Of a DNA stretch of 50,192 nucleotides, positions 1 through 50,192 are shown piece after piece. A model generated the notes under the pieces. That model was not told the origin of the DNA. It saw only the letters and a program-made list of their open reading frames with translations, and did not search any database. Source of the DNA: Opitutia bacterium (GTDB taxonomy: Bacteria; Verrucomicrobiota; Verrucomicrobiia; Opitutales; Opitutaceae). Numbering within the stretch: the first letter of the stretch is position 1; each line of letters starts with the position of its first letter. Made by a program: the position numbers and the translations under genes. The stretch covers positions 1 through 50,192 of the forward strand of contig CANJCM010000029.1 in assembly GCA_947472765.1 (NCBI GenBank), given 5' to 3'.

Positions 1-218
1 CCCACCTGGCCGACCTTGATCATCCGGCGATCGGCGGGCGCAAAGGAGGCCACGAGTTCGGCGCTGGTCTCCTCCTCGAAGGCCACCAGCCGTACGGGAA
101 CGCCCGCGGCGCGCGCCCGCGTGGCCACCAGCATCGGATAGATCCCCTGACCGGCGATCAGCGCCAGGGGGCGCGTCAAATCGAGGGAGTCGGGAAGAAA
201 GGCGGACGGTGCGGCCAC
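1..218 (-). CDS. lpxI: LpxI-type UDP-2,3-diacylglucosamine pyrophosphatase, N-terminal part
   Basis: The gene runs off the left edge; only about the first 72 codons are present. The readable N-terminus contains ALIAGQGIYPMLVATRAR, then a short helix-strand stretch ending MIKVGQVG, which fits the start of LpxI (DUF1009): a glycine-rich loop after the first strand, then the second strand and the k-x-GQ-x-G segment. LpxI hydrolyses UDP-2,3-diacylglucosamine to lipid X in the lipid A pathway, so the organism probably makes lipopolysaccharide. The start is not certain. A GTG at 218 gives an N-terminal tail with FLPDSLD before the core; a TTG at 179 would start right at the core. It follows the exopolysaccharide block 76 bases after the autokinase stop on the same strand, so both envelope functions may share transcription. 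Identification rests on the N-terminus only. Confidence 0.72.
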   Translation of the reverse strand, partial: MAAPSAFLPDSLDLTRPLALIAGQGIYPMLVATRARAAGVPVRLVAFEEETSAELVASFAPADRRMIKVGQV

Positions 219-294
219 GTCGTCAGGTTGGGGAACTGAGCCGGGGAATGAAGCCGGAAATGGACGGTGTCCGGCGGGGCCGCAGGCGCGGCGG

Positions 295-2448
295 CTAGGT
301 CTGCGCGCCGTAGTACTTCTTGTAACTCCGATAATACCGGTAGTTCGAATAGTACTCGATGCGTCGCGGCGAAAGTCCGTTGAGGACAATTCCGAGGACC
401 TCGTTCTTGCCGTTGCGGAGGGCGCGCATGTAGAGGCGAATGTGCTTCCGGTAGGCGCGGTTGAAACGGCACACGTAGACGACTTCGTCGATGCGCTCGG
501 CGATCAAGAGCGAGTCGGTCACGGCGCCGAGCGGCGGGGAGTCGACGATCACCAGATCGTATTCGCGCTTCAGCCGCTCGAGCAGCTGGCCGAACATCGG
601 GCTCTCCAGCAGTTCGGTGGGGCTCTTCGAACGGCCACCGGAGCAGAGGAGGGAAAGATTGTCGCTGACCTTGATGATGCCGAGGGACGGATTGGTCGCG
701 AGGTCGCCTTCCATTGTCGCGCCGCTCTCGAACCACGAAAGCAGGCCGACGTCGTTCTGCTGCTTGAAGTGGCGATGCAACATCGGGCGCCGCATGTCGC
801 AATCGACGAGCAGCGTCTTCTTGCCGTGGCGGGCAAAGCTCCCGGCGACGTTGCACGAGATCAGGGTCTTGCCTTCACCGGGGATCGTGCTCGTGACGAG
901 GATCGACTTCGGGAAATCGAGCTTCGAATGAATCTTGATCGAGCTGTAAACGCTCAGGAACGCCTCGACCCCCGGCGCCTGCTTGTTGTCGATCAGCAGG
1001 CTGTACTTTTCGTCGTCCTTCATGGACGAGAGGTCGGGAATGATGCCGAGCAGGTGCGCCCCCACGAATGACTCGACGTCCCAGGCGCTCTTGATGCGAT
1101 CATCGACGAAGCTGAGCCCGACGGCGACGGCGAGAAAGACCAGCACGCCAATCATAATCGAAGTGCGCGTGATCCCGGATTTGTTGGGCGCGATCGGGTT
1201 GCCGTTCGGGGTGGCGCGGTCGAGCGGGTGGAGCGGAATTTTTTCCACGTTCTTGACCGTCATCGTGTCGTTGAGCCGCGTCAGAATGCTCATGTAGTTC
1301 GCCTTTGCCACGTCGGACTGGCGCTGGAGGCTGCCGAATTCGACGCCCAATTCGCCGAGCTGCATATAGGCGCGTTCGTTCTTGGCGAATTCCTCCTCCG
1401 CCGCTGTCACGGTCTGGTTGGCCTGCGTCTGGCGCGTCTTCCACTCGGCGAGCACGAACGAGATCGCCTTGCTCAGCTCATCCTGGGCGACCGCGATTTG
1501 ATTGGAATTCTCAATCATCGACGGGTGTCGCTCAAAGTAGCGCTCGGACAGGAGGTTTTGCCGGGACCGCAACTGATCCAGCTGGGCCTTGAGGGCGGCC
1601 ACCGATGGGTGAGCTGAAATTTCCTGGATCTCGAGGAGGTTCCGGCCTTCGGTGCGGAACGTCTCGATCTGGCGAACCTTCGAGTCGATCTCCCGCTTGT
1701 TGCGCGCGGCGTCATCGCGATAGGCGCCGGATTTCTTCAGGGCCTCGCCAACGATGTTTTGCGAGCTGTCCAGTGAGACGAGCTGCTTCTCCTTCATGTA
1801 CTGCTGCAGCTTCTGTTGGGCGGTTTCGGAATCGCGACGCAGGCGTTCCGCCTGTTCCGTCAAATAGCCGATGGCGCTTTCGGTGCGGCCGCCAGCGGTC
1901 TCGAACAGGTAATCCATGAACACCTGCACGTATCGGTTGGCGACGACGGCCGCTGCTTCGGGATCGGTGTGAGTAACCGTAATGCTGATAAGGAAGCTTT
2001 TGCCGGAAGAGTAGGGCGTCATGCTGCCCATGTCCGGCGGTCCGGAGACGGGCGCGGTGGGATTTCGCTTCAGGCTGGCGCGACGCAGGATTTGTTGTTC
2101 CTCCGGCGTCAACGAGGCGAGCACTCTCGACCGGATGCGGCCGCTCGAGAGCACCTGGAGCGCGGTGTTGAGCTCGAGATCGGAGCGGATGGCCGTGTCG
2201 ACGACGCTCTGGGTCGTGACGATCGTGTCCGGCTTGTCGAACTGCAGCGTCGCCGTTGACGAGTAGATCGGCGTCACCTGCATCTGCTTATACCCGTAGC
2301 CAATCGAGATCAGCAGCGCGAGCGGCAGGGCGATCCACAACCGTTCCCGGATGATAATGTAGTAGTCGCGCAGCGTCCGCCGCTCGACTACGTCGTCGTC
2401 GCGATGTCCCGGAGGGGGAGAGTTAGGCTTGGTGGGCGCGTCGGCCAT
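295..2448 (-). CDS. Wzz/Wzc-like polysaccharide co-polymerase with tyrosine autokinase domain
   Basis: This 717-residue inner-membrane protein controls polymerisation and export of an extracellular polysaccharide. The Wzz chain-length domain begins at about residue 25 with a membrane segment at 35-50. A long periplasmic coiled-coil region follows (about 190-390), and a second membrane segment lies at 430-448. The cytoplasmic BY-kinase domain has Walker A at 521-528 (TIPGEGKT), Walker A' at 547-552 (LLVDCD) and Walker B at 632-638 (LVIVDSP). The tail (699-713) holds eight tyrosines, the usual autophosphorylation cluster. All parts expected of a fused Wzc-type protein are therefore present. The gene lies 11 bases after the Wza-like gene on the same strand and closes the FecR/barrel/Wza/Wzc order. 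No glycosyltransferases are visible in the window, so the polymer itself is unknown. The family assignment is firm. Confidence 0.95.
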   Translation of the reverse strand: MADAPTKPNSPPPGHRDDDVVERRTLRDYYIIIRERLWIALPLALLISIGYGYKQMQVTPIYSSTATLQFDKPDTIVTTQSVVDTAIRSDLELNTALQVLSSGRIRSRVLASLTPEEQQILRRASLKRNPTAPVSGPPDMGSMTPYSSGKSFLISITVTHTDPEAAAVVANRYVQVFMDYLFETAGGRTESAIGYLTEQAERLRRDSETAQQKLQQYMKEKQLVSLDSSQNIVGEALKKSGAYRDDAARNKREIDSKVRQIETFRTEGRNLLEIQEISAHPSVAALKAQLDQLRSRQNLLSERYFERHPSMIENSNQIAVAQDELSKAISFVLAEWKTRQTQANQTVTAAEEEFAKNERAYMQLGELGVEFGSLQRQSDVAKANYMSILTRLNDTMTVKNVEKIPLHPLDRATPNGNPIAPNKSGITRTSIMIGVLVFLAVAVGLSFVDDRIKSAWDVESFVGAHLLGIIPDLSSMKDDEKYSLLIDNKQAPGVEAFLSVYSSIKIHSKLDFPKSILVTSTIPGEGKTLISCNVAGSFARHGKKTLLVDCDMRRPMLHRHFKQQNDVGLLSWFESGATMEGDLATNPSLGIIKVSDNLSLLCSGGRSKSPTELLESPMFGQLLERLKREYDLVIVDSPPLGAVTDSLLIAERIDEVVYVCRFNRAYRKHIRLYMRALRNGKNEVLGIVLNGLSPRRIEYYSNYRYYRSYKKYYGAQT

Positions 2449-2459
2449 CGAAGGTGCGG

Positions 2460-3101
2460 TTAAATAATCTTTTCAGGGACGTAAACAATGTCATCCGGCT
2501 CGAGAACGAAGGAAGCATCGGCGGCGTTGGCATTGTTCTTCGCCCGCAACATGCTTTCGACGTCCTTTTCGAAGACCCGCAGCGTTCCATCCGGGAGCGT
2601 GCGGGTGATTCGAACCTTGGTGCCCCGGGCGGTCTCTTGCAGTCCGCCGGCCTTGATGATGAGATCCTTGAGGGTCCAGACCGTGTCGGTCGGCATTTCA
2701 TGACGGCCGGGGATGTTGATCTTGCCGCTGATGCTGACCGTGCGCGGAACGGATTCGTCGACGGTGATCGTGACCTGGGGATTCCTCAAGTAGCGACCAT
2801 CGCGATAGGCATTTTCCACCGCCGCCTGCGCTTCGGCAATTGTCAGGCCAACCACGCGCACCTCGCCGGCGAGGGTGAGAATGATCGCGCCCGCGTTCTC
2901 GACCTTTTTGCGGCCGACGGTCAGGTCGGCTTCCCCGAAAACGGACACGCTGAGCAAATCGCCCCGCGCGATCCGGTACGGCAGATACTTCCGCTCCTCC
3001 GCCTTGGTCGCAGGCGCGGGCTGCGCCTGCAGGCCGGGCAACAGGGCCGCGGTTGCGAGCAGGAGGGCGCAGAGGCCGAAGAAGAACGACTTCGCTTTCA
3101 T
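2460..3101 (-). CDS. Wza-like polysaccharide export protein (Poly_export/SLBB)
   Basis: A 213-residue secreted protein of the outer-membrane polysaccharide export family. A signal peptide covers about residues 1-26 (hydrophobic stretch then LQAQPAPA); there is no lipobox cysteine, unlike classical Wza lipoproteins. The Poly_export domain follows (YRIARGDLLSVSVFGE, about 42-57, to the NPQVTI segment at about 107), then one SLBB domain (VSISGKINIPGRHEM onward). The protein is much shorter than Wza of enterobacteria, which has extra domains and a C-terminal membrane helix. It may form only the periplasmic part of a channel, with the neighbouring beta-barrel supplying the outer-membrane pore. It lies 7 bases after the barrel gene and 11 before the autokinase, so it is almost surely co-transcribed with both. 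Confidence 0.92.
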   Translation of the reverse strand: MKAKSFFFGLCALLLATAALLPGLQAQPAPATKAEERKYLPYRIARGDLLSVSVFGEADLTVGRKKVENAGAIILTLAGEVRVVGLTIAEAQAAVENAYRDGRYLRNPQVTITVDESVPRTVSISGKINIPGRHEMPTDTVWTLKDLIIKAGGLQETARGTKVRITRTLPDGTLRVFEKDVESMLRAKNNANAADASFVLEPDDIVYVPEKII

Positions 3102-3108
3102 GATATTT

Positions 3109-4284
3109 CTACCAGCGGGATGACAGGTTGAGGGTCCACGAGCGGCGGATGAAGTCTGCGTATGAGCTGCTCGACCAGTTTTGGAACCAACTGTAGTTGA
3201 GGCCCGATTTCAGGTGGTTGTTCAGGGTGACCGCCACGCCGGCCGACCAGGTCGCATAGCTGTCGACCCGCTGGGGACCGAGCAGCGGCGGCGGGCCCGG
3301 ATCCAAGAGGATCCTGCCGCTCTCGCCCAGGAAGCGCGTGAGTCCCCAACCGCCGGAGAGCGACCACGAGACCTTGGAATTCATCGCGTAGCCAGCCGAG
3401 ACGTCGGCGCTCGTCACATCGACGGAGGCATCCGTGGCGGTGGTCGAAAAATCCTTCGAGAATTGCGAAGCAACATTGAGGTCCTTGTTGAACGCATACG
3501 CGGCGGTCCCGCTCATGGTCCAGGACGTGAACTTGCCGATCGGTGTCGCCCCGTGGGGCAACCGCGTCTGCAAGCCGGCACGGAGGCCGCCGACGATGCC
3601 GCGAATCAGGCGTCCGTTGATGCCGACCGTGGCGGAATGGTCGGAGGTGGAGGTCAGCCGGGAAGTTTCACTGTAGCGGAATCGATATCCCCCGACGAGT
3701 TCGCGTTCGCCCGCCAAAATGTGAATCATGTCAATGCCCGTCGTGTACGTCGCGAGGTCGGCGAAAAGCGTGTCCTCGACGTAGGTGCGGTTCGAGTAGC
3801 CGAGTTGGCCGGTGAAGGTATTGATGCCGGCCGGGTACTTTACGTTCAGACCGACATTATAATTCCACGAGGTGCTGCGCAGGTTGACAGACGCGTCGGC
3901 GCGGCTTTCCCGCGCGCCGCTCAGGGAGAGTGCGCCTGTCGTGCGTCCGCTCTTCTTGGTGAATTCGAGCGAGTAGTTTGGGTTGGTGAAGTTCTGGTCG
4001 CGATGCTTGCTGAAGCTTGAAGAGGAGACGGAGATGGAGCCATTCACGCCAATCCAGCCGGCCCGCCTCGTGTACTCGGCCACGAAGCCGGTGGAATAAA
4101 CGAAGTCCCCGCTGTTGTCGCTGTTCGCGAAAACATTGGAGTCCAGCGTCGTCGTGAATGTGCCCGTGACGTAGATTCGATCACGCCCATCGTTTAACGC
4201 CACGAGCGCGCGCGCAGGCGGGCAGGCCAGCGTAGCCGCGAGCAGGCCGATCAGGCCATTTCGGGATGCGCGGGCGAAATTCAT
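3109..4284 (-). CDS. Outer-membrane beta-barrel protein of the exopolysaccharide locus
   Basis: A 391-residue protein with a signal peptide (about 1-26, ending PARALVAL). The body is built of alternating polar and hydrophobic strands rich in Tyr, Trp, Ser, Thr and Asn, as in beta-barrels, and the protein ends with SWTLNLSSRW, a terminal aromatic residue that fits the outer-membrane insertion signal. No catalytic motif is seen. It lies between the FecR-domain gene (22-base gap) and the Wza-like gene (7-base gap). Its place suggests an outer-membrane pore or docking barrel for polymer export, like the barrels found next to short Wza homologues in other phyla. That role is inferred from position and fold only; I cannot name a family with certainty. 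Confidence 0.82.
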   Translation of the reverse strand: MNFARASRNGLIGLLAATLACPPARALVALNDGRDRIYVTGTFTTTLDSNVFANSDNSGDFVYSTGFVAEYTRRAGWIGVNGSISVSSSSFSKHRDQNFTNPNYSLEFTKKSGRTTGALSLSGARESRADASVNLRSTSWNYNVGLNVKYPAGINTFTGQLGYSNRTYVEDTLFADLATYTTGIDMIHILAGERELVGGYRFRYSETSRLTSTSDHSATVGINGRLIRGIVGGLRAGLQTRLPHGATPIGKFTSWTMSGTAAYAFNKDLNVASQFSKDFSTTATDASVDVTSADVSAGYAMNSKVSWSLSGGWGLTRFLGESGRILLDPGPPPLLGPQRVDSYATWSAGVAVTLNNHLKSGLNYSWFQNWSSSSYADFIRRSWTLNLSSRW

Positions 4285-4305
4285 GCGAGGGCGGCGAAGG
4301 TATGC

Positions 4306-5277
4306 TTACGGGGTCGGGTTCGTTCCGACCAACGTGGCGGGGCTGACAGTGTATTCCGTGGGCAGAGTCGTTGGCACAATCGTGACCGGGACGATCTCCT
4401 GCTGCACGATATCGTCGCCGGCGGCATCGCTGTTGAAAGCGGTCACCGGTGCGTCCGCCCCGGCGACTTCCGGAAGTCCATCATTCGGCCGCTCCCGGGC
4501 CTCGAAATAAACGGTCTTCTTCGCCGCGCAGGCGAGGGTGGAGCGCTCTTCCAATTTGGGCAGTTCTGGAGGCGGAATGGTGAGAATCTCAATCGCCGAG
4601 GGCTGGCCGCCCCGGCCGGCGCGGATGATCGCCTGCTGGCCGGCGCGAAGCGCATGGCCTCCCATGTCGGTTTCTCCGGCGCGGACAGTGCTTTCGCCTT
4701 CGAGCATCGAAATTTTCGTCACGTCAGCCGCGGCTTCAATCACCACGCGCTTGCCGCGGATATTCACCGACCCGTGCGGGGTCTGGTACGTCATGTTGCT
4801 TCCGGCCACGAGCTTGCTCGTGCAGAGCCCGACCGCTCCGCGCGACAGGAAAGCCTGTGTCTGCGAAATGGACGGTTCCACATCGATGTCATTCCGATTC
4901 GGCACGAAGGGTTCCTGCACAAATCGTTTCATTTCAACGCGGGTATCAGTGTCGAAAAACGCGCCCGTGCCATTCGAAAAGACCATGGCCGAGGAGTAGC
5001 GGGTCTGATCTTCCGGGGACTCCGCCTTCTTGGTTTCGATCACGGCGCCTTGCGCGGTGTAAACGGTCCGCTGTGCCAGTTCGTCAACGCGGTCACCGGT
5101 GTCGATTTCCGCCAAACCCTGAACGTCCGTGAAATACACCTTGCTGGCGGGGTTCGTTCTCTTTTTGGGCTGCTGGGCGAAAGAAGAGGTCGCGGCCAAA
5201 ACCGCTCCGCCGCAGACCAGCGCAACGAGACGCAAAGTGGAGGACAGATTATTCCGGCAATGGCCCTGGGAGTTCAT
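4306..5277 (-). CDS. Secreted FecR-domain protein
   Basis: A 323-residue protein with an N-terminal export signal (hydrophobic stretch then SSFAQ) and a FecR-like beta domain. The core runs from about TRVEMKRF to VNIRGKRVVIEAA and ISMLEGESTVRAGE, the usual FecR pattern of 'outer strand / T.G.v.VRG / v.vleG.v.v'. The last 90 residues are low complexity and rich in Pro, Thr and Val. I chose the ATG at 5277 because the signal peptide follows it closely; a TTG at 5319 would add 14 residues. Canonical FecR proteins are anti-sigma regulators with a membrane helix and a partner sigma factor. Here there is no sigma gene beside it and no internal membrane helix, so it is more likely a periplasmic scaffold protein of the polysaccharide operon. 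It is the first gene of that operon. Confidence 0.85.
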   Translation of the reverse strand: MNSQGHCRNNLSSTLRLVALVCGGAVLAATSSFAQQPKKRTNPASKVYFTDVQGLAEIDTGDRVDELAQRTVYTAQGAVIETKKAESPEDQTRYSSAMVFSNGTGAFFDTDTRVEMKRFVQEPFVPNRNDIDVEPSISQTQAFLSRGAVGLCTSKLVAGSNMTYQTPHGSVNIRGKRVVIEAAADVTKISMLEGESTVRAGETDMGGHALRAGQQAIIRAGRGGQPSAIEILTIPPPELPKLEERSTLACAAKKTVYFEARERPNDGLPEVAGADAPVTAFNSDAAGDDIVQQEIVPVTIVPTTLPTEYTVSPATLVGTNPTP

Positions 5278-5370
5278 GGGAGGAGGAGTTCCGAATTGGT
5301 GTGGACCGCGTTTGACCAATAAAATGGGGGAATACCCCTAGGAGAGGCAAGCGCGGAGTTCTCGATTATC

Positions 5371-7935
5371 TCATTCCACCACAATGTTTAGAATTTTACC
5401 CGGTACGAATATGACCCGCTTGATGACTTTCCCCTCGATATAGGGTGCAACGCGAGCGCTGGCCTTGGCCAAGGCCAGCGCGGTTTCCTGGGTCGTCCCG
5501 ACCGGCACAGGCTGGTCGCCCCGGTGTTTGCCATTAACCTGGAAGACGATCTTCACCTCGGAGCTCGCGATCTTCTCTGCCTGATAGGCCGGCCAGGGGG
5601 CCAGCATGACCGACTGAGATCCGCCGAGTCGGCTCCAGAGCTCTTCGGCGATGTGCGGAGCAAAGGGCGCGAGCAATTGCACCAGCACCTGCGCGGTCTC
5701 GATGTTGATCGTCGGAGCCTTCTGAATCGCGTTCACAAGGATCATCATCTGCGAGATCGCAGTATTGAACCTTAGATTCTCGATGTCCTCGCCGACCTTC
5801 TTGATCGACTCGTGGAGCAGCTTGGTGAGTTCCGCCGAATCCTGATTCGCGCGGGAAACTTTCGCGTTTACGCTGCCGTCCAATGCGATCAATTCCCGCC
5901 AAATTTTTTGCAGGAAACGATGCACGCCCTCGATGCCGCGCGGGTTCCACGGCTTCATGGCCTCGAGGGGCCCAAGGAACATCAAGTAGAGGCGGAGCGT
6001 GTCGGTGCCGTGCGACTCGATGATGGTGTCGGGACTGACGACGTTGCCGCGGCTCTTGGACATTTTCTCGCCGTCCTCGCCGAGGATGATGCCTTGATGG
6101 AAGAGTTTCCGGAATGGCTCCGCTGTGGGCACAATTCCCAGATCGAAGAGAACCTTGTGCCAGAAACGCGCGTAGAGCAGGTGGAGCACGGCATGTTCTG
6201 CGCCTCCGACGTAAATGTCCGGCGTGCCCCAATATTTCAGCGACTCCGATGACGCGATCGCAGTTTCACAGCGTGGATCGACGAAGCGCAGGTAATACCA
6301 GCACGAGCCCGCCCATTGCGGCATGGTGTTGGTTTCGCGCCGTCCGCGGACCCAGGCTGCCCCCGCCGGCTTCGGTTGGCTGGCCGGGACGGCCGCTCCG
6401 GTTTCAAAGTTGAACCAGAGCTCGAGCCAGTTCGTTTCATTCGCGAGCGGACTCTCGCCCGTTCCGCTGGGCAGATAGGACTGCACGGACGGGAGCTGCA
6501 GCGGCAGGCTTTCGGGAGGCAGCGGGACCGCGTAATGGGTTGCGCCATCCTGCGTAAACGTCACCGGCTGATCCGGCAGCTTGTCGCGCCGGACGGCGCT
6601 GATGCTGGCATAGTCGCCTGCGCTAACCCAGACGATGGGGAAGGGCTCTCCCCAATAGCGCTGCCGCGAGAACAGCCAGTCGCGCAGCTTGTAGTTTACG
6701 GTCGCCTGACCTGCGCCGCGGCCAGCGAGATCAGCCGTAATTCTTTGCTTGGCCTCCGACCACGGAAGCCCGGTGTACGTTCCGGAATTGATCAGTCGGC
6801 CGTCACCTACGTAGGGCAGGGGCGCACCGTCGCTGTCGATGACCTGGACAATTGGGAGTGAGAATCGAATCGCGAATTCGTGGTCGCGTCCGTCGTGGGC
6901 CGGGACCGCCATGATCGCACCGGTGCCGTAGCCCATGACGACGTAGTCCGCGACCCAGATGGGAACACGTGACCCGTTGACCGGGTTGATTGCGTAGGCG
7001 CCGGTGAAAACGCCGGACTTTTCCTTCGCGAGATCGGTTCGCTCGAGGTCACTCTTGGCTGCGGCCTTCCGACGGTAGGCGTCCACTTCCGCCTTCTGCT
7101 CCGGCACGGTGAGCGTTGCCACGAGCGGGTGTTCGGGGGCGATCACCATGTAGGTGCAGCCGAAAAGCGTGTCGGGGCGCGTGGTGAAAATTTTGAGCGT
7201 CGCACCGGCGGCGTGCTCCAATCCAAACAGGATCTCCGCGCCTTCGCTGCGCCCGATCCAGGCCTCCTGCATGCGCTTGGTCGATTCCGGCCAGTCCACC
7301 TCGGCCAGATCGGCGAGCAGTCGCTCGGCGTAGGCGGTGATTCTCAGCACCCACTGGCGGAGATTGCGGCGCTCAACGGGGAAGCCACCGACCTCGCTGC
7401 GGCCGTCGACGACTTCTTCGTTCGCGAGCACCGTGCGCAGTTCCGGGCACCACCACACGGGCCGTTCGTCGACGTACGCCAGCCCGCGTCGAAACAACTG
7501 GAGGAAGATCCACTGGGTCCAGCGGAAGTAGCGCGGATCGGTCGTGTCGATTTCGCGGTCCCAGTCGTAGGAAAACCCCAGCGCCTTAATCTGGCGCTTG
7601 AAGTTTGTGATGTTGTTTTGCGTGTTCGCGGCCGGATGCGTGCCGGTCTTGACCGCGTGCTGTTCCGCGGGGAGTCCGAACGCGTCCCAACCGATCGGAT
7701 GCAGCACGTTGAAGCCACGCGTGCGCTTGTAGCGGGCGAGGATGTCCGTCGCCGTGTAACCTTCGGGATGTCCGATGTGCAGACCGGCGCCGGATGGGTA
7801 CGGAAACATGTCCAGCACGTAGTACTTCGGCTTGGCCGGATCGGCGGTCGCGCGAAAGGAATGATTTTTCTCCCAGAATGTTTGCCAGAATGGCTCGATT
7901 TCACGGAAGTTGTAGTCGGTGCACGTCGTAGCCAT
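5371..7935 (-). CDS. leuS: Leucyl-tRNA synthetase
   Basis: An 854-residue cytosolic class I aminoacyl-tRNA synthetase that charges tRNA-Leu. The HIGH signature is at residues 53-56, within [16 protein letters not shown]. The KMSKS loop is at 624-628 within [14 protein letters not shown]. Between them lies the long editing (CP1) insertion, with [10 protein letters not shown] and the [10 protein letters not shown] hydrolytic site that clears mischarged isoleucine or methionine. The C-terminal anticodon-binding and LeuS-specific domains are present ([13 protein letters not shown], then FQVNGKHRG). The length is normal for bacteria. It is separated from the polysaccharide block downstream by about 90 bases and faces the HtrA gene divergently with only 18 bases between the start codons, so the promoters of both genes must overlap the neighbouring coding sequence. 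Confidence 0.98.
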
Positions 7936-7953
7936 CGTTTGAAACCCGCCACT

Positions 7954-9306
7954 GTGAAACCTTTCCCTGCTCGGTCAACCTCGGCTCTTGCGACGACACT
8001 TTTCCTTTCGGTCCTGCTCGTGGCCCCGGCCTTTGGCGCCTCTTCCCGCAAGTTCAACCAACTGCTCGAGTCCGTGGTCCGGATCGATGTCCGTGAGGTC
8101 GCTTTCGAGGCTGGTGCCCGTCGCTATTCCGCCAGTATCGGCTCGGGGGTCATCCTGTCCGAGGACGGCATCGTCCTGACGAACGCCCATGTTGTCAGCC
8201 CGCGCGCGGTCGAGGTGAACGTGACCCTCGCCAGTCTCGAACGCGTCGGGGCCCGGCTGATTGGCTGGGACCATTGGACGGACCTTGCCGTTCTCCGCAT
8301 CGACCTCGACGAAGTCCGGCGGCGCGGACTCAAGTTCGAACACGCGGCCTTTGGCGACAGCAACAAACTCTACCCCGGTCAGGAAGTGTTTGCGGTGGGG
8401 ACCCCGCACGGACTCACCCGCACTGTGACCCGCGGCATCATTTCCAATAACAACCGCTACTTCGAGGATTCCCGCGCGGTGAACGGGTACGAGACGGGTG
8501 CCTTCAACACCTGGTTGCAAACCGACGCCGCCATCAATCCCGGCAACTCCGGCGGCCCGCTCGTGACCGGCGACGGCAAGGTGATTGGCATTTCGTCCCG
8601 CGGCTACCTCGGGGCCAATAATCTCGGCTTCGCGATCCCCGCGGCGACCGCCCGGCGCGTGCTCGAGCAACTCGTGAGCGGTGGCCGCATCGTGCGCAGC
8701 TACATTGGAATCGTTCCCGGCCCGCTTCAGGATCTGGAGAATTTCTACTCCCTCGCGCTCAACACTGGCCTTCTGATCAACAGCGTGGATCCGGGGTCGC
8801 CCGCCTTGAAGGCGGGACTGCGGGGCGGAGACATCGTCCTGACAATTGACGGGGTGAAAGTGGATGGCCGCTTCCCGGAGCAATTGCCGCCGATCCAAAA
8901 CCTCATCGCCAGCAAGCCGGTGGGCTTGAAGGTCACCTTGCAAATCAAGCGCGGGGCCGAGACTCGTGATTACACCATGGTGACCGAGAAACTCGAGAGC
9001 CGCGTCGGGGAGGAATGGGCCCTGGAGAAATGGGGCGTCAGCGTGCGCAAAGTCTCACGCGCCTATGCCCGGGAAAATCAACTCGACGACGAGACCGGTG
9101 TGGTCGTCATCGGGGTGCAACCGGGGTTTCCGGCCGATGTGGCCGGGCTGTCCCGCAGCGATATCATCACGAAAATCAATCAGCAACCCGTGACCAACCT
9201 CGAGGTCCTCAAGGACGCGCAGGCGGCCTACCTGGCGGTTCCCGCCCCCATCTTGCTCGAGGCCCAGCGCAACCGCCGCGTCTCTCTCTATATCCTGAAA
9301 CCATGA
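7954..9306 (+). CDS. HtrA/DegP-type periplasmic serine protease with two PDZ domains
   Basis: A 450-residue protein starting at a GTG chosen because it is followed at once by a signal peptide ([17 protein letters not shown], about 14-29). The trypsin-like domain has a complete triad: His79 in LTNAHVV, Asp110 in [10 protein letters not shown] and Ser199 in NPGNSGGPL. Two PDZ domains follow (about 245-335 around [17 protein letters not shown], and about 380-440 around [16 protein letters not shown]). It should degrade or refold damaged proteins in the periplasm. Its stop overlaps the start of the next gene (ATGA), so the two are very likely translated together. It is divergent from leuS. Assignment to DegP, DegQ or DegS cannot be made from sequence reading alone; the absence of a stable membrane anchor argues against DegS. 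Confidence 0.95.
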
Positions 9307-10745
9307 TCGATCTCATCCTGCCGTTCCGGCTCTGGGGCGCCTCGCGCCGATTCTACTTTGCCGGCTTCGGCCTTTTGGTGAGCGCTCTTGCCCTGGCGGC
9401 GCCTCTTGCCCGGGCTGCGACTTTGCCGGAACTCTGGTTGGAGCGGCAAAAGTCCGTCGTGGCGGTGGAATACGTGACCGAGACCGAGGCCGATCGTCGC
9501 CCGACGGTGACGATGGGCACCGTGATCGATTCGATCGGAACCATCATCCTCCCTTCGAACGCGATCGACCCGCGCGCCGCCACCTGGCAGTTGAAGGACT
9601 TCAAGGTTTACGCCCCGGGGGACGTCAACGGCACCCCGGCCGATTATCTCGGGCAGGACGCCTACACCGGCTGGCATTTCGTCCGCGTCAATGAGTCGCT
9701 GCGTGCCCGGCTGGTGCCGGTGACCGCGTTCGCTCCAGCGGGATCAGGAAAGGCGCCCGCTTTGGCGGACTTCGTTTGGGGGATCGGCTTGCGGACGAAG
9801 GACGAGGATTTCGCACCGTACATCATGCAGAGCCACCTCGCGCTCATTCAGTCGCTGCCCCAGCGCACGGGTATCTCCCAGCAGGAGGTCGCCGCGCCGG
9901 GACTACCCGTCTTCGATCGCGACGGCGCGTTCGTCGGCCTGGCCGCGTCTTCTTTTGGTCAGAGTTATCTGCAATTCGCCCCGGGAAACCGCGGCGCGCC
10001 GGTATTGTTGATCAACGTCGAGGAGAGCAGCGCCTTCATCCTCGCCGACGAGGTTCTTCCTTATCTCCAGCGAATCCCGAAGCAGGTCTCCGGGCGCCCG
10101 CTCGCGTGGCTCGGGGCGTATGGACTCGAGCCCATGGATCGGGACGTGGCGAAGTTTTTGAAACTCAGCTCCCAATCCGGCGCCGTCGTGAGCGAGGTGC
10201 TCGAGGGCAGTCCCGCCGAGGTCGCGGGCCTCAAGGCGCGCGACATCATTCTCGCGATCGACGGGAAGCCGTTGCCACAATTGAAACCCGATCGCGTGGT
10301 CGTCACCTATATCGAGCGCGAAGTGGACCGGCGGGCTCCGGGTGACTCCCTGACGGTCTCCGTGCTGCGCGGCAGCGAGCGGCTCGAACTCAACGTGAAA
10401 TTGGGTGACGAGCCGAAGCTGATGCGCGAGGCCGATCGGAAGTATTTTGATCGGATCGGATTCACCGCCCGGGAGTTCGTCTACGGCGACGCCGTGGAGC
10501 GGCGGGTCAAGGCCGGGGCGCAACCCGGTGTCATCGTCCATTTCGTCAAGGCGAGCAGTCCCATCGCGATCGCCGGTCTTCGCCAGGAGGATTGGATTCG
10601 CGAGATTGACGGCGTCGAGGTCCACACCTTCACCGAGGCCTCGGCCAAGCTCGCAGAGATCGAGCGGGACGAGGCGCGTGCCGAAGTGGTGCTCCTCGTC
10701 AGCCGTGGTGGAGACACCGCCGTGCTTCGAGTCAAACTGAAGTAG
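9303..10745 (+). CDS. Protease-dead HtrA paralogue with two PDZ domains
   Basis: A 480-residue exported protein (signal segment about 16-38, ending PLARAAT) with the same layout as the upstream protease: a trypsin-like fold, then PDZ domains (around VLEGSPAEVAGLKARD and VKASSPIAIAGLRQED). The catalytic positions are gone. Where the active enzyme has LTNAHVV this one has ILPSNAI; the segment matching [10 protein letters not shown] reads YTGWHFVRVN; the serine region reads VAAPGLPVFD in place of NPGNSGGPL. It therefore cannot work as a serine protease but could bind peptides. The ATGA overlap with the active protease argues for production in fixed ratio and perhaps a mixed complex. No other enzyme motif is seen. 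The pseudoprotease reading follows from the motif comparison; the complex is inference. Confidence 0.85.
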   Translation: MIDLILPFRLWGASRRFYFAGFGLLVSALALAAPLARAATLPELWLERQKSVVAVEYVTETEADRRPTVTMGTVIDSIGTIILPSNAIDPRAATWQLKDFKVYAPGDVNGTPADYLGQDAYTGWHFVRVNESLRARLVPVTAFAPAGSGKAPALADFVWGIGLRTKDEDFAPYIMQSHLALIQSLPQRTGISQQEVAAPGLPVFDRDGAFVGLAASSFGQSYLQFAPGNRGAPVLLINVEESSAFILADEVLPYLQRIPKQVSGRPLAWLGAYGLEPMDRDVAKFLKLSSQSGAVVSEVLEGSPAEVAGLKARDIILAIDGKPLPQLKPDRVVVTYIEREVDRRAPGDSLTVSVLRGSERLELNVKLGDEPKLMREADRKYFDRIGFTAREFVYGDAVERRVKAGAQPGVIVHFVKASSPIAIAGLRQEDWIREIDGVEVHTFTEASAKLAEIERDEARAEVVLLVSRGGDTAVLRVKLK

Positions 10746-10771
10746 CGAGCGTCCGCGCCGTCCGCGGCGGA

Positions 10772-11251
10772 TCAAATCTGGCGGGCCGGTGCCGGAGCTT
10801 CCCAAATCACGACCCAGCCGCTCTTGTCGTCGACGAAAACGACCGAGCCGTCCGCGGCGGAAACCTCCACGGCCTCTCCTGAACGCGCAATTGGTGACGA
10901 CGGTACGGTGGGCGATGGCGCGCCGGGAATCATCCAGAGGGCCAGGGCAACCGCGGCTGCGGCGCCCAGCGGCAGGGCCATCCAGGAACGCAGTGGCCGG
11001 CTTCGTTTCGGCGAATGGGTGGCTCCGCCGCGGATTGTGCGGCGCAATTCCTCCCATTCCCGCGTGGCGTCCGGTGCCGTCACCGCCTGAACTTCACTCC
11101 GCCACGAGTCCAGCGCCGCGCTGAGATTGGCTTGCTGAGTGCGACACGCACTGCATTCCGCGACGTGCTGCGTGAGGGCGACACGCTGGTTTTCGTCCAG
11201 CGCGCCGTCCCGTTCGGCGGCAATTTGGCGTTCGGCGTCGCGGCAGTTCAT
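10772..11251 (-). CDS. Zinc-finger anti-sigma factor, membrane-bound
   Basis: A 159-residue protein whose N-terminus has the zinc-binding anti-sigma (ZAS/zf-HC2) pattern: Cys3, then His29-x3-Cys33-x2-Cys36. One membrane helix follows at about 89-108 (WMALPLGAAAAVALALWMI), and a roughly 50-residue periplasmic tail ends in the beta-rich stretch VVFVDDKSGWVVIWE. This is the usual topology of a protein that holds an ECF sigma factor at the membrane until an envelope signal releases it. It is the last of four co-directional genes that begin with an ECF-type sigma gene at 12772, its obvious partner. The partner order is odd because two small secreted proteins lie between sigma and anti-sigma. Confidence 0.88.
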   Translation of the reverse strand: MNCRDAERQIAAERDGALDENQRVALTQHVAECSACRTQQANLSAALDSWRSEVQAVTAPDATREWEELRRTIRGGATHSPKRSRPLRSWMALPLGAAAAVALALWMIPGAPSPTVPSSPIARSGEAVEVSAADGSVVFVDDKSGWVVIWEAPAPARQI

Positions 11252-11269
11252 GTCGGGGTCCTCAACGTC

Positions 11270-11653
11270 TCAGCGACTCCAGCGATCCATTCGACGATCG
11301 GAAAATTCCCCGCGGCGATTCTCCACCCACACGCGGTCGGTCGAGTAAATGTAATGGCCCGGTTCAAAGACTCGTACCGGGCGGCCGCGGCGGGTCGGTG
11401 TGACGACCCAGCGGTCCGGGACCCAATTGCGCACCGTCACTTCGCGCCAATATCCGCGCGGGGCGTCGTAGCGTGGCGCGGGCACCCTCGCGTAACCGTG
11501 TGCATAATACGGGGAAGGTATCACCGGGGAAACGGCTCCCGCTCCGGAGTGAATATCGATGTTCGCGTAGACCCGACTTTCGGCTCGGGCGCCGCTCGCA
11601 AACAAACCGGCGAGGAGACTGAGAACGGCAAGGGAGGTGGTTTTCATGCTCAT
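11270..11653 (-). CDS. Small secreted protein of the sigma/anti-sigma operon
   Basis: A 127-residue protein with a signal peptide (about 1-24, ending SGARAES). The mature part is rich in Tyr, Arg, Pro and Trp, with no cysteine. It has a repeated pattern of aromatic plus arginine turns (PYYAHGYARVPAPRYD, then GYWREVTVRNWVPDRW and PGHYIYSTDRVWVEN). I recognise no named domain with confidence; the layout resembles small YXWGXW-like or WxW-rich envelope proteins. Start could be Met1 or Met3. It lies 18 bases before the anti-sigma start and 76 bases after the preceding gene. Its place in the sigma operon suggests an envelope-stress role such as surface protection or signal sensing, which is inference only. 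Confidence 0.75.
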   Translation of the reverse strand: MSMKTTSLAVLSLLAGLFASGARAESRVYANIDIHSGAGAVSPVIPSPYYAHGYARVPAPRYDAPRGYWREVTVRNWVPDRWVVTPTRRGRPVRVFEPGHYIYSTDRVWVENRRGEFSDRRMDRWSR

Positions 11654-11729
11654 TTCCTTGGTTGGATTTGCTCATGAGACGGGACCGGCGGCGCGAATAT
11701 TCAAAAATCGTGGCGCCGCCGCGAATCCG

Positions 11730-12161
11730 TCATTCCGCGGTGACAATCACCGCCGAGATCTCACCGGATTTTCCCGCGGGTCGGCCGGCCAGAATCACGG
11801 TCTTTCCCGGCGGAATCATGACGTCGGTCCCGCCGTATCGAACTTTCAGCCGGACGCCCCGACCGTCACTTCGCTCGGCCTGCACCTCGAGGCGGTTGTT
11901 GTTGGGCAGGGACACCACGGCGGTGCCACCGGCCGAGACGGAGGCGGAACCTTCGCCCGCGAAGCGGAAGCTCTCGTAGCGGAGGGTCCGCTTGAGGTTC
12001 GCCTCGTAGGGAGCCAGTTTCTGATCGGTCGGGCCCCGCTCGTTGGAAGCGATCACCAGGATGGCGTTGATGGTGGCACGATTCGCGTCCGCGGCGGAAA
12101 CGGCGGGGGGCCCGATCAGGGTCAGGGCGAGGGCGGTGCAAAACAGGCGGATGGTTTTCAT
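11730..12161 (-). CDS. Conserved small secreted protein, translationally coupled to sigma factor
   Basis: A 143-residue protein with a signal peptide (about 1-23, ending AVSAAD). The mature region begins with an Ile/Ala-rich helix containing ILVIASNE, then LAPYEANLKRTLRYESFRF, and then a beta-rich glycine-containing part ending AVIVTAE. I do not know a named family. The LAPYE...L.R.LRYES segment looks like a conserved signature, since it is placed in an otherwise plain sequence. The ATG at 12161 overlaps the TGA of the sigma gene (ATGA), so translation is probably coupled. Being the second gene of an ECF operon, it is a candidate for an envelope-stress effector or for a sensor acting on the anti-sigma factor; neither can be shown from sequence. 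Confidence 0.78.
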   Translation of the reverse strand: MKTIRLFCTALALTLIGPPAVSAADANRATINAILVIASNERGPTDQKLAPYEANLKRTLRYESFRFAGEGSASVSAGGTAVVSLPNNNRLEVQAERSDGRGVRLKVRYGGTDVMIPPGKTVILAGRPAGKSGEISAVIVTAE

Positions 12162-12772
12162 GGCAGATCTCCTAATTTTTGCGCCAGCAGCCGGCGCGCG
12201 TGAAACAGACGCGACATCACCGTACCCCGGCGACAGTCGAGGCTCCGGGCAATTTCATCGTAGGAAAGTCCCTGAATCTCGCGCAGCGCCAGCACCGCGC
12301 GATGCTTGGGGGGGAGGCTGGCGATGGCACGTTCAAAGCGGGCGCTGCGCTCATCCTTCTCGAGCGAGTCGCGAGGATTTCCCTCCGCGGCCGGCTCCGG
12401 TACCCCTCGGTGCTCGGATCCTTCTTCGACCGAATCCAAGAACGGAATGAAGCGACCGAACCAGCGTTTGCGGCGGCGCAGCTCGTCGATCGAGCGCCGC
12501 ACGGCAATGGAATGAATCCAGGTGCTGAATTTTGCCTCGCCCCGGAATTTCGCCAGACTTCGCCAGGCGGTCAGCCACACTTCCTGACAGACATCTCGGG
12601 CCGAGTGCTCGTCGCGGACTATCGAGACCACGAGGCGAAAGATCGGCTCGTAGTGGGCCTTCATCAGTTGCCCAAACGCGTCCTCCTGCCCAGCCCGGGC
12701 GCGGTCGAGCAATTCGCGCTCGGAGTCGGACGAGAGAGGTTCCGCGACGTCGGCCACGAGCACGAGGGACAC
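12158..12772 (-). CDS. ECF-type RNA polymerase sigma factor
   Basis: A protein of about 204 residues with region 2 (AFGQLMKAHYEPIFRLVVSIV, then DVCQEVWLTAWRSLAKFRGEAKFSTWI) and region 4 (LPPKHRAVLALREIQGLSYDEIARSLDC...TVMSRLFHARRLL). It directs RNA polymerase to a small regulon and is probably controlled by the zinc-finger anti-sigma protein encoded at the end of the same operon. The start is uncertain: GTG codons occur at 12772, 12763 and 12757. I prefer 12772 because a GGGA lies at a suitable distance upstream. The reading frame stays open far upstream, but that part is antisense to ribE and lacks sigma-like sequence. The stop overlaps the next gene. The insert rich in Glu, Gly and Pro between regions 2 and 4 is typical of ECF linkers. 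Confidence 0.9.
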   Translation of the reverse strand: MSLVLVADVAEPLSSDSERELLDRARAGQEDAFGQLMKAHYEPIFRLVVSIVRDEHSARDVCQEVWLTAWRSLAKFRGEAKFSTWIHSIAVRRSIDELRRRKRWFGRFIPFLDSVEEGSEHRGVPEPAAEGNPRDSLEKDERSARFERAIASLPPKHRAVLALREIQGLSYDEIARSLDCRRGTVMSRLFHARRLLAQKLGDLP

Positions 12773-12884
12773 AGCTTGTCGTCCCGAGTTTCGAGCAAAA
12801 ACGTCGGCGCGAATGTTGCGCGGCCGGTATCGGAGGAGGTTTGCGGCTTGGCGGAACGCCGTTTCACGCTTTGCTCGGCGACGC

Positions 12885-13481
12885 ATGTTCACGGGAATCG
12901 TCGAGGAAACGGGAAGGGTGACCGCCTTTGCGGCCGAGGCCGGCGCGTGGTCGCTCCGGATCGCGGCGAAGGCAGTGCTCGCGGATCTCTCGCTCGGCGA
13001 CAGCATCGCGGTGAACGGTTGCTGCCTGACGGTGGCGGAGTTCGATGCGACTTCGATGCGCTTCGACGTTCTGGAGGAAACCCGGCGCCGGACGAATTTT
13101 CCCGCCCTGCAAGCGGGATCCGCCGTCAATCTCGAGCGGAGCCTGCGGTTCGCCGGGAAGGTGAGCGGACACTTCGTGACCGGGCACATCGATACCGTCG
13201 GCACCATCGAGTGCTTCGAGCCCCGGGGCAAAGACCAGTTTCTCGAGGTCCGCGTGCCGGCCGGTCTGACCCGTTACATCGTGCACAAGGGGAGCATCGC
13301 GATCGACGGAATCTCGCTGACGATTGCCGAGGTGAGCGACGATCGCTTCGCCGTCTGGCTGATTCCGCACACGCTCGCCGTTACGAATCTTGGCGGACGC
13401 CGCGCCGGCGATCAGGTCAACCTCGAGTTTGATTTGCTCGGCAAGCACGTCGAACGGCTCCTGCAGACGCGCACTTCCTGA
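12885..13481 (+). CDS. ribE: Riboflavin synthase, alpha chain
   Basis: A 198-residue enzyme that dismutates two molecules of 6,7-dimethyl-8-ribityllumazine to riboflavin. It starts with the invariant MFTGIVEE and contains two lumazine-binding repeats. The first has GDSIAVNGCCLTV (about 44-56) and LERSLRFAGKVSGHFVTGHID; the second has GSIAIDGISLTIAEV. Length and order are those of the normal alpha chain. It is divergent from the ECF operon, with its start about 110 bases from the sigma start, and is followed 1 base later by the uracil-DNA glycosylase gene. No ribB, ribH or ribD is in the window, so the pathway genes are scattered. No FMN riboswitch is visible in the short upstream space. Confidence 0.97.
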   Translation: MFTGIVEETGRVTAFAAEAGAWSLRIAAKAVLADLSLGDSIAVNGCCLTVAEFDATSMRFDVLEETRRRTNFPALQAGSAVNLERSLRFAGKVSGHFVTGHIDTVGTIECFEPRGKDQFLEVRVPAGLTRYIVHKGSIAIDGISLTIAEVSDDRFAVWLIPHTLAVTNLGGRRAGDQVNLEFDLLGKHVERLLQTRTS

Positions 13482-13482
13482 C

Positions 13483-14409
13483 ATGCGCCTCGCACTTCAC
13501 GCCCTCACCGAGGAGTTGCGACGGCTCAAGGCGAGCGGTGTCAAACGCGTGGCCGTCGACGAGCCGACGCTGGCTTCTTTGAGACGGGCGGTGAGGGAGG
13601 CGGGATCCGGCCTGGCAAAACCAAGTGTCGCCGCCGTGCCACCCGAGCCGGCTCTGGCGCCCGCCCCGCGGGCACCCAGCCTGGCGGCCGTCCGGGCGGT
13701 GACGACCGCAATCTCGGTGCCCGTCGCCGCGACTTTGCCGCCCGCGCCGGTGGTCTCGCTGCCGGCGGGAGACAAGCCGACGCGTTGGGCGGCGCTACAG
13801 TCGCTCGTGTTCAACGATTCCACGTGCCGCGCCAATGTCCGGAGCGGCAAAAAGGTCGTGCTGGGGGTCGGATCGCTTGATGCGCGCATTATGTTCGTCG
13901 GCGAGGCACCGGGGGCGGAGGAGGAAATCCAGGGAGAACCTTTCGTTGGGCCCGCGGGCCAGCTGCTCACCCGCATGATCCAAGGGATGGGACTGCAGCG
14001 GGCGGATGTTTATATCGGCAACATCATGAACTGGCGGCCGCAGCTGCCGGTTTCCGGAGCGGGTGAACAGGTGGGCAACCGGCCCCCAACAGAGGAAGAG
14101 ATGCGCTATTGCCTGCCGTATCTTCGCGCCCAGATCGAAATCGTGAAACCGGCCCTGCTCGTGGCACTCGGGACCACGGCGGCGCAGGGGCTGCTCGGAT
14201 TCGGCGCGTTCAAGACCCTGGGGGAAATCCGTGGGAAGTGGCGCGACTTCGAGGGCCGGCCACTGATGGTGACCTATCACCCGAGCTACATCCTGCGGAA
14301 TCAGTCGAACCGTTCGAAGCGGATGATCTGGGAGGATCTGCTGCAGGTAATGGCGCAGGCGGAGCTGCCGATCTCCGAGCGGCAGCGCGGATATTTTCTC
14401 GACCGGTGA
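13483..14409 (+). CDS. Uracil-DNA glycosylase, family 4-like, with altered Fe-S ligands
   Basis: A 308-residue DNA repair protein that should excise uracil from DNA. The catalytic domain starts at about 105: FVGEAPGAEEE (138-148) is motif 1, GEPFVGPAGQLL the substrate pocket and VTYHPSYILR motif 2 with the catalytic-site histidine. The first 100 residues are a helix followed by an Ala/Pro-rich linker. Family 4 enzymes normally bind a 4Fe-4S cluster through four cysteines (CxxC, KCRP, and one before the LPYL helix). Here only Cys115 and Cys210 remain: position 112 is Asp, and the KCRP site reads NWRP with Trp184. The cluster is thus probably absent or changed; some other bacterial relatives also carry WRP in this place. 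It starts 1 base after ribE and is probably co-transcribed with it. Confidence 0.9.
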   Translation: MRLALHALTEELRRLKASGVKRVAVDEPTLASLRRAVREAGSGLAKPSVAAVPPEPALAPAPRAPSLAAVRAVTTAISVPVAATLPPAPVVSLPAGDKPTRWAALQSLVFNDSTCRANVRSGKKVVLGVGSLDARIMFVGEAPGAEEEIQGEPFVGPAGQLLTRMIQGMGLQRADVYIGNIMNWRPQLPVSGAGEQVGNRPPTEEEMRYCLPYLRAQIEIVKPALLVALGTTAAQGLLGFGAFKTLGEIRGKWRDFEGRPLMVTYHPSYILRNQSNRSKRMIWEDLLQVMAQAELPISERQRGYFLDR

Positions 14410-14424
14410 CGCCACCGGCGCCGG

Positions 14425-14784
14425 CTATTTTGCGACCAAGTCATTCAGCGCGGCCCGGGCGCGACTGAATTCAGCTTTGATCTGATCCACCAGTGAAGCT
14501 GTGTCGGCCAGCCCTGAGGTGCGCGATTGGTGTTCGAGCTTTTCGGCCACCGCGCGCAGGGCCATGGCCCCCAGATTGGCTGAACTGCCTTTGATGCTGT
14601 GGGCTGCCCGGGTGAATTTGGCGAGGTCGCCGCTCGCGAGACTCTGATCGAGCTCGGCCAGCCGCAGCGGGGTGTCCTCGCAAAAAATCCCCGCAATTTC
14701 CCGGAAAAATTCGTCTCCGTCGCCGGGATTGAGCGACCGGAGGTTGGCGATGGTCTGCGGATCGATGACAGCGGGATCAGGCAT
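14425..14784 (-). CDS. Stand-alone HPt phosphotransfer protein
   Basis: A 119-residue cytosolic protein that is a single histidine phosphotransfer domain. The phosphorylated histidine is His62 in RAAHSIKGSSANLGA, with the conserved lysine at 65 and the small residues that follow. Four to five helices are predicted from the pattern. It should shuttle phosphate between a hybrid kinase receiver and a response regulator. No receiver-domain gene lies beside it; the only kinase in the window (20134) lacks a receiver domain, so direct partnership is not shown. The gene is convergent with the uracil-DNA glycosylase gene (16-base gap) and divergent from metK. Confidence 0.9.
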   Translation of the reverse strand: MPDPAVIDPQTIANLRSLNPGDGDEFFREIAGIFCEDTPLRLAELDQSLASGDLAKFTRAAHSIKGSSANLGAMALRAVAEKLEHQSRTSGLADTASLVDQIKAEFSRARAALNDLVAK

Positions 14785-14948
14785 GGCGAGGCCCGGGAGA
14801 GTTGGCCGCGAATGCGATCCAGTGCAATGCCTTTACCGGGAAAAATCGGCGCCACACCGGGCTGAATCCATCGCATCACTAAATTGGAATATGTTGATAT
14901 TTGACTTGCGAGTGGGGCCGTCGTTGGTTGGCTTTCACTCCTATTCTC
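14785..14948. other. Intergenic space between hpt and metK, divergent promoters expected
   Basis: The 164 bases hold an AT-rich patch at about 14880-14908 in a GC-rich setting, which is the likely promoter area for metK. I looked for SAM or SAH riboswitch cores and saw none that could be supported. No convincing -35/-10 pair with correct spacing was found, and no Shine-Dalgarno sequence precedes the metK ATG. Confidence 0.35.
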
Positions 14949-16145
14949 ATGGCTAAATCATTCGTCTTTTCCTCTGAATCAGTGGGCGAGGGGCATCCCG
15001 ACAAAGTGGCGGATTTGATCTCCGACAGTGTCCTCGATGCCTGCCTCGCCGTCGATCGCACCAGCCGCGTCGCCTGTGAGACGATGGTGAAGTCGAACAT
15101 GGTCATCCTTGCGGGCGAGATCACCATCCCGAAGCACGGGACGAAGCCCATCGATCACGTCATCCATGTCGGCCAGATCGTCCGGGATGCCATCCGCGAT
15201 ATCGGCTACACGAACGACGACGACGTCTTTCACGCGGATCGCATTTTCCTGAACAACTACCTGACGACGCAGTCGCCCGATATCGCGCAGGGCGTCGATG
15301 CCCGCAAGGCGAAGGGCAAGAAGACCGCGGAGCAGGGTGCCGGGGATCAGGGGATTATGTTCGGCTATGCCTGCACCGAGACGCCGGAATTGATGCCGAC
15401 CCCGATCATGTTCGCCCATCGCCTCGGCCGCGAACTCACCCGGATTCGCAAGTCCGGCAAGCTTCCCTGGCTGCGTCCCGACGCGAAGTCACAGGTCTCG
15501 GTTCGCTACGAAAACGACAAGCCGGTCGAAGTGGTGAACGTCGTGATTTCCACCCAGCACAGCGCGGACGTGGCGCATGCGACGATCGAAAAGCAACTGA
15601 TCGAGAATGTCATCCGCAAGGTGCTGCCGGCGAAGATGCTCACCAAGAATACGGAATTTTTGATCAATCCGACCGGACGTTTTGTCGTGGGTGGACCGCA
15701 GGGCGACTCCGGCCTGACCGGGCGCAAGATTATCGTCGATACCTACGGTGGCTGGGGCCGCCACGGCGGCGGGGCGTTCTCCGGCAAAGACCCTTCGAAG
15801 GTGGATCGTTCCGCCGCCTATATGGGTCGCTGGGTCGCGAAGAACATCGTCGCGGCCGGTCTCGCGACACATGCCGAGATCCAATTCGCCTATGCCATCG
15901 GTCACCCGAAGCCCGTTTCCGTTCGCGTGGAGACCTTTGGAACTTCGCTGCTGGGTATTTCGGATGAGCAGATCACCGAGGCCGTGAACCAGGTTTTCAG
16001 CTTCAAGCCGGCGGACATCGTGACGCAGCTCGATTTGCTTCGGCCGATTTATCGCCAGACGACGAACTACGGACACTTCGGCAAAGCCGGGATGCCGTGG
16101 GAACGGACCAACAAGGTTGCCGCCCTCAAGGCCGCCCTCGCCTAA
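14949..16145 (+). CDS. metK: S-adenosylmethionine synthetase
   Basis: A 398-residue cytosolic enzyme making SAM from methionine and ATP. It has [20 protein letters not shown] near the N-terminus (ATP and metal site), [12 protein letters not shown] (methionine and phosphate site) and [22 protein letters not shown] (the P-loop-like glycine loop and [11 protein letters not shown]). The C-terminal domain ends KTNYGHFGK-type ([15 protein letters not shown]). Length is normal. The ATG at 14949 is supported by the first conserved residues following directly (MAKSFVFSS). It is followed by ahcY after 45 bases, giving the usual pairing of SAM formation with removal of the methylation by-product. Confidence 0.98.
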
Positions 16146-16190
16146 AGCGGCCATTTCCGCCGCTCCTCATCACCGACCACTCACTTTACC

Positions 16191-17618
16191 ATGCCATCCG
16201 CCACGACCTCTGCCCAAGGCACCGACTTTCTCGTCAAAGACCTTAATCTCGCCGACTGGGGCCGCAAAGAAATCTCCGTCGCCGAGCATGAGATGCCCGG
16301 CCTGATGTCGGTGCGTCGCAAGTTCGGCCCGCAGCAGCCTCTCGCTGGCGTTCGGATCACAGGCTCGTTGCACATGACGATCCAGACGGCCGTCCTCATC
16401 GAAACGCTGAAGGATCTCGGAGCCGATGTTCGCTGGGCGTCGTGCAACATCTTTTCGACCCAGGACCACGCCGCCGCGGCGATCGCGAAGTCCGGCACGC
16501 CGGTCTTTGCCTGGAAGGGTGAAACCCTCGAGGAATACTGGGACCTCACGCTCCGCGCGGTCACGTTCCCAGGCGGCAAGGGCCCGCAACTCGTCGTTGA
16601 TGACGGCGGCGATGTCACTCTGCTCATCCACAAGGGTTGTGAACTCGAGGAAGGCAGCGACTGGGTCAACACTGCCTCCGGCTCGCACGAGGAGCAGGTA
16701 ATCAAGAATCTCCTGAAGAAGGTCCACAAGGAGGACCCGCTAAAGTGGTCGACCATGGCAAAGGAATGGCGCGGCGTGTCCGAGGAAACGACCACCGGCG
16801 TCCATCGCCTCTACCAGATGCTCGAGAAGGGCAAACTCCGGGTCCCCGCGATTAACGTCAACGACTCGGTCACGAAGTCCAAGTTCGACAATCTCTATGG
16901 CTGTCGCGAGTCGCTCGCGGACGGACTCAAGCGCGCCACTGATGTCATGATCGCCGGCAAGGTCGCCTGCGTTTGCGGCTACGGCGACGTGGGCAAGGGC
17001 TCGGCTTTCTCTCTTCGTGGCTTCGGCGCTCGCGTCATCGTGACGGAAATCGATCCGATCAACGCCCTGCAGGCGGCGATGGAGGGCTTCGAGGTCAACA
17101 CGATCGAGAGCACGCTCGGCACCGCCGACATCTACGTCACGACGACCGGCAATCGCGACATCATCACCCTCGAGCACATGCGGCAGATGAAGGATCAGGC
17201 GATCGTCTGCAACATCGGCCACTTCGACAACGAGATCCAGGTCGACCGGCTCAACACGTCCGATGCGCGGCGCACGAATGTGAAGCCCCAGTACGATCTC
17301 TACACCTTCCCGAATGGCCGGAGCATCTACCTCCTGGCCGAGGGTCGGCTCGTCAATCTCGGCTGCGCCACCGGCCATCCTTCCTTTGTGATGTCGGCCA
17401 GCTTCACCAACCAGACCCTGGCCCAGCTCGAACTCTGGAAGAACCGTTCAACCTACGCCATCGGCGTCTACCGGCTGCCGAAGCACCTCGATGAGGAGGT
17501 CGCCCGCCTGCATCTCGACAAGATCGGCGCGAAGCTGAGCAAGCTCACGCCTGATCAGGCGGCCTACCTCGGCGTCCCGGTCGAGGGACCGTACAAGCCG
17601 GAGCACTACCGCTACTAA
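16191..17618 (+). CDS. ahcY: Adenosylhomocysteinase
   Basis: A 475-residue NAD-dependent enzyme that splits S-adenosylhomocysteine into adenosine and homocysteine, relieving product inhibition of methyltransferases. Visible signatures are the N-terminal [13 protein letters not shown] segment, the catalytic region around [20 protein letters not shown], the Rossmann loop [37 protein letters not shown] and the C-terminal [12 protein letters not shown] that reaches into the neighbouring subunit. Length fits the longer bacterial form. It lies between metK and a hydroxyacid dehydrogenase gene (20-base gap) on the same strand, probably one operon. Confidence 0.98.
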
Positions 17619-17637
17619 GCCGGCAGACCAAGCGGCC

Positions 17638-18636
17638 ATGTCCTGGAAGATACTGGTTACGGCGCGGACGCTTGATGCCGTCGGTCAGGAGGCCGTGGCC
17701 GCGCTGCGGGCGGCGGGCTGCGAGTTGACCATGCGTCCCGGCCCGCATCCGGCGGAGACGGTCGAGGCGATGCTCGACGGCCATGACGCCTGTTATGCGT
17801 CGACGGACAAGTTCACCGCGGAGGTGCTGGCCTCCCCCGCGGCGGCGAATCTGAAGTGCATTTCCCGCTGGGGCGTGGGCTATGACTCCATCGACGTCCC
17901 GGCGGCGACCCGCCAGGGCATTGTGGTTTGCTACACCCCGGGCCTGCTCGATGAGGCCGTGGCGGACTTCGCTTTCGCGCTGATGCTGGGCCTGGCGCGC
18001 CGGTTGCATGTCGGGTACGACAATCTTCGCCAGGGAGTCTGGCGAGGGGAGTGGGGCCACGATGTCCACGGCAAGACGCTCGGCCTGCTCGGCTGCGGGC
18101 GGATCGGTCAGGCGATGGCGCGGCGGGCGGCCGGTTTCAACCTGCGGGTAATTGCGCATGATCCCGCGCCGAGTGCCGAAGCGCGCAAGGTGGGTGTCAC
18201 GTTTGTCACCTTGGACGAATTGCTCGCGGAATGCGATTTTCTTTCCCTGCATCCGGCGCTCACGGCCCAGACGCGCGGCATAATTGGCGCGGCGCAGTTG
18301 CGGAAGATGAAGCGGACCGCGTACCTCATCAACACGGGCCGTGGGCCGCTGATCGACGAGGCGGCGCTCGTGCAGATTCTGCAGGAAGGCGTGATTGCCG
18401 GTGCGGCCCTCGACACTTTTGTCACAGAGCCGTTGCCCGCGGATCATCCGTTTCGGAAGTGTCCGAATCTCTTGCTGACACCCCATCTGGCCGGCTTTTC
18501 CCGCGGGTCGGGTGAACGCGTCAGCGAGGTCTCTGCCCAAGCCTTGATCGACCTGATGAACGGGAAAAAGCCGGCTTTCGTGGTGAATCCCGAAGTCCTG
18601 ACCTCGCCCGCGCTGCGGGCCCGTCTCTCGCACTGA
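17638..18636 (+). CDS. D-isomer-specific 2-hydroxyacid dehydrogenase (phosphoglycerate dehydrogenase-like)
   Basis: A 332-residue NAD-dependent oxidoreductase. The Rossmann loop is GCGRIG (152-157) in GLLGCGRIGQAMA, with Asp175 (AHDP) favouring NAD. The catalytic set is complete: Arg235 in NTGRGPLIDE, Glu264 in TEPLP and His283 in TPHLAG. There is no C-terminal ACT regulatory domain, so if it is a phosphoglycerate dehydrogenase it is the short form; other 2-oxoacids are equally possible. It follows ahcY after 20 bases, which suggests co-expression with the SAM cycle. Serine made from phosphoglycerate would feed one-carbon units needed for methionine regeneration, an attractive but unproven link. 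Confidence 0.88.
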   Translation: MSWKILVTARTLDAVGQEAVAALRAAGCELTMRPGPHPAETVEAMLDGHDACYASTDKFTAEVLASPAAANLKCISRWGVGYDSIDVPAATRQGIVVCYTPGLLDEAVADFAFALMLGLARRLHVGYDNLRQGVWRGEWGHDVHGKTLGLLGCGRIGQAMARRAAGFNLRVIAHDPAPSAEARKVGVTFVTLDELLAECDFLSLHPALTAQTRGIIGAAQLRKMKRTAYLINTGRGPLIDEAALVQILQEGVIAGAALDTFVTEPLPADHPFRKCPNLLLTPHLAGFSRGSGERVSEVSAQALIDLMNGKKPAFVVNPEVLTSPALRARLSH

Positions 18637-18658
18637 CCTGAGCCCCGGGCGCCGTCGC

Positions 18659-20134
18659 TCAGGAAGCGCTCTTCGTGGTGGGGCGCATGGCGAAGGGAGG
18701 CATCGTGTCGCCCTTCTCGTAGTCGGTCAGCAGGGAGAAGCGGAATGTGGTCCCTTCACCCGGTTTGCTCTCGACCGAAATTGAGCCGCCCATGAGTTCA
18801 CAGAGCCGCTTCGAAATAATCAGGCCAAGACCGGTCCCACTTCGACGCCGTTCGGACGACGTGTCGACCTGGCTGAAAGGCTTGAAAAGTTTTGAAATCT
18901 TGTCGGCCGGAATGCCGATGCCGGTGTCGGTCACGGCGAAAAAGAGGCGCAGCGCCCGGCGGCTGTCGCGCATGCTGACCGGTTCGCCACGCATGCACGA
19001 GACGTGGACCGTTATCCCGCCGTGCTCGGTGAACTTGAGGGCGTTGCCGATGAGGTTCGTGAGGATCTGACGCAGCCGCGATTCGTCGCTGTTTACGATC
19101 GCCGGGACATCGGGATCGATGTTGGCGGTGAGCGTCAGCGCCGCACCGCGGGCCCGCAGCTGGAAGAACGCGATGACTTCCTCGACGCTCTTGTGCAGAC
19201 CAAACGGGGAGGACTCGATTTCGATCTTTCCGGCCTCGATCTTGGAAAGGTCGAGGATGTCAGCGATCAGCTTTTCGAGGGCCTGACCGCTCGACTTGAT
19301 GATTGCGACCTGCTCGCGCTGTTCGGGCGAAAGCGGCGAATCCGCGAGAATCTGGGCAAAGCCAATGACGCCGTTGATGGGCGTGCGGATTTCGTGGCTG
19401 ACGATGGCAAGGAATTCACTCTTCGCCCGATCTGCGGCCTCGGCGGCTTCCTTGGCGTGGAGGAGGGCGGCCTCGGCTTCTTTGCGCAGAGTGATGTCGT
19501 GGCCCACGGCCTGATACTCGAGCGTGTTGTTCGCGTCATCCCGGATCGGGCGCTGCGTCCACATGAACCACCGGCGGCGGCCGTCTTGGAAATCCATTTC
19601 GCGCTCAAAGGTGTAGGGCTCACCGCCGATTTCCGCACCTGTAGTGAACAGCTCGAAGGTCTGCCCAATCAATTCGTTCCGCTTGCGCGAGTAGGCCTGG
19701 GCGTAGGCGCTGTTCACGAACGTCAGTTTTCCGTCCAGTCGATACCGGCAAATCAAGTCGACCTGATCCTCGACGATGCCGCGGTAGCTGGCTTCCGTCT
19801 TCTGCAGCGCCTGGGCCATGCGCTCGATGTTTCGCGCCAGCCCGATGATTTCGTCGTGCGCGGGTTCCTCGCTCGGGTCTTCCGTCTGACCCACCTTGAC
19901 GGAAGTCCGCAGCGTCTTGAGGCGCTGCATCATCGTGTTGTCCCAGACGTAGCCGGCGAGGACGAGCAGGACGCAGCCAATGATGGCCAGCGTCATGACG
20001 TAATACGTATTGCCGAGACGGTCCCGCAGTTCGTCGTCGGTCGAGACTTTCACCACCACCGCGATGAGCGCAACGGCCAGACTGAACGCGAGTGCGAGGA
20101 TGAAGAACGTCTTGCGGTGGGAATTCTCGGCCAT
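18659..20134 (-). CDS. Membrane sensor histidine kinase with PAS domain
   Basis: A 491-residue kinase. Two membrane helices (about 9-30 and 44-63) bracket a very short periplasmic loop, so it is unlikely to bind a large external ligand. A HAMP-like linker runs at about 70-110, a PAS domain at about 118-215 (VDLICRYRLDGKLTFVNSAY, ending in the PAC stretch), then the HisKA domain with His247 in SHEIRTPINGV. The ATP-binding domain has an N box at LIGNALKF, a G1 box at VTDTGIGIP, and GTGLGLIISKRL. There is no receiver domain. No response regulator lies next to it. The nearest phosphorelay gene is the HPt protein at 14.4 kb. It is convergent with the dehydrogenase gene. Confidence 0.93.
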   Translation of the reverse strand: MAENSHRKTFFILALAFSLAVALIAVVVKVSTDDELRDRLGNTYYVMTLAIIGCVLLVLAGYVWDNTMMQRLKTLRTSVKVGQTEDPSEEPAHDEIIGLARNIERMAQALQKTEASYRGIVEDQVDLICRYRLDGKLTFVNSAYAQAYSRKRNELIGQTFELFTTGAEIGGEPYTFEREMDFQDGRRRWFMWTQRPIRDDANNTLEYQAVGHDITLRKEAEAALLHAKEAAEAADRAKSEFLAIVSHEIRTPINGVIGFAQILADSPLSPEQREQVAIIKSSGQALEKLIADILDLSKIEAGKIEIESSPFGLHKSVEEVIAFFQLRARGAALTLTANIDPDVPAIVNSDESRLRQILTNLIGNALKFTEHGGITVHVSCMRGEPVSMRDSRRALRLFFAVTDTGIGIPADKISKLFKPFSQVDTSSERRRSGTGLGLIISKRLCELMGGSISVESKPGEGTTFRFSLLTDYEKGDTMPPFAMRPTTKSAS

Positions 20135-20200
20135 GTCGTGGGTTGAGAAATGCAGACGGGGTTGGATGAAGTCTAACGAAAAAGCGCGTTCTGCCGTTGG

Positions 20201-21565
20201 TTACTCCTCCGGCTGCAAGGTGTGCAGCGGAGGGAGACGCCGGAGCGGCGGTACCGCCCGGGCAACGGCAAGGCTGACGGCGATTGTCCCGATTCCGCCC
20301 CAGACGACCGCACCCACGGGTCCGATCAGGGCCGACATGAGGCCGGCGCGCAGGGCGCCAATCTCGTTCGAGGATCCGATGAAGATCTGGTTCACCGCGG
20401 TGACCCGGCCGCGCAATTGGTCAGGGGTCAGCAACTGGACCAACGACTGTCGGACGACGACGCTGATGTTGTCGAAGGCGCCGGTGAAAAAGAGCGCCGC
20501 GAGGGAGAGGGTGAAGCTTCGCGACCAGCCAAAGATTACAATGGCGGCACCGAACCCGGCCACCGCCCAGAGCAAGGTCAGCCCCGGCCGCCGGAGCGGT
20601 TCCCGGTGGGCGAGCCACATGGCCATCGCGAATGCGCCAATTGACGGCGCGGCCCGCAGCCAGCCGAATCCGATGGGGCCGACATGGAGGATCTGATCGG
20701 CGTAGACGGGCAGGAGCGCGGTGGCTCCGCCGAGCAGGACGGCAAAGAGGTCCAGCGAACTCGCGCCCAGAATCACTTTTTTCCGCCAGATGAACTCCGC
20801 GCCGGCGAGCACGTCCTTCCAGCTTCGCCGCAAAGCCGAGGCGCGAGGCGGCTGGAAGTATCGAATCCTTCCCAGCGTAATCAGGAACATCAGCTCCATC
20901 GCGGCGCCGAAGGCGTACACCGATGGAATGTCGAGCACGGCAACGAGGAAGCCGCCGAGCGCCGGTCCGGCCATGGTGGCGACTTCGAACGTGCTCGCGC
21001 TCCAGGTGATCGCGTTGCTCAGGCTCGCGGTGGGCACGAGCAGCGATGTGATGCTGGAACGCGCGGGCCAGATTAGAATGCGAGCCGAGGCATGGGCGCA
21101 GAGGAGGGCATAGACCAGCGGCAGGGCCGGTTGATCGAAGCGCAGCGAGTTGGGATCGGCGTGGCGCTCGAAGAGCAGCGCGAGTTTCCGCAGGAACTCG
21201 TTCGCCCCATCGAGGACGGCGAGATGGGGGATCGCCAGGTGCCAGAACGAGAGCGAAGCGAGCCCGACGTTCACGACTGCCATGACGGCAGTGCCCGTGG
21301 CAATGAGGCGGCGGCGGTCATGCCGATCAGCGATGGCGCCGGCAGGGAGCGACAGCGCGAGGAGCGGGAGCACATTCACCAATCCGACCAGACCGAGCGC
21401 GGTGGACGAGTGCGTCCATTGGTAAACCTGCCAGATCGCGACCGCCGTCACGGCCTGTCGTCCGATCAACGCCAGGAAGCTGCCCCAAAGATACTGGCGA
21501 TAATTCGGAATGCGCAGCGCCGCATATGGGTCATGGGTCGAGCGGTCGGCGGCGTGGGCGGACAT
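20201..21565 (-). CDS. MFS transporter, EntS-like exporter family
   Basis: A 454-residue inner-membrane protein with about 11-12 hydrophobic helices. The MFS signature between helices 2 and 3 is AGAIADRHDRRRL. Other helices such as FEVATMAGPALGGFLVAVL and LLGGATALLPVYADQIL fit the MFS_3 group that includes the enterobactin exporter EntS. The loop between helices 3 and 4 is unusually long (about 40 residues, GANEFLRKLALLFERHADPN region). The substrate cannot be read from the sequence. No siderophore or drug synthesis gene is near. It lies 66 bases after the kinase start on the same strand and is divergent from fmt. Confidence 0.9.
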   Translation of the reverse strand: MSAHAADRSTHDPYAALRIPNYRQYLWGSFLALIGRQAVTAVAIWQVYQWTHSSTALGLVGLVNVLPLLALSLPAGAIADRHDRRRLIATGTAVMAVVNVGLASLSFWHLAIPHLAVLDGANEFLRKLALLFERHADPNSLRFDQPALPLVYALLCAHASARILIWPARSSITSLLVPTASLSNAITWSASTFEVATMAGPALGGFLVAVLDIPSVYAFGAAMELMFLITLGRIRYFQPPRASALRRSWKDVLAGAEFIWRKKVILGASSLDLFAVLLGGATALLPVYADQILHVGPIGFGWLRAAPSIGAFAMAMWLAHREPLRRPGLTLLWAVAGFGAAIVIFGWSRSFTLSLAALFFTGAFDNISVVVRQSLVQLLTPDQLRGRVTAVNQIFIGSSNEIGALRAGLMSALIGPVGAVVWGGIGTIAVSLAVARAVPPLRRLPPLHTLQPEE

Positions 21566-21760
21566 CCGTCGCGCAGCGACTCACAATTGGAGCCGTCTGG
21601 CGAGTCGTTTGCCTCCACGGTCACCGGTTGACGTGTTCAGTGCATCGTGGATTGCTCGCCATCCGCCGCTTCGGTGCGGTGTCTTCGCCAAGATGAACTC
21701 GCCAACCAGGATTCGATCCGAGCCAGGCCGCCCACGTTGGAGCGGAGGCCACACTCTCGT

Positions 21761-22747
21761 ATGAGCGAACCACTGCGGCTCGTTTTTTTGGGCTCCGATG
21801 GGATCGCGTTGCCGCTGCTGCACTGGCTCGCGGGCGAGGAAGCCGGCGGGCTGGTCCGCCTCATCGGAGTGGTGACACAACCCGACCGTCCGGTCGGCCG
21901 CGGGCAGAAGATCACGCCAAACGCGATCAAGCTCTGGGCCACGGAGCGGGGATTGCCGGTCTGGCAGCCGGAGAAACTGACCGAGGAGTTTCGGCAGGAG
22001 TATGCCGCCCTCGCACCGGACCTCGCGCTGGTGATGGCCTACGGGCACTTGCTGCGCGACGACTTCATCGCGACGCCGCGGCTCGGCACGCTCAACCTGC
22101 ACACTTCGCTCCTGCCCCGATTCCGCGGTGCCTCTCCGATTCAGACGGCGATCGCCGCCGGTGAACATGAGACAGGCGTGACCCTGATGCGCATTGTGCG
22201 ACGACTGGACGCCGGTCCGGTCGCCGATGTCGAAAAGGTCGCGATCACGTCACTCGACACCGCAGCGACAGTGGAGACGAAGCTGGCTGCCGCCTGCGTG
22301 CCGCTTGTGGCGCGGGCCCTGCCTCGGCTCGCCGACGGGAGCCTGCGGTTCACGCCCCAGGACGAAGCGGCGGCGACGTATTGCCGGAAATTGCAGAAGG
22401 AGGATGGTGGGCTCGACTTTCAGCACCCCGCCCCGATCTTGGCCGCACGGATTAACGGTCTCTTTCCCTGGCCGGGTTGCAGCGTGGCGATCCGCGACCA
22501 GCGGGTGAAACTCGGGCTCGCTGACGTGGCCACGTCGACGGCCGTCACCGCCAGGCCCGGGGAAGTCGTGGGCTGCGATGACAACGGACTGTTGATCGGG
22601 ACGGGTGCGGGCGTGCTCCGGCTGCGGAGCCTGCAACGGCCCGGCGGCCGGATGCTCGGAGGGGAGGAATTCTTGCGCGGATTCGACGTTCCAGTCGGAA
22701 CGGTGCTGCCGTCGCAGTCGATGCCAGGGCTGGTGACGACCCGCTAG
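21761..22747 (+). CDS. fmt: Methionyl-tRNA formyltransferase
   Basis: A 328-residue enzyme that formylates initiator Met-tRNA using 10-formyl-tetrahydrofolate. The start at 21761 puts RLVFLGSDGIALPLL at the N-terminus, as expected. The formyltransferase core has PVGRGQKITPN (the tRNA-recognition loop), LVMAYGHLL, then NLHTSLLPRFRGASPI, which carries the catalytic asparagine, histidine and the cofactor pocket, and TGVTLMRIVRRLDAG. The C-terminal barrel domain follows (ARINGLFPWPGC and onward). Length is normal. The gene stands alone: it is convergent with the secreted protein gene downstream, and peptide deformylase is not in the window. Confidence 0.96.
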   Translation: MSEPLRLVFLGSDGIALPLLHWLAGEEAGGLVRLIGVVTQPDRPVGRGQKITPNAIKLWATERGLPVWQPEKLTEEFRQEYAALAPDLALVMAYGHLLRDDFIATPRLGTLNLHTSLLPRFRGASPIQTAIAAGEHETGVTLMRIVRRLDAGPVADVEKVAITSLDTAATVETKLAAACVPLVARALPRLADGSLRFTPQDEAAATYCRKLQKEDGGLDFQHPAPILAARINGLFPWPGCSVAIRDQRVKLGLADVATSTAVTARPGEVVGCDDNGLLIGTGAGVLRLRSLQRPGGRMLGGEEFLRGFDVPVGTVLPSQSMPGLVTTR

Positions 22748-22763
22748 AGCGTCGCTGCCACGG

Positions 22764-23555
22764 TCAAAGCTTCGCGCCCAAGCCGCGCAGTTTCTCGCGC
22801 GCCTCGTCGGGAATCGAAATCCGGGCGACGGGCAAGTAGGTCAGAATCACAATCCGCTGTTCGCTGACCGGGATCTGCACCCGGGACCGGGAGACGGACT
22901 GCGTGGCGTCAATCTTTACCTCGTAGTCGCGAATCACGCCGCTGCGGAGATTGAGTGTGACCGTGACGTCGATCGGGGGAGGGGCTTCGGCCGGATTGCC
23001 GCTGGTGCCGCCCCCGGAGCTGAGTCGCCCGGAGGTGGTATACGAATCGCCGGTGGATTCGAAAACCTGCGTCGACTTCAGCAGCGGCAGTAATTCCTGA
23101 TCGGGTCGGCGCAGATCGGGTCGGTCCGCCCGGCGAAGCCAGGTGAGGCGACGGGTCCCGGTGCCGGACTGCAGCCGTTCTTCGGCAAGGGCGGAGAGAA
23201 TCTCCTGAGTGGTCATCCAGCCTTCGGGCGTCCCGGTGACGGACTCACCCGTGGCAGTGATGATCGTATCGAGCGCGATCCCGTCGGTCCAATCGCGGCG
23301 GATCAGGACGTTGCCGTCGAGATCGATGCTGCCGACCATGTGCGGCGAAATGTTCTGCTGCACCAGCGTCACGTTGCCCCGCCGGGTCTCAACGCGCTGC
23401 GCCACGGGGCCGGGATCCCCGTTGATCATTTCCCATGAGTAACTTTTTTGCGCCCGAAGATGTTCCAGGGCCGTGGCGAGGGCCGGGGGCACCGCGGCCC
23501 GGGTGGAAAGGGCGAGACCAAAGCTGACGAGAAGGAAAATAGGACGGGCGAACAT
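22764..23555 (-). CDS. Secreted protein of unknown function
   Basis: A 263-residue protein with a clear signal peptide (about 1-20, ending STRAAVPP). The mature part is beta-rich and has no cysteine. It contains a Gly/Ser/Pro low-complexity linker (SSGGGTSGNPAEAPPP, about 178-194) followed by a second beta stretch with TVTLNLRSGVIRDYEVKID. The order of strands and the IDLDGNVLIRRDW segment resemble lipoprotein-carrier-like (LolA fold) periplasmic proteins, but no diagnostic motif is present. It is convergent with fmt (16-base gap) and divergent from the LysM protein gene. Function unknown. Confidence 0.72.
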   Translation of the reverse strand: MFARPIFLLVSFGLALSTRAAVPPALATALEHLRAQKSYSWEMINGDPGPVAQRVETRRGNVTLVQQNISPHMVGSIDLDGNVLIRRDWTDGIALDTIITATGESVTGTPEGWMTTQEILSALAEERLQSGTGTRRLTWLRRADRPDLRRPDQELLPLLKSTQVFESTGDSYTTSGRLSSGGGTSGNPAEAPPPIDVTVTLNLRSGVIRDYEVKIDATQSVSRSRVQIPVSEQRIVILTYLPVARISIPDEAREKLRGLGAKL

Positions 23556-23676
23556 GGCGCGGGCACTGGCCTGCGAGCGACTATTCTGGTCGTAAACGGC
23601 GCGTCAATTCCGCCCGCGCCACCGCCGCGTTACATGTCGCTTGTTTTTGCGGCCGGCCTCCGCAAGCTGCACCGCC

Positions 23677-24249
23677 ATGTGGAAAAGTCTGGTCCTTGGC
23701 TGCGTGCTGACTGGCACCGCGCTCGGCCAAAACGGGCCGTCATCCTTTGACGTGGCCAATCTTCGCGAGGACGTTCGCGGCCTCGTTCAACGCGTGAATG
23801 AGCTCACGCTCCGGCTCGAGCAGCTCGAGCGGGAAAACGCGGATTTGCGCGCCCGCGACAGTGCCGGGGCCAAGTCGTTGGCGACCGTCGTGCAGCTGAA
23901 TGCCGCGATCGCGGACCTGAATCAGAACATTCGAACCGCCGTGGCGGCTTCGAAGACGGAAACCTTGCAGCGCGTCGCGGAGCAGATGGAAAAGCTCGCC
24001 CGGCAGACGAACGCCGCCCTCGAATCCCTGGCCAAGGGCGCCGCGCCGCGCCCTGCTTCCGTGCCGGCGGGTTCGGCCGATGATACTCCGAAGGAGGGGA
24101 TTCGCTACACCGTACAGAAAGGCGACACGCTCGCGGAGATCGCACGGCGGCTTGGCGCCAGGCAGCAGGATATCATCAACGCCAATCAAATCTCGGATCC
24201 GTCCCGCATTGTCGTCGGGCAATCGCTCTTCATTCCAGGAGGAAAATAA
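23677..24249 (+). CDS. Secreted coiled-coil protein with C-terminal LysM domain
   Basis: A 190-residue protein with a signal peptide (about 1-18, ending TALGQ), a long coiled coil (about 24-120, with heptads such as LREDVRGLVQRVNELTLRLE), an Ala/Pro/Ser linker and one LysM domain (about 143-188: YTVQKGDTLAEIARRLG ... IINANQISDP ... VGQSLFIPGG). It should bind peptidoglycan in the periplasm. The ATG at 23677 gives the best signal peptide. It ends 3 bases before the parB start, so the cell-wall protein and the chromosome-segregation protein are probably on one transcript. Confidence 0.88.
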   Translation: MWKSLVLGCVLTGTALGQNGPSSFDVANLREDVRGLVQRVNELTLRLEQLERENADLRARDSAGAKSLATVVQLNAAIADLNQNIRTAVAASKTETLQRVAEQMEKLARQTNAALESLAKGAAPRPASVPAGSADDTPKEGIRYTVQKGDTLAEIARRLGARQQDIINANQISDPSRIVVGQSLFIPGGK

Positions 24250-24252
24250 TTC

Positions 24253-25194
24253 ATGTCGGCAGCACCCAAATCCCGTCTCGGCCGTGGACTCGGCGGCTTG
24301 ATCGCCGCCGCCCGGCCGGCCACTCCCGCTTCGCCAGCCCTCGCCTCCGCCACTGCGCCGGCTGGCGAAACCGCCGCTGCGGCGACGCCCGCGGTGGGCT
24401 ACCTCGAGGTGGCGGTGCATTTGATTGAGCCGAGCCCGTATCAGGCGCGCCGTGAGATTCCCTCGGAACAGTTGCACGAGCTGGCGGAAAGCATTCGCGC
24501 GGAGGGGCTGCTCCAACCCGTCGTCGTACGGAAGGCGGGCGATCGCTTTCAACTCATCGCGGGAGAACGCCGCTGGCGCGCGTTCCAATTGCTCAAGATC
24601 AAGTCGATCCCGGCCCGCATTGTGGAGGCCAGCAACGCCTCGTCGGCGGCACTTGGCCTGATCGAGAATCTGCAGCGCGAGGGTCTCAATGCGATCGAGG
24701 AGGCTCACGGCTATGCGAGCCTGATTCGCGACTTCGATTTGACCCAGGAAAACGCGGCGGAGCGGGTGGGGAAGGGGCGCGCCACGGTGGCCAATGCCCT
24801 GCGCCTGCTTTCCCTCGACGCGGAACTCCAGGGTTACGTCGCCAAGAATCTTCTCACGGTCGGCCATGCGAAGGTCCTGCTCGGGATTGACGACGCTGCG
24901 CAGCGCTCGCTGGTGGCACGTCGAGTAATCGAGGACGGCCTCAGCGTGCGTGCGACCGAGAAGTTGACCGAGACAGCGCGCAGCGCGCGTCCCGCGGCGG
25001 GCGGGCGGACTCCGAAGCCCGGCGTCTCGTCGAAGGATGCCGCGACGGTGACGGGAATTGAGCGGAAGCTCACCTCTCATCTGGGGGCGCGGGTCGCCAT
25101 TCTGCATTCGCCCAAGAAGGGCCGCATTGTAATCGAGTACCGCGGCAACGAGGACTTGCAGCGGCTGCTGGAGAAACTCGGCATCGAGGCCTGA
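24253..25194 (+). CDS. parB: ParB/Spo0J-type chromosome partition protein
   Basis: A 313-residue DNA-binding CTPase that spreads from parS sites. It begins with the ParA-interacting motif LGRGLGGLI (residues 8-16), followed by an Ala/Pro/Thr-rich linker. The N-terminal CTP-binding domain has IEPSPYQARR, LAESIRAEGLLQPVVVR, GERRWRA (about 103-109) and ENLQREGLNAIEEA. The helix-turn-helix region is LTQENAAERVGKGRATVANALRLL, and the dimer domain forms the tail (VAILHSPKKGRIVIEY). A strong Shine-Dalgarno AGGAGG lies at 24238-24243. ParA, usually the immediate neighbour, is not in this window; a LysM protein gene sits in its place. I saw no TGTTTCACGTGAAACA-like parS site close by. Confidence 0.95.
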   Translation: MSAAPKSRLGRGLGGLIAAARPATPASPALASATAPAGETAAAATPAVGYLEVAVHLIEPSPYQARREIPSEQLHELAESIRAEGLLQPVVVRKAGDRFQLIAGERRWRAFQLLKIKSIPARIVEASNASSAALGLIENLQREGLNAIEEAHGYASLIRDFDLTQENAAERVGKGRATVANALRLLSLDAELQGYVAKNLLTVGHAKVLLGIDDAAQRSLVARRVIEDGLSVRATEKLTETARSARPAAGGRTPKPGVSSKDAATVTGIERKLTSHLGARVAILHSPKKGRIVIEYRGNEDLQRLLEKLGIEA

Positions 25195-25230
25195 CCGGAG
25201 TTCCTGACCGGATTTTGCGGTCCCCGCATG

Positions 25231-25262
25231 GGCTTGGGCAGCGGCCAAGCCTGCGGTTGACA
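25231..25262 (+). promoter_or_regulatory. Hairpin and -35-like element before secG
   Basis: A 7-bp stem (GGCTTGG 25231-25237 with CCAAGCC 25245-25251) is followed at 25257-25262 by TTGACA, a perfect -35 consensus. No good -10 box is found 16-18 bases further, so the promoter is only a candidate. The hairpin lacks a T-run and is not a usual terminator for parB. Confidence 0.3.
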
Positions 25263-25296
25263 AACCACCCGGCCAACTGCACTTCTGATCCTTTTC

Positions 25297-25692
25297 ATGA
25301 GCATCCTACTTGGAATTCTCACGGTCGTACTGATCTTCGTGTCCCTGTTTATCGTTCTGGTCGTCCTCGCCCAGAAGTCGAAGGACGGCGGGATGGGTGC
25401 GGCCCTTGGCGGCGGCGCAGCCGAGGCGGCGTTCGGTGCCGACACGACTAACGTGCTCAGCAAGTCCACGATTTACGCCGCGGTCGTCTTCTTCGTTCTG
25501 GCCTTCAGCCTCTATCTGGGCCGGATCTACGAACGCAAGCACGCCAGCTCTGCGGCCAACAACGCCTTGCCGACGATTACGGCCCCGGCCGCGCCGGTGG
25601 CCGCGCCTGCTCCGGCGACGACCGCGCCCGTGACGGCTCCGGCGGCTTCGGTGGTGACGCCACCGGCCACCGCCACGCCGCCGGCGAAGTAA
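25297..25692 (+). CDS. secG: Preprotein translocase subunit SecG
   Basis: A 131-residue inner-membrane protein of the SecYEG channel. It has two membrane helices (about 3-25 and 55-76) joined by the conserved cytoplasmic loop [19 protein letters not shown], where Sec proteins carry Q.....G....GG. After the second helix a tail of about 50 residues consists almost only of Ala, Pro, Thr and Val (for example [16 protein letters not shown]), longer than in model bacteria, where the C-terminus is short. The tail would lie in the periplasm if the topology is as usual. It is followed by a LolA-like protein gene 6 bases later, suggesting an envelope-export operon. Confidence 0.93.
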
Positions 25693-25698
25693 GGCGTG

Positions 25699-26601
25699 AT
25701 GTCAGGGACGGCCAAGCTCATGCCCGCTTCGATCGGGCGGGCTTTTTGTCTCTGCACGATTCTTTGGACGGGTCTGACGGCGGCGGTTCCCGGAAGTCCG
25801 CCCGAGGAACTCTCGCAATTGAACCGGCCCGATGCGGGCGAAGCCGCCCGTATTCTCGAGCGCTTCCGTCAGTCGGGCGTGCTGGGCGAGTATTTTCTCG
25901 AGTTCGAACTTCACGCCCTGCCGCGGCGGGGCGAGTCCAGGGTCTATCACGGCCGCATGTGGGGCAGCCGCAATTCAATCGGCGCGGTCAACCGCATCGA
26001 AGTGACGGATGGCGACGGGCGCAGGCATCGACTGCTCGTGCAGAACGGGGCGCAGCCCGCGGTCTGGCGGCAGGAATCGGATAAGATTGTGCAGCTCGGT
26101 TCGGAGGCACTTTTCGTGCCGGTGATTCCGGGCGTCGACGTCACGGCCTTCGACCTTCAACGGTCCTATCTCGCCTGGCCGGATGCGACTCTCCAAAGCA
26201 CCAATCGCGTGCTCGGCCGGCCAGCCTACGCGTTTCTGTTTCAAGCCCCTGCGGGGTTCTCGAGCGGAAGCGCGGGGATCGTCGCGGCGCGCGCGTACTT
26301 TGACACGGTCTTCAACCAGCCGCTCCAGAGCGAACTGCTCGACCGCGCCGGAAAGCGGCTCAAGACGCTGTCGGTCGTCAGCCTGAAGACAGTCGAAGTG
26401 AAAAGTGCATCCGGCGTGGACAAGCAGACGCTGCCCAAGGAAGTCGACTTCCGGAATGAACTCACGCGCGACAAGACGCGCTTTCAAGTCACCGGAATCG
26501 CGCTCAATCTTGCGTTTGCGCCCGGCACCTTTGAGCCGGCCCGTCTTGGCGTGGATGCCGTCGCTCCGACGGCGGACCGAATCACGAAAATCGCCCCATG
26601 A
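25699..26601 (+). CDS. Exported protein with LolA-like (outer-membrane lipoprotein sorting) fold
   Basis: A protein of about 300 residues; GTG 25696 and ATG 25699 are adjacent possible starts. A hydrophobic export segment (FCLCTILWTGLTAAVPG) lies near the N-terminus. The body has the strand order of lipoprotein-sorting-protein families: YFLEFELHALPRRGESRVYHGRMW, later YLAWPDATLQSTNRVLGRPAYAFLF, then AYFDTVFNQPLQSELLDRAGK and KEVDFRNELTRDKTRFQVTGIALN. This pattern, reporting a conversion of a bound lipid-like ligand by a hydrophobic cavity, is known for the family but no residue proves it here. It starts right after secG and its stop overlaps the HAD gene (ATGA). Confidence 0.78.
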   Translation: MSGTAKLMPASIGRAFCLCTILWTGLTAAVPGSPPEELSQLNRPDAGEAARILERFRQSGVLGEYFLEFELHALPRRGESRVYHGRMWGSRNSIGAVNRIEVTDGDGRRHRLLVQNGAQPAVWRQESDKIVQLGSEALFVPVIPGVDVTAFDLQRSYLAWPDATLQSTNRVLGRPAYAFLFQAPAGFSSGSAGIVAARAYFDTVFNQPLQSELLDRAGKRLKTLSVVSLKTVEVKSASGVDKQTLPKEVDFRNELTRDKTRFQVTGIALNLAFAPGTFEPARLGVDAVAPTADRITKIAP

Positions 26602-27245
26602 CGGAATTTCGCCCGCGGGCGGTGGTGTTTGATCTCGATGGCACGCTCGTGGACAGCATGCCACTGGTGCTCGCGGCGGTCGCGCACGCGCTGGCGCCGT
26701 TCGGTGTGCGTTCGCCGGACGAAATTCTCTCGAACCTGGGTGGGCCGCCGGCCCGCTTCCTGGGCCGCCTGCTCACGGATGCCACGCACGTGCCCACCGC
26801 GCTGGAGCGGATGGAGTCGTATCATCGGGACAACGCGCACGTGATCGAGCCCGTCTTCGACGTGGGACCGCGGCTCGCGCGTCTCGGGGCAGCGGCGCGG
26901 CTGGGACTGTGGACGGGCCGGGACCGTGAATCGACCCTTTGGCTGCTCGAGAAACACCGTCTGGCGTCACACTTCGGCATGACGCTTTGCGGCGATGATC
27001 TGGATACGCACAAACCGGATCCGGAAGGACTGCACGTCATCATGCGCCAGCTCGGCGTAACGCCGCCGGAGACGCTCTTCGTGGGCGATGCGGACGTCGA
27101 CGTATTGGGAGGCGTGGCGGCCGGTGCACGGACGATCTTGATCCGGTCGGGGAGGGAAGTGAGCCCCGCTATTCGGACGAGGGCGTGGCAGACAGTGGAG
27201 ACGCCCGGGGAAGCCCTCGACCTGGCGTGGCGTTGCGTCGGCTAG
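26598..27245 (+). CDS. HAD-superfamily phosphatase, phosphoglycolate phosphatase-like
   Basis: A 215-residue cytosolic hydrolase. Motif I is DLDGTLVDS (about 12-20) with the nucleophilic Asp and the general acid two residues on. Motif II is the WTGRD region (about 100), motif III the lysine in DTHKPDPEGL and motif IV FVGDADVDVLGG. An alpha-helical cap lies between motifs I and II, as in phosphoglycolate phosphatase and beta-phosphoglucomutase. The substrate cannot be read from the sequence. Its ATG overlaps the stop of the preceding gene (ATGA), and a strong terminator-like hairpin stands about 30 bases after its stop, so it closes the secG operon. Confidence 0.92.
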   Translation: MTEFRPRAVVFDLDGTLVDSMPLVLAAVAHALAPFGVRSPDEILSNLGGPPARFLGRLLTDATHVPTALERMESYHRDNAHVIEPVFDVGPRLARLGAAARLGLWTGRDRESTLWLLEKHRLASHFGMTLCGDDLDTHKPDPEGLHVIMRQLGVTPPETLFVGDADVDVLGGVAAGARTILIRSGREVSPAIRTRAWQTVETPGEALDLAWRCVG

Positions 27246-27274
27246 CCGACGCGGGTTGGGCGCGAAAGGGCCTG

Positions 27275-27305
27275 CCCCGGCCCCGGGCCCGCCGGGGAAA
27301 TTTTT
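27275..27305 (+). terminator. Rho-independent terminator after the secG/HAD operon
   Basis: A 7-bp GC-only stem (CCCCGGC 27275-27281 with GCCGGGG 27291-27297), a 9-base loop and then AAATTTTT to 27305. It is in the right place and direction to end the operon that closes with the HAD gene at 27245. Confidence 0.75.
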
Positions 27306-27378
27306 CGTTGCGGAAACGTGGGCGGCGGTGCCTTCTGGTCGCCTCCCCAGCCCCACCCCGCTGCAGCCCGCAAGTTGT

Positions 27379-27696
27379 ATGGCCAAAAAATCTCGCAAGC
27401 CGTCCGCCCCGCTCACGTTTGATTTGCCTGAATCGTTGATCTCCCGGATTGAGACCTGTCGTCGCGGACACGGTTTCAGGACGGCCAGCGAAGTCGTCCG
27501 CACTGCGATCGCCGGTTATGATTTCGAGGCGTGTCAGCCGTCGCGCGATCCGCACCGCCAGATTTCCGTTCGCATCACGCCCGATCAGCGCGCGATGTTG
27601 AAGCGTTTCGCCCGCCAGAAGGACGCCAGCATTGGCGAACTGCTCCGGCTGGCTCTGGAATATCTTCCGTCGAGCTCGACCAAGAAGAAGCGCTGA
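27379..27696 (+). CDS. Double ribbon-helix-helix DNA-binding protein
   Basis: A 105-residue basic protein that appears to hold two ribbon-helix-helix units in one chain. The first has [20 protein letters not shown], then a second helix [15 protein letters not shown] (about 12-50). The second has [20 protein letters not shown], then [13 protein letters not shown] (about 61-97). Each follows the strand - helix - turn - helix pattern of MetJ/Arc proteins, where two chains usually pair to make one DNA-binding unit. Two units in one polypeptide could bind DNA as a single-chain dimer. There is no toxin gene behind it; an aminotransferase gene follows after 110 bases. A role as a repressor of that gene or elsewhere is possible. 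Confidence 0.75.
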
Positions 27697-27805
27697 CGCT
27701 TCGTCGCATTGGTTGGGAAATCGGTTCAGGTCGGCGCCCGTGGCTGCCGGCTGTCCGCGGGCTTGCATTTCCGGGACACCGACCTTTTGGTCAGCGCCTT
27801 TGTCC

Positions 27806-28999
27806 ATGAGCAATCCTCCTGCGCCACTCTCGACCTGGGCCCGTAATGTTTCGCCATCGCCGACGCTCGCCGTCGATGCGCGGGCCAAAGCGCTGCAAGC
27901 CGCCGGTGAGGACGTCTGCAGTTTCGCCGCGGGCGAGCCTGATTTTGACACCCCGGAGCACATCAAGGAAGCGTGCATCGTCGCGCTGAAGGGCGGAAAG
28001 ACGAAGTATGCTCCGACTCCCGGCATCGAGCCGTTGCGCAAGGCGATCGTCGATCGCTACGCGGCCGAGTATGGTCTCGCGGCAACGCCCGCCCAGGTGA
28101 TCGTTTCCCCTGGCGGCAAGTTCAACTGCTACCTCGGCGTGCTGGCGACCTGTTCGCCTGGTGACGAGGTCATCATCCCGGCACCATTCTGGGTGAGCTA
28201 TCCCGAGATGGTGAAGCTGGCCGGCGCGGTGCCGAAGCTCGTGCTCGCGGATGACCGGACCGGTTTCAAGCTCACGCCGGCGCAGCTCGAGTCGGCGATT
28301 ACACCGAAGTCGAAACTCCTGATTATTAATTCGCCGTCGAATCCGACGGGTGCCGTCTACACGCGCGCCGAACTCGAGGCGCTGGTCGCGATCGCGGTGA
28401 AGCACAATCTCTACATCCTCTCCGACGAGATGTACGAGCACCTGGTGTACGACGGCGCGAAGCCGACGTGCATCGCGACGCTAAGCAAGGAGGCCGAGGC
28501 GCGCACCATCACGGTGGCGGGTTTCTCGAAGACCTACGCGATGACCGGCTGGCGCATTGGCACCACGGTCGCGCCGCTGCCGATCGCGAAGGCGATCTCC
28601 GAACTCCAGAGCCAGATGTCCTCGAACGTCACGACCTTTGCCCAATACGGCGCGCTCGCCGCGTTGACGGAAAAGGAAAAGACCGCGGCCGCGTTGCAGA
28701 AAATGCTGGTCGCATTCGATCGCCGCCGGAAATTACTCCACGCGGAACTGAATCGCATCCCGGGGATCAACTGCCTGCTCGCCGGTGGCGCGTTTTACCT
28801 CTTCCCGAACATCGCGAGCTTCGGCCTCAAGGATCTCGATTTCTGCAACCGCCTCCTCGATCAGGAGAAGGTCGCGGCCGTGCCCGGCAGCGCTTTCGGC
28901 GCCGAGGGTTACCTCCGGCTTAGCTACGCGACGAGCGACGAGATCATCCAGAAGGGTGTCACGCGCCTCACGAAGTTCTGCGCGGGTTTGAAGGCCTGA
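27806..28999 (+). CDS. Class I PLP-dependent aminotransferase, aspartate aminotransferase-like
   Basis: A 397-residue cytosolic enzyme of the aspartate aminotransferase Ib type. The start at 27806 puts [20 protein letters not shown] at the normal place. Visible sites are [45 protein letters not shown] (phosphate and carboxylate binding), [12 protein letters not shown] (Asp pairing with the PLP nitrogen), the Schiff-base lysine Lys242 in [14 protein letters not shown], and the C-terminal arginine region [10 protein letters not shown]. Length is normal. It probably moves the amino group between aspartate and 2-oxoglutarate, perhaps also acting on prephenate, as some Ib enzymes do. It is convergent with the AraC-type regulator gene. 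Confidence 0.93.
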
Positions 29000-29121
29000 G
29001 GTTTGACCGCGTCGGATAGCTTGGAGTGGACGCGACACGACGGGTGGCCGCGCCCCGACGAAATGAGTCTGGGAGATGGCTCTGCCACGCCCGGGTGCGA
29101 TTCGGTGTGGCCTGATCCGCT

Positions 29122-30099
29122 CTAACGGCCGGCGGCGGTGACGGGAGGCTTCCGCCGCCGGGTGGCGGACTTCCCGCCGGATCCGTGCAATCGCTCGCGA
29201 AAACGCAGCGGTGGCTCGCCCACGATTCGGCCGAACACACGGTAGAACTGGGATAATGACTGGAAACCCGCCGCGTAGGCGGCCTCCGTCACAGTCGTCG
29301 CCCGATTCTGCAGAAGGTGCTTCACTCTCTCGACCCGGACGCGGGCGAGATACGAAGTGAAGCTCATGCCGGTCGCCTGCTTGAAGGTCTTGCAGAAATA
29401 GAACGCGCTCAGGTTCACCGCGCGCGCCACTTCGCCGAGCGAGATTTCATTCGCGTGATGCTCGACGATGAAAGTCCGCGCCTTCGCGATGGCGGGGGCC
29501 TCGGGGCATTTCTCCTGCAAGATGAGCTGGTTGCTCAGCGCGCCAAGATGCTGCGCAAAAATTGCGAGCAGCCGCAGGACGGAGTCGTACTGCCTGGGGT
29601 TCGTGACGCGCGACTGGAAGTAGGCGTCCTCGAGTCGCTTCAAATCCACCCCGGCGCCCCAACGCAGGAGTTCCCGGGTGGCCCGCTCGAAACGAGCCCG
29701 GGTCGGCGCGTGGAGCAAAACCTGTCCGGTCTGCAGAAATGCGATCAGGTCCTCGCCGACGCGGACGGGCACGGCCGAACTGCACAGGCCGCCAAAACAG
29801 TGCAGGGTCTTGGGCTGGAGGTGGGCTTCGTGCTTGAGTCGCTTCTGGAGCTTGAGGCACGTGGCGCACGTCTGGCGCGACTCCGCCATGACCGCGCACA
29901 CGGGATTCACGCGGCGTCCCGAGATGATCTCCGGGGCGAGGGCATCGGCGGATCGCAGGACGAGCGGCAGGCCAGTGGTGCGGCGGAAGGCCTGTTCATA
30001 ATCGCGAAAAATCTGACTGCGCCGCAGCGTCGTCACCAATCCCTGCCGGGACGGAACAGGGGCCGGGGCGGACCGGTTCGGCTGGGGCTTTTTCGGCAT
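29122..30099 (-). CDS. AraC-family regulator with PocR sensory domain
   Basis: A regulator of about 325 residues starting at the ATG at 30099. The N-terminal part (about 35-190) is a PocR-type ligand domain: NPVCAVMAESRQTCATCLKL carries the cysteine cluster typical of it, followed by CFGGLCSSAVPVRVGEDLI. The C-terminal AraC domain has two helix-turn-helix units: ISLGEVARAVNLSAFYFCKTF, and TVTEAAYAAGFQSLSQFYRVFGRIVGEPP. A basic tail (GGKSATRRRKPP) ends the protein. PocR domains in other bacteria sense small organic molecules such as propanediol. No catabolic operon is adjacent, so the target is unknown. It lies downstream of the cytochrome c gene on the same strand, after a terminator. Confidence 0.9.
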   Translation of the reverse strand: MPKKPQPNRSAPAPVPSRQGLVTTLRRSQIFRDYEQAFRRTTGLPLVLRSADALAPEIISGRRVNPVCAVMAESRQTCATCLKLQKRLKHEAHLQPKTLHCFGGLCSSAVPVRVGEDLIAFLQTGQVLLHAPTRARFERATRELLRWGAGVDLKRLEDAYFQSRVTNPRQYDSVLRLLAIFAQHLGALSNQLILQEKCPEAPAIAKARTFIVEHHANEISLGEVARAVNLSAFYFCKTFKQATGMSFTSYLARVRVERVKHLLQNRATTVTEAAYAAGFQSLSQFYRVFGRIVGEPPLRFRERLHGSGGKSATRRRKPPVTAAGR

Positions 30100-30186
30100 G
30101 CGCGAGCACGCAAACGGTGCCGATTCCCGCGCAAGATCAACCCGAATGTCGCCTTCTCCCGTGCCGGGATGCGCGCCGCCGGACAC

Positions 30187-30216
30187 AAAAAAGCCGTCCG
30201 GCGTTCTGCGGACGGC
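30187..30216 (-). terminator. Rho-independent terminator of the cytochrome c gene
   Basis: Read on the minus strand: an 8-bp stem GCCGTCCG / CGGACGGC with an 8-base loop, followed by six T. It stands about 27 bases after the stop of the cytochrome c gene at 30244 and ends before the regulator start at 30099. Confidence 0.88.
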
Positions 30217-30243
30217 TCACGGGAGAGCAAAAGAGGAGGCGGA

Positions 30244-30990
30244 TTACTGCGCTGAACCCGGACGCGGATCGCTCGTCTGCTCGATCTGCTCACCTTCCTT
30301 GTGCTTGCTCAGAACCACCGCGGCTACTTCCGCGACCTTCTTGGCCCCGATGATGGAGCCCCAGGGCGGCATGCCCTTGGTAAAGGCGCCGTGGGTGATG
30401 AAGTCGTAGATCTCGGTGGGCTTGCCGCCGTGGATCCACTTTGTATCCGTGAGATCCGGACCGAACGCGTCGGTGCCGGCACCGTGCCCTTGCAAGGTGG
30501 GAAGGTGGCACGGCGCACAGAGATTGGTGACGGTGGCCTGGCCGGACTCGAGGAAGGCCGGGTTGCGACTGAGATTCCACAGGCTGGCGTCGTCGAACTT
30601 GGTCGCGGCCACCCGATCTGTTTCCATCGCGAGGAAGATGGCCCGAACGAGCGAGTTCCAACCGTCCTTCGAAAATTTGCCGCCGACGACGGCGCGGAGC
30701 TTGCGCAGTTCCGCGATCCGTTCCTTGCCCTCGTCGCCGGGCGGGCCGCGGCGGGCGTTGTTCACGCGCTCCAAGCGATCGATTTCACGATCCGCAGAGG
30801 CGAGGGCGGCTATGACGTCGGCGGGCTTACCCGCATCGGGATTGATCTGATAAAGCGAGATGTCGGTCGGCGGAGCTTTGTCGGCGGCGAGGGAAGGGGA
30901 CTCAGCGCGGGCGGCGGCCGGCGCGAGCAGGAGAGCCGAGGCAAGGAGACAGGCGGCGAGGCAGGAATGGGGAATAGAATTCATGCTCAT
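30244..30990 (-). CDS. Periplasmic c-type cytochrome
   Basis: A 248-residue exported protein (signal peptide about 1-29, ending AAARAES). A helical, charged region covers about 55-135 and has no recognised domain. The haem domain has Cys158-x2-Cys161-His162 in NLCAPCHLPTLQGHG, and a probable axial methionine in KGMPPWGSIIGAKKV. Other fixed points are FGPDLTDTKWIHGGKPTEIY and the tail KHKEGEQIE. The last 115 residues are clearly related to the cytochrome lipoprotein at 41102-41614, including LW.LSR before the haem site and W.HGG.P.E after it. The role is electron transfer in the periplasm, partner unknown. It has its own terminator at 30187-30216. An alternative start is the ATG at 30984. Confidence 0.88.
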   Translation of the reverse strand: MSMNSIPHSCLAACLLASALLLAPAAARAESPSLAADKAPPTDISLYQINPDAGKPADVIAALASADREIDRLERVNNARRGPPGDEGKERIAELRKLRAVVGGKFSKDGWNSLVRAIFLAMETDRVAATKFDDASLWNLSRNPAFLESGQATVTNLCAPCHLPTLQGHGAGTDAFGPDLTDTKWIHGGKPTEIYDFITHGAFTKGMPPWGSIIGAKKVAEVAAVVLSKHKEGEQIEQTSDPRPGSAQ

Positions 30991-31158
30991 GGTGTTTCCG
31001 ATGAGACACAGTATCACACGGCCCGGCGTTCTGCTTCGCAGAAATTGCGGTTGTGGTCGCAGTTTTTGCGGACGAGCGAATCCGTTGTCGTTGATCGCGT
31101 ACGCCATGCAAAAACCGTCGTGGGGACGCGGCCGATCCGCGCGGACAACTGGGCCCTA

Positions 31159-31362
31159 TCAGGCCTGTGTGTTCCACAGGGCCGGCAGGGCGCTGAGCAG
31201 GAGAAAGTCGTTAGTGAGATCGTCCGGCCGGGTCGGCTGCGGCGCCGTCGCCCAATGGGCGGTCGCGGGTGCCGGAGTTGTCGCCATTTTGTCCGGCCGT
31301 GGGCTCGGGCGTTGCGTGGTCCGGGCGCCGAGGCGGCCGGTGAGTTGATCGATGTGCTGCAT
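31159..31362 (-). CDS. Possible small protein, uncertain
   Basis: A 67-codon reading frame (MQHIDQLTGRLG at its start, TNDFLLLSALPALWNTQA at its end) lies between the terminator at 31411-31442 and the cytochrome c gene on the same strand. The composition is protein-like and the hydrophobic end is regular, but there is no Shine-Dalgarno site and no recognised domain. It could be chance reading in GC-rich DNA. Confidence 0.3.
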   Translation of the reverse strand: MQHIDQLTGRLGARTTQRPSPRPDKMATTPAPATAHWATAPQPTRPDDLTNDFLLLSALPALWNTQA

Positions 31363-31410
31363 GGTGGGTGTGTTTTGAAGCACCCTTCCTGCGCCGTGCC
31401 GGGGGACAAT

Positions 31411-31442
31411 AAAAAGCCCCTCCGGTTTGGCACCGGAGGGGC
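31411..31442 (-). terminator. Strong Rho-independent terminator
   Basis: On the minus strand a perfect 10-bp stem (GCCCCTCCGG at 31433-31442 and CCGGAGGGGC at 31416-31425, 7-base loop) is followed by TTTTT at 31415-31411. It lies 19 bases after the stop of the small frame at 31461 and about 200 bases after the ECF42 sigma gene, so it ends that transcript. Confidence 0.88.
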
Positions 31443-31460
31443 GAAAGTCGTTTTGAACGA

Positions 31461-31574
31461 TTAAGCTCCTCGCGGCGCGCAGGTAACTGCGGAGACGACG
31501 ACGGCGACGACAGCCACGACGACGGCAGAAATGCCGGCGGAAGAGCGGGAGGTCGTTGTACCGTTGAAGGCCAT
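31461..31574 (-). CDS. Possible small hydrophobic protein after the ECF42 sigma gene
   Basis: A 37-residue frame from ATG 31574: Met-Ala-Phe-Asn-Gly, a Thr/Ser stretch, then a Val/Ala run SAVVVAVVAVVVSAV long enough for one membrane helix, then TCAPRGA. The same frame is open further upstream with charged residues followed by LIVGLLLTLLMAF, another hydrophobic stretch, so a longer form with a rare start is possible. There is no good ribosome site. A strong terminator follows directly, which makes the 3' end look like the end of a real transcription unit. Coding status unproven. Confidence 0.35.
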   Translation of the reverse strand: MAFNGTTTSRSSAGISAVVVAVVAVVVSAVTCAPRGA

Positions 31575-31639
31575 GAGGAGGGTCAGAAGGAGTCCGACGA
31601 TGAGTCGGTTGTCCAGTCTGAATCTGCGGCCTTGCCGGC

Positions 31640-32971
31640 TCAGCCTGCGCAGCCGTTCGAACGCGTCCCCTGGGCCGCCGGCAAATTCTCCGTCCGCTCC
31701 AGCATCCGCGCCAGATGAGTTTGCTCCGGACCAACGTGGGCGAGAGCCAGAGCCTGTCGGAACGACTGAGCCGCGGCGGCGTGATCTTCGAGCCGCCAGT
31801 GCAGCTCTCCCGTCACCGCGTGCAGGAGGTAATTCGACTCGATCCGGTCCCGCTGCGGAATCTCAGCCACCGCCTTCAACCCAGCCCGCGGTCCCTCAAC
31901 CTGCGCCAGGGCGACGGCTCGGTTGAGCGCGACGATCGGGGAGGGCTTGAGCCGATAGAGCACGTCGTAGTGCCGCAAGATTCGCGGCCAATCCGTCGAC
32001 TCAAAGTCGTCCGCCGTGCAGTGACACGCGGCAATTCCCGCCTGGAGGTGGAACTCGCTCAGGTCGTCGCCCTGCGCAGACGCTGCGAGGTTCTGCAGGC
32101 CCTGCGCGATCAGGCTGTGATTCCATTGCGTGCGATCCTGCTCATTCAACCGCAGGAGATCGCCGTTGGCCGCGAGCCGGGAGGGAAAGCGCGCCGCGGT
32201 CAGGAGCATGAGGGCCAGCAACGCCTGACTCCGCGGTGTCCGGCCCACCGGATGCGAGAGCAGGAGCGTGTTGAGTCGAATCGCCTCCCGGCACAAATCC
32301 TCCCGGAGCAACGCGTCACCTGACGACGCCTTGTGACCTTCGTTGAAGAGCAGGTAGAGCGCGGTAAGCACGCCATTGAGCCGGGGCGTGAGGTCTTCGC
32401 CCTCGGGCAGTTCAAAGGCGATCCCGGATTGCTGAATCCGCTGCTTCGTACGTGTGAGCTGCTTCTCGATCGCGGCTTCGCTGCTCAGGTAGGCTCGCGC
32501 GATTTCCCTGGTGCTGAAACCGCAGAGCACCTTGAGCGCGAGGATCACCTGCGCGTCGGCGGCAATCTCGGGATGGCAGCACACGAACATCAGCCGCAAC
32601 GCGTCGTCGCGGATTTCCTGCGTCCCTTCCCACGCCACGGCCGGGGTTGCCAGCGTCTGCTCCACGTGCGTCGAGATCGCGGGCTGCTTCGCGGCCGACA
32701 TGCGTTGATGCCGCAGTGCATCGCGGGCGAGGTTCATCGCGACCTGCGTAATCCACGCGGACGGATTCGCCGGAATGCCACCCATCGACCAGGCGCGCAG
32801 CGCCCGCAGCATCGCCTCCTGCGCGACGTCCTCGGCGAGCGTGAGATTGGGCACGCCGACCAGTCGCACGAGCGCACCGTGCAGCCGGCCGGTTTCGTGG
32901 CGAAAGAAATTCTCCACCAGCCCCGTGGCCTGTTCGCGGTGCGGTCCCGAGTCTGTGCCGGCGGCGGACAT
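31640..32971 (-). CDS. ECF42-type sigma factor with C-terminal TPR-like domain
   Basis: A 443-residue protein. Residues about 20-190 hold sigma regions 2 and 4 (LTLAEDVAQEAMLRALRAWSMGG and LKVLCGFSTREIARAYLSSEAAIEKQLTR). The rest is a long helical extension containing LYLLFNEGHKAS, RSQALLALMLLTAARFPSRL and repeated helix pairs such as LHAVTGELHWRLEDHAAAAQSF. This is the layout of the ECF42 group, in which the extension replaces a separate anti-sigma factor. In that group the sigma gene is usually next to a YCII/DGPF-domain gene, and here that gene overlaps it by one base (TGATG). No anti-sigma gene is near, in line with the group. Confidence 0.93.
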   Translation of the reverse strand: MSAAGTDSGPHREQATGLVENFFRHETGRLHGALVRLVGVPNLTLAEDVAQEAMLRALRAWSMGGIPANPSAWITQVAMNLARDALRHQRMSAAKQPAISTHVEQTLATPAVAWEGTQEIRDDALRLMFVCCHPEIAADAQVILALKVLCGFSTREIARAYLSSEAAIEKQLTRTKQRIQQSGIAFELPEGEDLTPRLNGVLTALYLLFNEGHKASSGDALLREDLCREAIRLNTLLLSHPVGRTPRSQALLALMLLTAARFPSRLAANGDLLRLNEQDRTQWNHSLIAQGLQNLAASAQGDDLSEFHLQAGIAACHCTADDFESTDWPRILRHYDVLYRLKPSPIVALNRAVALAQVEGPRAGLKAVAEIPQRDRIESNYLLHAVTGELHWRLEDHAAAAQSFRQALALAHVGPEQTHLARMLERTENLPAAQGTRSNGCAG

Positions 32972-33387
32972 CAGTGCGCAACGGCGCGCGGAGCCGCGCG
33001 GGTCGTGACACCGAGATTGCAGTCCGGCGTCAACTCGCGCACCTCGATGACCAACCCGTATGCCAGTCCCGGATGTCGCTGCGCGATCGCCGTGGCCTCC
33101 TCGAGATCGTTCACCAGCAGTTTGACGTAGCCGCCAATGGCTTCCTTCGCTTCCGGAAACGGACCGTCAACGATGCGCGTGCCGCCGGTGCCGGAAACAA
33201 TCCGGGTCTGAATCTCGAGCGGCTGGCCTTCGGTCGCCTTGCCTTGATCGACGAGTCCTTCGAACCACGCATTCCAACGAACGATGAGCTGCTGACGTTC
33301 CTCGGGCGACAGGTGCCGGTGATTTTCCGGACCGGTGTTACGAAACAACAGCATGTACGAGGCAGGGGGTGGGGTGGAGGTCGACAT
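32971..33387 (-). CDS. YCII/DGPF-domain protein, partner of the ECF42 sigma factor
   Basis: A 138-residue protein with the DGPF motif at 74-77 in RIVDGPFPEAKEAIGGY and the YCII fold around it (YMLLFRNTG at the start; VNDLEEATAIAQRHPG later). Such proteins stand next to ECF42 sigma genes and are often members of the sigma regulon; their activity is not settled. The stop overlaps the sigma start by one base. The gene is divergent from the AHSA1-type gene with about 200 bases between, where a shared regulatory region would be expected. Confidence 0.93.
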   Translation of the reverse strand: MSTSTPPPASYMLLFRNTGPENHRHLSPEERQQLIVRWNAWFEGLVDQGKATEGQPLEIQTRIVSGTGGTRIVDGPFPEAKEAIGGYVKLLVNDLEEATAIAQRHPGLAYGLVIEVRELTPDCNLGVTTRAAPRAVAH

Positions 33388-33591
33388 GAGCGCGGTACGA
33401 TGTGGGCTGAGTGGGTTTCTTCAAGGTACGACGAAGGACCAAACCCTGGCCGGACAGGAATCGCGGCCTCTTTGCAGGAAAATGCATCAGCCCCGCCACC
33501 CTTTTTCGATCCGTGTCCGCTGCCGCCCGGATGGTTCGTCGTAGGGAATGATGGCGGCATCCCGTGGTCGATGCCTGCCGCCACCGCTTCG

Positions 33592-34329
33592 ATGAATTCA
33601 CTCACCAATTTTTCCCGTGTGGCCGTCCACGAAGACGGCGAGCGCGATGGCCCCACCGAATCGCGGGCGCCCGGGCTGGACCGCTGTGACTGGCTCCAAC
33701 GCGAACTGCGCGAACTGGCCGTGAAGCTCGAGTACGAGGGCCGCCGCGACACCGCGGATCGTGTCGCTGCTGTCGCCTCGGAGATCCGCGAACTCGACTC
33801 GCTCCCCGACTTTCCCGAAGCGTCAGCCGCCGGTGGCCGGGTTCCCGATGCATTTTTGTCCAGCGAGGCGCGCGATCTGGTCGTTCACCGTCGCATCGCC
33901 GCACCCCCCGAGGTCGTTTTCCGCGTATGGACCACGGACCTCCCGGCGTGGTGGGGACCGCATGGCATGTGCACGCCGGAGTGGCAGCTGGACCTTCGGC
34001 CCGGAGGAACGTTTCGCACGCGGATGCGCGCACCGGACGGGATGGAATATTGCACCCGGGGCGTTGTGCTCGAGGTCGCACCAGCCCGGCGGCTCGTCTT
34101 CACGGATGCCTTCGACGAGGGCTGGGCTCCCGGCTCCGAGGCTTTTCTCGTCGCCGTCGCAACGTTCGGCGATGATGGGCACGGTGGCACCGACTGCATG
34201 CTGTGCGCGCGGCATTGGACCCACGCCAACGCCGTCCGCCACGTTCGGATGGGCTTCTATCAGGTCTGGAACGAGAGCCTCGAACGTCTCGCCGACCGCT
34301 GCCTCAATCACCTTTTCCCCTCCTCATGA
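33592..34329 (+). CDS. SRPBCC/AHSA1-family protein with helical N-terminal extension
   Basis: A 245-residue protein. Residues about 28-75 form charged helices (DWLQRELRELAVKLEYEG, then TADRVAAVASEIREL). The START-like AHSA1 domain spans about 97-240: LVVHRRIAAPPEVVFRVWT at the start, WWGPHGMCTPEWQLDLRPGGTF, and MRAPDGMEY. AHSA1-type folds bind hydrophobic ligands; this subfamily often sits beside YCII and ECF42 genes in stress or detoxification modules. The ATG at 33592 is chosen, with another at 33571. Its stop overlaps the next start (ATGA), so it is coupled to the broken DoxX-like gene. Confidence 0.88.
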   Translation: MNSLTNFSRVAVHEDGERDGPTESRAPGLDRCDWLQRELRELAVKLEYEGRRDTADRVAAVASEIRELDSLPDFPEASAAGGRVPDAFLSSEARDLVVHRRIAAPPEVVFRVWTTDLPAWWGPHGMCTPEWQLDLRPGGTFRTRMRAPDGMEYCTRGVVLEVAPARRLVFTDAFDEGWAPGSEAFLVAVATFGDDGHGGTDCMLCARHWTHANAVRHVRMGFYQVWNESLERLADRCLNHLFPSS

Positions 34330-34772
34330 ATAACCCCGCCACCATCCCTGCCGTTCAACCGACTTCGCCCGCCCTGCGAACGCGCCGGGCGCCGGCGGTC
34401 GTCCGAATCCTCCTCGGCCTTCCATTCGCAATTTTTGGCCTCAACTCGTTTCTCAACTTCATCCCGCAACCCGAGACACCGCTGCCCTAGGGCGCTGTCG
34501 CCTTCTCGATGGCCCTGCTGAACAGCGGCTACATGATGCCGCTCATCGGGATCACACAGTTGATTCCCGGGCTGATGCTGCTGACCAACCGGTTCGTGCC
34601 GCTCGCGCTCGTGCTGCTTGCGCCGTTTCTCGTGAACGCGCTGGCTTTCCATCTCTTTCTCGAACCCGGCGGGCGGATTGTCACCGGCGTCTTTGTCGGC
34701 CTCGAGTTGTACCTCCTGCTTGCTTACCGCGCCTGCTATCGGCCGATGCTCGCGGCGCGCGCCGCCCCCTGA
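34326..34772 (+). pseudogene. DoxX-like membrane protein interrupted by an in-frame amber codon
   Basis: The first 54 codons give a basic N-terminus and the hydrophobic start VRILLGLPFAIFGLNSFLNF then IPQPETPLP. Codon 55 is TAG at 34488-34490. The same frame then continues without shift for 93 codons: GAVAFSMALLNSGYMMPLIG, GLMLLTNRFVPLALVLLAPFLVN, and further helices ending in YRPMLAARAAP. Together they make one four-helix DoxX-like protein of normal length, so a single base change (most simply GAG or CAG to TAG) explains the break. The start overlaps the upstream AHSA1-type stop. Sequencing error, a recent pseudogene, or readthrough are the options. A downstream ATG at 34509 could allow a truncated product. 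Confidence 0.82.
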
Positions 34773-34819
34773 TCCGCGCGCACGCTTGCGCTTTCAGCCA
34801 GACCGGACCTTGTGCGGGC

Positions 34820-35293
34820 ATGGTGCACCGCCTCCTTCGCGAACAGATCATTCCCCGTCCTGCGGCGGAGCTGTGGGAATTCTTCGCGACGCCCCGCAAT
34901 CTCGATGCGCTCACGCCGCCCGATGTGTCTTTTCAGATCATCGGCGAGATTCCGTCGCGGATGTATGCGGGACAGTTGATCGAATACCGCATCGGCGTGC
35001 TGCCCGGGGTGCGAATGCGCTGGTTGACCGAAATCACCCACGTCCGGGACTTCGAATATTTCGTCGATGAGCAGCGGATTGGGCCCTACCGCCTCTGGCA
35101 TCACGAGCACCGCTTCACGCCCTCGGCTGACGGCCGCAGTGTGACAATGACCGATGCGGTCAGCTACGAGGTCGGCTGGGGCCCCCTCGGTGAGCTGATG
35201 CACGCGCTGTGGATCCGCCGCCAGCTCGCGACCATCTTCGATTACCGCGCAAAACGCGTGCAAGAGCTGTTCGCTGGTCGCGCACCGCTCTGA
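34820..35293 (+). CDS. SRPBCC-fold ligand-binding protein
   Basis: A 157-residue cytosolic protein of the START-like superfamily. It begins HRLLREQIIPRPAAELWEFF (first strand and helix), continues with FATPRNLDALTPP and RMRWLTEITHVRD, and has the internal strand pair GPYRLWHHEHRF and MTDAVSYEVGWG. The last helix is RRQLATIFDYRAKRVQELF. This sub-group has no known enzyme activity; similar proteins are sometimes fused to or placed next to NAD-dependent epimerases, which is not the case here. It follows the broken DoxX-like gene after 48 bases on the same strand and may belong to the same module. Confidence 0.85.
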   Translation: MVHRLLREQIIPRPAAELWEFFATPRNLDALTPPDVSFQIIGEIPSRMYAGQLIEYRIGVLPGVRMRWLTEITHVRDFEYFVDEQRIGPYRLWHHEHRFTPSADGRSVTMTDAVSYEVGWGPLGELMHALWIRRQLATIFDYRAKRVQELFAGRAPL

Positions 35294-35534
35294 TTCTCGA
35301 TTCTCGATTGTCGGATCGGACTTGGATCCAACTTATCGCGTCGCGGCTCGGCCGCCCGATCGTCGTCAGAATCGAAAACGAAATCGCGTCGGGGCCTGGG
35401 CAGACGGGCCACCCATCAAGGGCGTCCACCCAGACTGGGCGGCCGGTGGGGGCACCGGCGCTCCACGATAGGAGACTCCTGGTGATTGGAGGGATCAGCC
35501 TGTCCGAATCGAAAATCTAGAATCCAAAATTCCG
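35294..35534. other. Convergent intergenic space with hairpin
   Basis: These 241 bases lie between two convergent genes. A perfect hairpin GCCGGTG (35442-35448), GGGG, CACCGGC (35453-35459) is present without a T-run. Short AT-rich direct repeats of the form GATTCTCGATT at 35291-35306 and AATCGAAAATCTAGAATCC near 35508-35525 lie at the two ends. No gene is visible. Confidence 0.4.
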
Positions 35535-37151
35535 TCACGCGCTCGACGTCCGCGTCGACACTTCAATCACGTCGTGCGGCGCGGCCTCTTTTTGTCCGGC
35601 CGGGCTGACCCGAATGTAGCGGGCTTTCGCGCGCAATTCATGCAGGGTTGCGGCCCCGAGATAACCCATGCCGCTCTGTACGCCGCCGATGAGATTGCCA
35701 AGCACGTCGTCGACGGAGCCCGAGACTTCCTTCAACGCCTCGATGCCCTCGGCCGCGACCTTGCGGGTGCTGTCCTGCTTGTCGTGGCCGTAACGCGCCG
35801 CGCTGCCGGCCTTCATCGCGGACAGCGAGCCCATGCCGCGGTACTGTTTATAGACCTTGCCGCTGATTTCCATGATCTCGCCCGGTGCCTCGCGGCAGCC
35901 GGCAAGCAGGCCGCCGAGAATCACCGCGTCCGAAAGCGTCAGTGCCTTCACGATGTCGCCGCTCTTCGTGATGCCGCCGTCGGCGATGAGCTTCACCCCG
36001 GCCTTCTTGGCCGCGGTGCCGGAGACATGCAGCGCGGTGAGCTGGGGAATGCCGACGCCGGCGACCATCCGGGTCGTACAAATCGACCCGGGTCCCTGCC
36101 CAATCTTGATCGCGTTCGCTCCGCACTCGGCGAGGAAGTTCACGCCCGAGGCGCTGGTGACGTTGCCCGCAATGATGGGGAGATGTTTGAATTCGCCGCG
36201 GACGAGTCGGACTACATCGCCCACGCCCGCCGTGTGACCATGCGCGGTTGAGACGGCGATGCAGTCCACATGCTCCGCCACCAGGTTCGCGACCTGCTCG
36301 AGCACCTTGTCCCGATCAAGTGAACCGTCGGGCTTGCGGATCGGCGAGAGGGCGGCACCGACGACGAGGCGGAACTCGGCATCGCGGGCCGGCTTCCGGC
36401 TCGACTTGCGCTCCGCGGTGATGCGCTCGACATCGGACGCCGTGATGAGCCCGTGCAGGTGGTCGCCGTCGTCGACCACGAGCATCTTGTTGATGCCGAC
36501 ATTGCGGGTGAAGAACGCATCGGCCGCCTTGATCGGATCCTTGGCTGTGGCGCGCTTCGTCTCGGTGATGAGTTGGGCGCGGGGCGTCATGACCTCGGAG
36601 ACCTTCTTGGTCTTGTAGCGATCCTTCACGACGTTGCCCGAGAGCAGTCCGGCGAGCTTCCCGGAGCCATCGACGACCGGAAACGTGGAGAACGCGAATC
36701 GCCGCGACTCAATCAAGGCGAGCAGATCGCCGATGAGCTGGTCGGGTCCGATCGTGATCGGATCCTGGATGAGGCCGTGGATGTGCCGCTTCACACGCGC
36801 GACTTCCTTCACCTGATCCTTCGCCGCCATGTTGTAATGAATCAGCCCGAGGCCGCCGTTGAGCGCCATGGCAATGGCCATTCGCGATTCGGTCACGGTG
36901 TCCATGTCGGACGAGATGACCGGGATCTGGAGCCGGAGGCCCTCGGTGAGCTCGGTCGACGTGTCGGCGTCGCGCGGGAGGATCTCCGAGTAGAGCGTGG
37001 CGAGGGAGACGTCGTCGAACGTCAGGGCCGTGGGCAGATTCGCGCGGAAAAACGCCTCCGCCGGGAGATAGAATTCGCTGTCCGCGCGGGCGAGGGCCTC
37101 GGCCTCTGACTTCGCTCCGGCGCTGCTGTGAGTCGTGGCAACCTTGGTCAT
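35535..37151 (-). CDS. guaB: Inosine-5'-monophosphate dehydrogenase
   Basis: A 538-residue enzyme making XMP from IMP with NAD, the first step to GMP. After an N-terminal extension of about 40 residues comes [20 protein letters not shown], then two CBS domains (about 125-240: [25 protein letters not shown], and [16 protein letters not shown]), which in this family sense purine nucleotides. The catalytic loop has Cys358 in [16 protein letters not shown]. Further sites are [27 protein letters not shown] (flap) and the monovalent ion region. A spacer [10 protein letters not shown] lies after the CBS pair. Length is slightly above the bacterial norm because of the N-terminal extension. It is divergent from menC. 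Confidence 0.97.
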
Positions 37152-37279
37152 GAGTTGCCGTGAACGGAGTAAGCGTTGCCGGAGTTAGGGCAATGGGAAA
37201 TTTGCAGATGACGGAAGAGTGGAGCGAGGGAATGGGCCGCTCTCCTTCCGCTTTCACCAAATCTTGTGGCGCGATGGCT

Positions 37280-37358
37280 CGGCGTGACCCTTTCCGTGAG
37301 GACAGGGGCTTCTCCATCGCTGCGCCTAAAGTCGTCCCGCCGCTCACGGAGCGGGCGA
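37280..37358 (+). repeat. 79-bp dispersed repeat, copy A
   Basis: Matches the reverse complement of 39678-39756 without gaps at about 67 of 79 positions (counted by eye). The best conserved ends are CGGCGTG on the left and GCTCACGGAGCGGGCGA on the right. It lies in the space between guaB and menC. Confidence 0.82.
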
Positions 37359-37413
37359 CGAAGCCACCGCTTTGCCCTTTGCGGACCGGTGGCGACTGTG
37401 TTGAAAGTCCCGT

Positions 37414-38454
37414 GTGACGTATGTCTTCGAGTACCGCCGCTATCGGATTCCGTTCCGGCGGCCCGTGCGCACGGCGCATGGAGTGTGGACGGAGCGCGAA
37501 GGGCTGTGGATCCGACTTACCGACGAGAGCGGGCGCGTGGTGTACGGCGAGGCGGCTCCTGTCCCGGACTTCGGCCTGGAGCGGGTCGACGATTTGGAGG
37601 AAACCTGCCGCCAGTTTGGGGACCGCGTGGCGCCGGCGACGATCGAGGCCATCCCGTCCGCGATGGCCACCCTGCGCTCCGCGTTCGCGTCGGCGATCGG
37701 GCCGAGTCCGAAGCCGGCGCACAAGCTTCTCACGCTCGCGGCTCTGCTTCCGGCGGGCCGTGGTGCCATTGCCGAAGCCGAGGCCCGCGCCGAGATCGGC
37801 TTTCGCACCTTCAAATGGAAGGTCGGCGTGGGCGACGTGGCCGAGGAACTCGCGCTCTTCGACGACTTGTGCGGCGTGCTGCCCGAAGGTTCGCGGCTCC
37901 GGCTCGATGCCAATGGCGCGTGGGACCGTCGGCGCGCCGAACGCTGGCTCGAGCGCTGCGCGGAACGCCCCGTCGAGTTCGTCGAGCAGCCGGTTTTGGC
38001 GCAGGCGATCGATGGCGGGACGGGACGCCGGCGGGCCGACGATTTGTTGCGCGGTCTGGCCGAAGCCTATCCGACACCGATTGCACTCGATGAGTCGATC
38101 GTTGGTGACGGCGACGTGGCCCACTGGCTGGCGCAGGGCTGGCGGGGAATCTTCGTGGTAAAACCGTCACTCCTTGGGAATCTCACCGCGACGCTCGCCC
38201 AGTTGGAAAAGGCCGGCGCAGAGGTCGTGTTCTCATCGGCGCTCGAGACGGCCATTGGCGCGCAGTCGGCGCTCCGCACGGCGTTTGGCTGGCGCGGTGT
38301 AGCGAAACCTGACGTCCCGCCGCGGGCGATTGGCTTCGGGGTTTGGCCACTCTTTGAAAGTGCGGACTACAACGGCCCGACCGCGATCCCCTATCTGCGG
38401 CCCGAGGACGTCGAGCGCATCAACGTGGAGGCTGCGTGGAACGCCGCGACCTAG
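37414..38454 (+). CDS. menC: o-Succinylbenzoate synthase
   Basis: A 346-residue enolase-superfamily enzyme of menaquinone synthesis that dehydrates SHCHC. The start is a GTG at 37414 that gives MTYVFEYRRYRIPFRRPV, the usual first strand. The capping domain follows, then the barrel with the catalytic lysine pair in FKWKVGVG (acid/base position), metal ligands Asp in RLDANGAW, Glu in EFVEQPV and Asp in IALDESI, and the second lysine in FVVKPSLLGN. The stop lies 19 bases inside the following menE gene, so both are translated together. No other men genes are in the window. The pair is enclosed by an inverted repeat pair. Confidence 0.93.
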   Translation: MTYVFEYRRYRIPFRRPVRTAHGVWTEREGLWIRLTDESGRVVYGEAAPVPDFGLERVDDLEETCRQFGDRVAPATIEAIPSAMATLRSAFASAIGPSPKPAHKLLTLAALLPAGRGAIAEAEARAEIGFRTFKWKVGVGDVAEELALFDDLCGVLPEGSRLRLDANGAWDRRRAERWLERCAERPVEFVEQPVLAQAIDGGTGRRRADDLLRGLAEAYPTPIALDESIVGDGDVAHWLAQGWRGIFVVKPSLLGNLTATLAQLEKAGAEVVFSSALETAIGAQSALRTAFGWRGVAKPDVPPRAIGFGVWPLFESADYNGPTAIPYLRPEDVERINVEAAWNAAT

Positions 38455-39644
38455 CCCGCCTGCTCGGCGCGGATGTGAGCGTGGTCGCGAGCGACACCCC
38501 CGTGTTCATCGCCGATCGGGATCGCGCCGGCTTCATGCAGCGGTTTGCGGCGGCGGCGGCCGGGAACGGCCCCGTGTTCCTCGGTGATCCCGGCTGGGCG
38601 GAGAACCAGCGACCCCGCTGGGAGCCGCTTGTGGCGGAGGCCCGGCGCCGCGGCGATCCGGGAGGCGAGCGGGGCTGGCTGATGATTCCGACGGGCGGGA
38701 CGAGCGGCGGGATGCGCTTCGCGCGCCATGGTCAGGATACGCTGGAGGCAGCGGTCCGCGGCTTCCGCGGACACTTCGGCATCGAGCGCGTCAATGCGAT
38801 CAGCGTGCTGCCGCTCTATCATGTGAGCGGGCTGCTCGCGTGGCTCCGTTGCGCGCTGACCGGCGGCGTGCACCGGCCATGGGACTGGAAGATCCTTGAG
38901 GCCGGCGAGCGACCGGCGCTCACCGGCGGTGACTGGGTGATTTCACTTGTGCCGACCCAGTTGCAGCGACTGCTGCCTTCGCCCGCGGCGGTGGACTGGT
39001 TGCGACGCTTTCGCGTGATCTCTCTCGGCGGTGGACCCGTGTGGCCGGACCTCGCCGATGCCGCGGCGGCGGCGGGTCTGCGAATTTCGCTGAGCTATGG
39101 CATGACGGAAACGGCCGCGATGGTCGCTGCGCTCAAGCCGGAGGAGTTTTTGAGTGGCGCACGCAGTGTTGGCTCCGCGCTGCCTCATGCCCGCCTCAGC
39201 CTGGCGGAGGATGCGGCCGTGATCGTCGAGGCTGCGTCGGTGTTTCACGGCTACTATCCGGATTGGCGCGAAGAGCGGCGGTTCGAGACTGGAGATCTCG
39301 GCCGCTTTGACGAACACGGCCACCTGCATCTGCTCGGGCGCCGCGATGCGGTGATTATCACGGGCGGCAAGAAAGTGCAGCCACTCGAAGTCGAGGCGGC
39401 GTTGCGGGCGAGTGGCGAGTTTGAGGATGTGGCGGTACTCGGCGTGCCCGATGCGGAATGGGGCGAGGCGGTGGTGGCGTTTTATCCCGCCACCCAGCGC
39501 GCACCGGATTCAGCGCGCGCCGCCGCCGCGCTGGCCGGCTATCAGAGACCGAAGCACTTCGTCGCGGTCCCCGATTGGCCGCGCAATGCTCAGGGCAAAG
39601 TTGATCGCTCAGTCTTGCGCCACGCGTGGAATCAGCGGCGTTGA
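38436..39644 (+). CDS. menE: o-Succinylbenzoate-CoA ligase
   Basis: A 402-residue AMP-forming ligase that activates succinylbenzoate with CoA in menaquinone synthesis. The P-loop-like signature is IPTGGTSGGMRFA. Further adenylation motifs are VLPLYHVSGLLAWL, SLGGGPVW, SYGMTETAAMV, FETGDLGRFDEHGHLHLLGRRD (the hinge aspartate) and IITGGKKVQPLEVEAAL. The catalytic C-terminal lysine is in NAQGKVDRSVL. It starts with GTG at 38436, overlapping menC by 19 bases. The enzyme is shorter than typical MenE (about 450-490) because the N-terminal domain is compact. The identity rests on the family plus the coupling to menC. Confidence 0.92.
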   Translation: MERRDLARLLGADVSVVASDTPVFIADRDRAGFMQRFAAAAAGNGPVFLGDPGWAENQRPRWEPLVAEARRRGDPGGERGWLMIPTGGTSGGMRFARHGQDTLEAAVRGFRGHFGIERVNAISVLPLYHVSGLLAWLRCALTGGVHRPWDWKILEAGERPALTGGDWVISLVPTQLQRLLPSPAAVDWLRRFRVISLGGGPVWPDLADAAAAAGLRISLSYGMTETAAMVAALKPEEFLSGARSVGSALPHARLSLAEDAAVIVEAASVFHGYYPDWREERRFETGDLGRFDEHGHLHLLGRRDAVIITGGKKVQPLEVEAALRASGEFEDVAVLGVPDAEWGEAVVAFYPATQRAPDSARAAAALAGYQRPKHFVAVPDWPRNAQGKVDRSVLRHAWNQRR

Positions 39645-39677
39645 ACCGCCCTCCGATAGGTTCCCCGTTGGGTTTTC

Positions 39678-39756
39678 TCGCCCGCTCCGTGAGCAGTGGG
39701 ACGACTTGATGCGAAGCGATCGAGAAATCCCTGCCCTCACGGGCAGGGCCACGCCG
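39678..39756 (-). repeat. 79-bp dispersed repeat, copy B (inverted to copy A)
   Basis: Opposite orientation to copy A at 37280-37358, about 67 of 79 bases equal, no gaps. It stands 33 bases after menE. Together the copies enclose menC-menE. Within this copy an extra small hairpin, CCCTGCCC / GGGCAGGG around 39729-39748, is seen. Confidence 0.82.
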
Positions 39757-39935
39757 GATCGCTTGCGAAATCCCGGGGGCATTTATGGGCGGAGGCACCG
39801 GCGTCGTTCACCGGCCGCATTCGAGATCAAAAATCGGGAATCCCAAAACCGAAATCCCACCGCCTTGACGGTACACTTCTTCGCGAACAGCCTCGCGATC
39901 ACGCGGGCCGGTTGGTTCGCGCAACCCCCAGTGTC

Positions 39936-41102
39936 ATGAAACTGCCCCTGTTCCTCGCCTTCCTGAACTCGTCCCGCCCGATCCATCTGCTCGCGGCTCT
40001 CGTCTCAATTGCGTTTGCGGCGCCAGCCGCAAACGCGGCGCAGCCCGAGCCGTTGAAGCGTTATTTTTATGCCGGCGTGCCTGACGGCGCGCAGGACGCA
40101 ATTACGCCGCATGCGCCCGGCATCGCGGTCTACGATATCGACGACGGCCACAAGTTCGTCCGCTTCATTCCGATTCCGCAGTTCAGCCCGCCCAACGCGA
40201 AGGGCGTGAGCGCGCGGCCCATGGGACTGCGCGGCCTCTGCGTCAGCCTTGTGAATCATGCCGCGTATTACACCTCGGAGAACGGCCTGCTCGGCGCGTT
40301 CGATCTCGAGACCGAGAAGGTGTTGTGGGAAGTGAACCTCCCCGAGGGCGCCGACCGCGCGGACATCACGCTCGACGGCAAGAAGCTCTACGTGCCGACC
40401 GGCTGGTGGGATCGCGGGCAGGGCGGTGGGATGTTCATCGTCGACGCCTCCAACGGCAAAATCCTGAAGCGCGTCTCGATTGGACCCGGCGCGCACAACA
40501 GCTTCGTCACGCTCGACGGCTCCCACGTGCTCATCTCAGGCATCGAGTGGATCGCGATGTTCCGCACCTCGGATGACGAAAAGATTATGTTCCTGAGCGA
40601 TGTCGGCGATGGCGGCATGTTTCCGTTCACCGTCGATAGTCAGATGAAGCGGGCCTATCTCAGCCGCACGAAGCATGTCGGTTTCGAAATCGTCGATCTG
40701 AAGCTCGGCGAAAAAGTCGTCACCGTGCAGGACGGCTTACCCCCGATTCCGCGTCGGACGCATGGCGCGGCGCTCACGCCTGACGAGACGGAACTCTGGA
40801 TCAGCGACCAGGCCGGCAAGCGCCTCATCGTGTACGACAACAAGGTGAGCCCGCCGGTGAAGAAGCAGGAAATCAAACTCATCCGCGACGGACATGGCTG
40901 GATCTTGTTCAGCATGGATGGCAAATACGCCTGGACCCACACCGAGGAAGTGATCGACCCGAAGACGAAACAGGTTGTCGCGATCCTGCGCGACGAAACG
41001 GGCAAGCCGCTCGCGAGTTCGAAGTACTTCGAGATTCACCTGCGCGGAAAGAAAGTTGTGGCCGTCGGAAGCCAGTTTCCGCTCGGGCGCGCCACGAAGT
41101 GA
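39936..41102 (+). CDS. Exported YVTN-type beta-propeller protein
   Basis: A 388-residue protein with a signal peptide (about 1-35, ending AAPAANAAQ). The body has repeated blades of the YVTN/NHL kind: GIAVYDIDDGHKFVRFIPI, GLLGAFDLETEKVLWEVNL, ADITLDGKKLYVPTGWWD, GGMFIVDASNGKILKRVSI, and so on through RRTHGAALTPDETELWISDQ. Such propellers act as scaffolds or, in quinoprotein-like cases, bind cofactors; no PQQ-binding disulphide or metal set is seen. The stop and the start of the following cytochrome gene overlap (TGATG), so a periplasmic complex of propeller and cytochrome is likely. The ATG at 39936 is chosen because the signal peptide follows at once. Confidence 0.86.
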   Translation: MKLPLFLAFLNSSRPIHLLAALVSIAFAAPAANAAQPEPLKRYFYAGVPDGAQDAITPHAPGIAVYDIDDGHKFVRFIPIPQFSPPNAKGVSARPMGLRGLCVSLVNHAAYYTSENGLLGAFDLETEKVLWEVNLPEGADRADITLDGKKLYVPTGWWDRGQGGGMFIVDASNGKILKRVSIGPGAHNSFVTLDGSHVLISGIEWIAMFRTSDDEKIMFLSDVGDGGMFPFTVDSQMKRAYLSRTKHVGFEIVDLKLGEKVVTVQDGLPPIPRRTHGAALTPDETELWISDQAGKRLIVYDNKVSPPVKKQEIKLIRDGHGWILFSMDGKYAWTHTEEVIDPKTKQVVAILRDETGKPLASSKYFEIHLRGKKVVAVGSQFPLGRATK

Positions 41103-41614
41103 TGAGCCGGGCGGGGTGGCCGTGCTTCGCGGCGGGCGTGTTGCTCGCCGCGGGCTGCTCTTCGTTTTCGGATCGAAAGGTCGAGCTCGCTGTGTCCGCG
41201 CCCGCGCCAGCGGTCCCCACGATGCCGGTCGTGGCGGGTGCAATTTCCAGGTCCGCCCTGCCGATCGAGCCGCCTTCGAACGCCGAGCTCTGGCAACTGA
41301 GCCGCGACTCTGAAGCCGTGAGCGCGGGCCAGAAGGCCTTCACGCTTTCTTCATGCCGGACCTGTCACGGCCCGACCCTCACGGGCGGCGCCGCGCCGAA
41401 TCTGGTCGACCAACGCTGGTTGCACGGCGGGACGCCGAGTGAGGTGTTTCAGACGATCGTCCGCGGCGTTCCCTCCAGAGGCATGCCGACCTGGGGTCCG
41501 GCGCTCGACCCGACCGTGATCAAGCAAATCGTCGCCTTCATTTTCAGCCACCACCGCGAAGGCGAACCGATCGAAAAGCAGGAGTCGTTCACGCCGTTCA
41601 CGCCGGTGTACTGA
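41102..41614 (+). CDS. Cytochrome c lipoprotein, paralogue of the 30.2-kb cytochrome
   Basis: A 170-residue lipoprotein: signal peptide with lipobox LLAAGC (Cys19 as lipid anchor), a Pro/Ala-rich spacer to about 60, and a single haem domain with Cys85-x2-Cys88-His89 in SSCRTCHGPTL. The likely axial methionine is in RGMPTWGPAL. The region from LWQLSRD to HHREGEPIE aligns with the cytochrome at 30244-30990 over about 100 residues, with the same NLVDQRWLHGGTPSEV block. It is translated together with the propeller gene (overlap TGATG; a GTG at 41099 is another possible start). It should be anchored to a membrane facing the periplasm. Confidence 0.9.
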   Translation: MSRAGWPCFAAGVLLAAGCSSFSDRKVELAVSAPAPAVPTMPVVAGAISRSALPIEPPSNAELWQLSRDSEAVSAGQKAFTLSSCRTCHGPTLTGGAAPNLVDQRWLHGGTPSEVFQTIVRGVPSRGMPTWGPALDPTVIKQIVAFIFSHHREGEPIEKQESFTPFTPVY

Positions 41615-41648
41615 TCGCAAAGATCGAGCCGGGGTTGGCCGCAAAAAC

Positions 41649-41939
41649 GCACAAAAGGCGCAAAAACCAATCCACCAATCCCAAGGCAGTCGCGCACGAG
41701 GTCTACTTCAATAAACGTCATCGTAGGGGCGCCCCTCGTGTGCGCCCGTCTCATTCTTGGGACCACGCAGACCTCGTTCGCGCCGGGTTGCCCCGCTCGG
41801 ACTGCGGCCCCGCGTCTCCCTGAACCCCTACCGGTTCTCCGACGGCTCGAGCAGTTGACGGGCCGAAGGATTGGAGTCGCGCAGAGGAGTTCCGCGCGTC
41901 CACGCCCGTTTCGTGGATTGGTTTTTGCACTTTTTGTGC
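41649..41939. repeat. Long inverted repeat enclosing nested repeats
   Basis: The 27-base arm at 41649-41675 (starts GCACAAAAGGCGCAAAAACC) and the reverse complement of 41913-41939 agree at 25 of 27 positions. About 240 bases lie between the arms. Inside, a second pair with CGCGCACGAGGTCT (near 41690-41705) and AGACCTCGTTCGCGC (near 41769-41784) is also inverted. No transposase is present. This is the main content of the 509-base space 41615-42123. Confidence 0.72.
41721..41749 (+). repeat. CGTAGGGGCG-type dispersed repeat, copy 1
   Basis: TCGTAGGGGCG followed by CCTCGTG and GCGCCC. The same word set occurs inverted at 46621-46648, about 26 of 29 positions equal. Confidence 0.65.
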
Positions 41940-41978
41940 TGCTGTACCCTCGAATTGCCCATTTCCAGGAGGATTTTG

Positions 41979-42048
41979 AACAGGAAGATCGGGGCGTTCG
42001 GGAAGTGGGCGGAACGGACCTCTCCCCGATCTTCCCGGCCTTCCTGTT
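41979..42048. repeat. Large hairpin between two convergent genes
   Basis: AACAGGAAGATCGGGG (41979-41994) pairs with CCCCGATCTTCC (42024-42035) and, after a 5-base bulge, TTCCTGTT (42041-42048). It lies between the convergent cytochrome and aldo/keto reductase genes and could act as a bidirectional terminator or be a repeated palindrome. Confidence 0.6.
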
Positions 42049-42123
42049 TAATCCGGCTTGGTCACCTTTGGCTGCGGCTCCGCCGTGCTATGCCTTTTTC
42101 GGCCAACTCCGGCCCGGGTCCGC

Positions 42124-43113
42124 TCAGATGTGGCCGACGACCGCGTGCGGCACGTAGGCTTCATCGAGGAACGTACGTTCCTCCGGCGACAATTTGAAAT
42201 CGAGCGCCGCGACGGCCTCCTCAAGGTGACCCGGTTTCGACGCCCCGATGATCGGCGCGGTGATGACCGGCTGGTGCAGGACCCAAGCGAGCGCAATTCG
42301 CGCCGGCGGCACGCCGCGTTTGGCGGCGAGTTCGTTGACACGGTCAACGACGCGACGGTCCGCGTCGCGGGTGCGGTTGAAGAGCATCTTGCTCACCTCG
42401 TCCGTGTGATCGCGATCGGTCGCAGCCTCGTTTGTCCACGGGCGGGCGAGGCGACCGCGGGCGAGCGGGCTCCACGGAATGACTGCGATGCCCTCGGCCG
42501 CGCACAGCTTGTGCATCTCACGCTCTTCTTCCCGGTAGAGCAGGTTGTAGTAGTCCTGCATTGAGACAAAACGCGTCCACCCCCGCTGACGGGAAACATT
42601 TAGCGCGGTACAGAACTGCCACGCGTGCATCGACGACGCGCCGATGTACCGCGCCTTGCCGGCTTTCACGACATCGTGCAGCGCCTCGAGCGTCTCCTCG
42701 ATGGGCGTCTCATAGTCCCAGCGGTGGATCTGGTACAAGTCGACGTAGTCGGTGCCGAGCCGGGTCAGGCTCGCGTCAATCGCCGTCATGATCGCCTTGC
42801 GCGAGAGACCCTTCAGGTTCGGGACGTCCCGGCCCCACGGATAAAACACCTTCGTGGCGATCACGACTTCGTCGCGCCGCGCAAAGTCCCGCAACGCCCG
42901 CCCGACGATTTCCTCGCTCGAGCCGTCCGAGTAGCTGTTCGACGTATCGAAAAAATTAATGCCCAGCTCGATGGCCTGCTTGAGAAAGGGCCGGCTGACG
43001 TCCTCGGGCAAGGTCCACGAATGCTTGCCGCGCCCCGGTTCGCCGTAAGTCATGCAGCCCAGACACAGCCGCGACACCTTCAACCCCGTCGAACCGAAGC
43101 GAACGTAGTTCAT
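42124..43113 (-). CDS. Aldo/keto reductase
   Basis: A 329-residue NADPH-dependent oxidoreductase with a TIM barrel. The active-site set is visible: Asp and Tyr in FDTSNSYSDG, Lys in VVIATKVF, and His in YQIHRWDYETPIEETLEAL. The cofactor end has PIIGASKPGHLEEAV. The LGCMTYGEP and WTLPEDVSRPFLKQAIELG segments put it near the AKR groups of YajO/YccK-like enzymes, which act on various aldehydes and sugars. The substrate is not known. It is convergent with the cytochrome operon, and the intergenic space between holds inverted repeats. The ATG at 43113 agrees with the conserved MNYVRFGSTGLKVS start. Confidence 0.93.
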   Translation of the reverse strand: MNYVRFGSTGLKVSRLCLGCMTYGEPGRGKHSWTLPEDVSRPFLKQAIELGINFFDTSNSYSDGSSEEIVGRALRDFARRDEVVIATKVFYPWGRDVPNLKGLSRKAIMTAIDASLTRLGTDYVDLYQIHRWDYETPIEETLEALHDVVKAGKARYIGASSMHAWQFCTALNVSRQRGWTRFVSMQDYYNLLYREEEREMHKLCAAEGIAVIPWSPLARGRLARPWTNEAATDRDHTDEVSKMLFNRTRDADRRVVDRVNELAAKRGVPPARIALAWVLHQPVITAPIIGASKPGHLEEAVAALDFKLSPEERTFLDEAYVPHAVVGHI

Positions 43114-43325
43114 GCTTTCGGATCTTCACCACCGTCCGTCCCGCGTCGAGCCAGCGTTGTCTCGGTCGGTCCAGGACCGCCGCTCGCCGGCGGGCCGCGA
43201 GTTCAGCAGGGAGACCGGACACCTCGACCGCTGGTTGGTGATCGACACCCGGAAACTCACCTCAGAATAATCCTCCCACGAGTCTTAACTTGTGGTGCCC
43301 TGACGACTGTCTCTTGCCGAACCGA

Positions 43326-43424
43326 CTAGACCTTTGCCTTCGCGGCATTCTTTGCCGCCTGCAAACGATCGTTCTTAATCCGGCGGGCTTTGCGTTTCTT
43401 TACGTTTTGATTGCAGACGGGCAT
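43326..43424 (-). CDS. Possible 32-residue very basic protein
   Basis: A short frame from ATG 43424 to TAG 43326. It begins MPVCNQNVKKRKARRIKNDR and ends with an Ala/Lys/Asn helix (LQAAKNAAKAKV). About 13 of 32 residues are Lys or Arg, and the stretch is lower in GC than its surroundings, as expected for a lysine-rich coding sequence. The composition resembles small ribosome- or nucleic-acid-associated proteins, but no named family was recognised. No Shine-Dalgarno site is seen. It is the only coding signal in the 529-base space 43114-43642. The rest of that space shows a small palindrome CATCGCGCAGCGATG near 43491 and nothing else clear. Confidence 0.45.
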   Translation of the reverse strand: MPVCNQNVKKRKARRIKNDRLQAAKNAAKAKV

Positions 43425-43642
43425 GGGAACGGAGAAGGCGACCAGCGAGTGGGAAAGCCAAGCGATTAACGAAACAATCGGCGACCCAGCATCGCGCAGC
43501 GATGGCCGCCGAAACCGGAGGAGTTGGCCGCAAGAGGCAGAAGGTACCGAGAGATCAGCGTGATGGCGTCAGCCCGAGCGGGGCAACCGGTGCGCCCGAA
43601 GGCTGCCGTCCTGACGACGGTCGAAGTAGCGCCGGTCTCCGC

Positions 43643-45793
43643 CTACTTAATCCACACGGGCTGAGTGAAGGCGCCGTTGCGGGCGGCGTCCCAGACTTCG
43701 AGGCGAACCCAGGTGCGGTTGGTGAGGTCCACGGGCACGCGGAGCTCGCGGGTGCCGTAGGCGGCTTCGTTCGTGAGGTCCACGCGCTGCCGGTAAACTT
43801 GCTTGCCGTCGCCGGAGACGATCTCCGCGAAGTTCGGCGGGAAGGTCCACTCGAGCCTGGCGCGCAGTTCGACCGTGGCGCCGCCGGCGGGGCGGGGGAG
43901 AGATTCACCGCTTTCGCGCCCGCCGACGGTGAACTCGGGGATCAGCATCTCACCGGTCGTCACGAAAAACCTGCCCGCCCGCAGCACGTCGAGCACCGGC
44001 TGCCAGCCGTCGGCATAACGCGGCAGGCGGTCGAGCTTGAGGTAGTTGATGTTCATGTGCGCGTAGGTCTCCATGTCGGGCTCGACGCGGAAAATATCCA
44101 CTTCACCGACGACGTACTTCTGCTCGCCCCAGTTGGCGAAGTCATCGCCGAGGTCGAGCACGCGGCTGCCGAGGCGTGGCAGCGAAAGATCCGCCGGCAT
44201 CGATTTCCACGCGGCGCCGAGGAAGTGGTCGGAGTGAAAGAACGACGTGTCGCGATAGGTGTCCGGAAAAGTTCGCGAGCCCTTGATCCGGGCGTGCGCC
44301 GTCCACATCAGGCCGTTCTCGGTCTCCATCAGTTTCAGCACGTCGGCCGGACTGCCGACGTGGTACACCTTGCCGTAGCCGGGGACGTCCTCGACGAACG
44401 GCTTGCCGGCCGCGCGGTTCAGCACCCAGTAGACGGGCTTCGGGAAGAAGCTCAGCCAGTGTCCGCCGAGGTGTACGTTGGGTTCCTCGCCCGGGAGCAG
44501 GAGGAATTCACCGTCTGACAACCGCGCGCATTCCTCGTGCATGGTCTTGAGCTGGAGCAGCCGTCGGTCCGCGGGCATTCGGGGCGTCTCGCCGTTGTGG
44601 AATTCGGCGAGGTGAACAATCTCGATGCCGCGCGCCTTGAACGTCCGGAGGAGATCCGGGCTCTTGAGTTCGTCGGGCATTGCGGTGGGCGAGCCGAGGT
44701 CCTGCCGCTTGCGCATCAGCTCGAGCGTGTGCTCATGGTGAAAATGGCTGGTGAAGGTGCGATAGCCGGGGAGGGCCTTGAAGCGGTCGTTACGCGTGAG
44801 GCGCGCGACTTCTTCGAGGGCCTGCCGGGCGTCGCCGCTGCTGACGAGGTAGAAAATTCCGAGGCGCTGATCCGTGCCGGGCGGCGCGTTGAACCACGGC
44901 ACCCAGCGCTTGTCGCCGAGGGGCGGCTGGTGGATACCGAAGCCGTAGCCGCGCGGCCACTCGCCGCCGTAACTGCCGATCCACGCGAAGCCCAGGTTTG
45001 TGGCGAAATCGAGCGGGTAGAAATATTGGTGCGGCGGCGGAAATGCGGCGACGGCGCCAGCCGGACCTTCGGCGACGAGCGTCCGCTGGGCGACCGCGAG
45101 CGGACCGGCCACGCGGTTGATGTCGACCTCCGCGCGATGGAGCTGGCCCTGCGGGTCGAGCCAGACGTCATGGCGCCAGCTCGGCCGTCCGCCGCTGAGC
45201 AGTCCGGCATCGTAAAGAATCGCGCGGCCGTTGGCCTGCGTTTGTACGACGGCCTCGGTGAGGATGAGGGCGCTCTGGCGGAAAAGCGTGAACTGGAACA
45301 AGCCCTTGAAGGAACCGGCGGTGACATCGCCCACGGTGACGACGGTGCGCGCACCTTCACTGGCGACCCGCACCGACTTCTTGTCGATCGTCATCGCGAA
45401 CGTGCGGTAGGCGCGGAGGGGAGGATTGTCGAAGAACGCGACCCAGCCCGCGGGGTTCTGCAGATCGCGTTCGCCTTCGGTGATGAGGACGAGCGGGTCC
45501 ACGCGTCGGATGGTTTCGGGTGTGGCCTGGCCGGCCTTCCGTGCTCCGAGCGCCTCGATCAGCGGCTGGCCGGCCTCGAGGTTGAGCGTGAGCGAGCCTT
45601 CTTCGTTCGCGGAGATGGGCCAGCCGAGTTGCAACAGCGCGCCGTCCTGTCGGGCGGTGAGCCCGTTGGCGGGGCGGAGGGCGGAGAGATCAACGGTGGC
45701 GCGGGCGGGAGCAGCCGCGGGTTGGGCGGCGAGCGGGACGAGGCCAACGCCAAGCGCGAGCAGGCCGAGGGGTGGGAGGGGCCAAATCTTCAT
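43643..45793 (-). CDS. Large secreted PHP/CehA-McbA-like protein
   Basis: A 716-residue protein with a signal peptide (about 1-24, ending LAAQPAAA). The N-terminal half is beta-rich (about 30-340). From about 345 come histidine-rich motifs resembling a PHP-type metal site: GYRTFTSHFHHEHTLELM, EIVHLAEFHNG, GEEPNVHLGGHWLSFF, and later MWTAHARIKGSRTFPD. This order is seen in CehA/McbA-type metallohydrolases; the metal ligands cannot be fixed by reading alone. The end (about 630-716) is an Ig-like beta domain with VELRARLEWTFPPNFAEI and WVRLEVWDAARNGAF. The gene stands alone, with repeat-rich spaces on both sides. The substrate is unknown; a phosphoester or carbohydrate derivative is possible. 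Confidence 0.85.
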   Translation of the reverse strand: MKIWPLPPLGLLALGVGLVPLAAQPAAAPARATVDLSALRPANGLTARQDGALLQLGWPISANEEGSLTLNLEAGQPLIEALGARKAGQATPETIRRVDPLVLITEGERDLQNPAGWVAFFDNPPLRAYRTFAMTIDKKSVRVASEGARTVVTVGDVTAGSFKGLFQFTLFRQSALILTEAVVQTQANGRAILYDAGLLSGGRPSWRHDVWLDPQGQLHRAEVDINRVAGPLAVAQRTLVAEGPAGAVAAFPPPHQYFYPLDFATNLGFAWIGSYGGEWPRGYGFGIHQPPLGDKRWVPWFNAPPGTDQRLGIFYLVSSGDARQALEEVARLTRNDRFKALPGYRTFTSHFHHEHTLELMRKRQDLGSPTAMPDELKSPDLLRTFKARGIEIVHLAEFHNGETPRMPADRRLLQLKTMHEECARLSDGEFLLLPGEEPNVHLGGHWLSFFPKPVYWVLNRAAGKPFVEDVPGYGKVYHVGSPADVLKLMETENGLMWTAHARIKGSRTFPDTYRDTSFFHSDHFLGAAWKSMPADLSLPRLGSRVLDLGDDFANWGEQKYVVGEVDIFRVEPDMETYAHMNINYLKLDRLPRYADGWQPVLDVLRAGRFFVTTGEMLIPEFTVGGRESGESLPRPAGGATVELRARLEWTFPPNFAEIVSGDGKQVYRQRVDLTNEAAYGTRELRVPVDLTNRTWVRLEVWDAARNGAFTQPVWIK

Positions 45794-45893
45794 GGGGCAG
45801 GGGATGCCGGGTCCACGAAGTCAGGAAACGGGCGCAGCTCAAGACCGGCGCGGTCGAGGCAGAGGGGAGCCTGAAGCCAGGAGCCCGACCGAG

Positions 45894-46159
45894 CCCCCAA
45901 TCAATCGCACAGAAGGTCAATCCAAGGACGGGCCAAGGTCAGCCTGGTAACGACGATCAATTCCGGCTCAACCCGGCTCGATCGTTGCGGCGAGATGAGC
46001 CTGAAGCCATGAAGCCAGGAATCGGAGACTTCGGGGTTGAACTACCGAGTGCACGGACACATCCGTTGAGGGAGTCCTTGGTTTTCCTTGGCTCGACTTC
46101 TGTGCAACGGTTTGGGGCCAGAACAAATCCCGTTCGATCGCACAGAAGGGCGAGCCAAG
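45894..46159. repeat. GCACAGAAG-type repeat cluster with hairpin
   Basis: The 372-base space 45794-46165 holds three related words: ATCGCACAGAAGG at 45902, its inverse ACTTCTGTGC at 46096-46105, and ATCGCACAGAAGGGCGAG at 46137-46154. The last two form a hairpin: CTTGGCTCG..CTTCTGTGC (46087-46105) pairs with GCACAGAAGGGCGAGCCAAG (46140-46159), 34-base loop. GAGCCTGAAGCCA also occurs twice as a direct repeat (about 45868 and 45998). No gene is visible in this space. Confidence 0.6.
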
Positions 46160-46165
46160 TCGGCT

Positions 46166-46408
46166 TCAGACGATGGGCACCGCTGGCGCCGCGCCGAGCA
46201 GCATCGCGTCGGCGTAGCTGAACCGCCAGCGGACCTCGCGCTGCAGCGGGGTTTCGACGATGACGACGGTGTTGCTCTTCACGTAGCCTTTGCCGCGTTC
46301 AGGGTCCGGGATCATTTCCACATTCGCCTTGGGCAGCGTGGACGTGAACCAGTTCGGGGCCATGGGGGCGTGGGCGGCGAAATAATCGCGGAGGGAAACG
46401 TTGGACAT
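46166..46408 (-). CDS. Small hypothetical protein with phage-type motif
   Basis: An 80-residue frame from ATG 46408. It begins MSNVSLRDYFAAHAPMAPNWF and ends RWRFSYADAMLLGAAPAVPIV. The LRDYFAA start and the WRF.YADAML end are known from small hypothetical proteins of phages and prophages, where a helix - linker - helix layout is usual. There is no Shine-Dalgarno site and no other phage gene near. It sits between two repeat-rich spaces and may be a remnant of a mobile element or a domesticated gene. The possible start at 46600 adds only repeat-derived sequence. Confidence 0.6.
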   Translation of the reverse strand: MSNVSLRDYFAAHAPMAPNWFTSTLPKANVEMIPDPERGKGYVKSNTVVIVETPLQREVRWRFSYADAMLLGAAPAVPIV

Positions 46409-46620
46409 AGGTTGAAGTTGAGCGCTCGTGCTGGGTTTGGGTTCGGGACCTGTGTCCTTATGTGACGCCGCGATGGTTTCCGTGAAAGCACCTGCCGGCA
46501 ATGGCCATCGGTGGGATCGAGAGCCGCTTGGAGTAAAGTTTGGTCGGACCCAGTTGGTGGCGGCGAGCGGATGCTGCGGGATCGGGAACGCAGAGGTCAC
46601 AGAGGTTAGGTAGGACGCAG

Positions 46621-46648
46621 AGGGCGCGCACGAGGCACGCCCCTACGA
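46621..46648 (-). repeat. CGTAGGGGCG-type dispersed repeat, copy 2
   Basis: Read on the minus strand it gives TCGTAGGGGCG, CCTCGTG and GCGCCCT, matching copy 1 at 41721-41749 in inverse orientation. It is in the 300-base space 46409-46708, which also contains the direct repeats CGCAGAGGTCACAGAGG and ACGCAGAGG; no gene is seen there. Confidence 0.65.
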
Positions 46649-46708
46649 AGCGGGGCCGCAATTGGTTGAACACGAATCCAACGTTCGCGCCGGACCGGCG
46701 CGAACGTG

Positions 46709-47833
46709 CTACAACAACACCAGGTCGTTGCGATGCACGACCTCGAGCCGCTTGCGGGAAGGGTAGAGGGACGCGACCGCGCTGCCCTGCCGGCCGGAGA
46801 GCACGCGAATTTCCTCGCTGCTGAAACCGGCCTTGCCGCGGGCGATGATCGCGTTGTCCGGTCCGGCGATGTTGACGATTTCTCCCGCGGCGAACTCGCC
46901 CCGCACGCCCGTGACGCCGACGGCAAGGAGACTGCGGCCCTGTTCCCGCAGGACGGGGACAGCGCGCTCGTTGATCGCGACCGTGCCGGTGGGGCGCTGA
47001 AAATACGCGAGCCAGCGCTTCTTCGCATCGAGGGGCAGTCCGCTCGGAACGAAGAACGTGCCGGGACCGCGGCCGCTCAGCAGCCGCGCGATAATCTCGG
47101 GCTCGGAGCCGCTGGCGATGAAGACACCGCAGCCGGCGCGCGTGGCGACCTTGGCCGCGGAAATTTTGGAAATCATCCCGCCGACCGCGGTTTCGCTGGT
47201 CGTGCCGCCCGCCATCGCCTCGATCTCGGGCGTGATCCGTTCGACGACGGGAACGATTTCGCCCGTGCCCTTCATGTCGATCAGGCCCGGCGCGGTGGAA
47301 AGAATGATCAGGTGTTCGGCCTGGGCGATGCTCGCGACCAGCGCGGAGAGCGTGTCGTTGTCACCGAACTTCAGCATGGCGTGAATCTCGGCCGCGCTGA
47401 CGGTGTCGTTCTCGTTGATGATCGGAATCGTGCCGTAGCTCAGGAGCTGCTCGAGGCACTGCTTGATGCCGAGGTAACGCTCGCGGGCCCGCAGGTCCTC
47501 GTGGGTCAGCAGGACCTGGGCAACAATCAGATCGTGCGGGGCGAAGCCGGCCTGCCACGTCTGCATCAGCCGCGACTGGCCGATCGCGGCGCACGCCTGC
47601 TTCTTGGAAATTTCCTTGGGGCGCCTGGCGAGCGCGAGGGCACCCATGCCGAGTCCGACGGCGCCGGAGGATACGACGATGACCTCGGTGCCGCGGCCGC
47701 GGAGGTCGGCGATTTCACGGCAGACGGCGGCAATCCGCGCGAGGTCGAGCTGGCCGGCGCCTGAAGTCAGGACACCGGTGCCGAGCTTGATCACGACCCG
47801 CCGGGGCGTGGACGTGGAGGACGCTTTGGTCAC
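46709..47833 (-). CDS. proB: Glutamate 5-kinase with PUA domain
   Basis: A 374-residue enzyme that phosphorylates glutamate as the first step of proline synthesis. The amino-acid kinase domain begins RRVVIKLGTGVLTS and has VVSSGAVGLGMGAL, IPIINENDTVSAAEIH, FGDNDTLSALVASI and GGMISKISAAKVATRAG. A C-terminal PUA domain (about 280-374, REQGRSLLAVGVTGVRGEF and GKAGFSSEEIRVLSG) is typical of longer bacterial forms. The start is GTG at 47833. It follows frr on the same strand after 76 bases and ends in a repeat-rich space. No proA is present. Confidence 0.97.
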   Translation of the reverse strand: MTKASSTSTPRRVVIKLGTGVLTSGAGQLDLARIAAVCREIADLRGRGTEVIVVSSGAVGLGMGALALARRPKEISKKQACAAIGQSRLMQTWQAGFAPHDLIVAQVLLTHEDLRARERYLGIKQCLEQLLSYGTIPIINENDTVSAAEIHAMLKFGDNDTLSALVASIAQAEHLIILSTAPGLIDMKGTGEIVPVVERITPEIEAMAGGTTSETAVGGMISKISAAKVATRAGCGVFIASGSEPEIIARLLSGRGPGTFFVPSGLPLDAKKRWLAYFQRPTGTVAINERAVPVLREQGRSLLAVGVTGVRGEFAAGEIVNIAGPDNAIIARGKAGFSSEEIRVLSGRQGSAVASLYPSRKRLEVVHRNDLVLL

Positions 47834-47909
47834 GAGGAGGGGATTCCTGGTGGCGCGAGCCCGTGGGGACCCGCGGCCGAGCTGGAAGACGACGATCCGG
47901 CGCGCCGGC

Positions 47910-48455
47910 TCAGACCGTCAGCAGGTCCTTTTCCTTGTGCGCGAGATGCTCGTTGATGCTCTTGATCGCGGCATCGGTCGCGGCCTGCAGTTCCTTCTCC
48001 ATGCGCTTGGACTCATCCTCGGGCAGCTTGGCCTTCTTCATCGTGTCGAGCGCGCCGTGGCGGACATTGCGGACGTGTACGCGGCCTTCCTCGGCCAGCT
48101 TGTGGGCGGTCTTGACGAATTCCTGGCGGCGTTCGCGGCTCATCTCCGGGAGCGGAACGCGGATGATCTTGCCGTCGATGATCGGGTTGAAGCCGAGGTT
48201 CGCTTCCTGAATGCCCTTCGCGACCGCCTTCAAGAGGCCGACGTCCCACGGCTGAATCTGAATCATGCGCGCATCGGGCGTGGAGATCGCGGCGCATTCC
48301 TTCAGTCGCATCGAGGAGCCGTAGGCGTCGACCGTCACGCTTTCCACCATGGTGGGCGTGGCTTTGCCGGTGTGGATCGCGCTGAACTCGTGCAGCGTGT
48401 GATCGACGGCTTTCTTCATCTTGGCCTGGGCATCAGTGATGATCGGGTGGCTCAT
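47910..48455 (-). CDS. frr: Ribosome recycling factor
   Basis: A 181-residue protein that splits the ribosome after termination together with EF-G. It begins with the helix DAQAKMKKAVDHTLHEFSAIHTGKA and has the signature VTVDAYGSSMRLKECAAIS, then IQPWDVGLLKAVAKGIQEANLGFNP and the conserved RIPLPEMSRERRQEFVK-like IRVPLPEMSRERR. The last helix is the usual EELQ..TD..I..I. Length is normal. It lies between pyrH (83-base gap) and proB, the well-known pyrH-frr order with proB added. Confidence 0.98.
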   Translation of the reverse strand: MSHPIITDAQAKMKKAVDHTLHEFSAIHTGKATPTMVESVTVDAYGSSMRLKECAAISTPDARMIQIQPWDVGLLKAVAKGIQEANLGFNPIIDGKIIRVPLPEMSRERRQEFVKTAHKLAEEGRVHVRNVRHGALDTMKKAKLPEDESKRMEKELQAATDAAIKSINEHLAHKEKDLLTV

Positions 48456-48538
48456 GGGAAAAGGAGGGGTGACGGTTCGAGGAGTGGATGGACGACGGGG
48501 AAGGCGCGGGAGCGGTATCCCGCGGCGGTGATAGAGTC

Positions 48539-49279
48539 TTAATTGCGCACCAGCGTGCCGATCTTCTCGCCGAGGACGGCCTTCTTGATCGCGTGCTCGT
48601 CGTTGAGGTCGAACACGAGGATCGGGACGTTGTTGTCCATGCAGAGGGAGAACGCGGTCGAGTCCATGACGTTGAGCCGCTGCTTGAGGGCATCGATGAA
48701 CGTGAGCTGGTCGAACTTCACGGCATCGGCGTGCTTCTTTGGGTCCTTGTCGTACACGCCGTCGACCTTGGTGGCCTTCATGATGATGTCGGCGTGCAAC
48801 TCGCTCGCGCGGAGCGCCGCGGTGGTGTCGGTCGAGAAGTAGGGATTGCCCGTGCCCGCCACGAAAATCACGACGCGGCCCTTCTCCAGATGGCGCATCG
48901 CGCGACGGAGGATGAACGGCTCCGCGATTTGGTTCATCGGGATGGCGGACTGGACGCGGGTTTCCACCCCGAGCTTTTCGAGGCAGTCCATCAAGGCCAG
49001 GCCGTTGATGACCGTGGCCAGCATGCCCATGTAATCGCCGGTGGTGCGATCGACCCCGCGCTTTTCGCCGGCCAGGCCGCGGAAAATGTTGCCGCCGCCG
49101 ATGACGATGCAGACCTGGACGCCGAGATCGTAAATTTCCTTGGCCTGCCGGCAGACCTTCTCGAGGGTCGCGCCGTCGATCGGATCGCCGGTCTTGCCAC
49201 CGCGCAGGACCTCGCCCGAGAGCTTGAGGATCACACGCTTGTACTTGGTGCGGGTTTCGGCCGCCTTGGATTCGCGCAT
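48539..49279 (-). CDS. pyrH: UMP kinase
   Basis: A 246-residue hexameric enzyme that makes UDP from UMP and ATP. It begins [20 protein letters not shown] (nucleotide-binding loop), then [36 protein letters not shown], and [17 protein letters not shown] (UMP site), and ends [12 protein letters not shown]. The ATG at 49279 is chosen because the family start follows directly and upstream residues in the same frame are not conserved. It is the first gene of the pyrH-frr-proB group. Upstream, 155 bases without a gene contain a perfect palindrome. No tsf or rpsB precedes it here, as it would in many bacteria. Confidence 0.97.
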
Positions 49280-49354
49280 AAGGGACAGGAAACGAGTAGA
49301 AAAAAATCCCGTCAATGCCCGAGATGGCGGCGGCCGGCCGGGGCGCCTCGCAGG

Positions 49355-49387
49355 GCCGGCACTACCGGAATTCCGGTAGAATGCCGG
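49355..49387. promoter_or_regulatory. Large palindrome upstream of pyrH
   Basis: The core CTACCGGAATTCCGGTAG (49362-49379) is a perfect 18-bp palindrome. Outside it, CCGGCA (49356-49361) and TGCCGG pair as well, with two unpaired A on one side, so the whole symmetric structure spans about 33 bases. It lies 75-110 bases before the pyrH start and about 50 bases after the stop of the upstream gene on the same strand. No T-run follows on the minus strand (it reads GCCGGCCCTGC), so a classical terminator is unlikely. Confidence 0.6.
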
Positions 49388-49434
49388 TTCGGAGCCCGGC
49401 GGGATGTCCGCGTTGTACGGCCCTGCCCGAGGGT

Positions 49435-50192
49435 TTACTTCGAGCGGAACAGGTCGCTTGCGACGAGGGCGTCCAGCACGTCGCGCACGCCGTAACCGCC
49501 GGCCTTCGTGCGTTCGACGATTTGCTCGATCGCGGCGCGATCGCCAAAGCGCACGGGTGCGCCGGTGGCGAAGATTGAGAGTTGCCGGGCGAGATTGCGC
49601 GCGAGCTGGCGTTCGTCCTGAAGCAGAAGCCGCTTGAAATCGCGGACATCCTGAAAGGAACGTCCGTCGGCGAGCTGGCCGCTCGGGTCGACCGGCAGGG
49701 CATGGTAGAACGCGAAGGGCCAGCCGTTCTTCCCGAAGCCCGGCGCCGGCTCCTTGTCGAAGGCGCTGGCACGGTAGCGATCGCGCCACGCGCCCATCAC
49801 GTCGAAGCTCTCGAGGGCAAAGCCGGGTGGGTCGATTTTACGGTGGCAGATCGCGCAACTCTCGTCGGCACGGTGCTTGTCAAGTTGCTGGCGAATGGTG
49901 ACCGCACCGCGAATGTCGGGCTCGACGGCCGGGACGGCCGCGGGCGGCAGGGGCATCTCGTAGCCGACGACCCGTTCCATGATCCACTTTCCGCGCAGCA
50001 CAGGGGAAGTCGTGGTGCCGTTCGCCGTGACCTTGAGGACGCTGGCCTGCGTCATCAGTCCGCCGCGAGGGCTGCCTGGGGGCAGGGTAACCTTGCGCAT
50101 CGCGATCCCGTCGACCCCGGCAATGCCGTAGTGGGAGGCGAGCCGGTCGTTCAGGAAGGTGTAGTCGGAGTCGACGATGTTTCGCGCCGGCA
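49435..50192 (-). CDS. DUF1592/1588/1585 cytochrome-like protein, C-terminal part
   Basis: The gene enters from the right edge; about 252 codons are present. The first part, [21 protein letters not shown] then [21 protein letters not shown] and [16 protein letters not shown], is a DUF1588 domain. The next part has a haem-binding Cys-x2-Cys-His in [21 protein letters not shown] and a DUF1585 domain ending [15 protein letters not shown]. Such large secreted proteins, usually with an N-terminal PSD or cytochrome part, are typical of Verrucomicrobiota and Planctomycetota and are often paired with DUF1552 proteins; that neighbour is outside the window. They are thought to be linked to polysaccharide degradation, but the role is not proven. 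Confidence 0.92.

Follow-up and report, generated by a model that had tools for sequence, protein, structure and literature searches.

The sequence examined here is a window of 50,192 nt (the whole stretch of DNA that was analyzed) on contig C29 of an Opitutia bacterium of the family Opitutaceae, whose genome comprises 4.97 Mb in 157 contigs. A block of repeats occupies the 509-nt gap (41615-42123) between the 3' ends of two convergent genes. One of these genes encodes a cytochrome c-domain protein (41099-41614, forward strand) and ends 13 nt before the block, and the other encodes an aldo/keto reductase (42124-43113, reverse strand). No match in the window exceeded the gathering score of any Rfam family.

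The outer parts of the block are two arms, which are opposed copies of a site of about 35 nt made of three similar 9-10-nt units, named module A. The left arm (41628-41673, forward strand) carries its three units as the core GCCGCAAAAA-CGCACAAAA-GGCGCAAAAA at 41638-41665, followed by CCAATCC. The inner part of the right arm is an inverted match to it at 41910-41939 (reverse strand). A preliminary description of the locus had noted these inverted arms, and we confirmed them: positions 41649-41678 and 41910-41939 are complementary at 27 of 30 positions, with 231 nt between them. This score of 27 is the best for any 30-nt inverted match in the gap, compared with a maximum of 21 across 300 dinucleotide shuffles. 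Two features were absent from that description, a larger inverted pair (41976-42008 and 42019-42051) and the continuation of the right arm beyond it, GCCTTTTTCGGCCAACTCCGG, at 42092-42113 (reverse strand). The right arm is a split copy of module A, consisting of 41910-41939, an insert at 41940-42091, and then 42092-42113.

The same description had taken positions 41649-41939 for one element of about 290 bp. Its view of the sequence as non-coding, repeat-rich, foldable and unlike ordinary intergenic sequence agrees with our analysis; folded as single-stranded DNA, the region 41630-41945 has a z-score of -3.74, and none of 100 shuffles was equally stable. The notion of a single element did not hold, as among 70 matches to the gap in the organism's own genome, self included, none but self covers both arms. 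What recurs is pieces of the block, namely module A on the left, the REP-like middle and, most often, module C/F on the right, from about 41939 onward. The repeat said to be shared with 46.6 kb is just a two-copy match (41761-41786 and 46668-46693, 77% over 26 nt); the window contains 25 direct-repeat families, this one included, of which many are similar in quality, and we take the match as chance.

Other repeats were also observed in the window. An 86-nt inverted pair (37280-37365 and 39671-39756, 83% identity) flanks a menC-like gene and an AMP-binding gene, and contains words from two further palindromic repeat families that are frequent in the genome. A 31-nt direct repeat (45896-45926 and 46129-46159, 81%) lies around ATCGCACAGAAGG.

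Repeats between and within the arms

The stretch between the arms holds a GTAG-tagged REP, GTAGGGGCGCCCCTCGTGTGCGCCC, at 41723-41747 (forward strand), in which the GTAG tag adjoins a short stem-loop. The nested inverted pair of the preliminary description proved real and longer than claimed, and flanks this REP on either side; its left half, CGCGCACGAGGTCT (41691-41704, forward strand), and its right half, AGACCTCGTTCGCG (41769-41782, reverse strand), match at 93% of 14 nt. The left half is a REP-like flank, and similar flanks lie beside arms in three other loci (L021, L028 and L007). A further segment, CGTCCACGCCCG at 41898-41909 (forward strand), is similar to the tail of another REP family, GTAGGGGCGGGGCTCGTCCACGCCCG, and is assigned to it weakly.

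The REP at 41723-41747 belongs to a family of 273 copies in the genome (at most three mismatches to the consensus), compared with none for a reversed-pattern control. The family is intergenic, with GTAGGGGC occurring 44 times in 94 kb of intergenic sequence and 3 times in 703 kb of coding sequence in the sample analyzed. GTAG REPs with inverted REP-like flanks presumably owe their spread to RAYT transposases. Seven RAYT-like transposase genes of the genome match Y1_Tnp above the Pfam cut-off; in loci L083 and L084 the Y1_Tnp matches have an exact B-type REP upstream, and those in L088 and L089 are flanked on both sides by other REP types. Two of the genes were scanned with the NCBIfam model for REP-associated transposases and scored 51.7 and 65.9 bits, against a curated cut-off of 80.

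In light of the passages of Di Nocera et al. (2013, PMC3733652) that describe GTAG REPs, REP dimers and RAYTs, this layer is ordinary. In the same passages, Opitutus terrae stands out for its strong enrichment in GTAG repeats, and REPs inserted within palindromes are reported for some species. Like the GTAG REPs described there, the sequence at 41723-41747 combines a GTAG tag and a stem with a high copy number and inverted neighbours, whereas the module A arms are themselves not GTAG palindromes of the kind portrayed in those passages. Many further families of palindromic repeats are present between the genes in an 800-kb sample of the genome, with 12-mer counts of about 8-27 each; in some of them GTAG or GGAG stands at the foot of the stem.

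The insert that splits the right arm (41940-42091, forward strand) is a hairpin repeat of about 152 nt, module C/F, which contains the larger inverted pair. Fifteen C/F copies with both ends were found in the loci of this genome, of which 10 lie inside module A. The insertion point is constant in these 10, where TTTTTGCGCCTTTTG(T/C)(A/G)C precedes the insert and GCCTTTTTGCGGCCAA follows it, and a C/F copy of the relative G004 (L091) lies inside module A at the same fixed point. Since intact module A is common in the genomes of the family, insertion of C/F would be the simpler order of events. The other five full copies lie outside module A; one of them (L016) adjoins an AGAT-type three-unit repeat, as does a C/F copy of which one end was found (L008).

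Repeats also accumulate elsewhere in the genome. Long ordered series of them lie in the intergenic gaps of contig C77 between 9200 and 19200 (L071), where a gene at 9637-10719 lies between 137-nt inverted copies (91%) and the coding density of the contig is 0.655, compared with about 0.80-0.90 in the sampled contigs C1-C10. We considered integron-like arrays for this contig, on which repeats lie 1.4-2.5 kb apart, and set them aside; by eye, the predicted proteins suggest ordinary functions, with no integrase among them. Repeat copies also lie at or near the ends of contigs C50, C123, C73 and C75, so the repeats probably broke the assembly.

Three-unit arms in the genome and its relatives

The core of module A follows the pattern GCCGCAAARANGCRCARAAGGCGCAARA, in which three units ending in CAAAA or similar are spaced 10 and 9 nt. 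Fourteen copies with at most two mismatches are present in the genome of origin. At the same threshold, module A occurs in 22 of the 240 sampled genomes of the phylum; the family, with 21 genomes sampled, accounts for 12 of these 22. The reversed pattern gave no hits among the matches listed. The contigs that carry the two nearest orthologues of the cytochrome gene end directly beside it and offer no empty counterpart of this locus. As a junction motif, CCAATCC is only mildly enriched (38 occurrences compared with 20.6 expected in an intergenic sample).

According to the preliminary description, arms that occur separately all over the genome and never together would be unrelated short repeats. 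The first part of this statement describes most module A copies of the genome, which are single, but facing pairs do recur. One is found in the same genome (C34:19419/19916). The relative G007 has 54 copies (at most three mismatches) that form 12 neighbour pairs within 400 bp; all 12 are facing with GCCGC outward, and no other geometry was found. Several of the G007 pairs have a common offset near 117 nt.

The frame of module A, RRCC-RC-nnAn-Gn repeated, recurs in other intergenic repeats, in which the four-letter core varies (e.g. AGAT, GGAT, TAAT, GAAA and GGAG). GGAG-core arms are present elsewhere in the same genome. A scan for this frame in 800 kb of the genome gave 20 intergenic matches compared with 1 for the reversed control, and 36 compared with 28 in coding sequence, a count close to its control. 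In 400 kb of the genome G029, the corresponding numbers are 27 and 4 for intergenic sequence and 43 and 21 for coding sequence, and the excess of coding matches over the control means that the motif scan has a background there. We also observed a 20-kb region of G029 (L214, C1:4500001-4520000) that concentrates 13 intergenic three-unit matches, whose cores are of several kinds.

An exact scan of named genomes with the pattern AACCAC-nnATG-nACAC-nnATG-nACAC-nnATG-nA found at least 119 stretches, 80 of which were listed and used. The listed stretches come from Verrucomicrobia, Planctomycetes, Acidobacteria, Latescibacterota, Cyanobacteria, several proteobacterial groups, Anaerolineales, Flavobacteriales and others, and their sources are a few isolates as well as metagenome-assembled genomes; as a listed subset, they give no measure of phylum shares. 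These 80 loci contain 82 arms, which were picked irrespective of partners; the core letters were masked during the detection of partners. Among these listed arms, partners within 400 bp are facing in 39 cases, mirror in 5 and direct in 8 and 8, compared with 0 and 0 for reversed-arm controls; a first partner search (22 of 33 letters) on the same listed matches gave 40 facing, 6 mirror, and 8 and 9 direct partners.

The masked core letters of partners agree at 4.97 of 6 positions among the matches listed, compared with 3.0 after permutation (0 of 2000 permutations). As a given genome may favour certain cores, we repeated this comparison within single genomes. The agreement persisted in G029 (8 pairs, 0.66 compared with 0.46, 2 of 5000), where facing neighbours (8) are fewer than direct ones (11) and the reversed control is sizeable (16 compared with 49 arms). 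In the genome of origin, the 4 pairs available gave no significant agreement (0.58 compared with 0.56, 2266 of 5000). Given this absence, shared ancestry or a genome-wide fashion in cores may account for part of the core matching.

Paired arms as a probable base layer and their described relatives

The modules and the numbers of their copies, the constant insertion point and the geometry of the arms are direct observations. We read the block with good confidence as dispersed non-coding repeats layered into a mosaic in a 3'-3' gap, in which the arms would serve as paired protein sites. The facing pair of three-unit arms is the feature that merits further attention, the REP mosaic being the ordinary part.

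The arms could have arisen when the same short repeat inserted twice independently in a repeat-rich gap, the two copies facing each other by chance. This would suit the predominance of single copies in the genome and the tendency of repeats to pile up in the same gaps, but we consider it unlikely in view of the uniformly facing close pairs of G007 and of the excess of facing over mirror partners across phyla among the matches listed.

A functional alternative, to which we give slightly less credit, regards the arm pair as a transcription terminator acting in both directions, or as an mRNA 3'-end element, for the two convergent genes. Both arms in the window lie just past stop codons with the same end toward the gene, and 3 terminator-like sites were predicted compared with 1.1 (sd 0.8) in shuffles, two of them touching arms; the large hairpin, however, has no such site. 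A gene-end rule fits the window arms and most copies of the same genome, and we dropped it as it fails in the relatives. There, with overlapping loci counted twice, 28 arms in tandem gaps point at a 3' end and 26 at a 5' end, and 14 arms lie in divergent gaps compared with 23 in convergent ones, which argues against a gene orientation of the arms.

The remaining alternative takes up the MITE-like element of the preliminary description, as a single mobile unit of 290-490 bp whose terminal inverted repeats would be module A. A laxer arm criterion yielded 18 arm pairs of relatives, 16 of them from G007. The interiors of 15 pairs have nothing in common beyond chance matches of 11 nt, the other three having interiors under 25 nt, and no target-site duplication was detected in the 18 pairs (mean longest match of 3.33 nt compared with 3.13 nt in permuted flanks). 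Long inverted ends, the facing geometry and the common offset in G007 are consistent with such an element, yet it is very improbable considering the unrelated interiors, a target duplication not above permutation, a unit with no second copy in its own genome, and the RAYT loci examined, in none of which a transposase gene is flanked by module A.

Under the layered reading, the base layer would be the facing pair of module A arms, each with its TTGGCCGC end outward. The second layer would be the GTAG REP with its inverted REP-like flanks between the arms, and the third the C/F hairpin repeat of about 152 nt that would have entered the right arm at a fixed point. The pair may represent two putative binding sites for one DNA-bending or DNA-bridging protein, and the identity of the repeated four-letter core may set which protein binds. 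Units spaced 9-10 nt apart would share one helix face. Since a single DNA strand of the block can fold arm on arm, a cruciform would be an alternative route of recognition. The REP and C/F copies would be passengers that use the gap, C/F perhaps with a taste for the arm.

The paired class 2 sites of Geobacter metallireducens, as portrayed in the passages of Aklujkar et al. (2009, PMC2700814) devoted to them, are the closest described kind. These sites comprise three tandem repeats of TCTCCGTS[Y], are paired on opposite strands at variable distance, and have many intergenic copies; the authors guessed that a global regulator binds them, possibly IHF/HU. For the class 1 sites, the account reports insertion sequences located at a fixed distance. 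Module A likewise has three tandem repeats per site, and its paired sites lie on opposite strands with variable spacing. On its complementary strand, the class 2 repeat as given in that account has the frame CAC-GGAG, of which only the CRC-n4 frame is common with module A. The core of module A is AAAA/AAAG in 9-10-nt units and not GGAG, so that the published consensus does not fit. Further differences from the sites of that account are that module A occurs in another phylum, that REPs lie between its arms here and that a hairpin repeat splits one arm. With the same layout and another core, module A is a variant of the class 2 kind as described in those passages and not a member.

The AACCAC-nnATG or GCCGCAAA class was found described in the open-licence literature (texts without supplements) only in the Geobacter papers, which is weak evidence of absence elsewhere. 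Neisserial intergenic mosaic elements are arrays of interleaved short repeats between genes. The block resembles them in its own interleaved short repeats between genes, a likeness in layout. Mosaic intergenic regions in Neisseria are mentioned by Di Nocera et al. (2013, PMC3733652), in the passages considered here.

Tentatively, module A may be one variant of an unnamed, phylum-spanning class of paired intergenic sites. The arms of this class would consist of RRCC-RC-nnAn three times, about 9-10 nt apart, and would face each other over 30-400 nt of unrelated DNA, with a four-letter core that changes in concert in all six units. Such arms might be read by a protein family, or spread by an enzyme, whose specificity follows the core, and might provide a landing site for REPs and hairpin repeats.

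In many bacterial genomes, a visible fraction of the sequence consists of short intergenic repeats, most of which lack an explanation. The small region described here resolves into layers that obey different rules. Its base layer is a pair-wise, concerted three-unit site found in isolates and metagenome-assembled genomes of many phyla, the concert being partly upheld within single genomes. This opens a direct question, namely which protein may hold two facing arms, and whether it would do so in chromosome folding, transcript ending or repeat movement.
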